This document shows, in pieces, positions 1-38,320 of a stretch of DNA of 38,320 bases; position 1 is the first letter of the stretch; each line of letters starts with the position of its first letter. The stretch lies in NCBI GenBank assembly GCA_029932915.1, contig JAOZPE010000026.1:1-38320 (forward strand). The letters are read 5' to 3'. The translations under genes were made by a program, and so were the position numbers. Source of the stretch: Candidatus Krumholzibacteriia bacterium (lineage in GTDB: Bacteria; Krumholzibacteriota; Krumholzibacteriia; JAJRXK01). The notes below the pieces were generated by a model. The model saw only the letters and a list, made by a program, of their open reading frames with translations, was not told the origin of the DNA and did not search any database.

Positions 1-2086
1 CCTGGCCCATGCTGAAGCCGGCCAACTGCCCGGCGATCTGCATCACCTGCTCCTGATAGATGATGACCCCGTAGGTCTCCTCGAGGATCGGCTTGAGCTC
101 GGGATGCAGGTACTCGATGCGTTTGCGACCGTGCTTGCGGTCGATGAAGTCGTCGACCATGCCACTGCCCAGCGGACCGGGACGGTACAGGGCGTTGACC
201 GCGGTGATGTCCCCGAAGGCGGTGGGCTTCAGCTTGCGCAGCACCTCTCTCATCCCGCTCGACTCCAGCTGGAACACACCCACCGTCTCCCCCCGAGAGA
301 GCATCTCGTAGACCTCGGGGTCGTCCAGGGGGATCTCCGAGGCACTCAGCTCGGCGTAGTCCGGGTTCTCCGCCCGCACGAATTCCAGCGCCTTCTCGAT
401 GACGGTGAGGGTGCGCAGGCCGAGGAAGTCCATCTTCAGCAGGCCCATCGTCTCGAGGATCTTCATGTCCCACTGCGTGGTGATCTCGTCCTTGCTGGTC
501 TTGTACAGAGGAACGTGATCGGTGAGACGGCCGGGCGCGATGAGCACGCCGGCGGCGTGGATGGAGGTATGGCGATAGAGCCCCTCCAGGGAAAGGGCGG
601 TATCGAGCAGACGGTCGTAACGGGGGTCTTCTTCGCGCACCTCCCGCAACTCGGGCGTGCTCTCGAGCGCCTTCTCCAGGGTGATCCCCAGTTGTTCGGG
701 AACCATCTTGGCGATGCGGTCGACCTCCGAATAGCTCATGCCCATGGCACGGCCGACGTCGCGCAGGACGCCGCGGGCGAGCATGGCCCCGTAGGTGATG
801 ATCTGGCAGACGCTGTCCCGCCCGTACTTGCGGTTGACGAAGTCGATGATCTCTCCCCGCCGTTCGAAGCAGAAATCGATATCGATATCGGGCATGGAGA
901 TGCGTTCGGGATTGAGGAAGCGTTCGAACAGGAGACCGTGGGCCAGGGGATCGACATCGGTGATCTCGATGCTGTAGCACACGAGGCTTCCCGCCGCGCT
1001 GCCTCGGCCCGGACCCACCGCGATGCCCATCGACTTGGCCGCCCGGACGAAGTCGCTGACGATGAGGAAGTAACCGGCGAAACCAGTGGTCTCGATCACC
1101 GACAGCTCGTAGTCGAGGCGTTGGCGGATCTCCTCGGTCATCTCCCCGAAGCGCTGGATGGCCCCGTCATAGGCCAGCTTCCGCAGATACTCCTCCGCGG
1201 TGGAGAAGCCCTCGGGCAAAGTGAAGACGGGCAGCAGATGTCGGCCCATCTGCAGTTCGACCTCACAACGCGACGCGATCTCCGCCGCGTTGGCCAGCGC
1301 ATCGGGAAAGTCGACGAAGGCCTGGGCCATCTCCTCCGCCGATCTCAGGTAGTACTGATCGCCTTCGTAGTGCCAGCGCTGGGGGGTGTCCACCGGCTGG
1401 TTCGTCTGGATGGCCATCAACACGTCGTGCGCCGCGGCGTCCTCCGCCCGCAGGTAGTGCACGTTGTTGGTGGCCACCATGCGCGCGCCCCGCTCGGCGC
1501 AGAAGCGGGCCGCCAGGCTGCGGTGCCGCTCCTCCGTCGGCAGTCCGTGGTTCTGGATCTCCACGAAGAAGCCGTCCGCTCCGAAGATCTCCCGGTATTC
1601 GTCCAGAGCCCGGCCCGCGCCCTCCAGATCGTTCTCCAGCAAGAGGGCATTGACTTCCCCCTTCAGACACGAACCCAGCGCGATCAGGCCCTCCGCGTGC
1701 TCCCTCAGGACGGCCTTGTCCAGTCGTGGCTTCTCGCACAGCCCCTCGAGGTATCCGATCGAGGCCAGTTCGATGAGGTTGTGCCATCCCTTCTCGTTCT
1801 CCGCGAGCAGGACGAGGTGGTACATCGGCCCCGCCTTCTCCGGTGAACACTCCCTGCGATCGGAGACGACGTAGGCCTCCATGCCCAGGATGGGCTTGAT
1901 CCCCTCCTTGCGGCAGGCCAGGTAGAAGTCGACGGCGCCGAAGAGATTGCCGTGATCGGTCAGGGCGAGTGCCGGCATGCCCAGCTCGGCGGCGCGCGCG
2001 GCCAGGTCCTTCACCTTCACCGCTCCGTCCAGCAGGCTGTAGTCGCTGTGCACGTGCAGATGTACGAAGCTGCGGTCGGCATCCAT
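1..2086 (-). CDS. dnaE: DNA polymerase III subunit alpha, 3' end cut by window
   Basis: This is the catalytic subunit of the replicative polymerase. About 695 residues are visible, from the ATG at 2086; the C-terminal part lies beyond base 1. The N-terminus reads as a PHP domain (FVHLHVHSDYSLLDG, then LALTDHGNLFG). The palm catalytic motif PDIDIDFCFERR is encoded near 860-890, and KMDFLGLRTL, which carries the third catalytic aspartate in E. coli DnaE, near 410-435. The end of the visible part, ETYGVIIYQEQVMQIAGQLAG, is standard DnaE. The M23 peptidase gene lies upstream on the same strand across a 156-base gap that contains a strong hairpin, so the two may be separate transcripts. The identification is secure; only the C-terminal OB-fold and tau-binding region cannot be checked. 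Confidence 0.97.
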   Translation of the reverse strand, partial: MDADRSFVHLHVHSDYSLLDGAVKVKDLAARAAELGMPALALTDHGNLFGAVDFYLACRKEGIKPILGMEAYVVSDRRECSPEKAGPMYHLVLLAENEKGWHNLIELASIGYLEGLCEKPRLDKAVLREHAEGLIALGSCLKGEVNALLLENDLEGAGRALDEYREIFGADGFFVEIQNHGLPTEERHRSLAARFCAERGARMVATNNVHYLRAEDAAAHDVLMAIQTNQPVDTPQRWHYEGDQYYLRSAEEMAQAFVDFPDALANAAEIASRCEVELQMGRHLLPVFTLPEGFSTAEEYLRKLAYDGAIQRFGEMTEEIRQRLDYELSVIETTGFAGYFLIVSDFVRAAKSMGIAVGPGRGSAAGSLVCYSIEITDVDPLAHGLLFERFLNPERISMPDIDIDFCFERRGEIIDFVNRKYGRDSVCQIITYGAMLARGVLRDVGRAMGMSYSEVDRIAKMVPEQLGITLEKALESTPELREVREEDPRYDRLLDTALSLEGLYRHTSIHAAGVLIAPGRLTDHVPLYKTSKDEITTQWDMKILETMGLLKMDFLGLRTLTVIEKALEFVRAENPDYAELSASEIPLDDPEVYEMLSRGETVGVFQLESSGMREVLRKLKPTAFGDITAVNALYRPGPLGSGMVDDFIDRKHGRKRIEYLHPELKPILEETYGVIIYQEQVMQIAGQLAGFSMGQ

Positions 2087-2167
2087 TGGCTTGTGTGATC
2101 GTCCCGGGAAAGGGTGTGCCGGCGGCGAGCGCCGGGCGACGGAACCCGATGGGCCGTGCTGCGCACC

Positions 2168-2195
2168 GGGTGGCGCGGCCGGCTCCGCGCCACCC
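2168..2195. terminator. 11-bp inverted repeat between M23 gene and dnaE
   Basis: A perfect GC-rich stem, gggtggcgcgg (2168-2178) and ccgcgccaccc (2185-2195), encloses a 6-base loop. It lies downstream of the M23 peptidase stop and upstream of dnaE, both read leftward. No T-run follows on either strand, so it is not a textbook intrinsic terminator. It could be a processing or attenuation hairpin, or act together with Rho. Confidence 0.45.
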
Positions 2196-2242
2196 TATTC
2201 CAAGTGGCCGTGCCGGAGCAAGGGGTGCAACGGAATGTCCCC

Positions 2243-4117
2243 TCAGGGGCGTAGAATCAGGCGAAGCCGGGCATGGCCCTCCTGGCCGAGACGGTCGCGG
2301 ACATCGACGGTGAAGAGATGCTCGCCCGCAGCGGGCTCGATCCAGAACTCGAAGACCAGCTCCCGGGCCTCCGGATCGTAGCGCGCCGGCCAGCGGTGGC
2401 CGTCCACCTGGGCGAGGATGTCATCCTCCTCGATTCCGGCCACATCCTCGGACACTCCCACGCGCACCGCCGGCCACCGTGGAAGACGCAGACCCTGCGG
2501 GGAGGGTCGCTCCTCGGCTTCCAGCACATCTCCATCGTGGAGGATCCGGCCCTGCGAACGGAACGGGCCGAGACGCGGCGGATCCTCGTCGGCCAACAGG
2601 AGCACGGCGCCCGGCCGGTCCACCCTTCCTTCCCATCGAAGCGATCGCCCGCCCTCCGCTTCCCCGGCCAAACCGGCCAGGAAGGACCACCCACCCCTCT
2701 CGTCGAGCAGGAACAAGCCCACCGGCGCCGTGGCCTCCAGCGGCTCCTCCGACCCCACCCGGACCACCACCCCCCGGTCGAAGACCGCCCCAGCCGAACG
2801 CAGCCGCCCGCAGGAGAGCACCACCCGGGCCCGTGGAGGCGCCTCCAGGGCCTCCCCAGCACTCTCCCACCACAGCACCCCACCCCGGTAGCATGCGTCC
2901 TCCGGGTTCTCCACCTCCACGGTGAACGCCTCGCCGACGGCAGCGGAGATCCTTCCTCCCCGGGAGAGCGGATTCGCCCTCGCCTTGGGCCAGAACGGAC
3001 TCTCGCCGGCGAAGGCCCGGTCGGGCCCATCCCTTCCCACCGCCCCTCCCTGCAGGAGCAGACGGGCCGTCCCCCGGTTGCCCGCCGCGTCCCAGGCCGT
3101 CACCTCGAGTTCGGCGGACCGGCCCTCGTCGATCTCGAAGGAACCGTCCCCCTGGGGAAAGATGCGGCCGGGCAAGCGGTTTCCCGGACGGTGGTAGAGG
3201 CGCAGCCAGGGCCGCTCGAGGGGCTGGGGGTCGTCTGCCCGCTCCAGCCGCATCTGCCTGCTCTGGGCGAAGTCGAAGGTGAGGTTCTCCAGCCGTCCGA
3301 TCTCGTGCCCGTCCAGCCTCACCGCGATTCCCAGGGGAGCCAGCCGGAAGGCCCCGGCGTCGCTGCGGTCGTCGACGCGCACCATCAAGCCCACCGGACC
3401 CGCCACCTCGACCCGGTCTCCCCCGTGCACGGTGCGCGGAAACGGTCGACCGTCCAGACGGGAGCGGGCGGAGAGCGGCACCAGGCGAAGACCGGTGATC
3501 CGTGGTCTCAGGGTGTCCGCAACGCTGAAACCGTGGAGCAGGGGATTCAGGGGACGCTCCGAGGCGTCCCGCAGCTCCAGGTGCAGATGGGGCGCGCCCA
3601 CTCCGGTCGAGCCGCTCAGGGCCAACAGCTCGCCGCGCTCCACCTGCAAACGGCCGGGCGGGATCCGCAGATCCTGACGGTAGCGGCCACTCCTCTTCCA
3701 GGCGGACACCAGGGGCGCCCGCAGGCGGTCGGCGAGGGCGGACAGATGCGCGAAGACGAGCTGCCGCCCGTCGGGCAGGGTCAGGTACACGGCCACCCCG
3801 TATCCGGTGGCGGAGCACCGGACACGGGTGATCGAGCCCGAGGCCGGAGCCAGCACCCGCAGACCCTCGCGCCCCCGGGTGCGCAGGTCGATGCCGCTGT
3901 GGTAGCGGCCCTGACGGAACTCCATGAAGGTTCCGGTCAAGGAAGGGACCGTCTCCGGCAGGGGCCAGAGGAATGCGCCGGCCACCGGCTCGGCGATGGG
4001 AGCCGCCGGGGCCGACCGACCCACAGCGGTGGAATCACCCGCGGCGGCGAAGGCGACGACGGCCACGAGCAGGAGGGTCCATTCGACGAGGAATGCGGCC
4101 GCGGCCGGGCCGGCCAC
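2243..4117 (-). CDS. Exported M23-family (LytM) metallopeptidase
   Basis: Predicted cell-wall endopeptidase or LytM-type regulator of the envelope. The zinc ligands of the M23 fold are visible: YHSGID (His about 75, Asp about 79), FAHL (about 126) and HLHLELRD (His about 179 and 181). About 400 residues of beta-rich sequence follow with no domain I can name. The start is uncertain. The frame is open to a TTG at 4303 and an ATG at 4276, but those would overlap the divergent gene that starts at 4275. I chose the GTG at 4117 because a hydrophobic signal-like stretch (WTLLLVAVVAFAAAG) follows at once and a TATCAT box sits at 4164-4159 on this strand. The product is then about 624 residues. All needed M23 residues are present, so an active peptidase is likely; the substrate is unknown. 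Confidence 0.85.
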   Translation of the reverse strand: MAGPAAAAFLVEWTLLLVAVVAFAAAGDSTAVGRSAPAAPIAEPVAGAFLWPLPETVPSLTGTFMEFRQGRYHSGIDLRTRGREGLRVLAPASGSITRVRCSATGYGVAVYLTLPDGRQLVFAHLSALADRLRAPLVSAWKRSGRYRQDLRIPPGRLQVERGELLALSGSTGVGAPHLHLELRDASERPLNPLLHGFSVADTLRPRITGLRLVPLSARSRLDGRPFPRTVHGGDRVEVAGPVGLMVRVDDRSDAGAFRLAPLGIAVRLDGHEIGRLENLTFDFAQSRQMRLERADDPQPLERPWLRLYHRPGNRLPGRIFPQGDGSFEIDEGRSAELEVTAWDAAGNRGTARLLLQGGAVGRDGPDRAFAGESPFWPKARANPLSRGGRISAAVGEAFTVEVENPEDACYRGGVLWWESAGEALEAPPRARVVLSCGRLRSAGAVFDRGVVVRVGSEEPLEATAPVGLFLLDERGGWSFLAGLAGEAEGGRSLRWEGRVDRPGAVLLLADEDPPRLGPFRSQGRILHDGDVLEAEERPSPQGLRLPRWPAVRVGVSEDVAGIEEDDILAQVDGHRWPARYDPEARELVFEFWIEPAAGEHLFTVDVRDRLGQEGHARLRLILRP

Positions 4118-4274
4118 GGCCGCACCCGGCCCGCCGGCCTTGCCAGCACCCCGGGCCGATGATAACCTTCTTGCCTTTGAATCCTCCCGGGACGGCTGGG
4201 AGGCATCCGGGCGGCGGCGGTGGCCGCCTCCTCTGTTCTCGACGGTTCGCCCTCGAGCGGGAGCGTGGTTCCTC

Positions 4275-6089
4275 ATGATGAAAATGATGCGAGACCGGGT
4301 CAAGCTGATCTACTGGGTGGTGATCATCACCTTTCTCGGTCTGACCTTCCTGGTCTGGGGAATCGGTCTGAACGGCAGGAAGGGGAAGGAACCCCTCACC
4401 CGCAAGAACGCCGTGGCCACGGTGAACGGCCACGACATCACCTACGACCTCTACACCCAGCACGTCAACTCCATCCTCGACCAGATGCGGCAGCAGCAGC
4501 CCGAGGGTGAGGATCTCAGTGAGAACCAGAGGATGCGTGCGCGGCAACAGGCATTCGACGACCTCATCCTGGAGACCCTCGAACGCGAGGAGGCCCGCAA
4601 GCTGGGCCTGGACGTCACCGACGAGGAGATCGTCGACATCCTCTCCAACAATCCGCCGGCCTTCCTCCTGCAGCAGTTCGTCGATGAGAACGGCAAGGTG
4701 GATACGGAGGCCTACGTCCGCGCCCTGCAGGATCCGAACCTGCCGTGGGATCAGATCGAGAGCTACATCCGCTCCACCGTCCCCCTGCAGAAACTGGAGA
4801 ACTACGTCACCGGTCAGGCACTGGTGAGCGAGGAGGAGCTGCGCCGGGCCTACGCCGAGCAGACGGTGAAGGCGGTGGCCGAGTACGTCGGCGTCGAGCT
4901 GAGCTCGATCGAGCTGGAGAGTGAAGAGGTCTCCGACGAGGAGATCCGCAGCTTCTACGAGAAGCACCGCGACGAGTACAGTGTTCCCGAGCAGGTGTCC
5001 GTCCGGCTGGTGACCATCCCCAAGGAAGCCAGCCCCCAGGACGAGAAGGAACTCGTCTCCATCCTCAGCGACATCCGCAAGGACATCATCGCCGGCCGCA
5101 CCACCTTCGAAGAGGCCGCCCAGACCTACAGCGAGGATTCCAGCAACGCATCGCAGGGAGGCGACCTGGGCTTCATCGATCGCCAGCGCATGGTGGCACC
5201 GTTCACCGACGCCGCCTTCGCCCTGAAGGTGGGCGAGATCTCCGAGCCGGTGAAGACCCAGTTCGGCTTCCACCTCATCCAGGTGGTCGAAGAGAAGCTC
5301 GATGACAAGGGCAAGCGCAGTGAGGTGCACGTGCGCCATATCCTGCTGCGGCGCAAGGCGAGCGAATCGACGGTGGAGGATCTGAGGGATCTGGCCCAGC
5401 GCCTGCACGATGAGGCCGAGCACATGGGACTGGAAGCGGCGGCCGATTCGGCCCACCTGGAGGTCACCACCACTGCGACCTTCCAGAAGACCTTCAACAT
5501 CCCGGGCGTCCCCAACAGCCTGCCCGGCACCCGCTATGCCTTCGACCACGAGGCGGGAACGCTCTCGCCGGTGTTCGAGACCCAGGACATGTTCTACCTC
5601 TTCGAGGTCGCCGAGAAGATCCCGGCCGGTTACCGCCCCCTGGAGGACGTCAAGGCGATCGTGGCCAGCCGCATCCAGCGTGAGCGCCGCGCCGACCGCG
5701 CCGCGGCGGAGGTCGCCAAGGCATGGAAGGACATCCAGGCGGGCTCGAGTCTGGCCGACGCGGCCAAGAAGTACGGCATGAAGCACGCGGTGACCGACAC
5801 CTTCACCCTTCGTGAGAACATCCCGGGCATCGGTTTCGCCACCGCCTTCGCGCGCGCGGCCCTGAGTCTGGAGCCCGGCGAGATGCTCCCGGAGGTCCGC
5901 ACCCAGCGTGGGGTCTACCTCATCAAGCTGCTGTACAAGAGCCCCTTCGACGAGAAGGACTTCGCGGCCAAGCGAGCCGCTCTGAGCCAGTCGCTGCTGT
6001 TCAACCGCCGGCGCCAGATCCTCACCCAGTGGCAGAACCAGCTGCTGGAGAACGCGAAGATCGTCGACCGCCGGACCAGCTTCCTCTAG
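4275..6089 (+). CDS. PpiD/SurA-type periplasmic peptidyl-prolyl isomerase
   Basis: Predicted membrane-anchored parvulin-type foldase of 604 residues that helps fold exported and outer-membrane proteins. One transmembrane helix (about 12-31, IYWVVIITFLGLTFLVWGIG) follows a short basic N-terminus, as in PpiD. A SurA-N-like helical region (about 45-200) comes next. A PpiC rotamase domain (about 240-340) shows SQGGDLGFIDRQRM and FGFHLIQVVEEK. A second, degenerate parvulin-like unit begins at VHVRHILLRRK (about 351). The start is the first of two adjacent ATG codons at 4275 and 4278, with ggag upstream; the frame is open further upstream but would overlap the M23 gene. The stop overlaps the end of the convergent transporter gene by four bases. 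PpiD-like layout is clear; exact orthology to E. coli PpiD is not claimed. Confidence 0.93.
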   Translation: MMKMMRDRVKLIYWVVIITFLGLTFLVWGIGLNGRKGKEPLTRKNAVATVNGHDITYDLYTQHVNSILDQMRQQQPEGEDLSENQRMRARQQAFDDLILETLEREEARKLGLDVTDEEIVDILSNNPPAFLLQQFVDENGKVDTEAYVRALQDPNLPWDQIESYIRSTVPLQKLENYVTGQALVSEEELRRAYAEQTVKAVAEYVGVELSSIELESEEVSDEEIRSFYEKHRDEYSVPEQVSVRLVTIPKEASPQDEKELVSILSDIRKDIIAGRTTFEEAAQTYSEDSSNASQGGDLGFIDRQRMVAPFTDAAFALKVGEISEPVKTQFGFHLIQVVEEKLDDKGKRSEVHVRHILLRRKASESTVEDLRDLAQRLHDEAEHMGLEAAADSAHLEVTTTATFQKTFNIPGVPNSLPGTRYAFDHEAGTLSPVFETQDMFYLFEVAEKIPAGYRPLEDVKAIVASRIQRERRADRAAAEVAKAWKDIQAGSSLADAAKKYGMKHAVTDTFTLRENIPGIGFATAFARAALSLEPGEMLPEVRTQRGVYLIKLLYKSPFDEKDFAAKRAALSQSLLFNRRRQILTQWQNQLLENAKIVDRRTSFL

Positions 6090-7120
6090 CTGGCCGGGGC
6101 CGCTTCGGCCGCGTCCGGTTCCAGATAGTGGGGGTCGCCCACCAGATCCGGGCGGCGCCACGGCCTGCGGCCGGTGAAGGGTGCCTCGCGGAGCGCGCAC
6201 GCGTCGAGCTCGCAGAAGGAACAGCACTGCGGCACACAGGGGTCCAGATGGACGATGCACTCGCCGAGCCCTCCGTAGGGCTCGAGCAGTGCGTCGCGCA
6301 GTTCATCCTGGACGTGGTGGGCGTCCTCCACGCTCCAGTAGCGCGGCAGGGTCAGATGGAAATCGATGTGGCGCAGATCGCCACTTCGCCAGGCCCGTAG
6401 ATGATGCACGTCGATCCATCCGGGTTGCCTCAGCTTCTCCAGTTTCTGCGCGATCTCCTCCAACAACTCCGCGTCCGCCTCGTCCATCAGACGGGATACC
6501 GCCTGTCGCATCAGACGCAGGCCCACGACGAGGATGTGCAGGGCGACGGCGATCGCCGCCAAGGGGTCCATCCACCGCCACCCGGTCAGGTGCACCAGGG
6601 TCAGTCCCAGCAACACCCCCGCGCTGGTCATGCTGTCGGTGATGAGATGGTATCCGTCGGCGGCCAGGGCCTGGCTGGCGTGCTGCCGCCCCTGCCGGAT
6701 CAGATAGATCCCCGCCAGGCCGTTGAGGATCCCGGTGACCAGGATGATGAGCAGGCCCACATTGAGCTGCTGCAGGGGCGGAGCATCCACGAGACGGGGA
6801 ATCGAATGCCAGAGAATGAACGCCGCGGCCACGGCGATGAGCGCACCCTCGGCCCCCGCGGAGAAGTCCTCGGCCTTGCCGTGGCCGTAGGGGTGATCCT
6901 CGTCGGGGGGTTTGGCGCTCTGGACGATGGTGAAGTAGGCCATCACGGCCGCCACCACGTTGATCACCGTCTCCATCGCGTCGGCGAAGATCGCTGTCGA
7001 CGAGGTCATCCACCAGGCGAGCAGCTTCGCCGACAGCAGCACGATGCTCAGGACGATCGAGAAGATCGCGACCTGTTTGCGGCGACGGATGCGCTGGGGA
7101 TGCGTGAACGTGTCATTCAT
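6086..7120 (-). CDS. Cation diffusion facilitator (CDF) transporter with Cys-rich tail
   Basis: Predicted inner-membrane divalent metal/proton antiporter, 344 residues. About six transmembrane helices span 18-225. FADAMETV in helix 2 (Asp47, Glu50) and HLITDS in helix 5 (His158, Asp162) form the presumed transport site, and DEDHPYGHGKAE (73-84) is the usual CDF loop signature. The cytoplasmic C-terminal domain (about 205-290) is followed by a cluster of cysteines at 295, 299, 300, 303 and 308, a likely metal-binding extension. The ATG overlaps the mrfB stop by four bases (ATGA), so it is translationally coupled to that DNA-repair gene, as the last gene of the run. Zinc, iron or manganese are all possible substrates; the sequence does not decide. 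Confidence 0.93.
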   Translation of the reverse strand: MNDTFTHPQRIRRRKQVAIFSIVLSIVLLSAKLLAWWMTSSTAIFADAMETVINVVAAVMAYFTIVQSAKPPDEDHPYGHGKAEDFSAGAEGALIAVAAAFILWHSIPRLVDAPPLQQLNVGLLIILVTGILNGLAGIYLIRQGRQHASQALAADGYHLITDSMTSAGVLLGLTLVHLTGWRWMDPLAAIAVALHILVVGLRLMRQAVSRLMDEADAELLEEIAQKLEKLRQPGWIDVHHLRAWRSGDLRHIDFHLTLPRYWSVEDAHHVQDELRDALLEPYGGLGECIVHLDPCVPQCCSFCELDACALREAPFTGRRPWRRPDLVGDPHYLEPDAAEAAPAS

Positions 7121-8430
7121 CGCTTCAACCTCTCATTCCTGCGATGGAGACGCCTCTTGCGGTGCTCGAGCGCCTCCCTCCAATGGGCCTCCGAATCGAT
7201 CCCCACCACCGCCCGGCGGCGCTGGAGGATGCGCTGGGACGATTCGACCTGCCCGAGGGCGGCCGGGATGTCCCGACGGCGATGTTCGAGGATCTTGGCG
7301 ATCTCCACCCGCGCCCAGATCCAATCCGGCCACCGCTGCAGCGCTTCACCCAACAGTCGTTCCACCCGGTCCCAATCCCTCCGCCGTTTCAGCAGGCGTG
7401 TCAACTCGGCCGCTGAGCGGCGGGCCACCTCACCGTCGCCGGACTCGGCCGCCCGCTCGAAGCGCAGCCGGGCCGCATCCGTCCGACCCCGCGCGGCCAG
7501 CGCCCGGCCCAGGGAGAGTTCGGCCGCCGCCGGCAGCTCCACCGGATCCTCTCCATCCCCGTAGAGGCGGGCGAGGAAACGGGTGAGCTCCATCAGGTTC
7601 TCCACATCGCGGCGGTTGTGCCGGACCACCCGGATCAATCCCTCGCTCTCGCCATCGAGCAGCCATGCGCGGTAGACCATGGGTATATCCTCACCGGGAA
7701 TGTCGTCCCTCCGGACCCGTCCCAGCCAGTGGGCCTCCAGACGGTGGAGGCGGCAGTCGGCGAGCCAGGTGGAGGCGACCCGCCGCGCCGGATGGATGAG
7801 GTCGAGGTGGGGCCGTTGCAGGACCGACGGATCGAGGCGTGAAAGGAGAGCGCGGGTGCGAAGACGGGGAAGATCGAAGGACCTTCCGTTGAAGGTGATC
7901 AGCGCGTCGCTGTGCCGCAGATCGTCCCACAGTTCCGAGAGCATCCGGCCTTCCGCCGCCGGCTCGGGCAACAGATACTGCACGAGCCGTCCTCCCCTTC
8001 GGGTCCAGTGGAGCAGACCGACGAGGAAGATCAGCGTGCCCGTACCCGACTGCAGACCGGTGGTCTCGGTATCGAGGATCGTCCAGTTCTCTCCCGAGGG
8101 TCTTTTCCCCCCCGCCAGACGCTGCCAGATCTCCGTGTCGACCAGCTCGGTGGGAGGGCCCGGCCACAGGCTCCGGTCCACCTCGGCCTCGATCCGCAGG
8201 TAGGCCGACGGCCCCCGACCCCGCCACCTGGCTCCCTCCAGGGATGCTTCGATCGAGCCCGCCCGGCCGACGGCCCCCTCCGCCTCACCCCCCGAACGCT
8301 CCTCCCCCGCCCGTCGGTGGTCGAACGGACGCCGATCCCCGGCCGCCTCGTCCGCCGCGGTGGACGGACGCCCACCGGCCAAGGGGCGATCGAAACGCGC
8401 CAGACGTCTGCGAAGATCCCGCTGGGACAT
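7117..8430 (-). CDS. mrfB: MrfB/YprB-like DEDD exonuclease with TPR-like C-terminus
   Basis: Predicted metal-dependent exonuclease of the mitomycin repair factor pathway, 437 residues. The first 110 residues are charged and poorly conserved. An RNase-H-like DEDD exonuclease core (about 115-285) shows LDTETTG (Asp120, Glu122), LITFNGRSFDLP (Asp186) and HNRRDVENL (Asp275), the expected catalytic acids. The C-terminal 140 residues look like helical repeats of TPR type (AAELSLGRALAARGRTDAA). The gene starts six bases after the mrfA stop and ends overlapping the CDF gene. In Bacillus subtilis the YprA/YprB pair was shown to repair mitomycin C damage as MrfA/MrfB; side-by-side order and motif conservation support the same role here. 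Confidence is high for the family and moderate for the pathway. Confidence 0.87.
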   Translation of the reverse strand: MSQRDLRRRLARFDRPLAGGRPSTAADEAAGDRRPFDHRRAGEERSGGEAEGAVGRAGSIEASLEGARWRGRGPSAYLRIEAEVDRSLWPGPPTELVDTEIWQRLAGGKRPSGENWTILDTETTGLQSGTGTLIFLVGLLHWTRRGGRLVQYLLPEPAAEGRMLSELWDDLRHSDALITFNGRSFDLPRLRTRALLSRLDPSVLQRPHLDLIHPARRVASTWLADCRLHRLEAHWLGRVRRDDIPGEDIPMVYRAWLLDGESEGLIRVVRHNRRDVENLMELTRFLARLYGDGEDPVELPAAAELSLGRALAARGRTDAARLRFERAAESGDGEVARRSAAELTRLLKRRRDWDRVERLLGEALQRWPDWIWARVEIAKILEHRRRDIPAALGQVESSQRILQRRRAVVGIDSEAHWREALEHRKRRLHRRNERLKR

Positions 8431-8436
8431 GGTGGT

Positions 8437-10734
8437 TCAGGCTCGGCCGCGCGCGACCCGCGCCTCGTTCGATCGGGCCCACTGGAGCAGACGCCGGGCC
8501 GAAGCCTTCGCCCGCTTGCCCGAGGACAGATCGCTGCCGACACACGAGGGACAGCCCTGTTTGCAGGGACACTGCTCCAGACGCTCCGCACAGGCCTCCA
8601 GCAGGAGCGGGTGAAGCGAATAGAGCTTCGATGCGAAACCCACACCTCCGGGATAGACATCGTAGAGAAAGAGGGTCGGCGCGCCGGTGAACGGCGAGCG
8701 CAGCATGGCCACGCTGCGCAGGTCGGCCGGATCGGCCATGATGTACAGGGGAGCCACGCGACCCATCAGATGGGCCAGACCCTTCAAGCCCTCCCCCAGG
8801 TCCAGACCCTCTTCCCTGAGGCGCTCGTCGAGATCCTCCGGAAGGGTCCACCAGTAGCTGGTGGTGTGGTGCTCGAGTTCGGGAAGGTGGATCTTCCCCG
8901 CGCCGATGTTCTCGTGCGAGCCGAGCTTGATCTTCTTGAACATGGTGGCCTTGGTGATGAGCCCGATCTCGCCGTGGGCCTTCTCCCCCAATACCACCGC
9001 TTCCCTCTCGAGGGCGTCGAGGGCGTGGATCTCCGTCTTCAACTGGGCGTCGGTGTAGTAGTCGACGTCCACCTGGTGCACATAGGCCTCCTTGCGCGCC
9101 CAGTCGAGCTGGTCGACGAAGTACTGCTGGCCTCCGTGGATGTAGATGGCGTCGTCGTGGAGCAGGAGCTGGGCGCTGAAGAGATCGGTCTCCCCGATGA
9201 CCCGCCGCTTGGCGGTGGTGTCCACGATCACCACGTTCTCGATGGCCGCGCTCCGCAGGCTCACCTCCTCGGCCGGGTAGGTATCGGCGATCCAGTGCCA
9301 CTTGCCCCCGCTGGCGTTGAGGACGCCGTGCTCGGCCAGGTACTCGAGGATCTGCGCCGTCCCGCCCTGATCGCCGAATTCCTCGTTCTCGACGAAGGGC
9401 AACTCGAAGGCCGCGCACTTCAGGTGGCTCAGCAGAATGGCCAGGTTGTCCGGATCGATGATCGCCGCCTCCGGGCTGTTGCCGAGGAAGAAGTGCGGAT
9501 GTTCAATGATGTATTGGTCGAGAGGATTCGACGAAGCCACTACAATAGCGATACTTACGCCTTTCCTGCGTCCGGCCCTGCCCGCCTGTTGCCAGGTCGA
9601 GGCCACCGTGCCCGCGTAGCCGGCCATGATGCACACGTCCAGGCGTCCGATGTCCACACCCAGCTCCAGGGCGTTGGTCGAGGCCACTGCGAGGATCTCG
9701 CCCCGCCGCAGACCCGACTCGATCTCCCGCCGCTCGTGGGGCAGATAGCCCCCACGATAGCCGCGCGCCAGCGAGGGCGCCTTGTGCAGCGCACGCAGGG
9801 TCTGCTTCAGATAGGTCACCAACAGTTCCACCCGCAGCCGGCTGCGTCCGAAGAGGATGACCTGCACCCCCGTGGACAGGAAGGGCCGGGCCAGCCGCAC
9901 CGCCTCCTTGATCACGCTGCGGCGGATGCCCAGCTCGGCGTTGACGACCGGGGGATTGTAGAAGACCAGATGCTTCTCGCCGCGCGGCGCCCCGTTGTCG
10001 TCCACCAGGTCGACCTCGTCCCCCACCAGACGCCCCGCATGTTCACGCGGGTTCGCCACCGTCGCGCTCGAACACAGGAAGACGGGATCGCTGCCGTAGA
10101 AGCGGCAGATCCGGCGCAGACGGCGGATCACGTTGGCCAGGTGGCTGCCGAAGACCCCCCGGTACTGGTGCACCTCGTCGATCACCACATAGCGCAGGTT
10201 CTCGAAGAGCTGGATCCAGCCGGTGTGGTGGGGAAGGATGCCCTGGTGCAGCATGTCCGGATTGGTCACCACGATGTGGCCGCTGCTGCGCACCGTCCGC
10301 CGCGCCGGCGCCGGGGTGTCCCCGTCGAAGGTATAGGTCTTGATGTCCACGCCCATGGTCTCGATCAGACCATGGAGTTCCTCCATCTGGTCCTGGGCGA
10401 GGGCCTTGGTGGGAAAGAGGTACAGGGCCCGCGCCTGCGGATCCTCCAGACACTGCTGCAGGACGGGAAGGTTGTAGCACAGCGTCTTGCCGCTGGCCGT
10501 CGGGGTGACGACCACGGTGTTGTGGCCGGCCCGGGCGTGTTCGTAGGCCTGCGCCTGATGCGTGTAGAGCTCTTCGATGCCCCGCCGGCGCAGCGCATCC
10601 TCCAGGCGTGGGTCGATGTCGGCGGGAAAGGAGACGGTCCTGGCGGGCTGAGCGGGCAGGGTATGCCAGAGGGTGACGTTGCGCAGGAAATCGGGGTCGC
10701 CCCGCAGGCGCGCCAGCAGTTGATCCAGGTTCAA
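8437..10734 (-). CDS. mrfA: MrfA/YprA-like DEAD/DEAH-box DNA helicase (DUF1998)
   Basis: Superfamily 2 helicase of 765 residues, predicted to unwind damaged DNA for the adjacent exonuclease. Visible motifs: Walker A TPTASGKT (77-84), DEVH box VVIDEVHQ (183-190), motif III CSSATVANP, ELGVDIGRLDV, and motif VI QQAGRAGRR. The C-terminal DUF1998 region ends in four cysteines spaced C-x-C-x3-C-x2-C at 722, 724, 728 and 731, the same spacing as the zinc-binding cysteines of B. subtilis MrfA. The start is a TTG at 10734 with agggggaa upstream; no ATG lies nearby. It follows tatA by 40 bases and precedes mrfB by six. Fungal Hrq1 is a distant relative. The family is secure. Confidence 0.93.
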   Translation of the reverse strand: MNLDQLLARLRGDPDFLRNVTLWHTLPAQPARTVSFPADIDPRLEDALRRRGIEELYTHQAQAYEHARAGHNTVVVTPTASGKTLCYNLPVLQQCLEDPQARALYLFPTKALAQDQMEELHGLIETMGVDIKTYTFDGDTPAPARRTVRSSGHIVVTNPDMLHQGILPHHTGWIQLFENLRYVVIDEVHQYRGVFGSHLANVIRRLRRICRFYGSDPVFLCSSATVANPREHAGRLVGDEVDLVDDNGAPRGEKHLVFYNPPVVNAELGIRRSVIKEAVRLARPFLSTGVQVILFGRSRLRVELLVTYLKQTLRALHKAPSLARGYRGGYLPHERREIESGLRRGEILAVASTNALELGVDIGRLDVCIMAGYAGTVASTWQQAGRAGRRKGVSIAIVVASSNPLDQYIIEHPHFFLGNSPEAAIIDPDNLAILLSHLKCAAFELPFVENEEFGDQGGTAQILEYLAEHGVLNASGGKWHWIADTYPAEEVSLRSAAIENVVIVDTTAKRRVIGETDLFSAQLLLHDDAIYIHGGQQYFVDQLDWARKEAYVHQVDVDYYTDAQLKTEIHALDALEREAVVLGEKAHGEIGLITKATMFKKIKLGSHENIGAGKIHLPELEHHTTSYWWTLPEDLDERLREEGLDLGEGLKGLAHLMGRVAPLYIMADPADLRSVAMLRSPFTGAPTLFLYDVYPGGVGFASKLYSLHPLLLEACAERLEQCPCKQGCPSCVGSDLSSGKRAKASARRLLQWARSNEARVARGRA

Positions 10735-10774
10735 GGCGGCTCGTTCCCCCTGGAGCGCCCCGCGAAGGTCGCTC

Positions 10775-11017
10775 CTACTCGGTGTGGTCGTGGCTGTCGC
10801 CCTTGCTCTCCTCGTCGATGCGCTGCGTCTCGTTCTTGATCGAATCCTCCACTTCCTTCGTCGCCGCCTTGAACTTGCGGATCGACTTGCCCATGGCCTC
10901 GGCCACCTCGGGAAGTTTGGACGGACCGAAGATGAGAAGCACGACGGCGAGGATCACCAGTCCTTCCTGCCATCCGAAACTGGGAATCAGAGCAAGGGGC
11001 AGATGTAGATCGTACAT
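10775..11017 (-). CDS. tatA: Sec-independent translocase protein TatA/E
   Basis: An 80-residue pore component of the twin-arginine translocase. It has the typical short N-terminus, one transmembrane helix (about 17-29), the hinge FGPSKLPE (30-37) and an amphipathic helix (VAEAMGKSIRKFKAATKEVEDSI) before an acidic, His-containing tail. The start is the ATG at 11017, preceded by gggaggg; the frame runs further upstream but would run into the preceding gene. It lies 19 bases after the DUF4321 gene and 40 bases before mrfA. No tatB or tatC is present in the window. TatA rather than TatB is chosen from the length and the FGPSKLPE motif. Confidence 0.94.
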   Translation of the reverse strand: MYDLHLPLALIPSFGWQEGLVILAVVLLIFGPSKLPEVAEAMGKSIRKFKAATKEVEDSIKNETQRIDEESKGDSHDHTE

Positions 11018-11036
11018 GATCCCTCCCGGGATTCCG

Positions 11037-11312
11037 CTAGCGGTACCAGCGGAGAAGTTGGGCCACCAGGAAGACGCCGATGACACTCAACAGATTCACG
11101 TGGACATGGAAGCCCAGCTCGATATCGAAGACGATGAGGTTGATGGACGCCGGCCCGAAACCGAAACTGAGGTACTGCACGAAGAGCTGATGTGCCGTCG
11201 AGCCCTCCGGCAGGAACAAGCCGACGGCCTGACTCAGCACGCTGCCCACGATGATTCCGAGCAGGAAGATCAGGCTCACCATTCCCAGTCGTCGCCGTGC
11301 CAAGCCACTCAC
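11037..11312 (-). CDS. Small membrane protein, DUF4321 family
   Basis: A 91-residue protein with two or three hydrophobic segments (MVSLIFLLGIIVGSVLSQAVG; NLLSVIGVFLVAQLLRWY) around a central stretch reading FGFGPASINLIVFDIELGF. That middle motif and the C-terminal LLRWYR match my recollection of DUF4321, whose function is unknown. I chose the GTG at 11312 because aaagga lies about five bases upstream; an internal ATG ten codons later is possible. It is the first gene after a 61-base gap that holds a candidate promoter and sits directly before tatA. Confidence 0.72.
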   Translation of the reverse strand: MSGLARRRLGMVSLIFLLGIIVGSVLSQAVGLFLPEGSTAHQLFVQYLSFGFGPASINLIVFDIELGFHVHVNLLSVIGVFLVAQLLRWYR

Positions 11313-11341
11313 CGGTCCTTTCGTGGGTCTGCCCGAAACGC

Positions 11342-11369
11342 ACCATAACACGCCACGGGCCGGGGACAA
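11342..11369 (-). promoter_or_regulatory. Candidate sigma70-type promoter for DUF4321-tatA-mrfA-mrfB-CDF
   Basis: On the minus strand TTGTCC (11369-11364), a 16-base spacer and TATGGT (11347-11342) lie in the short gap after the LytR_C gene, about 30 bases before the GTG at 11312. Each hexamer matches the consensus at four of six positions. It would let the tatA-mrfAB group be transcribed apart from the biosynthetic genes upstream. Confidence 0.38.
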
Positions 11370-11373
11370 GGGC

Positions 11374-11781
11374 TCAGACGCCCGGAGACGGCCCGGACGG
11401 AGGAGGAAGGTAGCGGCCGTGGTCCTTCCCCAGGATCAGGGTCACGTCCACATCCGCCGTGGCCTCCCGCTCGAGGATCACCGTGATCCCGCCCAGGCGC
11501 CGGGCCAACCTGCGGCTCAGCCACGGACGCCCTCCGCGGTCGATGATCACGCAGCGATCGTAGTCATGCCGATCGGCGTCCGCCACCTTGACCACGTCCT
11601 GTCCGAGATCCCTCAGACGCTGGGCGGTCGAAGCGGCCAGGCCCTCTTCTCCGCAGCCGTTGAGCACCTCGATCCGCAGACGCGGGAGCGGGGGCTCCGT
11701 CGAGCGGGAGAACAACGCCCAGCCCGCCGAGACGACGAAGGCCAGCAGGACGAGGCCGAGCACCCAGGTCGTCCGGCTCAT
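11374..11781 (-). CDS. Membrane-anchored LytR_C-domain protein
   Basis: A 135-residue protein with one N-terminal transmembrane helix (about 6-24, WVLGLVLLAFVVSAGWALF) and a LytR C-terminal-type domain (about 35-125, starting LRIEVLNGCGEEGLA and continuing AQRLRDLGQDVVKV). In LytR-CpsA-Psr proteins this domain follows a phosphotransferase domain; here that catalytic domain is absent, as in many stand-alone LytR_C proteins of unknown function. Its ATG shares one base with the stop of the HIT gene (TGATG), so the two are translationally coupled. Confidence 0.8.
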   Translation of the reverse strand: MSRTTWVLGLVLLAFVVSAGWALFSRSTEPPLPRLRIEVLNGCGEEGLAASTAQRLRDLGQDVVKVADADRHDYDRCVIIDRGGRPWLSRRLARRLGGITVILEREATADVDVTLILGKDHGRYLPPPSGPSPGV

Positions 11782-12263
11782 CACGAATCCCTGAAATACG
11801 GAAGCAGACGGCGGTAGCTCTCGTCGACGGTCTCCGGAAGGACGCGGGTGTCCCCCACCACCGACACGAAATTGGCATCGCCCTCCCAGCGGGGAAGCAG
11901 ATGCCAGTGCAGATGTCCACTCACCCCCGCCCCGGCCGCACGTCCCAGGTTCAGACCCACGTTGAGGCCGTGGGGGGAATAGACCTCCCGCAGCGCCCTC
12001 TCGCAGCGAGCCAGCAGGCGCGCCTGCGCGGCCGCCTCCCTCTCGTCGAGATCGCAGAGACTGCCCAGATGCCGATTCACCACCAGCAGGAGATGACCGG
12101 TGGTGTAGGGATACTTGTTGAGAACGACGAACCATCCGTCCTCGCGCAGGAGGACATGGGCCTCTTCGTCGTCTCCCTTGGCCAGCTCGCAGAAGACACA
12201 GCCGTCCGGCTCGTCCAGGGAGGTCACATACGAACGTCGCCAGGGAGTGTACAGTCTATCCAC
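11781..12263 (-). CDS. HIT-family nucleotide hydrolase or Ap4A phosphorylase-like protein
   Basis: A 160-residue histidine-triad protein with HLHWH at 117-121 (catalytic His119). The N-terminus (RLYTPWRRSYV, then CVFC with Cys22 and Cys25) and a later His resemble the zinc-containing HIT subfamily that cleaves diadenosine tetraphosphate. The start is a GTG at 12263 with gggagg upstream; it overlaps the end of the uridylyltransferase gene by eight bases. The substrate cannot be fixed from sequence. Confidence 0.9.
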   Translation of the reverse strand: MDRLYTPWRRSYVTSLDEPDGCVFCELAKGDDEEAHVLLREDGWFVVLNKYPYTTGHLLLVVNRHLGSLCDLDEREAAAQARLLARCERALREVYSPHGLNVGLNLGRAAGAGVSGHLHWHLLPRWEGDANFVSVVGDTRVLPETVDESYRRLLPYFRDS

Positions 12264-13035
12264 CGAAGAACTCCTCCCAATCGTGCTGGGCCCGGCGCAG
12301 GTCGTCCACGGTGTTCACGCCTTGCACCTCCCATTCGTCCTCACAGATCACGCCCTCCACCGGAAGTCCATCGTCCACCAGACGGGCGATGAGATCGGTG
12401 AGGTAGAACTCGCCCTGGGCGTTGTCCCGGTCGAGACCCTCCAGGAGCCGCCACAGCAGGGTGTTGTCGAAACAATAGGTACCGGTGTTGTACTCGCGGA
12501 TGGCGCGCTGCTCCTCGGTGGCGTCCTTCTCCTCGACGATACCGGTGAGCGCGCCGTCCGGCCCCCGCAGGATGCGTCCATAGCCGGTGGGATCGTCAGT
12601 GACCGCGCTGAGCACGACTGCCGCCGCGTCCCTCTCCTCGGCCCTCTGCAGGAGCCCACGGAGGGTCTGCGCCCGAAGCAGGGGCACATCACCGCTGAGG
12701 ACGAGGGTCCATCCCCTTCGACCTTCGAGCAGCGGGCGCGCCTGCGCCACCGCATGACCCGTCCCCAGTTGCTCCCGCTGCAGGACGGTGTCCACCTCGA
12801 AGGCTTCGCAGACCTGCCGCACCGCATCGGCCTGATGGCCGACGACCACCACCGATCGGTCCACCCCGAGGGTGGACAGGGTGGTGAGGACGTGGCCCAG
12901 CAGGGGGCGCCCCGCCACTTCGTGCAGCACCTTCGCCCGCTCGCTCTTCATCCGCGTTCCCTTGCCCGCGGCCATCACCACCGCGAACACCTCGCGGCCG
13001 GCGACCGATCCACCGGCGGTGGCGTCTCGACTCAA
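12256..13035 (-). CDS. GlmU-type uridylyltransferase, N-terminal domain only
   Basis: A 259-residue nucleotidyltransferase, predicted to make UDP-N-acetylglucosamine from UTP and GlcNAc-1-phosphate for cell-wall and lipid A precursors. It carries the signature VVMAAGKGTRMKSERAKVLH, then QLGTGHAVAQA, SGDVPLL and EYNTGTYCF. It stops where full-length GlmU would begin its left-handed beta-helix acetyltransferase domain, so acetylation must be done by another protein. The start is a TTG at 13035 with aaggagg five bases upstream. It follows panC by 13 bases and overlaps the HIT gene by eight. A relaxed sugar-1-phosphate specificity is possible. Confidence 0.88.
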   Translation of the reverse strand: MSRDATAGGSVAGREVFAVVMAAGKGTRMKSERAKVLHEVAGRPLLGHVLTTLSTLGVDRSVVVVGHQADAVRQVCEAFEVDTVLQREQLGTGHAVAQARPLLEGRRGWTLVLSGDVPLLRAQTLRGLLQRAEERDAAAVVLSAVTDDPTGYGRILRGPDGALTGIVEEKDATEEQRAIREYNTGTYCFDNTLLWRLLEGLDRDNAQGEFYLTDLIARLVDDGLPVEGVICEDEWEVQGVNTVDDLRRAQHDWEEFFGG

Positions 13036-13048
13036 GATGCCCTCCTTG

Positions 13049-13972
13049 TCACCTCAACGCGGATGCGACCGCTTCGAAGGTGTTGTCGTCACGCAGCGGC
13101 GCCTCTCGCACGCCCCCCTCGTCCACCTGCAGGCAGAAATTGTCGATGAGACGGGCCGAACCCACCCTGGCCGCGATGGCCAGCAGGACCCTTCCCTCCA
13201 CCCGTTCCAGGGGCGAGAGGTCGTCCACGCGGCGCACGGCGGCGTAGTCGACCTCGGCGCCCTCCCGGCGGAGCTGGTCGAGCATCAAGGCTTCCACCAC
13301 ATCCGCCCTGCGCTCTCCCTGTTCCAGGGCTTCACGCCCGCGGCGGAGCGCCCGGACCAGGACCGTGGCCCTCTTTCGCTGCTCGCCGTCGAGGTAGCGG
13401 TTGCGCGAACTCATGGCCAGCCCGTCCTCCTCGCGCACCGTCGGGCCGAAGACCAGACGGAGGGGGAAGCGCAGATCCTCGACCATGCGACGCACGACGA
13501 GACATTGCTGCGCGTCCTTCTGCCCGAAGACGGCCACGCCGGGCCGGACCAGGAGGAAGAGCTTGGCCACGATGGTCGTCACCCCCCGCAGGTGCCCCGG
13601 ACGGAACTCCCCTTCGAGCGGCTCGCCCACCCCGGTGACCTCCACGAAGGTGGTGTCGTCGGGCGGATACATCGTCGCGGCATCGGGGGCGAAGACCGCC
13701 TCGACCCCATCGATCTGCTCCAGCAGATCCAGATCGTGCCGCAGATCGCGGGGATAGGCGTCGTAGTCCTCGTTGGGGCCGAACTGGGTGGGATTGACGA
13801 AGATGCTCACCAGCACCGGGCCCAGGCGCGCGCCCAGTTCCACCAGGCTGAGGTGGCCCCGATGGAGATCGCCCATGGTGGGCACGAAGACCAGCGGGCG
13901 CTGCGCCTCCCACAGCGGTGCGAGCGCCTCCTTCAACTCCGCTTCGGTTGTGAGCACCGGTGGGCTCGACAC
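13049..13972 (-). CDS. panC: Pantothenate synthetase
   Basis: Joins pantoate and beta-alanine with ATP to give pantothenate, the precursor of coenzyme A. The 307-residue product shows PTMGDLHRGHLSLV (HxGH at 37-40), FVNPTQFGPNEDYDAYPR, FGQKDAQQ and the KMSKS-like MSSRNRYL. The start is a GTG at 13972 with ggggagg upstream, two bases after the panB stop, so the two pantothenate genes are coupled. Length and motifs are those of a normal PanC. Confidence 0.97.
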   Translation of the reverse strand: MSSPPVLTTEAELKEALAPLWEAQRPLVFVPTMGDLHRGHLSLVELGARLGPVLVSIFVNPTQFGPNEDYDAYPRDLRHDLDLLEQIDGVEAVFAPDAATMYPPDDTTFVEVTGVGEPLEGEFRPGHLRGVTTIVAKLFLLVRPGVAVFGQKDAQQCLVVRRMVEDLRFPLRLVFGPTVREEDGLAMSSRNRYLDGEQRKRATVLVRALRRGREALEQGERRADVVEALMLDQLRREGAEVDYAAVRRVDDLSPLERVEGRVLLAIAARVGSARLIDNFCLQVDEGGVREAPLRDDNTFEAVASALR

Positions 13973-13974
13973 GA

Positions 13975-14814
13975 TCAGCGCCTCCCCGCCTTGCCCTTGC
14001 CCTTGGCCGCGGTGGAATAGCTGTGCTCGAGGGTGGGAAAGACACCCTCCCGCACCTCCTGGACGAAACGGCCCAGCGCCTGGGGGATCGTCTCGCCCAG
14101 CTTCGCGTAGTGCTTCACGAAACGCGGAACGAATTCCTCATCCACTCCCAACAGGTCGTGCAGCACCAGGACCTGACCGTCGCACTCAGGACCGGCGCCG
14201 ATGCCGATGGTCGGAATGCCCAGCTCGGCCGTGATCTCCCGGGACAGTTCGTGGGGAATGCACTCGAGGACCAGGGCGCTGGCCCCGGCCGACTCGATGC
14301 GACGCGCGTCCTCCACGAGACGGCGTCCCTCTCCCTCTCCACGGCCCTGCACGCGGTACCCCCCGAAGCGATGCACCGACTGGGGGGTCAATCCCAGATG
14401 CCCCCACACCGGGATGTCCGAGGAGGCGACCGCTTCGATGGCACTCAGACGCTTCCCCGCTCCTTCCACCTTCACCGCCTCGGCCGCCGCTTCCTGCACC
14501 AGGCGGATGGACGCATCGAGGGTGGACGCCGTCCCCCGCTGCACCGCCCCGAAGGGCAGATCGGCCACCACCATCGCGTCGACCTTCGCCCGGGTCACGC
14601 AAGAGGTGTGGTAGATCATGTGCTCGAGGGTCACCGGCAGGGTGCTGTCGTGACCCTGGACGACGTTGCCCAGGCTGTCCCCGACGAGGATGACGTCGAC
14701 GCCGGCGCGATCCACCAGCCGGGCCATCGAGTAGTCGTAGGCGGTGACGACGACGATCTTGCGCCCGCTCTGCTTGCTCGCCATGAGGTCCAGACGCGTT
14801 GTCTTGGCCATCAT
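13975..14814 (-). CDS. panB: 3-methyl-2-oxobutanoate hydroxymethyltransferase
   Basis: Forms ketopantoate from 2-ketoisovalerate with methylene-tetrahydrofolate, the first committed step to pantothenate. The 279-residue product shows TAYDYSMARLVDRAG, VGDSLGNVVQGH, VVADLPFG, VEGAG, GHLGLTPQSVHRFGG, LECIP and IGIGAGPECDGQVLVLHD, all typical. Two ATG codons are adjacent (14814 and 14811); ggagga abuts the first, so ribosomes may use the second. The start overlaps the deoxynucleoside kinase stop. A short Lys/Arg/Gly-rich tail ends the protein. Confidence 0.97.
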   Translation of the reverse strand: MMAKTTRLDLMASKQSGRKIVVVTAYDYSMARLVDRAGVDVILVGDSLGNVVQGHDSTLPVTLEHMIYHTSCVTRAKVDAMVVADLPFGAVQRGTASTLDASIRLVQEAAAEAVKVEGAGKRLSAIEAVASSDIPVWGHLGLTPQSVHRFGGYRVQGRGEGEGRRLVEDARRIESAGASALVLECIPHELSREITAELGIPTIGIGAGPECDGQVLVLHDLLGVDEEFVPRFVKHYAKLGETIPQALGRFVQEVREGVFPTLEHSYSTAAKGKGKAGRR

Positions 14815-15470
14815 TCCTCCTTCCAGGAGGGAACGTAGTACTGCGTACCGGTAAAAGGCTGCAGGATCCGATGCAGCAGGTCGTCGTAGTGTTGCGGGTT
14901 CTTGACGAAATCGAGCTCGTTGGTGTTCACCACGAGCAGAGGAGTGTCCTCGTAGTGGAAGAAGAAGTAGTTGTAGGCCTCGTTGAGGGTCTGGATATAG
15001 CCCTCTTCGATGTCGCGCTCGTAGCTGCGTCCCCTCCAGCGGATGCGTTCCATGAGGACTTCCGTGCTGGCCTGGAGATAGACCACCAGGTCGGGGCGGC
15101 GGATGCGTTCCTCGAGGATCGAGGCCAGCCGCTCGTAGAGCCGCAGCTCATCGTCCGCCAGATTGATGTTAGCAAAGATGCGGTCCTTGGCAAAGAGATA
15201 GTCCGCTACCAGAGTACCCGAGAAGAGGTCCAGTTGGACGAGTTCCATCTGCTGCTGGTAGCGGCTGAGCAGGAAGAAGTTCTGGGTGACGAAGGCATAG
15301 GCGGCCCGATCCTGGTAGAAGCGCGGCAGGAAGGGGTTCTCCTCGACCACCTCCAGGGTGAGGCGCGCGTCGAGGGAATCGGCCAGCAGACGGCACAGGC
15401 TGGTCTTCCCCGCGCCGATCACCCCTTCGACCACGATGTAGCGCCAGGGATTGCTCTCGGCCGGCTTCAT
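14811..15470 (-). CDS. Deoxynucleoside kinase (dAK/dGK/dCK family)
   Basis: Salvage kinase of 219 residues that phosphorylates deoxynucleosides. The P-loop VEGVIGAGKTSL (14-25) is followed by ENPFLPRFYQD, the central LQLDLF/KDRIFA region and the lid segment RGRSYERDIE (147-155), as in the dNK fold. The frame is open far upstream, but the ATG at 15470 is right: it gives the normal length and overlaps the folK stop by four bases (ATGA). Position between folK and panB fits a pattern I know from FCB-group genomes. Base specificity is not decided. Confidence 0.93.
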   Translation of the reverse strand: MKPAESNPWRYIVVEGVIGAGKTSLCRLLADSLDARLTLEVVEENPFLPRFYQDRAAYAFVTQNFFLLSRYQQQMELVQLDLFSGTLVADYLFAKDRIFANINLADDELRLYERLASILEERIRRPDLVVYLQASTEVLMERIRWRGRSYERDIEEGYIQTLNEAYNYFFFHYEDTPLLVVNTNELDFVKNPQHYDDLLHRILQPFTGTQYYVPSWKEE

Positions 15471-15985
15471 GCGCTCGCCTCCCTCCACCAGGCTCCCGAG
15501 GCCCGGTGGTGCACCGGCTGGCGGCGCAGCTCCTGCGAGCGCGCGAGCACCCGCACCGGCCGCGTCTCCCCGGGAATGACCAGTTCTGGATCGAGATCGC
15601 ACAGAGGCTCGAGCACGAAGCGCCGCTGGGTGAGACGGGGATGGGGAATCTGCAGATCCTCCTCCTCCACCCTCCGCTGATCGAGCAACAGCAGATCGAC
15701 GTCCAGGGGACGGGGCAGCATGTGACTGCCGGCGGGCCGACCGGCCTCCCTCTCCAGCTGCTGGCCCCTCTGCAGGAGTTCGTGCGGGCTCAGTTCGGTC
15801 TCCAGGGCCAGACAGGCGTTCAGATAGTGCTCCTGGCGGCCCGGCCCCTGGTAGGCGGTCTCGTACAGGTCGCTGACCGCCACCAGGCGGCATCCGGGCA
15901 GTGAGCCCAGGGCCCGCACCGCCCGCGCGAGGTGCTCGCGCCGCGACCCCTGATTGCTGCCCAGACCCAGGTAGGCCAGACTCAT
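15467..15985 (-). CDS. folK: 2-amino-4-hydroxy-6-hydroxymethyldihydropteridine pyrophosphokinase
   Basis: Transfers pyrophosphate from ATP to the pterin in folate synthesis. The 172-residue product begins AYLGLGSNQGSR, then shows YETAYQGPGRQEHYLNACL, the signature RPLDVDLLLLD with its metal-binding aspartates, and HPRLTQRRFVLEPLCDLDPEL. It is the first gene of the leftward run and overlaps the deoxynucleoside kinase gene by four bases. Folate and pantothenate are linked through methylene-tetrahydrofolate, used by PanB two genes on. Confidence 0.96.
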   Translation of the reverse strand: MSLAYLGLGSNQGSRREHLARAVRALGSLPGCRLVAVSDLYETAYQGPGRQEHYLNACLALETELSPHELLQRGQQLEREAGRPAGSHMLPRPLDVDLLLLDQRRVEEEDLQIPHPRLTQRRFVLEPLCDLDPELVIPGETRPVRVLARSQELRRQPVHHRASGAWWREASA

Positions 15986-16042
15986 GATCCGCCTCCGTGC
16001 ACGACACCTGCCTGCGGCTCCCCGCGAACCTCGGGCCCGCCT

Positions 16043-16071
16043 ACCCTAGCAATCCGAAGGGACTTTTCCAA
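16043..16071 (-). promoter_or_regulatory. Candidate promoter for the folK-led gene run
   Basis: Minus-strand TTGGAA (16071-16066), a 17-base spacer and an extended -10 (TGC then TAGGGT, 16048-16043) lie about 60 bases upstream of the folK ATG. The -35 matches four of six consensus bases; the -10 hexamer is weak but carries the TG extension. It sits just downstream of the hairpin at 16082-16109. Confidence 0.35.
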
Positions 16072-16081
16072 GCCACAGTGA

Positions 16082-16109
16082 GGAAGGGGAACCGGCCGGT
16101 TCCCCTTCC
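16082..16109. terminator. 12-bp perfect inverted repeat after the TPR gene
   Basis: ggaaggggaacc (16082-16093) and ggttccccttcc (16098-16109) form a perfect 12-bp stem with a ggcc loop, between the TPR gene stop (16164) and the folK promoter candidate. No T-run follows closely on the minus strand, so termination without help from Rho is uncertain, but its place between two transcription units fits a boundary. Confidence 0.5.
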
Positions 16110-16163
16110 CAGAAGCGATGGACTTTCGCGGCGATCCCAGCCGGCCGCAGCCGCCGGAGCGGC

Positions 16164-17297
16164 TCAGTGACCCCGCTGTTCCTTGATCGCCTTCTCGCGG
16201 GCGATGAGCTGCCGCTGGCGTTCGATCTGCTTGACCGCGCGGTCTCCCCACTGCGGATCCTCCACGATCTTGTCGAACATGTCGATGGCCTTGCGGTACT
16301 CGCCCTTCTTCTCGAGCACCTGACCCATCAGGTAGTACATGCCGGGCTTCTTGGGATCGTCGCTGGGCCACTTCGCAATGGCCTCGCTGGCGATCTTGTC
16401 AGCCTGGTCGATCTTGCCCGCGTCGAGGTAGAGGAAACCCAGACTCGAGGCCAGGCTGTGCCGCTCGGGGTCGAGCGCCATGGCCTTCTCGTAGGCGTCG
16501 ATGGCCTTCTGCGTCTCGCCCATCTTGGTGTAGCAGAAGCCCAGGTTCTGCCAGCCCGACGCGCTGGAGGGCTTGCCCTCGACATAGTCCTCGAAGGCCT
16601 TGGCCGCTTCCTCGTAACGTCCCGCCTTCATGTGCTGCACCCCGAGATCGAAGGCCCCGGAGGTGGCCACTCCAGCGGCGGCGGCCCTGCTGTACCATTC
16701 CTGCGCCGACGCCATATCCCCCTTGCGCTTGTACAGGTCGCCGATCTTCTTGCTGTACTCGTGTTCGTCCGGGTTCATCTCGTACAGCATCTTCTCGTAG
16801 CGGATCGCCTCGTCGTAGCGCTTGGTGACCTCGTAGATGTAGACCAGTCGCTTGAGCGGATCGGGATTGTCGGGCTCCTTTTCGTGGTACTTCAGATACA
16901 CGGGCTCGGCCTTCTCGGGTTGCTTCGCCTTGAGCAGGGCGAAGCCGTAACCGTTGAGTACCCGGGTCTCCGTCGAATCGATGTCCCCGTGATACTTGCC
17001 CTCGATCAGGGCCTCGTACTCGGTGACCGATTCCTCGTACTTCTTGGTGCGCAGATAGGCCTGGGCCAGGAGTTCCTTGCTGGCCCAGTGCTCGGGGCAA
17101 GCCTCCTGTGCCTTCTTCAGGCTGCGGATCGCGGTGTTCCACTTCCCCTGTTGGATGAAGGCGTAGGCGGTGTCGTACGACTGCCGTGCGGCGGCCGCAT
17201 CCTTGGGCGAGCATTCCGCCCGGGCAGCCGAAACACCGGCGAAGAGCAGAACGGCCACGAGCGATGTCTTCAGCAACGTGAGTATATGGCGATTCAC
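16164..17297 (-). CDS. Exported tetratricopeptide-repeat protein
   Basis: A 377-residue secreted or periplasmic protein built almost wholly of TPR units. The N-terminus (NRHILTLLKTSLVAVLLFAGVSAARAE) is a clear Sec signal peptide with cleavage likely after ARA. Repeats of the type YDEAIRYEKMLYEMNPDE, YEEAAKAFEDYVEGKPSS and TQKAIDAYEKAMALDPER then run to the end. I chose the GTG at 17297: ggagg lies ten bases upstream and it opens directly into the signal peptide. A strong promoter lies at 17370-17399. TPR proteins are scaffolds; the partner is unknown. Confidence 0.88.
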   Translation of the reverse strand: MNRHILTLLKTSLVAVLLFAGVSAARAECSPKDAAAARQSYDTAYAFIQQGKWNTAIRSLKKAQEACPEHWASKELLAQAYLRTKKYEESVTEYEALIEGKYHGDIDSTETRVLNGYGFALLKAKQPEKAEPVYLKYHEKEPDNPDPLKRLVYIYEVTKRYDEAIRYEKMLYEMNPDEHEYSKKIGDLYKRKGDMASAQEWYSRAAAAGVATSGAFDLGVQHMKAGRYEEAAKAFEDYVEGKPSSASGWQNLGFCYTKMGETQKAIDAYEKAMALDPERHSLASSLGFLYLDAGKIDQADKIASEAIAKWPSDDPKKPGMYYLMGQVLEKKGEYRKAIDMFDKIVEDPQWGDRAVKQIERQRQLIAREKAIKEQRGH

Positions 17298-17369
17298 AAC
17301 GATCCAACCTCCAGTCGAACGGAATCGAAATCGGGATCCGCCCATCGTTTCCGTGAAATGAGCCGAGGC

Positions 17370-17399
17370 AAGATAAGAGGCCCTCCCGTGATCTGTCAA
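17370..17399 (-). promoter_or_regulatory. Strong sigma70-like promoter of the TPR gene
   Basis: Minus strand: a perfect -35 TTGACA (17399-17394), an 18-base spacer and TATCTT (17375-17370), about 65 bases upstream of the TPR start. It is the best-matching promoter I see in the window. The -35 box lies inside an inverted repeat (17386-17405), which suggests control by a dimeric regulator. Confidence 0.65.
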
Positions 17400-17405
17400 T
17401 CACGG
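17386..17405. promoter_or_regulatory. Operator-like inverted repeat over the -35 box
   Basis: ccgtgat (17386-17392) and atcacgg (17399-17405) form a perfect 7-6-7 inverted repeat whose spacer contains most of the TTGACA element of the TPR promoter. A second perfect 12-bp palindrome, ccgaccggtcgg, lies at 17442-17453. The geometry fits a helix-turn-helix dimer site, but no candidate regulator gene is nearby. Confidence 0.35.
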
Positions 17406-17489
17406 CCCCTCGTGCTGCCTCTGTGTCTTGGAACACCCAGCCCGACCGGTCGGTTCCGCCGGGCTCGCCTTCCGCTTCTCTTCCAGGCC

Positions 17490-18344
17490 CTAGAACAGCG
17501 TGGCTTGGGACATGTGGGCCCGCTGGATCCACGAGAGACGGAAATTGCGATCGTGGCCGTCGTCGCCCCTTCCCACCAGGAACATGCTGCCCGGACGCCG
17601 CAGATAGCCCTGGGGAACGATGTCCTTGGCCTCTTCCCGCCGCCGTCCCTCCGGGCGATAGACGATGGTCACCTTCACCCCCTGCACCAGGGCATCGTCG
17701 ATGGCCTGCAGGTGGCTGGGAAGCCAGGCCCTCGTCCGGCCCGGCCACCCGAAGGTGAGCGCACTGCCGGTGTCGACGATGAGATCCCCCAGACTCCTGT
17801 CCGCATAGACCTGGGCGATCAGACGCAGGAAGACATGGCTGAGGGTCTGGGCATCGGCCAGCGCCCGGTGATAGGTCGATGCCGGGCAGGCCAATGCGCG
17901 CGAGATCGTCTCCAGCTTGTGGTTGGGCAGGTCCGAACGGAGCGTCCGGGAGATCTCGACCGTGTCCAGCACCGGGGGATGGGGAAGGTCGACCCCCGCG
18001 CGGGCCGCTTCGTGCACGAGGAAACCCAGGTCGAACTCGGCATTGTGGGCCAGCAGGACCGCCTGCTCGGCGAACTCGAGGAAACGGGGCAGGACCTCTC
18101 CGACCCCCGGCTTCCCGTGGACCATCTCGTCGGTGATGCCATGCACCCGCGCGGCCGAGGCGGGAATCGGACGACCGGGGTCGATCAGTTCGTCGAAGAC
18201 ACCTTCCTCGCTCCCGTCCAGGCGGAAACGGACCGCCGACAGTTCCACCACCCGCTCGGACACGGGGGTCAGACCGGTGGTCTCGGTATCGAAAGCGACG
18301 AAGACGAGATCGGAAAGGGGATCCTCGAAGCGGATCTGCGGCAC
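17490..18344 (-). CDS. DnaQ-type 3'-5' exonuclease with C-terminal WYL-like domain
   Basis: A 284-residue protein in two parts. Residues 10-180 are a DEDDh exonuclease as in DNA polymerase III epsilon: FDTETTG (Asp19, Glu21), LLAHNAEFDLGFL (Asp105) and HRALADAQ (His159, Asp164). Residues about 211-280 resemble a WYL domain: an AIDDALVQGVKVTIVYR start, DIVPQGYL in the middle, and a NFRLSWIQRA end, the usual beta-barrel pattern. WYL domains sense ligands or nucleic acid in transcription regulators and defence proteins. It has its own promoter (18413-18441). The exonuclease is secure; the WYL assignment is by eye and less so. Confidence 0.88.
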   Translation of the reverse strand: MPQIRFEDPLSDLVFVAFDTETTGLTPVSERVVELSAVRFRLDGSEEGVFDELIDPGRPIPASAARVHGITDEMVHGKPGVGEVLPRFLEFAEQAVLLAHNAEFDLGFLVHEAARAGVDLPHPPVLDTVEISRTLRSDLPNHKLETISRALACPASTYHRALADAQTLSHVFLRLIAQVYADRSLGDLIVDTGSALTFGWPGRTRAWLPSHLQAIDDALVQGVKVTIVYRPEGRRREEAKDIVPQGYLRRPGSMFLVGRGDDGHDRNFRLSWIQRAHMSQATLF

Positions 18345-18412
18345 GTCCGGCTCCTTTCGAACGATGCGGGGCGAGGTGGGCGGAAGGACGTGTGGCCGAA
18401 CGAAGTGGCGCC

Positions 18413-18441
18413 AGTATAGGGACGGGCGGCCCGACCCACAA
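18413..18441 (-). promoter_or_regulatory. Sigma70-like promoter of the exonuclease-WYL gene
   Basis: Minus strand TTGTGG (18441-18436), an exact 17-base spacer and TATACT (18418-18413), about 70 bases upstream of the exonuclease ATG and downstream of the YqeC-like gene. The -10 matches five of six consensus bases. Confidence 0.6.
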
Positions 18442-18532
18442 CCACCGGATACAGGAGTCGGTCACGGCCGAGCCAACGAGGGCGAGAGCTCCCCCGGACG
18501 GCCCCTGATCCGGCCGCTCGGGAAACGGACCC

Positions 18533-19390
18533 TCAACCTCCCTCCTCGTCCAGCCGGGCCGGATACATCGCATAGATCCTCTCTCCGGCCAGATGGGGTG
18601 CGCCCTGCGGCAGCGCGCTCGCGGCCGCCTTCTCGGCCTCGTCGATCCGTGCCGGTCCCACCAGTTCTCCCATCAGCACCACCTTCAGCCCCTCGGCGCT
18701 CCACAGGCGGTCGACGATCTCGAACATGCCGTCCATGTCCCGGTACGCGGCCAGACCGGCCAGGAAGGGCAGAACCGGCACACCGGAGGGCACCTGCCGG
18801 AGCAGTCCCCCCTCGCCAGCAAGGATCTCGATGAGGTCGGAGGTGTGCACCCGGGCCGGCGCATCGTCCGCCGCTCCATCGCCTTCCTCCACCACCCCAC
18901 TCTTCAGGTGTCCCACCCGATGCAGGCCGGTGACGAGGAAGACGAGGTGCACCGGTTCGGGCCAGTGCACCGGCGGCATGGAGAGTTCCTTCGCAGCCGC
19001 GTCGAAGGGTGCCTGGCACTCCACCAGCACCACGTCCGGAGCCAGCCGCCGGCGCAGTTCCTCGATCCCGGCCGCGTCCAGGCCCCCGCGGCCTTCCGCC
19101 GCGGCGGCTGCTCCAGCCACGAAGAGGGAACCCTCCGAGCTCAGGCGCTCCCGGAGACGGGGGAAGGGCTCGTCGACCCGGGCCTCGGGCACACCCTCCG
19201 GGGCCGGGTGCTCCACCGTCTGGGTCCACAGGACGCTGGCGCCCCGTTCCCGATAGTAGCGGTGCAGGCGGTGCAGGAGCGCCGTCTTGCCCCCCTCTCC
19301 CGCCACCGCGATCACCGGCCGGCCCTCCAACGGCAACAGCAGGGTCCACGGATCCAGGAAACGAAGTTCCTCATCTCCAATGGGTTTCAC
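18533..19390 (-). CDS. YqeC-like P-loop protein (selenium-cofactor accessory family)
   Basis: A 285-residue protein with an N-terminal nucleotide-binding loop AVAGEGGKTALLHRL (GEGGKT at 31-36), followed by ASVLWTQTVEHPAP where YqeC proteins have a TTTT-H-P stretch, then VVLVECQ and LVFLVTGLHRVG. This layout recalls YqeC, a poorly understood accessory of selenium-dependent molybdenum hydroxylases. No molybdenum hydroxylase or selenium gene lies in the window, so the role may differ. The GTG start overlaps the stop of the glycosyltransferase gene (GTGA), so the two are co-translated. A generic SIMIBI-type GTPase or ATPase is the alternative. Confidence 0.6.
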   Translation of the reverse strand: MKPIGDEELRFLDPWTLLLPLEGRPVIAVAGEGGKTALLHRLHRYYRERGASVLWTQTVEHPAPEGVPEARVDEPFPRLRERLSSEGSLFVAGAAAAAEGRGGLDAAGIEELRRRLAPDVVLVECQAPFDAAAKELSMPPVHWPEPVHLVFLVTGLHRVGHLKSGVVEEGDGAADDAPARVHTSDLIEILAGEGGLLRQVPSGVPVLPFLAGLAAYRDMDGMFEIVDRLWSAEGLKVVLMGELVGPARIDEAEKAAASALPQGAPHLAGERIYAMYPARLDEEGG

Positions 19391-20523
19391 CGTTCCTCCT
19401 CCACCTCGACCGCGCGTTCCAGCAGGGCGGCCAGACGATCGATGGACGTTCTCTCGTCGAAGTGGGTGCGCACCCGGCGGCGGGCCGCCTCGCCCATGCG
19501 CCCGGCCTGCCCGGGATCATCCCACAGGGCCCGAAGCGCGTCTCGCAGGGCCGGGGCATCGCCCGGAGGCACCAGCAATCCGGTCACGCCGTCCTCCTGC
19601 ACCGACGCCACCCCACCCGACGCGCGGGCCGCCACCACCGGCCGGCCGCGGGCCATCGCCTCCAGTTGCACCAGTCCGAAGGTCTCGCTCGGAGCCGTAC
19701 TGGGCAACACCAGCGCATGGCAGGAACGATACAGGGTGTCCAGACGGTCCGAGCCGACCTCTCCGAGGAAGCGAACCCTCTCCTGGAGGCCCCAGCGGCG
19801 GCTCAGCGCCTCCCAACGGCGGCGCAGTGGACCGTCGCCCACCACGGCCAGGGGCATCTCCTCCTCCTTGAGGGCGGCGAGCAGGACGTCCAGGCCCTTG
19901 TAGTACACCATCCGGCCCACGAAGAGGTAATAGCGCGTCCAGGGCAGTCCCGTCGCATCGCTGGCGTCCCCACCCCCGGACTCCCCCTCCACCTCGCCCA
20001 CATCCACCCCGAGGGGGATGACCACACAGCGGGCGCGGTGGGGCCGCAGGCTCCCGCTGCGCTCGAGCAGATCCTCGCTGCTGACGACGATGGCCGCCGC
20101 CCGCGTCAGGACCCTCTGCCGCAGGGGTTCGAGCAGGCGGCCCAGCCAGCGCTGGCGCACGATGTCGCTGTGGTAGCTGATCACCAGGGGAAGACCCCGG
20201 TCACCCAGGAACGACCAGGCCACGGCCATGGCCGGGTTCGGCAGGTGCAGATGCACGATCTGGGGACGGAAGCGGCGGACGACGCGGCGAATCGCCCAGG
20301 GAAGACCCGGATTCAGCGAGAGACTGCGCCACTGGCCCCAACGCCCCAGACGCAGCACCTCGACCCCCTCGAGCGTCTCGCTCCGGCTCCGCAGGCCGTC
20401 CCCGGAGACCAGCACCTGCACCCGATGGCCCCGCGCCGACAGGCCCAGGCAGGTGCGCCTCAGGACGGTCTCCATTCCCCCCCGGTGCGGAGGGTAGTAT
20501 TTTCCCAGCTCGAGAATGCGCAT
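19387..20523 (-). CDS. GT4-family glycosyltransferase
   Basis: A 378-residue GT-B retaining glycosyltransferase. The N-terminus MRILELGKYYPPHRGGMETV is the acceptor-side Rossmann start; HLHLPNP and YHSDIV follow; the donor half shows YLFVGRMVYYKGLDVLL, AVVGDGPLRRR and the E-x7-E signature in ETFGLVQLEAMARGRPVVA. The ATG at 20523 has agaggaa upstream. The frame is open to 21225, but that would overlap the divergent gene. It is divergent from the ceramide operon across 177 bases, so a lipid acceptor is conceivable, but a polysaccharide role is equally possible. Sugar and acceptor are unknown. Confidence 0.92.
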   Translation of the reverse strand: MRILELGKYYPPHRGGMETVLRRTCLGLSARGHRVQVLVSGDGLRSRSETLEGVEVLRLGRWGQWRSLSLNPGLPWAIRRVVRRFRPQIVHLHLPNPAMAVAWSFLGDRGLPLVISYHSDIVRQRWLGRLLEPLRQRVLTRAAAIVVSSEDLLERSGSLRPHRARCVVIPLGVDVGEVEGESGGGDASDATGLPWTRYYLFVGRMVYYKGLDVLLAALKEEEMPLAVVGDGPLRRRWEALSRRWGLQERVRFLGEVGSDRLDTLYRSCHALVLPSTAPSETFGLVQLEAMARGRPVVAARASGGVASVQEDGVTGLLVPPGDAPALRDALRALWDDPGQAGRMGEAARRRVRTHFDERTSIDRLAALLERAVEVEEER

Positions 20524-20646
20524 CGTTTCCTCTCGGGCGCCGGTCCTCCCCCATTCCGGCTCCGCCTCGGTCGGGCGGCTCCGCGCGTCCACGTCCTCCC
20601 AACGCTCCCCCAGGATGGAGAGAAAGCGCCGCGAGGGCAACGGGAG

Positions 20647-20675
20647 TTGATGGAGCGTCGCCGGGGACGTACAGT
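20647..20675 (+). promoter_or_regulatory. Candidate promoter of the sphingolipid operon
   Basis: TTGATG (20647-20652), an exact 17-base spacer and TACAGT (20670-20675), 25 bases before the ATG of the first operon gene, whose ribosome site aaggag follows at 20688-20693. Each hexamer matches four of six consensus bases. No other good candidate lies in the 177-base divergent gap. Confidence 0.5.
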
Positions 20676-20700
20676 GGAGCGACACCCAAGGAGTGGGAAG

Positions 20701-21414
20701 ATGGAGCAGAACAAGCCCCCAGCGACGGACTACGAGAGTCAGCCCCTCACCCGCGCCGAGTACGTGTCGGCCATCGTCCATCTCTACCGCGGCGAACTCT
20801 ACCGGGCCAACACCTGGAGGATCCGCCTCGATACCACCACCAATTGGGCCATCCTCACCACCGCCGGGCTGCTGAGCTACTCCTTCGGTTCGACCAACCA
20901 CTCCCACTGGATCCTCCTGGTGGGGGTCCTCCTGGTGAGCGCCCTGCTGGGCTACGAGGCCCGCCGCTTCCGCTTCTTCGACGTCTGGCGGGCCCGCGTC
21001 CGGAAGATCGAGGAGAACTTCTACGGCCCCATCCTCCGGCGGGACCCGGTGAGCCCCGACCGCGAATGGGGTAGGCGCGTGGCCGAGGATCTCCTGAATC
21101 CCCAGTTCAAGATCACCTTCCTGGCCGCTCTGAGGGCCCGTTTCCTTCGGAATTACTGGGTGATGTACATGGTTCTGCTCATGGCGTGGCTCCTGAAGGT
21201 GCTGCTGCATCCGGTCGAAGCCCATTCCTGGGCCGACCTGAGGGCCAATCTGGCCGCGGGGCCCATCGCCTGGTGGGTGCCGGTCATCTTTTCTCTGCTG
21301 TTGCTTGCGGCCATTCTCGCGCTATTCTTCCTTGCTCCGAAAGCTCCGCGCTCAGAAGATGCCTATTGGTCTTCCGACCGCGACAACGAAGACCTGTCCC
21401 TTCTCGACGTCTGA
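20701..21414 (+). CDS. DUF2270 integral membrane protein
   Basis: A 237-residue membrane protein of unknown function. The start LTRAEYVSAIVHLYRGELYR and the following RIRLDTTTNWAILTTAG, then YEARRFRFFDVWRARVRKIEENFY, are the DUF2270 pattern as I recall it. Four hydrophobic segments lie near 48-62, 70-84, 155-170 and 190-210. The ATG has aaggag seven bases upstream. Its stop lies only six bases before the serine palmitoyltransferase start, so it is the first gene of the ceramide operon. A role in sphingolipid handling is inferred from position only. Confidence 0.8.
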   Translation: MEQNKPPATDYESQPLTRAEYVSAIVHLYRGELYRANTWRIRLDTTTNWAILTTAGLLSYSFGSTNHSHWILLVGVLLVSALLGYEARRFRFFDVWRARVRKIEENFYGPILRRDPVSPDREWGRRVAEDLLNPQFKITFLAALRARFLRNYWVMYMVLLMAWLLKVLLHPVEAHSWADLRANLAAGPIAWWVPVIFSLLLLAAILALFFLAPKAPRSEDAYWSSDRDNEDLSLLDV

Positions 21415-21420
21415 GGATCG

Positions 21421-22650
21421 ATGAGTCCAGAAACGCAACCCAGCACATCGCCCGGGAACCAGGAGCACGCCGACGTCTTCCAGAAGGCCTACGCCTATAC
21501 CCGGGCCCAGGAGACCCGAGCCACCGGCCTGTACCCCTACTTCGTGCCCATCGAGGGAAGCGAGGGGACCGAGGTCGTCATCAACGGCCAACCGGTGGTG
21601 ATGCTGGGCTCGAACAACTACCTCGGGCTCACCCACGATCCACGGGTGCTGGAAGCCGGCGAGAAGGCCTCGCGGCTCTACGGAGCCGGGTGCACGGGCA
21701 GTCGCTTCCTCAATGGCACCCTCGATCTGCACCTGCAACTGGAGTCGCAGCTCGCCGAGTTCGTGGGCAAGGAGAGCGCCCTGGTCTTCTCCACCGGCTA
21801 TCAGACCAACCTGGGAACGATCTCGGCCCTGGTCGGCCGCAATGACGTCGCCCTGCTCGACAAGCTCGATCACGCCTGCATCGTCGACGGATCGAAGATG
21901 TCGATGGGCCAGGTGGCGCGCTTCCGCCACAACGACATGGACGATCTGCGCGCCCAGCTCGCCAAGATCGACCCGGACAAGGGGATCCTCGTCGCGGTCG
22001 ACGGCATCTTCTCCATGGAGGGTGACCTCACCCCCCTGCCGCAGGTGGTGGAGCTGGCCCATGCCTCAGGAGCCCGGGTCCTGGTGGACGAGGCCCATTC
22101 GGTGGGCGTGATGGGCAAGGGTGGAGCCGGCGTGGCCCAGCACTTCGGCCTGAGCCACGAGACCGATCTGATCATGGGAACCTTCTCGAAGTCGTTCGCC
22201 TCCATCGGCGGTTTCATCGCCGCCGACGAGCTCATCATCGACTATCTGCGGCACAACGCACGCACCATGATGTTCTCGGCGGCCATGCCTCCCTACGCGG
22301 TGGCCACGGTGCTCAAGAGCCTGGAGATCATCCGCACCGAACCGGAACGGCGCGAACGCCTGTGGGAGATCCAGCATTTCATGCAGCGTGAGTTGAAGAA
22401 CATGGGCTGGGACATCGGAGCAACGGAGACCCCGATCATCCCCATCGTGGTCGGAGAGAACCTGGACGCGTTCAAACTGTGGCGGGGCCTTCTCGACGGA
22501 GGCGTCTTCACCAACCCGGTGGTCTCGCCGGCGGTGCCCGAAGGCCGGGCGATGCTCCGCACCTCGTATATCGCGACCCACACCGACGAGCAGCTCCATC
22601 GCGCACTGGAGACCTTCTCGAAGGTGGGGAAGCAGATGGGTCTCATCTGA
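21421..22650 (+). CDS. spt: Serine palmitoyltransferase (alpha-oxoamine synthase)
   Basis: PLP enzyme of 409 residues, predicted to condense serine with a fatty acyl thioester to 3-ketosphinganine, the first step of sphingolipid synthesis. The opening GLYPYFVPIEGSEGTEVVI and MLGSNNYLGLTHDP is the form I associate with bacterial SPT. The family residues are present: LDHACIVDG (His151 stacking on PLP), DEAHSVGV (Asp223, His226) and TFSKSFASIGG (Schiff-base Lys257). 8-amino-7-oxononanoate synthase (BioF) and 2-amino-3-ketobutyrate ligase (Kbl) are sister enzymes; the N-terminal form and the two following genes favour SPT. The start follows gaggatcg; the gene lies six bases after the DUF2270 gene and 24 bases before the acyltransferase gene. 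Confidence 0.9.
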   Translation: MSPETQPSTSPGNQEHADVFQKAYAYTRAQETRATGLYPYFVPIEGSEGTEVVINGQPVVMLGSNNYLGLTHDPRVLEAGEKASRLYGAGCTGSRFLNGTLDLHLQLESQLAEFVGKESALVFSTGYQTNLGTISALVGRNDVALLDKLDHACIVDGSKMSMGQVARFRHNDMDDLRAQLAKIDPDKGILVAVDGIFSMEGDLTPLPQVVELAHASGARVLVDEAHSVGVMGKGGAGVAQHFGLSHETDLIMGTFSKSFASIGGFIAADELIIDYLRHNARTMMFSAAMPPYAVATVLKSLEIIRTEPERRERLWEIQHFMQRELKNMGWDIGATETPIIPIVVGENLDAFKLWRGLLDGGVFTNPVVSPAVPEGRAMLRTSYIATHTDEQLHRALETFSKVGKQMGLI

Positions 22651-22674
22651 TGGCACCTTCGCGGGGATCCTCCC

Positions 22675-23796
22675 ATGAGTCTTGAGATCCGCCCCGTCGC
22701 CGGCCGCAAGGATCTCGAGCGCTTCGCCCGCTTCCCCTGGGAGATCTACCGGGACGACCCCCACTGGGTTCCTCCCCTGCGAAGCGACGTGATCAAGCTG
22801 CTCACCCCGGGCAAGCATCCCTTCCACGAACACGCCGAGGTCCAACCCTTCCTCGCCTGGCGCGAGAACACGGTGGTGGGACGCATCGTGGCCACGGTGA
22901 ACCATGCGCACAACGAGTTCCACCACGACGAGGTGGGCTTCTTCGGTTTCCACGACGCGCTGCGCGCGGACGACGAGGCTTCCCTCCGTCTCTTCGAGAC
23001 CGCCTTCTCCTGGCTCAAGGAACGCGGGCGCAGCCACGCCATGGGACCCTTCGAGCTGTCCACCAACGAGATGTGCGGTCTGCTGGTGGAGGGTGAGCCG
23101 GGCCCGCCGGTGGTGATGATGCCCTACAATCCGCCGTGGTACCCCGAGCGCTACGAGGCGGCCGGACTGGTGAAGGCGAAGGACCTGCTGGCCTTCATCG
23201 TCCACGAGAACGACAAGCTCAAGCGCCTCTCGACACTGGCCGAGCAGCTCAAGAAGCGCAACAAGGTGAGGATCCGCCCGCTCGACATGAAGCACTTCGA
23301 CCGCGAGGTCGACCGGGTGATGGCCCTGTACAACGTGTGCTGGGAGAAGAACTGGGGCTTCGTCCCCATGAGCGCCGATGAGATCAAGCACTTCGCCGCC
23401 GAGGTCCGTTACGCCATCGATCCGGAGTTGACGCTGATCCTCGAACGGGAGGAGAGCGGCGAGCCCGTGGGCTTCATCCTCGCCCTGCCCGATCTGAACC
23501 GGGCCCTCAAGCATGCCAACGGCAGCCTCTTCCCCTTCGGATTGCTCAAGATCCTCTGGCACAAGCGCCACATCGACGGCGTCCGTGTGGTCACCCTGGG
23601 ACTCATCCCGCAGATGCGCGGCAAGGGCCTCGACGGCGTGCTCATCCAGGCCGTGGTCGAGACCGGTCTGAAGAAGGGGTACCACTGGGCCGAGTGCTCG
23701 TGGGTGCTGGAGGACAACATGCCGATGATCATCCCCCTGCAGAAGTTCGACGCCAAGCCCTACCGTAGATACCGCATCTACCAGAAGGCCCTGTGA
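22675..23796 (+). CDS. bcerS: GNAT-family bacterial ceramide synthase-like acyltransferase
   Basis: A 373-residue protein of the YghO-like GNAT family. Visible marks are FPWEIYRDDPHWVPPL at the start, the GPFELSTNEMCGLLVEG block (about 124-140), YNPPWYPERYEAAGLVKAKDLLAF, and a C-terminal acetyl-CoA-fold part with LGLIPQMRGKGLDGVLIQ and CSWVLEDNMPM. In Caulobacter a GNAT protein of this type, bCerS, N-acylates the sphingoid base during ceramide synthesis. Its place between spt and a CerR-like reductase supports that role. The ATG at 22675 has a weak ribosome site (gggga); it lies 24 bases after spt and 10 bases before the next gene. It is unrelated in fold to eukaryotic ceramide synthases. Confidence 0.82.
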   Translation: MSLEIRPVAGRKDLERFARFPWEIYRDDPHWVPPLRSDVIKLLTPGKHPFHEHAEVQPFLAWRENTVVGRIVATVNHAHNEFHHDEVGFFGFHDALRADDEASLRLFETAFSWLKERGRSHAMGPFELSTNEMCGLLVEGEPGPPVVMMPYNPPWYPERYEAAGLVKAKDLLAFIVHENDKLKRLSTLAEQLKKRNKVRIRPLDMKHFDREVDRVMALYNVCWEKNWGFVPMSADEIKHFAAEVRYAIDPELTLILEREESGEPVGFILALPDLNRALKHANGSLFPFGLLKILWHKRHIDGVRVVTLGLIPQMRGKGLDGVLIQAVVETGLKKGYHWAECSWVLEDNMPMIIPLQKFDAKPYRRYRIYQKAL

Positions 23797-23806
23797 GGGA
23801 AGCGCC

Positions 23807-24781
23807 GTGCTGGCCCTGGTCACCGGAGCCAACGGTTTCGTCGGAAGCCATCTGGTCGATCGTCTTCTCGAGGAAGGCCATCGCGTCCGCGTCCTGGTCC
23901 GCCGCACTTCCGATCTGCGCTTCCTCCCCCTCGAGCGCATCGAGGTCCACCGGGGGGAGCTCGCCCGGGGAGAGATCCCGCCCGAGGCCCTGCGCGACGT
24001 GGAGCTGCTCTTCCATACCGCAGCCCTGTTGAAGGCACCGGACTGGGCCACCTTCGTCCGGGTCAACGTCGACGCGACGGTGGAACTCCATCGCCTCTTC
24101 CTCCGCTCGGCCCCCTGGCACGCCCGCTTCATCTTCGTCTCCAGCCAGGCCGCGGCCGGGCCGAGCGACGCCGACGGGATCGTGGACGAGAAGAGCCCGG
24201 CCCATCCCCAGACGCTCTACGGCCGATCGAAGCTGGAGGCCGAACGGCGCCTGGCCGAGGAGGACGGACCGGCGTTGACCGTCATCCGTCCCCCGGCGGT
24301 CTACGGACCCCGTGACCGCGCCAGCCTGCCCCTCTTCCGCCTCGCCCGCTGGGGCTGGGCCTTCTGCATGGGTTCCCCGGACAGAAGGGTCTCCATGGTC
24401 CACGTGGACGATCTCAGCCGGGGAATGCTCGCCGCCGCGACCCATCCGGACGGCGTCGGCACCTTCTTCCTCACCGACGGTCCGCCGCACCGCTGGCGGG
24501 ACATCGCGGCGGCGCTGGCCGTGGCGGCCGATCGAAGGGTGCGCATCGTCACCCTGCCCGATGCGGCCGTCCATCTGGCGGGCGCGGCGAACGAATGGGC
24601 CCATCGCGTGGTGGGCCGGACTCCCCTCTTCAACCGTGAGAAGGCCCGCGATTTCACCGCGTCGGGGTGGGCCTGCAGCAGTGCGGCCGCGACGGCGGCG
24701 TTCCACTACCAGCCACGGATTCCCCTGGACGAGGGAATGAAGAGGACGATGGACTGGTACCGTTCCACGGGGTGGTTGTGA
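23807..24781 (+). CDS. cerR: NAD(P)-dependent epimerase/dehydratase, CerR-like ceramide reductase
   Basis: Extended short-chain dehydrogenase of 324 residues. The NAD(P) loop is TGANGFVGSHL (6-16), followed by the FHTAALLKAPDW region, VSSQAAAG (Ser112-113) and the catalytic YGRSK (Tyr138, Lys142), then VIRPPAVYGPRD. In Caulobacter an enzyme of this family, CerR, reduces the keto group of oxidised ceramide; the operon order here (spt, acyltransferase, reductase) supports the same step. The start is a GTG at 23807 with gaggga upstream. Its TGA stop shares one base with the ATG of the PAP2 gene. Hopanoid- or sterol-type dehydrogenases are the main alternatives. Confidence 0.82.
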   Translation: MLALVTGANGFVGSHLVDRLLEEGHRVRVLVRRTSDLRFLPLERIEVHRGELARGEIPPEALRDVELLFHTAALLKAPDWATFVRVNVDATVELHRLFLRSAPWHARFIFVSSQAAAGPSDADGIVDEKSPAHPQTLYGRSKLEAERRLAEEDGPALTVIRPPAVYGPRDRASLPLFRLARWGWAFCMGSPDRRVSMVHVDDLSRGMLAAATHPDGVGTFFLTDGPPHRWRDIAAALAVAADRRVRIVTLPDAAVHLAGAANEWAHRVVGRTPLFNREKARDFTASGWACSSAAATAAFHYQPRIPLDEGMKRTMDWYRSTGWL

Positions 24782-25734
24782 TGAACGAATCGACGAGGCA
24801 GGAGACACTCGGCACCTTCGGCCGGGGCATGCGACCGGCGGAGGGCGTGATCGCGATCTATCTGCTGTGGACGGTCCTCTTCCTTCCCTTCTTCCATCGG
24901 GGTGTGGAGAACTGGGATCGACTGGTTCTGATCAACCTGCTGCTGATGGCAGCGCTGGTGGCGGTGGGGCGTTTCCCGAGGATCGACAATCGCCTGCTGG
25001 CCGTGGGGCGGCGGCTGCTTCCCCTGGTCTTCATCCCCATCCTCTATTCGGAGGTGAAGGACCTCAACGACATGTTCTTCCCCCAGACCTACTTCGATTC
25101 GGTGGTCATCGTCTGGGAGAAGGCCCTCTTCGGAGGAAATGTCCTTCCCCTGGTCCTCCACCAGTGGCTGCCCTGGCGGCCGCTGTCCGAGTACCTGCAC
25201 TTCGCGTACCTGGCCTACTACGTGGTCATCCCCACGCCCTTCGTGGCCCTGGCGCTGACGCGGCAGTGGAAGCACCTGGAGCGCTACCTCACCGCGCTGA
25301 TGCTGGTCTTCGTGGTCTGTCAGTTGTGGTTCATCGCCTTCCCGGTGGCCGGGCCCTTCCACTACTACCCCGAACCCGATCCCTACTCGATGGGCCGGAT
25401 CTTCCCCCCGCTGGTCCATTCCATCCTGCACGGCGGCTCATCGGTGGGAACGGCCTTCCCCAGTTCACACTGTGCGGTGGCCGCCACCTGCTGGATCGTC
25501 GTGCTGCTGTGGGAGAAACGCGCGGCCTGGTTCCTGGCCTTCATCGTCCCCGCCCTGACGGTGGGTACGGTCTACGGCGGCTTCCACTACGGGGTCGACG
25601 CGCTGGCCGGCTGGCTGCTCGCCCTCATCCTCCTCCCGGTGTCCTTCTCCCTTCACCGGCGATGGGAGGAACGGAGGTGGGCCGGCGGCAGCGGCTTCAG
25701 TCCGTCGGTCTCAAGCGCGGCAGACCGAAACTGA
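24781..25734 (+). CDS. PAP2-superfamily AUR1-like phosphotransferase, putative phosphoceramide head-group synthase
   Basis: Polytopic membrane protein of 317 residues. It has the PAP2 C2 motif AFPSSHCAVA (His230) and C3 motif GGFHYGVDALAG (His269, Asp273), but I cannot find the first canonical phosphatase motif K-x6-RP. Instead VVIVWEKALFGG (108-119) and HFAYLAYYVVIP (140-151) recall AUR1-type inositol phosphorylceramide synthases. Last in an spt-bcerS-cerR operon and sharing one base with cerR, it is the natural candidate to transfer a phospho-head-group from a phospholipid to ceramide. Which head-group (inositol, ethanolamine or other) is unknown. A simple lipid phosphatase remains possible. 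Its 3' end overlaps the convergent MFS gene by 38 bases. Confidence 0.85.
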   Translation: MNESTRQETLGTFGRGMRPAEGVIAIYLLWTVLFLPFFHRGVENWDRLVLINLLLMAALVAVGRFPRIDNRLLAVGRRLLPLVFIPILYSEVKDLNDMFFPQTYFDSVVIVWEKALFGGNVLPLVLHQWLPWRPLSEYLHFAYLAYYVVIPTPFVALALTRQWKHLERYLTALMLVFVVCQLWFIAFPVAGPFHYYPEPDPYSMGRIFPPLVHSILHGGSSVGTAFPSSHCAVAATCWIVVLLWEKRAAWFLAFIVPALTVGTVYGGFHYGVDALAGWLLALILLPVSFSLHRRWEERRWAGGSGFSPSVSSAADRN

Positions 25735-26908
25735 ACAGCAACCAGGCGAAGCTGAGCGCCACCAGAACGGTTCCGATGAGCCGCGCTTCATCGAGCATCG
25801 CCCCTCCGAGCATGCCCCCGATGAACGAACCCAGGAATTGGGAGGTATGGAAGATCCCCGCCGCGGTGCCGCGCTGTTGTCTCTTCACCAGATGGGTCAG
25901 CAGAGCCGCCATCGCCGGTTCGGCCAGGGCGATCCCGGCCACCATGCAGATGATCACCGCCACACACCAACCGAGGCCCTGGGGCGCCATCGTCAGGAAC
26001 ACGGCCGCTCCCACCAGGAAGACGCTGCCGGCGATGATCGTCTCCTTCAGACGGGCCCAGCGGTCGGCAAGGATGACCGAGACCGCCATCAGGGCCACTC
26101 CACCCAGGACGATCGGTGCATAGATGCGGCCGTGCTCGGCCACCGGCCGGAAACGGGCGAGATAGGTCGGACCCACCACGAAGGCCGCGGTCACCATCAA
26201 GTGCAGCACGAAGATCCCGGTGTCCAGGCGCAGCAAGGAAACGTGATGGAGCAGGGCGTGACTCTGGCCACGCGTCCACTCCGTCTCCTCGTCGTGATGG
26301 TGGACCTCGACGCGGGGGATCAGCAGCATCACGTACAGCGCGCCCACCAGCGAGAGCACGGCCATGAGCCAGAACAGCGCCGGCGCTCCCATGCGATGGT
26401 AGATGGCCGGTCCGAACACCATGCCCACCGAGAACGACAGCCCCACCGCGACGCCGATCGTCCCCATCGCACGCGCCCGGTAGCGCGGACCACTCAGGTC
26501 GGCCATCAAGGCGACCAGCGCCGAGGCCACCGCTCCCGAACCCTGCAGGAAACGACCGATGATGAGCCACAACATGGAGTGCGCCTGGGCCGCGATGACG
26601 CTGCCCAGGGCGAAGAGCAGAAGACCGGCGACGATCGCACGGCGGCGGCCGTAACGGTCGCTCCAGATGCCGAAGGGGATCTGGAAGAGAGCCTGGGAGA
26701 ATCCGTAGATCCCCAGGCTCATTCCCACGAGGAGGGCGGTGCTTCCCCTCAGGGTCCCAGCGTAGAGACTGAGGACGGGAAGCACCAGGTACATGCCCAG
26801 GAGCCGCAGCCCGTACAGCGAAGCCAGGCCCAACACCACACGGGTGATCCGTCCGCGCTGAAGACCCTCTCCCGGCGAGGGCGAAGGCTGGGGAATGGAA
26901 GCACCCAA
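25697..26908 (-). CDS. YajR-like major facilitator transporter
   Basis: A 403-residue MFS protein with about 12 transmembrane helices. The region GLRLLGMYLVLPVLSLYAGTL, then GIYGFSQALFQIPFGIWSDRYGRR and GRFLQGSGAVASALVALMADL is very close to E. coli YajR; the HTSQFLGSFIGGMLGG segment near the end agrees. YajR's C-terminal ferredoxin-like domain is missing. No ATG precedes the first helix; I chose the TTG at 26908, which has aggaag about eight bases upstream and follows the etfA stop by two bases. The frame runs open to 27157 inside etfA, which I reject. The substrate is unknown. Confidence 0.87.
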   Translation of the reverse strand: MGASIPQPSPSPGEGLQRGRITRVVLGLASLYGLRLLGMYLVLPVLSLYAGTLRGSTALLVGMSLGIYGFSQALFQIPFGIWSDRYGRRRAIVAGLLLFALGSVIAAQAHSMLWLIIGRFLQGSGAVASALVALMADLSGPRYRARAMGTIGVAVGLSFSVGMVFGPAIYHRMGAPALFWLMAVLSLVGALYVMLLIPRVEVHHHDEETEWTRGQSHALLHHVSLLRLDTGIFVLHLMVTAAFVVGPTYLARFRPVAEHGRIYAPIVLGGVALMAVSVILADRWARLKETIIAGSVFLVGAAVFLTMAPQGLGWCVAVIICMVAGIALAEPAMAALLTHLVKRQQRGTAAGIFHTSQFLGSFIGGMLGGAMLDEARLIGTVLVALSFAWLLFSFGLPRLRPTD

Positions 26909-26910
26909 GG

Positions 26911-27888
26911 TCAGGCTTCCTGCGATTCCTTTACCGCTTCGATCAGGGCGGGCACGATCTCGGCCAGATCGCCCACCAGACCATAGGTGGCTTCCTGGAA
27001 GATGGGTGCGTTCGGATCGCGGTTGACCGCGACGATGCACTGCGATCCTCTCATCCCCACCAGGTGCTGGATGGCTCCGGAGATGCCCAGCGCGATGTAC
27101 AGCTTGGGCGCCACCACCTGACCGGACGAACCGATCTGGCGGAAGGACTCCACCCAACCGCTGTCACAGGGAGGTCGGGACGCGCCGACCGCGCCGCCGA
27201 GAGCCTCGGCCAGATCGAAGACGAGCTTGAACTTCTCCTCGTCTCCGACTCCACGGCCGCCGGCCACGATGATCTCCGCCTCGCTGAGGTCGACCTCGCC
27301 GGTCTCGCCCGGCTCGATGGAGAGGATCTTGCGGGGCTCGATCCCCCCCGCATCCACCGCCTTCTTCTCGACCGCGCCACCGCCCGGTGCTCCGCTCGGC
27401 GGGAAGGCCCCCTGCTGCAGACTCACCAGCGTCGGCCCTTCGCCGTTGACGGTGCAACGCGCATCGAGCTTGCCGTTCATCACCTTCCGGACGAAGACGA
27501 GTTTGTCCCCGTCACTCTCGATCGCGGTGCAGTCGGGCACCAGCGGCGCGTCCAGGACGGCGGCCAGGCGCGGGAAGTAGTCGATGGCCTGGTAGGAGTT
27601 GCCGGTGAGCACCAGCTCGGCGCCGCTCTCCTTGATGAAGTCGCCGAGGACCTTCACGTAGACCTCCGGCGTGTACTGCTCCACCTCGGAGCCCTCGAAG
27701 AGAACGACACCGCCGGGAGCCCACGATGCCAGCTCGTCGGCGAGGGCGTCGACCCCCTGACCCAGGATCACCGCGGAGACCTCGGCCGCGTCGTCGGCGA
27801 CCTGCAGCGCCGCCGTCAGGGCTTCCTTCGTGATTCCCTTGAGTGCGCCGTCGCGATGTTCGGCAACGACCAGAATCTTCTTCGCCAT
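26911..27888 (-). CDS. etfA: Electron transfer flavoprotein subunit alpha
   Basis: FAD-binding subunit of Etf, 325 residues, carrying electrons from acyl-CoA or other dehydrogenases to the quinone pool or to a bifurcating partner. The C-terminal FAD domain shows [32 protein letters not shown] and [23 protein letters not shown], the standard signature. The ATG has ggaggg upstream and lies 12 bases after the etfB stop. Neither an Etf:quinone oxidoreductase nor an acyl-CoA dehydrogenase lies in the window. Confidence 0.96.
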
Positions 27889-27900
27889 GTCATGCCCTCC

Positions 27901-28683
27901 CTACAGCACCTTGGCCTGGGTCTTCAGTTTCTCCACCAGGGTATGGGCCATGGTGGCCGGATCGCCTTCGATCATCTCGGCCTGGTGGGTGCGCTCGGGC
28001 ACGGCCAGGCTCTCGATCGTCACCTTCGGTGCGAGTTCGGCCTCGCTCAGGCCGAGATCCTCCAGCGAATACCGGGTCTGTGGTTTGGAACCGGCGCTCA
28101 TGATGCCCTTGAGCGAGGCATAGCGGACATCGTAGATCCCCGTCTGGACGCCCAGGACGGCGGGCAGGGAGATTTCAGCGGTCTCGATGAGGTTGTTGTC
28201 GAGCTCGTGCGAAACCTTCAGTGCGCTCTCGCCCACCGGTTCCACACTGAGGACGATCTGCATGTGCCGGGCGCCCAGGAGTTCGGCCACCGCCGGAGCC
28301 ACCGCGTTGTAGCCCAGATCGTCGGACTGCACGCCGCAGAACACCGCCTCGAATTGCTCGTCCTTGGCCGCGCGGGCGATGACCTTGGCGATGGTCACCG
28401 CGTCGGCCCGGGCCACCGCATCGGTCTGCACGTGGATGGCGCGGTCGCAACCCATGGCCAGGGCTTCCTTGATGCCCTTGGACGCCTTGTCGTCGCCGAC
28501 GGACAACACGCACACCTCACCGCCGATGCTCTCCTTGAGCCGCAGCGCCGCCTCGACGGCGTAGCGGTCGCATTCGCTGATCGCCCAGGAAATCCCCTCC
28601 TCGACGATCCACGCGCCGTCGGATGCGACCCGGATACGGGCGTCCTTTTCCGGCACCTGTTTGATACAACACAGGATCTTCAT
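27901..28683 (-). CDS. etfB: Electron transfer flavoprotein subunit beta
   Basis: AMP- (or FAD-) binding subunit of Etf, 260 residues. It begins MKILCCIKQVPEKDARIRV and shows ISECDRYAVEAALRLKE, VLSVGDDKASKGIKEALAMGCDRAIHV, FCGVQSDDLGYNAVAPAVAELLG and TAEISLPAVLGVQTG. The start is the ATG at 28683 with aaggag seven bases upstream; the frame is open 14 codons further but without a ribosome site. It is divergent from aceE across 259 bases that hold several hairpins. Confidence 0.96.
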   Translation of the reverse strand: MKILCCIKQVPEKDARIRVASDGAWIVEEGISWAISECDRYAVEAALRLKESIGGEVCVLSVGDDKASKGIKEALAMGCDRAIHVQTDAVARADAVTIAKVIARAAKDEQFEAVFCGVQSDDLGYNAVAPAVAELLGARHMQIVLSVEPVGESALKVSHELDNNLIETAEISLPAVLGVQTGIYDVRYASLKGIMSAGSKPQTRYSLEDLGLSEAELAPKVTIESLAVPERTHQAEMIEGDPATMAHTLVEKLKTQAKVL

Positions 28684-28705
28684 CCCACAACTCCTTGCAA
28701 TCATT

Positions 28706-28720
28706 CGAACTACAAGTTCG
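28706..28720. promoter_or_regulatory. Short palindrome in the etfB leader
   Basis: cgaact (28706-28711), a 3-base loop and agttcg (28715-28720) form a perfect hairpin just upstream of the etfB ribosome site (about 28690-28695). It could be a repressor site or an RNA hairpin that controls translation. No regulator gene is adjacent. Confidence 0.3.
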
Positions 28721-28803
28721 CTCATCCGCAGGGGTGCAGCCGATGGACCGAACTGCCACCTCGCCTTCTCCCTGTCGGCTCCCGGCTCGAGGGAAAGAGG
28801 CTA

Positions 28804-28830
28804 CCACCTTCGGTGGCTGCTTTCAGCAGC
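28804..28830. other. Two back-to-back hairpins between etfB and aceE
   Basis: ccacc/ggtgg (28804-28808 and 28812-28816) and gctgc/gcagc (28816-28820 and 28826-28830) follow one another, the second followed on the plus strand by tttt. They lie in the 259-base divergent gap, which otherwise shows no gene, no clear promoter hexamer pair and a pyrimidine-rich stretch (28861-28930). They may be part of a structured etfB leader or a weak terminator pointing toward aceE. I cannot match them to a known riboswitch. Confidence 0.35.
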
Positions 28831-28942
28831 TTTTGCTAGAAGTAGACCCTGTGGACGTCGATTCCAAGGATCTTCTCTTCCCCACGTCTTCCCCACGCGC
28901 CCCTCCCCCTCTCGGACGATTCCCCCTCTTCGGTGATGAGGC

Positions 28943-31594
28943 ATGATGGCCGACGAGACATTCAAAGAACATCTTCCCGATCCCGACCCCCAGGAAACCT
29001 CCGAGTGGATCGAGGCCCTCGATTCGGTGGTCGAGGTCTCCGGTCCTCAGCGCGCCCGCTTCCTCCTTTACAAGCTCTTGAAACGGGCCCGCATGCTCGA
29101 CCTCGGGGTTCCTCCGATGGTGACCACGCGCTACATCAACACCATCAGCCCCGAACAGGAGGCTCCCTTCCCCGGCGACGAGGAGATGGAGCGCCGCATC
29201 CGCCGCCTGATCCGCTGGAACGCGGCTGCGATGGTGACCCGGGCCAACGAACTCCATCCGGGACTGGGCGGCCATCTGTCGAGCTACGCCTCGGCGGCCA
29301 GCCTCTATGAGGTGGGCTTCAACCACTTCTTTCGTGGCAAGGACACAGACGAACTCGGCGATTTCATCTTCTATCAGGGCCACGCCGCACCGGGCCTCTA
29401 CGCCCGGGCCTTCCTCGAAGGACGTCTCAGCGAGGACCAGCTCCACCACTTCCGGCAGGAATCCGGGGGAAAGGGCCTGCCTTCGTATCCGCATCCGCGT
29501 TCGATGCCCGACTTCTGGGAGTTCCCGACCGTCTCGATGGGACTGGGCCCCTTGAACGCGATCTACCAGGCCCGCTTCCTCCGCTACGCGCAGGACCGGG
29601 GTCTCGTGGATGGCTCGCGGAGTCGGGTATGGGCCTTCCTCGGCGACGGGGAGACCGACGAACCGGAGGCCCTGGGCGCGCTCACCCTCGCCGCCCGCGA
29701 GGGGCTCGACAACCTCGTCTTCGTGGTGAACTGCAACCTGCAGCGCCTGGACGGTCCGGTGCGCGGCAACGGCAAGATCATCCAGGAACTGGAGGCCCGT
29801 TTCCGCGGCGCCGGCTGGAGGGTCATCAAGGTGATCTGGGGCCGCGAGTGGGACGAGCTGTTGCGCAACGACGTCGATGGCGTGCTCGTGCAGAAGATGA
29901 TGGACACTCCGGACGGCGAATGGCAGCGCTATCCAACCATGAGCGGCGGACAGATCCGCCAGGAGTTCTTCGGCAGTGATCCCCGCCTGCTGCGGCTCGT
30001 CGAGCATCTCAGCGATGAGGAGATCCAACACCTCCGCCGGGGCGGCCACGACTACCGCAAACTCTACGCGGCCTACCACAGCGCCACCGAGACCCAGGGT
30101 GTTCCCACCTGCATCCTCGCCCACACGGTGAAGGGCTGGACCCTCGGGGAGGGCATCGAGTCGCGCAACATGACCCATCAGATGAAGAAGCTCAGTGCGG
30201 CCGAGCTGAAGGTCTTCCGCGACCGCCTCGAGCTGCCCATCCCCGACGCCCGGCTGGAGGAGGCTCCCCTCTACCATCCCGGTCCGAACAGTCCGGAGAT
30301 CGAGTACATGCTCGAACGGCGCCGCGCGCTGGGTGGATGCCTCCCCCGCCGCCGCGTCGTCCCGGTGGAACTCGAGCTGCCCGGCGACGAGCTGTACGAC
30401 GCGTTCACCCAGGCGACGCCCGATGGAATGGAGATCTCCTCCACCATGGCCTTCGTCCGTCTGCTCCGGGCGCTCATGAAGGACGAGAAGATGGGACGCT
30501 ACGTGGTGCCCATCATTCCCGATGAGGCCCGGACCTTCGGCATGGAGAGTCTCTTCCGCGAGTTCAAGATCTACTCGGCGACGGGGCAGAACTACACGCC
30601 GGTCGACGCCGAGGTCCTGTTGCGCTACGTGGAGGCACAGGACGGACAGCTGCTGGAGGAGGGCATCAACGAGGCAGGCAGCATGGCCTCCTTCACCGCG
30701 GCCGCGACCGCCTACGCCAGCCTGCGCCGGCCCCTGATCCCCTTCTACATCTTCTACAGCATGTTCGGCTTCCAGAGGGTCGCCGATTCCATCTGGGCCA
30801 TGGCCGACGCGCGGGGACGCGGCTTCCTGCTGGGCGCCACCGCCGGTCGCACCACCCTGCAGGGCGAGGGACTCCAGCACCAGGACGGCCACAGCCACCT
30901 GACGGCCTCGGCGGTTCCCTCCTGCCGGGCCTACGACCCCTGCTGGCACTACGAGATCGCGATCATCGTCCGCGAGGGACTGCGCCGCATGATCGACGAG
31001 GGCGAGGACATCTTCTACTACCTCACCCTGTACAACGAGAACCACCCCATGCGGTCGATGCCGCCGGGCAGCCGCGAGGGCATCCTGCGCGGCGCCTACC
31101 GCGTCGAACGGCTCGGAGAGGACAAGGGAAGGAAGGTGCGGCTGGCCGGCAGCGGCCCCCTGCTGCGCGAGGCCCTCGCTGCGGCCGCGGTCCTCCACGA
31201 GCGGCACGATCTCACCGTCGAGGTGTTCAGCGTCACCTCGTGGACCGAGCTGCGCCGGGAGGCCCTGGCAAGCGAGGAGCGGGCGGACGGGGGGACGGGG
31301 GACGAGGCGAAGCCGGGTGAAGGGAAGCGGCGCCCGCGGACGCGGGGCGAAGGGAAGAGCCACCCGCGGACACCCTGGGTGCGTCAGGTCTTCGGCGGCG
31401 ACCCCTCTCCCATCGTGGCCGTCAGCGACTTCGTGCGCAGCGTACCCGAACTCATCCGCCCCTGGATCGACGCCCCCATGGTCGTCCTGGGAACCGATGG
31501 CTTCGGTCTGAGCGACACCCGTTCGGCCCTGCGACGGCACTTCGCCATCGACCGCGACGCCATCGTCCAGGCCGCCCTGGAGATATCGGAGTGA
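28943..31594 (+). CDS. aceE: Pyruvate dehydrogenase E1 component, homodimeric type
   Basis: Thiamine-diphosphate enzyme of 883 residues that decarboxylates pyruvate and passes the acetyl group to E2. Marks: ANELHPGLGGHLSSYAS (101-117), FYQGHAAPGLYARAFLEG, the ThDP motif GDGETDEPEA (234-243) ending in NLVFVVNCNLQRLDG, and DGHSHLTASAVPSCRAYDP in the C-terminal half. The C-terminal VLGTDGFGLSDTR is typical of AceE. Residues about 775-812 are an unusual Gly/Lys/Arg-rich insert with a ten-residue tandem repeat. Two adjacent ATG codons (28943, 28946) follow a weak gagg. No E2 or E3 gene follows in the window. Confidence 0.96.
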   Translation: MMADETFKEHLPDPDPQETSEWIEALDSVVEVSGPQRARFLLYKLLKRARMLDLGVPPMVTTRYINTISPEQEAPFPGDEEMERRIRRLIRWNAAAMVTRANELHPGLGGHLSSYASAASLYEVGFNHFFRGKDTDELGDFIFYQGHAAPGLYARAFLEGRLSEDQLHHFRQESGGKGLPSYPHPRSMPDFWEFPTVSMGLGPLNAIYQARFLRYAQDRGLVDGSRSRVWAFLGDGETDEPEALGALTLAAREGLDNLVFVVNCNLQRLDGPVRGNGKIIQELEARFRGAGWRVIKVIWGREWDELLRNDVDGVLVQKMMDTPDGEWQRYPTMSGGQIRQEFFGSDPRLLRLVEHLSDEEIQHLRRGGHDYRKLYAAYHSATETQGVPTCILAHTVKGWTLGEGIESRNMTHQMKKLSAAELKVFRDRLELPIPDARLEEAPLYHPGPNSPEIEYMLERRRALGGCLPRRRVVPVELELPGDELYDAFTQATPDGMEISSTMAFVRLLRALMKDEKMGRYVVPIIPDEARTFGMESLFREFKIYSATGQNYTPVDAEVLLRYVEAQDGQLLEEGINEAGSMASFTAAATAYASLRRPLIPFYIFYSMFGFQRVADSIWAMADARGRGFLLGATAGRTTLQGEGLQHQDGHSHLTASAVPSCRAYDPCWHYEIAIIVREGLRRMIDEGEDIFYYLTLYNENHPMRSMPPGSREGILRGAYRVERLGEDKGRKVRLAGSGPLLREALAAAAVLHERHDLTVEVFSVTSWTELRREALASEERADGGTGDEAKPGEGKRRPRTRGEGKSHPRTPWVRQVFGGDPSPIVAVSDFVRSVPELIRPWIDAPMVVLGTDGFGLSDTRSALRRHFAIDRDAIVQAALEISE
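31315..31371 (+). repeat. Two 27-base repeat copies, 30-base period, inside aceE
   Basis: Copies at 31315-31341 and 31345-31371 share 23 of 27 bases (core gaagggaag then cccgcggac). In frame they encode GEGKRRPRTR and GEGKSHPRTP (residues 792-811). A G-rich run with several G tracts (31280-31303) lies just before. The 30-base period keeps the aceE frame open. Confidence 0.8.
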
Positions 31595-31670
31595 TCGCGG
31601 CCCACGAGGAGCGCGCCCGACAAGCTGCTTCCACGCCCGTAGCCGGAGCTGAGCGACCACGAAGAGGCCG

Positions 31671-32462
31671 TCACCGGGACGCCTCCAGGCGTTGACGCGC
31701 CTCGGCGATCGATCGCAAGCGCCGGCCGAGCATCAACAGGGGCCGCGGAGGAGGAAAGAGGATCCGGTCCTCCCCGAGATCGAGGACGCCGGTGCGTCCC
31801 TTGCCGTCGTCGTTGTAGCCGAAGGCCAGCCCCCATCGCCGCCCTTCCCAGCGGAAGAGGGCCAGACCGGTGATCTCGATGTCGTCGATCCGCCCCCCCA
31901 GGAGCCAATCCACCAGGCCGTCGATGTCGATCCGGACCTGGCCTTCGCGCAGCGCGAAGAGTTCGAGATGGCGGGCCAGGAAGCGATGACGCCCGTCGCC
32001 GTCCTCCCACTGGAAACCCCAGTCACCCATCGGCCATTCATCGAGCACGACGAGCTGGCTCGAGCGCAGACGGCCGGGGTGGTAACCGAGCACGGAATAG
32101 GGAACGGGCAGGGCCAGGTCGCTCAGGAAGCGCACGGTGACCACCGGATGCCGCTGATCGGGCAGACGGTCCCGCCGCACCCACAGGAAGGAACGCCAGG
32201 GGATCTTCCCCTCGCCCCGCCTCTCGACCTCACGCCGCAGGCGGATCTGGGAAACTCGGCCATGGAGGTCATCGTCGACGAGGGTGGCCAGCAGCCCCAG
32301 CACCGGACTGGCGATGTCCCCGGCGGCCCGCAGGGTGTCCACCTGCACGCGGCTTCCACCCTCCCAGCGCCATAGATCCACGCCCTCCTCGGCACCGGCG
32401 GCACCGGCCGGCGCCGCGAGGTACAGGGCAAGGAGAAGGGGAATCCACCGGCCGGCGGCCAT
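31671..32462 (-). CDS. Exported protein of unknown function
   Basis: A 263-residue protein with a signal peptide (WIPLLLALYLAAPAGAAGAEE). I do not recognise the family. The mature part is rich in Trp, Arg and Asp, predicted mostly beta, with WRSFLWVRRDRLPD, VLGYHPGRLRSSQLVVLDEWPMGDWGFQWED, and GLALFRWEGRRWGLAFGYND. No cysteine or metal motif stands out. Its ATG lies nine bases after the rho stop, so it is probably co-transcribed with rho. It converges with aceE across a 76-base gap in which I see no terminator. Confidence 0.72.
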   Translation of the reverse strand: MAAGRWIPLLLALYLAAPAGAAGAEEGVDLWRWEGGSRVQVDTLRAAGDIASPVLGLLATLVDDDLHGRVSQIRLRREVERRGEGKIPWRSFLWVRRDRLPDQRHPVVTVRFLSDLALPVPYSVLGYHPGRLRSSQLVVLDEWPMGDWGFQWEDGDGRHRFLARHLELFALREGQVRIDIDGLVDWLLGGRIDDIEITGLALFRWEGRRWGLAFGYNDDGKGRTGVLDLGEDRILFPPPRPLLMLGRRLRSIAEARQRLEASR

Positions 32463-32471
32463 TGCGTTCTT

Positions 32472-33647
32472 CTAGTGCGCCGGAGTCGTGGGCAAGGTAT
32501 CCAGCAGTTCCTTGTTGGTGGGACACTTCGCCATGAGCTTGAGCAGTCCGTCCATGGCCCGGTCCGGGGGCATGTCGCTCAGCACCCGGCGCATCTTGCG
32601 GATGTGTTCGAGGTACTCGGGAGGATGCAGTTTCTCCTCCTTGCGCGTTCCGGACTTGCCGATGTCGATGGCCGGGAAGATGCGTTTCTCGAAGAGCTGG
32701 CGGGACAGGACGATCTCACTGTTGCCGGTTCCCTTGAACTCCTGGAAGATGACATCGTCCATCCTCGAACCGGTCTCGATGAGCGCGGTCCCGAGGATGG
32801 TGAGGCTGCCCCCGTTCTCCAGGTTGCGCGCCGCCCCGAAGAGCCGCCGCGGAATCTGCATGGCGTTGGCATCGAGTCCGCCGGTCAAGGTGCGGCCGGA
32901 GTCTCCCTTGGCGGTGTTGTAGGCCCGGGCCAGCCGGGTGATGGAATCGAGCATGAGGACGACGTCCTCGCCCGCCAGCACCGGCTCGAGGATCTTCTGG
33001 ATGGCCTCCTCGACCACCTGCACGTGCTCGTCGGCGATGCGATCGCTCGAGGAGGCGATGACCTCTGCGTGGGTCGACCGCTTGAAGTGGGTGACCTCCT
33101 CGGGCCGCTCATCCACCAGCAGGGCGTAGACCTTCACCTCGGGGTGGTTGACCTCCAGCGACTTGCAGATCTCCTGGAGCAAGGTGGTCTTGCCCGCCTT
33201 CGGTGGAGCCACGATCAGGCAGCGCTGGCCCTTGCCGATGGGCGCGACGAGATCGATGACCCGGGGAGTGAAGGCTCCGTCCTCGCGCTCGAGATGATAG
33301 CGTTCGTGCGGATCGATGCTGGTGCCGCGCTGCAACTCGGAGAACACCTTCCGGAGCTGCTCCTCCCGGTTGCGGTTGCGCTGGGCGCGGCCGTTGCGCT
33401 TGGACCCGTTGCGATAACGGGAATGTCCGCCGTTCTTCGACTTCGGCTTCGATCCGGCCCGATGATGCCGGGGGCGGAAGGCCTTCATGCTCTTCCGCCG
33501 CTCCTCGACATTGTTGTTCTTCTTGCGGCCGGAATCGCGGCGGGGCTCCTGGCCGTTTCCGGTCGCCGCCCCTTCCTGGTTTCCGCCGTTGCTGCGCGCG
33601 GGCTTACGGCGCCGGCGCCGGGCCACGTCATTCTTTTCAGTCTTCAT
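32472..33647 (-). CDS. rho: Transcription termination factor Rho lacking the cold-shock RNA-binding domain
   Basis: A 391-residue protein whose residues from about 97 on align throughout with the Rho ATPase: Walker A APPKAGKTTLLQ (148-158), DERPEEVT (179-186), Walker B VVLMLDSITRLARAYN (229-244), Q-loop TGGLDANAMQIPRRLFGAARN and R-loop region EFKGTGNSEIVLSRQL, then KRIFPAIDIGKSGTRKEE. The connector KVFSELQRGTSIDPHERYHLE (100-120) is also kept. What is missing is the N-terminal helical bundle and cold-shock-type domain that form the primary RNA site. In their place residues 1-96 are a low-complexity Arg/Lys/Asn/Gly tail. The ATG at 33647 has no good ribosome site; Met54 is an alternative start, also without the domain. 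No stop or frameshift breaks the gene. Confidence 0.93.
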   Translation of the reverse strand: MKTEKNDVARRRRRKPARSNGGNQEGAATGNGQEPRRDSGRKKNNNVEERRKSMKAFRPRHHRAGSKPKSKNGGHSRYRNGSKRNGRAQRNRNREEQLRKVFSELQRGTSIDPHERYHLEREDGAFTPRVIDLVAPIGKGQRCLIVAPPKAGKTTLLQEICKSLEVNHPEVKVYALLVDERPEEVTHFKRSTHAEVIASSSDRIADEHVQVVEEAIQKILEPVLAGEDVVLMLDSITRLARAYNTAKGDSGRTLTGGLDANAMQIPRRLFGAARNLENGGSLTILGTALIETGSRMDDVIFQEFKGTGNSEIVLSRQLFEKRIFPAIDIGKSGTRKEEKLHPPEYLEHIRKMRRVLSDMPPDRAMDGLLKLMAKCPTNKELLDTLPTTPAH

Positions 33648-33952
33648 AGATCAAGGTGCTATCCAGCACGACTTTCACGGTAGAGTCATACCCCGGCGCG
33701 CGAGTGGGGCCATCCCCAAAGAAGGAGGGTCAAGGGACAGGACTGAAGCGCGGGGTGGCCGAGCCGCCGGTGGCGGCCCGGAACAGGAATCGATGTCTAT
33801 ATTTCTAGTCCAAAATCGCGGGAAAAGCAACCGGGGACTGGCCCGAAGAAAGTGTTTCCTCAAATGGGGGGTCAGTGCTACGTTACGCCGGATTGTGCAT
33901 CAGCTCCATCCACGTTCAACCTTTTCCTACCCCAAGGAACCGGTCAGATCCC
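33648..33952. other. 305-base divergent gap between rho and the MFS gene
   Basis: I see no gene here that I would support. It holds a locally AT-rich stretch (33795-33825) where the minus strand offers TTGCTT, a 17-base spacer and TAGAAA, a plausible rho promoter that would leave a leader of about 140 bases. Within that leader are the hairpins gccgcc/ggcggc (33763-33777) and gtgct/agcac (33656-33669), the latter directly upstream of the rho ATG. Short open frames cross the region, including one running into the MFS gene from a GTG at 33875, but none has a ribosome site or recognisable product. Confidence 0.5.
33656..33669 (-). promoter_or_regulatory. Hairpin at the rho ribosome-binding region
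   Basis: On the rho strand GTGCT, loop GGAT, AGCAC forms a perfect 5-bp hairpin ending about nine bases before the rho ATG. The only purine-rich ribosome-site candidate (gga) is in its loop. Such a structure could tune rho translation; rho autoregulation through its leader is known in E. coli, though by another arrangement. Confidence 0.35.
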
Positions 33953-35419
33953 GTGAATACCCCTGATCCACCTTCCCGACCCGACGAGCCGAGGGACGAG
34001 ATCGTCTCCTCGTCGTCCACGAATACCTCCGAGTCCGCGAATACCTCCGACTCGTCCTTGCGGCCCGGATTCGTCGAGTCCTTCCGCATCCTCTTCCGGG
34101 CTTCGCGCGGCTTCTGGCTGGTGAATTCCGTCAACTTCGGAGACGGAATCGCCTACTTCGGGATGCTCGGGCTCATGACGCTGTTCATGCAGCGCAACGT
34201 GGGCTTCTCCACCGATACTGCGACCAAGAGCATCTCCCTCTTCTCCGGCCTGGTCACCCTGACCATGGCCCTCGGTGGAGGTTGGCTGTCCGACCGCCTC
34301 GGTGTGCGCCGGGCCCTGAGCCTTTCGATGGGGGTCGTGCTCATCGGGCGGGTCCTGCTGGTGCAGAGTCCTCTCCTGGGTGGAGAGGCGCTCATCCACA
34401 TGGGCGCATGGACCGCGCTCATCATCATGTCCATCGGCGAAGGCGTCCTGCAACCGGCCCTGTACGCCGGGGTGAAGGAGTACACCGACGCGCGGACGGC
34501 GACCCTGGGTTACGCCTTCCTCTACTCGATCATGAACCTGGGGATCGTTGCCGGGGAAGCCCTCTCCCCGGTGATCCGTCAGGTATGGGCGGCCCGGATC
34601 GAGCACCTCGACGTCAATGAAGTGCCCACCGCCGGGATCAGTGGATCGTTCTGGTTCTTCATCGGCATCACCGCGATCGTCCTGTTGATCAACATCTTCT
34701 TCTTCACCCGGAAGATCGAACTCCGCGACCGGGTCGTGGTCGACGAGCCTGTGGCCGACGACACCCATCTGAACTTCTTCGAGAAGATCCGCAATCTTCC
34801 GATCATGGATCTGCGTTTCCTCTACTTCATCTTCATCCTGCTGCCGGTCCGCACGCTCTTCGCCCACCAGTTCCTCACCATGCCCGACTACGTCACCCGT
34901 GCCTTCCCGGCTGAGGTGGGACGCTACTGGGAATGGGTCTACGCCATCAATCCCACCGTGATCGTCATCGGGGTCCCTCTCATCGCCGCCCTGACCCAGC
35001 GCCGCAAGGTCGTGGACATGATGATCGCCGGCACCCTGGTGAGCGCCCTGTCCTGCTTCATTCTCGTTCCGCACACCAGCGTCACGCTGCTGGTCACCTA
35101 CATGATCATCTGGAGCCTGGGTGAAGCCATGTGGTCGTCGCGCTTCCTCGAGTACATCGCCGACATCGCGCCGTCCAACCGGGTGGGTATCTACATGGGC
35201 ATTGCCGGGATCCCCTGGTTCCTGGCCAAGTTCGTCACCGGCTTCTACGCCGGTTCCATGCTCGACCGCTTCGTTCCCCTGCACGGACCACAGGATCCCG
35301 GCTCGCTGTGGCTCATCTACGGCATCAGCGCCCTGGTGAGTCCGCTGGGATTGATCGTGGCCCGATCCTGGCTCATCCGCGCCGTGCACAACCAGGGCGT
35401 GGGCGAAGCAGCGGCCTGA
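33953..35419 (+). CDS. Major facilitator superfamily transporter
   Basis: A 488-residue MFS protein. A hydrophilic N-terminus of about 45 residues rich in Asp, Glu, Ser and Thr, with a repeated NTSES/NTSDS, precedes about 12 transmembrane helices. VNFGDGIAYFGMLGLMTLFMQ opens helix 1, and GGGWLSDRLGVRRALSLSMG is the MFS loop 2-3 signature. Sequences such as ALYAGVKEYTD and IIWSLGEAMWSSRFLEYIADIAP recall the peptide-transporter (POT) branch, but the diagnostic ExxER is not seen. I chose the GTG at 33953; an in-frame GTG at 33875 would add 26 residues. It is divergent from rho. The substrate is unknown. Confidence 0.85.
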   Translation: MNTPDPPSRPDEPRDEIVSSSSTNTSESANTSDSSLRPGFVESFRILFRASRGFWLVNSVNFGDGIAYFGMLGLMTLFMQRNVGFSTDTATKSISLFSGLVTLTMALGGGWLSDRLGVRRALSLSMGVVLIGRVLLVQSPLLGGEALIHMGAWTALIIMSIGEGVLQPALYAGVKEYTDARTATLGYAFLYSIMNLGIVAGEALSPVIRQVWAARIEHLDVNEVPTAGISGSFWFFIGITAIVLLINIFFFTRKIELRDRVVVDEPVADDTHLNFFEKIRNLPIMDLRFLYFIFILLPVRTLFAHQFLTMPDYVTRAFPAEVGRYWEWVYAINPTVIVIGVPLIAALTQRRKVVDMMIAGTLVSALSCFILVPHTSVTLLVTYMIIWSLGEAMWSSRFLEYIADIAPSNRVGIYMGIAGIPWFLAKFVTGFYAGSMLDRFVPLHGPQDPGSLWLIYGISALVSPLGLIVARSWLIRAVHNQGVGEAAA

Positions 35420-35461
35420 GCCCGCGCAGCCTTCCTCTAGCTGCTCTCTCCGCGGTCGAGC

Positions 35462-36178
35462 TCACACCGCGACTTCGACTTGGAGTTTGGCCTCCAGCGC
35501 CGAACAGACCGCCTCCACCGCCGCCTTCAGATCCAGGGCGCCGAGATTGACCACCAGGTCGTAGGCCTGCACGTCGTCGAGCTCACGGCGGAAGAACTTC
35601 CACACCATCTCCCGGCGACGCTTGTCCACCCGCTCCAGCCGCTCTCGGGCCTCGGTGAGCGAGCACTGATGACGCCGTCGGATCTCCTCCACCCGCTTCT
35701 CCCAGGGAGCGACGCAACGCACCCGCAATCCGGCCTCCGGAGGCAGGAGGAAATGCGCGCCACGCCCCACCAGGATCACCCTGCCTTCCAGGCCCAGGCT
35801 GCTGACCAGAGCGGCCATGTGCTTGAAGTACACGTGGTGGCCCGGGTAACCGCGTTCCAGGCTGAGCAGGATGGCTTCGTGGAGACTGTTGTGCGAGCCC
35901 TTCTCGATGCGCTCCATCACCCGTTCGTCCACTCGCGCCCGGTGCGCCATCTCCTCCAGCAGCGTGCGGTCGTAGCTCCGCCACCCCAGGCGAAGGCTCA
36001 ACTCCTCGACCAGCGCCTCGGCGCCGCTGCCAGCCTGACGGGAAATGGAGAGGTAGGGACCGGGCCGCTCCGGTGGGTGCAGGCCCTCTTCCTCGAGGGC
36101 TCGACGGCGACTCTCCCATTGAGCCAGGTTGCGAGACACGATCTCTTCCGCATGGGGGATGTCCAGACGGGATTTCAT
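35462..36178 (-). CDS. Cytidylate-kinase-like family protein
   Basis: A 238-residue P-loop kinase-like protein. SISRQAGSGAEALVEELSLRLGW (44-66) is the signature of the cytidylate kinase-like family, with GSG where a normal kinase has GKS/T. YDRTLLEEMAHRARVDERVMERIE and VILVGRGAHFLLP follow, then RVRCVAPWEKRVEEI. An N-terminal helical extension of 40 residues precedes the core. True Cmk proteins differ in the nucleotide-binding loop, so the substrate may not be CMP. The ATG has gggagg upstream. It converges with the MFS gene and is divergent from the glycosylase gene. Confidence 0.85.
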   Translation of the reverse strand: MKSRLDIPHAEEIVSRNLAQWESRRRALEEEGLHPPERPGPYLSISRQAGSGAEALVEELSLRLGWRSYDRTLLEEMAHRARVDERVMERIEKGSHNSLHEAILLSLERGYPGHHVYFKHMAALVSSLGLEGRVILVGRGAHFLLPPEAGLRVRCVAPWEKRVEEIRRRHQCSLTEARERLERVDKRRREMVWKFFRRELDDVQAYDLVVNLGALDLKAAVEAVCSALEAKLQVEVAV

Positions 36179-36215
36179 CCCAGAACCTCCCGGTGCGAGT
36201 CATGCCGGCTTCCTT

Positions 36216-36225
36216 TATCATGATA
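36216..36225. promoter_or_regulatory. Symmetric TATCATGATA element between divergent genes
   Basis: A perfect 10-base palindrome that reads TATCAT on both strands (36216-36221 plus, 36225-36220 minus), close to the -10 consensus. It lies 38 bases upstream of the cytidylate-kinase-like ATG and 119 bases upstream of the glycosylase ATG. It may serve as a shared bidirectional -10. I see no good -35 on either side. Confidence 0.35.
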
Positions 36226-36343
36226 CGACTTGCCGCGGAGCGAGGCCACCGGCCGCCCCCTGCCCCGGTTCGAGCAGGGACGACGAAGCACATCGAAACA
36301 GGTGCGACGGCTTCCGGCAGCTTCACCAGACCAGGAGCGAGAC

Positions 36344-36982
36344 ATGGATGGCGCTTCGCTGCACGACGAGGCCACCTGGAGGCGAGCCCGCCGCAAGCTG
36401 CTTCGAAGCGATCCGGTGCTGGCCGAAGTCATCCGCCGCCAGCCCGTCCTGACGCCACCTCCTCCCCACCACAGCCGTTTCGCCCTGCTCGCCCATTCGA
36501 TCCTGTCCCAGCAGATCTCGGTCAAGGCAGCAGCCACCATTCGACGCCGCCTCTCTCTGCGCCTTGGAAACAAGTGGACGCCTTCCGCCGTACTCGCGCT
36601 CGAGGACGCAGACTTCCAGGCCTGCGGAGTGAGCCGTCAGAAGAGAGGTTACCTGCGTGATCTCGCCCGCAAGGAAGCCGATGGCGTGCTCAGACTGCGC
36701 GGCCTCCACCGCCGGAGCGATCAGGAAGTCATCGACGATCTGACGCGTATCAAGGGAGTCGGGCGCTGGACCGCCGAGATGTTCCTGATCTTCGTCCTCG
36801 GCCGTCCCGACGTCCTGTCGGTGGACGACCTGGGCCTGCAGAACGCAGTGCGGCGATTCTGGGATCTCGATGAGCGTCCCGATCCAGAGAGCTTCCATCG
36901 CCTGGCCATGCCCTGGCGGCCCTGGCGCAGCGTAGCCAGTTGGTACCTGTGGTCGGCCCTGGGAGGACCCGATCTCGAATAG
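36344..36982 (+). CDS. AlkA-type DNA-3-methyladenine glycosylase (HhH-GPD)
   Basis: Base-excision repair enzyme of 212 residues that removes alkylated bases. FALLAHSILSQQISVKAA (46-63) opens the fold, IKGVGRWTAEMFLIF (136-150) is the helix-hairpin-helix, and VDDLGLQNAVRRF carries the catalytic aspartate (161 or 162). There is no iron-sulfur cluster cysteine set, which separates it from endonuclease III and MutY. The ATG at 36344 has aggag seven bases upstream. The N-terminal AlkA domain is missing, as in the shorter AlkA/Mag relatives. It is followed by an SDR gene after 69 bases. Confidence 0.92.
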   Translation: MDGASLHDEATWRRARRKLLRSDPVLAEVIRRQPVLTPPPPHHSRFALLAHSILSQQISVKAAATIRRRLSLRLGNKWTPSAVLALEDADFQACGVSRQKRGYLRDLARKEADGVLRLRGLHRRSDQEVIDDLTRIKGVGRWTAEMFLIFVLGRPDVLSVDDLGLQNAVRRFWDLDERPDPESFHRLAMPWRPWRSVASWYLWSALGGPDLE

Positions 36983-37051
36983 GAAGCTGTTCTTCCCGCG
37001 CCGGAGGCAGAGCGGCCGCGGGACATCACCCCTCAGCAAGGAGACCGACGG

Positions 37052-37825
37052 ATGTCAGCAGCACGATTGGAAGGAAAGCGGGCCCTGGTCACCGGGGCGA
37101 GTTCGGGTATCGGTCGCGCCACCGCCCTGCGCTTCATCCGCGAGGGAGCGACGGTCCTGGCCACCGGCCGGCGACGCGACGCCCTCGAGTTTCTCGCCGA
37201 GGAGGCCTCGGCCGAGGCTCCCCTGGCCACCGTCGACGGAGACCTCACCAACGAGGACTTCCGCACCTCGCTGGTGCAGACCGCGCGGGAGGAGATGGGC
37301 GGCCTCGATGTGCTGGTCAACGCCGCGGGGATCATCGCCAGCGGCGATTGGAGGTCGACCAGCCTGGACGACTACGACCGGATGATGGACATCAACCTGC
37401 GCAGCGTCCTCGCCCTCAGTCAACTTGCCCTGCCCTCACTCATCGAATCGAAGGGCACCATCGTCAACGTCAGCAGCGTCACCGGAACGCGGGCCTTCCC
37501 GGGGGTTCTCGCCTACTGCGTGAGCAAGGCGGGTCTGGACCAGCTCACCCGCTGTCTGGCCCTGGAACTCGCAGCCGATGGCGTGCGAGTGAATGCAGTG
37601 AACCCCGGAGTGGTCCGCACGAATCTGCACCGCAACGGGGGAATGGATGAACAGGCCTATGCGGCCTTCCTCGAACACAGCCGGTTGACCCATCCCCTCG
37701 GACGCGTTGGGGAAGCCGACGAAGTGGCCGCGCTCATCGCCTTCCTCGCCAGCGACGAAGCGGGGTGGATCACCGGCACCAGCGTGGCGATCGACGGCGG
37801 CCGCCATCAGACCTGCGCCCGTTGA
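37052..37825 (+). CDS. Short-chain dehydrogenase/reductase
   Basis: Classical SDR of 257 residues. Cofactor loop TGASSGIG (14-21), NAAG (90-93), catalytic Ser141/142 and Tyr155-x3-Lys159 (YCVSK), then NPGVVRTNLH and GWITGTSVAIDGGRHQ at the end. Arg-Arg-Arg after beta-2 (GRRRDA, 39-44) suggests NADP(H). The ATG has aaggag eight bases upstream. Its stop overlaps the rarD start. The substrate cannot be inferred; FabG-like, glucose-dehydrogenase-like and other SDRs look alike. Confidence 0.94.
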   Translation: MSAARLEGKRALVTGASSGIGRATALRFIREGATVLATGRRRDALEFLAEEASAEAPLATVDGDLTNEDFRTSLVQTAREEMGGLDVLVNAAGIIASGDWRSTSLDDYDRMMDINLRSVLALSQLALPSLIESKGTIVNVSSVTGTRAFPGVLAYCVSKAGLDQLTRCLALELAADGVRVNAVNPGVVRTNLHRNGGMDEQAYAAFLEHSRLTHPLGRVGEADEVAALIAFLASDEAGWITGTSVAIDGGRHQTCAR

Positions 37826-38320
37826 GCACCGACCGGTCCACGCGCACCGGCATCCTCTACGGCCTGGCCGCCTATACGTGGTGGGGCTTCGTGGCCCTGT
37901 ACTTCAAGGCGGTGGCCTCGGTGTCTCCGCTCGAAGTGCTCTCGCACCGCATCCTGTGGTCCGCCCTCCTGCTGGTGGTCCTGCTGCGGGCGCGCGGCCA
38001 GCTCCTCTCTTCCCTGGGAGCGATCCGCGGGGGCCACACCTTCCTCACCCTCCTGGGATCGACCACGCTGATCGCCCTCAACTGGTTCACCTTCATCTGG
38101 GCCATCGGCCACGAGCGGGTGCTCGAAGCCAGCCTGGGCTACTTCATCAATCCCCTGGTGAACGTGCTCCTGGGCGTCGTTCTCCTCGGCGAACGGCTAC
38201 GGCGCGCCCAGCGCAACGCGGTGGTCCTGGCACTGGTGGGGGTCGTGCTGCTCTCGGTGGGCGGGGACGGTGTCCCCTGGATCGCCTTCATCCTGGCTGT
38301 GAGCTTCAGTCTCTATGGCC
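37822..38320 (+). CDS. rarD: RarD/EamA-family permease, 3' end cut by window
   Basis: The first 166 residues of a drug/metabolite-type transporter are visible. TGILYGLAAYTWWGFVALYFKAV, then SPLEVLSHRILWSALLLVVLL and LIALNWFTFIWAIGHERVLEASLGYFINPL are the RarD signature, followed by LLGERLRRAQRNAVVLALVGV. About five helices lie in the visible part. The start is a TTG at 37822 that overlaps the SDR stop (TTGA), so translation is coupled. RarD substrates are not well established. The C-terminal half is outside the window. Confidence 0.93.
   Translation, partial: MSTDRSTRTGILYGLAAYTWWGFVALYFKAVASVSPLEVLSHRILWSALLLVVLLRARGQLLSSLGAIRGGHTFLTLLGSTTLIALNWFTFIWAIGHERVLEASLGYFINPLVNVLLGVVLLGERLRRAQRNAVVLALVGVVLLSVGGDGVPWIAFILAVSFSLYG

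Follow-up and report, generated by a model that had tools for sequence, protein, structure and literature searches.

We identified a block of four genes on the plus strand (positions 21421 to 25734) that we read, with a probability of about 0.62, as a portable phosphosphingolipid cassette producing inositol phosphorylceramide from one transcript. The block lies in a 38,320-nucleotide stretch from an uncultivated Candidatus Krumholzibacteriia bacterium (contig JAOZPE010000026.1 of assembly GCA_029932915.1), hereafter the window. It encodes a serine palmitoyltransferase (Spt), a GNAT acyltransferase resembling bacterial ceramide synthases (bCerS), a CerR-like reductase and a PAP2_3/AUR1-like membrane protein. 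These four genes form the sphingolipid unit, very likely serving the synthesis of ceramide and the attachment of a phosphate-linked head group. We infer the activities, substrates, head group, co-transcription and movement of the cassette from sequence comparisons and structure models.

The Spt gene (21421..22650) is preceded at a distance of 6 bases by a gene for a DUF2270 membrane protein (20701..21414; PF10028, E 1.4e-55). It is followed by the genes for the bacterial ceramide synthase-like N-acyltransferase with a tandem GNAT fold (22675..23796), the CerR-like NAD-dependent reductase of the SDR/epimerase family (23807..24781; GTG start; PF01370, E 3e-29) and the PAP2_3/AUR1-like membrane protein, a probable ceramide phospho-head-group (inositol) transferase (24781..25734; PF14378, E 2.9e-18). 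All five genes are on the plus strand with gaps of 6, 24, 10 and -1 bases, the ATG of the PAP2 gene overlapping the CerR stop codon by 1 base. The first-pass annotation had noted these five open reading frames with the same order, strand and gaps, which the sequence confirmed, and Pfam searches returned the families it had named, namely DUF2270, PLP-dependent alpha-oxoamine synthase (aminotransferase I/II fold), GNAT, epimerase/SDR and PAP2_3. Its five-gene sphingolipid operon stood for the four genes from 21421 to 25734 but not for DUF2270, which is part of an older synteny behind which the cassette lies. Because the four cassette genes overlap or nearly touch, they are probably carried on a single transcript. 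Given the 6-base gap, DUF2270 may be co-transcribed with them, and transcription of the cassette would perhaps start at a promoter upstream of DUF2270. The single promoter candidate proposed earlier was not confirmed, since a consensus scan of 20300-26000, which covered sigma-70 type promoters and left other types outside, returned none.

The window genome is a 2.92 Mb draft in 98 contigs, 98% complete and 4% contaminated. The block is flanked by a divergent GT4-type glycosyltransferase gene (19387..20523, minus strand; PF00534, E 5.6e-36), which belongs to the background synteny, and by a convergent MFS transporter gene (25697..26920, minus strand; PF07690, E 2.4e-58), whose 3' end marks the right-hand limit of the inserted block. 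We compared this site with three relatives from the same family (G001, G002 and G003). All three kept the glycosyltransferase, DUF2270, MFS, EtfA and EtfB block, with protein identities of 47-69%, and none carried an Spt, GNAT, CerR or PAP2 gene between DUF2270 and MFS. The stop ends of the DUF2270 and MFS genes are separated by 4,282 bases in the window, as opposed to 2 in G003 and -4 in both G002 and G001. Taken together, the distances and the synteny indicate that the four-gene block occupies a site that stands empty in the three relatives. The glycosyltransferase gene is syntenic at loci L178, L179 and L180. Furthermore, G003 has its own four-gene copy in the same order on another contig.

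The assignment of the 21421 gene as Spt was borne out by phylogeny. In a maximum-likelihood tree of 53 proteins, the Spt set was separated from E. coli BioF and Kbl and from the second paralogue of the window genome (97/97), and the window Spt grouped with those of an Eisenbacteria MAG and G003 (100/95). The nearest named cassette is that of a MAG labelled Candidatus Eisenbacteria (L062). Forcing the window Spt together with BioF/Kbl was rejected (p-AU 0.021, with groups chosen after the tree had been seen). We thus rejected a BioF or Kbl identity, the placement named beforehand as the outcome that would speak against Spt. The best PDB match was Sphingobacterium Spt (8guh/3a2b, 457 bits), as opposed to 307 bits for Sphingomonas Spt (2x8u), 292 for a BioF/Kbl-type entry (8s1y) and 249 each for a cysteate acyltransferase (28eh) and E. 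coli Kbl (1fc4). The PLP lysine lies in GTFSKSFASIGGF, and alignment to 8guh placed both GTFSKS and DHACIVDG, the contexts of the PLP lysine and the active-site histidine, in the window protein. The best NCBIfam model, NF047600 (SerpalmtaseCFB), matched with 543 bits, which is under its cut-off of 640; the Spt proteins of G003, L062, L072 and L057 also missed this cut-off, and Reichenbachiella Spt scored 676 bits. The 21421 protein, of the Bacteroidota/Sphingobacterium-like type, is therefore filed by the tree as an Spt, not as a member of the NF047600 equivalog.

The tree also bears on the origin of the cassette. The window's family and the other family of its class that carries the cassette do not form a single Spt clade, an arrangement that was rejected (p-AU 0.0005, again with groups chosen after the tree had been seen). 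Two distinct Spt lineages are thus present within the class, a pattern that speaks for transfer or replacement. Placing the Spt proteins of the window and G003 as sisters gave a p-AU of 0.108, a value that does not distinguish one ancient gain with relocation from two gains. In GC content, GC3 and codon use, the cassette agrees with the neighbouring genes; foreign base composition was thus rejected as a sign of recent transfer, and any transfer would be old or from a similar genome. The empty site in the nearest relatives suggests that the sphingolipid pathway was gained or moved as a unit, whereas cassette loss in the relatives may instead have caused the empty sites. A more far-reaching proposal, to which we give somewhat less than even odds, is that spt, bCerS, cerR and the AUR1-like gene constitute a self-contained transferable module. 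Expressed as a single transcript, this module would cover all steps from serine and acyl-CoA to inositol phosphorylceramide, and it would have moved among sites and among lineages of several phyla.

The GNAT protein of 373 residues has a weak GNAT domain in Pfam (PF00583, E 2.8e-6), and it aligned over its full length with E. coli YghO (35% identity, 382 columns, E 6e-75). The gene yghO ('aca') is the counterpart of Caulobacter CC_1154, the CerS (PMC9386255), and its locus in E. coli also holds lptF, lptG, spt, acpR, cerR and aasR (names of the middle genes after PMC9386255). The structure model (pLDDT 86) found tandem GNAT proteins as its best PDB matches. Moreover, the GNAT gene adjoins spt here and in most of the Spt-carrying loci examined. 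The bCerS-like assignment was thus upheld, and the outcome set in advance against it, a position outside the bCerS relatives, did not occur; in a quick GNAT tree, the position of the window protein was without strong support. The CerR-like protein of 324 residues carries the nucleotide-binding motif TGANGFVGSH at its N-terminus. Besides PF01370, its matches to the E. coli cerR counterpart located beside acpR-spt (29% identity, E 1e-32) and to the CerR beside spt in Reichenbachiella (27%, 331 columns, E 6e-49) agree with the earlier assignment. The periplasmic location of CerR has been shown for Caulobacter only (PMC11087976).

The earlier AUR1-like call for the last gene was likewise supported. 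PAP2_3 was the best Pfam family, with the His, His and Asp residues present in the window protein within FPSxH and HYxxD. In a 16-member alignment, the catalytic-type residues H230, H269 and D273 were invariant, lying within FPSSH and FHYGVDALAG. The window sequence by itself had no match among PDB sequences at E<=1, whereas the family profile matched yeast AUR1 (9ivc/9vj3) over the whole domain with an E-value of about 1e-6; the phosphatases YodM and LpxE matched its C-terminal half. At E<=0.001, the AlphaFold model (pLDDT 87.9) had no PDB fold matches other than two yeast inositol phosphorylceramide (IPC) synthase structures (9vj4, 5e-5; 9ivc, 7e-5); LpxE (0.02) and human sphingomyelin synthase-related protein (0.056) came next. 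The window protein thus shares with the yeast AUR1 IPC synthase the fold, the PAP2-type domain and the FPS(L/S)H and HYxVDxxAG motifs. It differs in that the fold match is moderate (TM 0.58/0.64) with 19% identity in the fold alignment, and its activity is predicted only. On these sequence and model comparisons, the protein probably transfers a phospho-head-group to ceramide.

Inositol is a plausible head group, judging from the predicted enzymes of the genome. A myo-inositol-phosphate synthase (MIPS) gene at C77 and a gene for a PgpA-family phosphatase both matched their families over cut-off. The sole CDP-alcohol phosphotransferase found (at C21) is PIP-synthase-like, its best models being inositol-phosphate types, all with scores under cut-off (NF040950, 151.6 bits; NF045883, 141.8; NF052561 'PIPSynBT1523', 114). 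A search of the genome for PS decarboxylase found none. In Bacteroides, the corresponding set, consisting of MIPS, PIPS, a PIP phosphatase of the PgpA family and the AUR1-like BT_1522, produces PI-dihydroceramide (PMC9246714). The presence of MIPS, PIP-synthase-like and PgpA-family genes without a detected PS decarboxylase is thus more in keeping with inositol than with ethanolamine. The PIP-synthase-like and PgpA genes lie away from the cassette. MIPS itself is weak evidence because almost the whole phylum has it (67 of 78). Elsewhere, it occurred in 11 of 13 genomes with the PAP2 cassette as opposed to 7 of 13 without, a difference that is not decisive, and none was found in the PAP2-cassette MAGs L114 and L123. 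We therefore rejected MIPS co-occurrence as too weak a test for inositol.

We sampled the spread of the arrangement in the best 80 of at least 582 relatives of the GNAT protein, an uneven sample of named genomes other than that of the window. Among these best 80 of at least 582, Spt, GNAT, CerR and PAP2 genes lay in this order on one strand at 13 loci, mostly from Gemmatimonadota, with one Eisenbacteria MAG and one Acidobacteria MAG, and a PAP2 gene lay within 3.5 kb at 23. The recurrence of the order and the proximity of PAP2 genes in this sample indicate more than chance. In the same best 80, Bryobacterales showed the order CerR-PAP2-GNAT-Spt. The four-gene order of the window was also found in family f5 of its own class.

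In the proposed pathway, Spt would condense serine with a fatty acyl thioester, more likely acyl-CoA, given a Bacteroidota-type Spt and a block without acpR or aasR. The tandem GNAT enzyme would N-acylate the long-chain base and CerR would reduce the 3-keto group. The order of N-acylation and 3-keto reduction is disputed. The AUR1-like protein would then take a phospho-head-group from a glycerophospholipid and place it on the ceramide. This group is most likely phosphoinositol, with PI as its donor, and the product would be inositol phosphorylceramide. Homology makes synthesis of the ceramide backbone by the cassette likely, and the first-pass proposal of ceramide with a phospho-head-group from one transcript is supported in this conditional form.

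Alternative readings concern mainly the last gene. The first three genes could make ceramide and the PAP2 protein could be a lipid phosphatase acting on PIP, ceramide 1-phosphate, isoprenoid or lipid A phosphate, leaving a free or differently decorated ceramide. Most members of the PAP2 superfamily are phosphatases, YodM and LpxE do match the C-terminal half of the family profile, and Caulobacter decorates ceramide by a kinase route (PMC11324152). However, we regard a phosphatase as unlikely in view of the fold matches confined to IPC synthases at E<=0.001, the best Pfam family being PAP2_3 rather than PAP2, the repeated linkage of the PAP2 gene to ceramide genes and the separate PgpA-family gene available for PIP dephosphorylation. 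It is also unlikely that the PAP2 protein moves another head group to ceramide, such as phosphoethanolamine or phosphoglycerol. The head group of PAP2-type transferases is unreadable from sequence and the two cassette MAGs without detected MIPS would fit such a group, but the genome offers no obvious PE donor, its single CDP-alcohol enzyme is PIP-synthase-like, and the closest solved structures are IPC synthases.

Two further alternatives touch the other end of the block. The alpha-oxoamine synthase might use alanine, glycine or cysteate and thereby lead to 1-deoxyceramides or sulfonolipids. A study of Black Sea genomes proposes 1-deoxyceramides for Spt-like proteins of other phyla (PMC11334938), and the window protein falls under the Spt equivalog cut-off. 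This use of other amino acids is nevertheless quite improbable considering the much higher score to Sphingobacterium Spt than to the cysteate acyltransferase or Kbl; besides, a head-group transferase would need the 1-hydroxyl that a 1-deoxyceramide lacks. A role of DUF2270 in sphingolipid synthesis or transport, as part of a functional five-gene operon, appears very improbable. The 6-base gap, the shared strand and the membrane nature of DUF2270 would suit it, but DUF2270 has unchanged neighbours in genomes that have no cassette at that place, is present in three genomes in which the search found no GNAT match (G001, G002 and G008), and lies beside none of the other sphingolipid clusters examined. 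On this synteny, we rejected DUF2270 as a functional member; it is a neighbour outside the conserved cassette.

The four-gene cassette combines features of known systems. As in Bacteroides thetaiotaomicron (Spt BT_0870, MIPS BT_1526, PIPS BT_1523, PIP phosphatase BT_1525 and PI-DHC synthase BT_1522; PMC9246714), a set that we compared by description, the window has a Bacteroidota-type Spt and an AUR1-like PAP2 protein, and its genome has MIPS, PIPS-like and PgpA-family genes. In Bacteroides, however, the head-group gene belongs to an inositol cluster separate from spt, whereas the AUR1-like gene of the window is the last one of the ceramide operon, with the inositol genes located elsewhere. 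The Caulobacter and E. coli (Rhodobacteria) set of aasR, cerR, acpR, spt and cerS (yghO) (PMC9386255, PMC11324152) is related through Spt (39% identity to the E. coli protein), CerR (29%) and CerS (35%). Unlike the Caulobacter-type ceramide locus, the window block is without acpR and aasR, and no ACP or acyl-AMP ligase gene was found in 20701-25734 or its immediate neighbours. Moreover, Caulobacter starts the head group with a ceramide kinase, not a PAP2 protein (PMC11324152). The clusters of Spt, bCerS and CerR genes from Black Sea MAGs likewise group the ceramide backbone genes in environmental genomes, but the accessible part of that report follows the three backbone genes and describes neither a PAP2 head-group gene nor a filled or empty site (PMC11334938).

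The same study already lists Spt-like proteins from 38 Black Sea phyla, their genes often lying in clusters that include bCerS and CerR (PMC11334938), so the first-pass claim of extending sphingolipid synthesis to uncultivated lineages was overstated. Our literature search, covering few subscription papers, found no account of a cassette that includes an AUR1-like gene, nor of sites filled by it in one genome and empty in another. The new part is thus the cassette with the IPC-synthase-like gene together with its filled and empty site, as Spt in uncultivated phyla was already known. The contrast between filled and empty sites suggests that a genome can acquire the trait in one piece. If the proposed reading is true, the four-gene signature, rather than Spt alone, would predict complex phosphosphingolipids including the head group in uncultivated soil, groundwater and sediment bacteria. 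As a compact construct with a single transcript, the cassette would also allow the disputed sequence of N-acylation and reduction to be tested, and it would supply AUR1-like enzymes of bacterial origin to compare with the fungal drug target. The transferable module would further contradict the published rule that cerS in bacteria is always separate from the operon of spt and cerR (PMC11324152). The observed order differs from this rule: spt and cerR directly flank a cerS-like gene in the window and in Gemmatimonadota, as they do on plasmids of Streptomyces and Rubrobacter.

A search of the whole draft genome of the Krumholzibacteriia bacterium detected a single CDP-alcohol phosphotransferase gene, which is PIP-synthase-like, and found no PS decarboxylase; the loci concerned are L170:1423-2025, L175:6491-7807 and L191. 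The window's family carries 1-2 CDP-alcohol phosphotransferase genes, whereas most other sampled families have 3-4. With so few CDP-alcohol phosphotransferase genes, the membranes of this family may rely on inositol phospholipids as their mainstay instead of PE.

In some genomes of f5, the other cassette-bearing family of the class, a PAP2 gene distant from Spt was flanked by a second CerR-like SDR gene (L059 of G067 and L042 of G066). This pairing away from Spt suggests a second, partial sphingolipid-type locus. Spt-GNAT-CerR operons were also observed on actinobacterial plasmids, where they are followed by the gene of an LTA-synthase-family protein in Rubrobacter (L174) and of a condensation-domain protein in Streptomyces (L173); both proteins are possible alternative head-group or modification enzymes. 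On a Roseomonas mucosa plasmid (L171), two LptF/LptG-family permeases and a sterol-desaturase-family protein stand in a row with a bCerS homologue, and diacylglycerol-kinase-family and CDP-alcohol phosphotransferase genes lie close to this row, a gene set resembling a phosphosphingolipid and transport locus.

Within the window, the AceE-type pyruvate dehydrogenase E1 gene (28943-31594, plus strand) probably belongs to the old synteny, since a matching ORF adjoins EtfB at the same position in G001, a relative from the same family. The minus strand encodes a YqeC-family protein at 18533-19390 (PF19842, E 2e-8), a family usually associated with selenium-dependent molybdenum hydroxylases.
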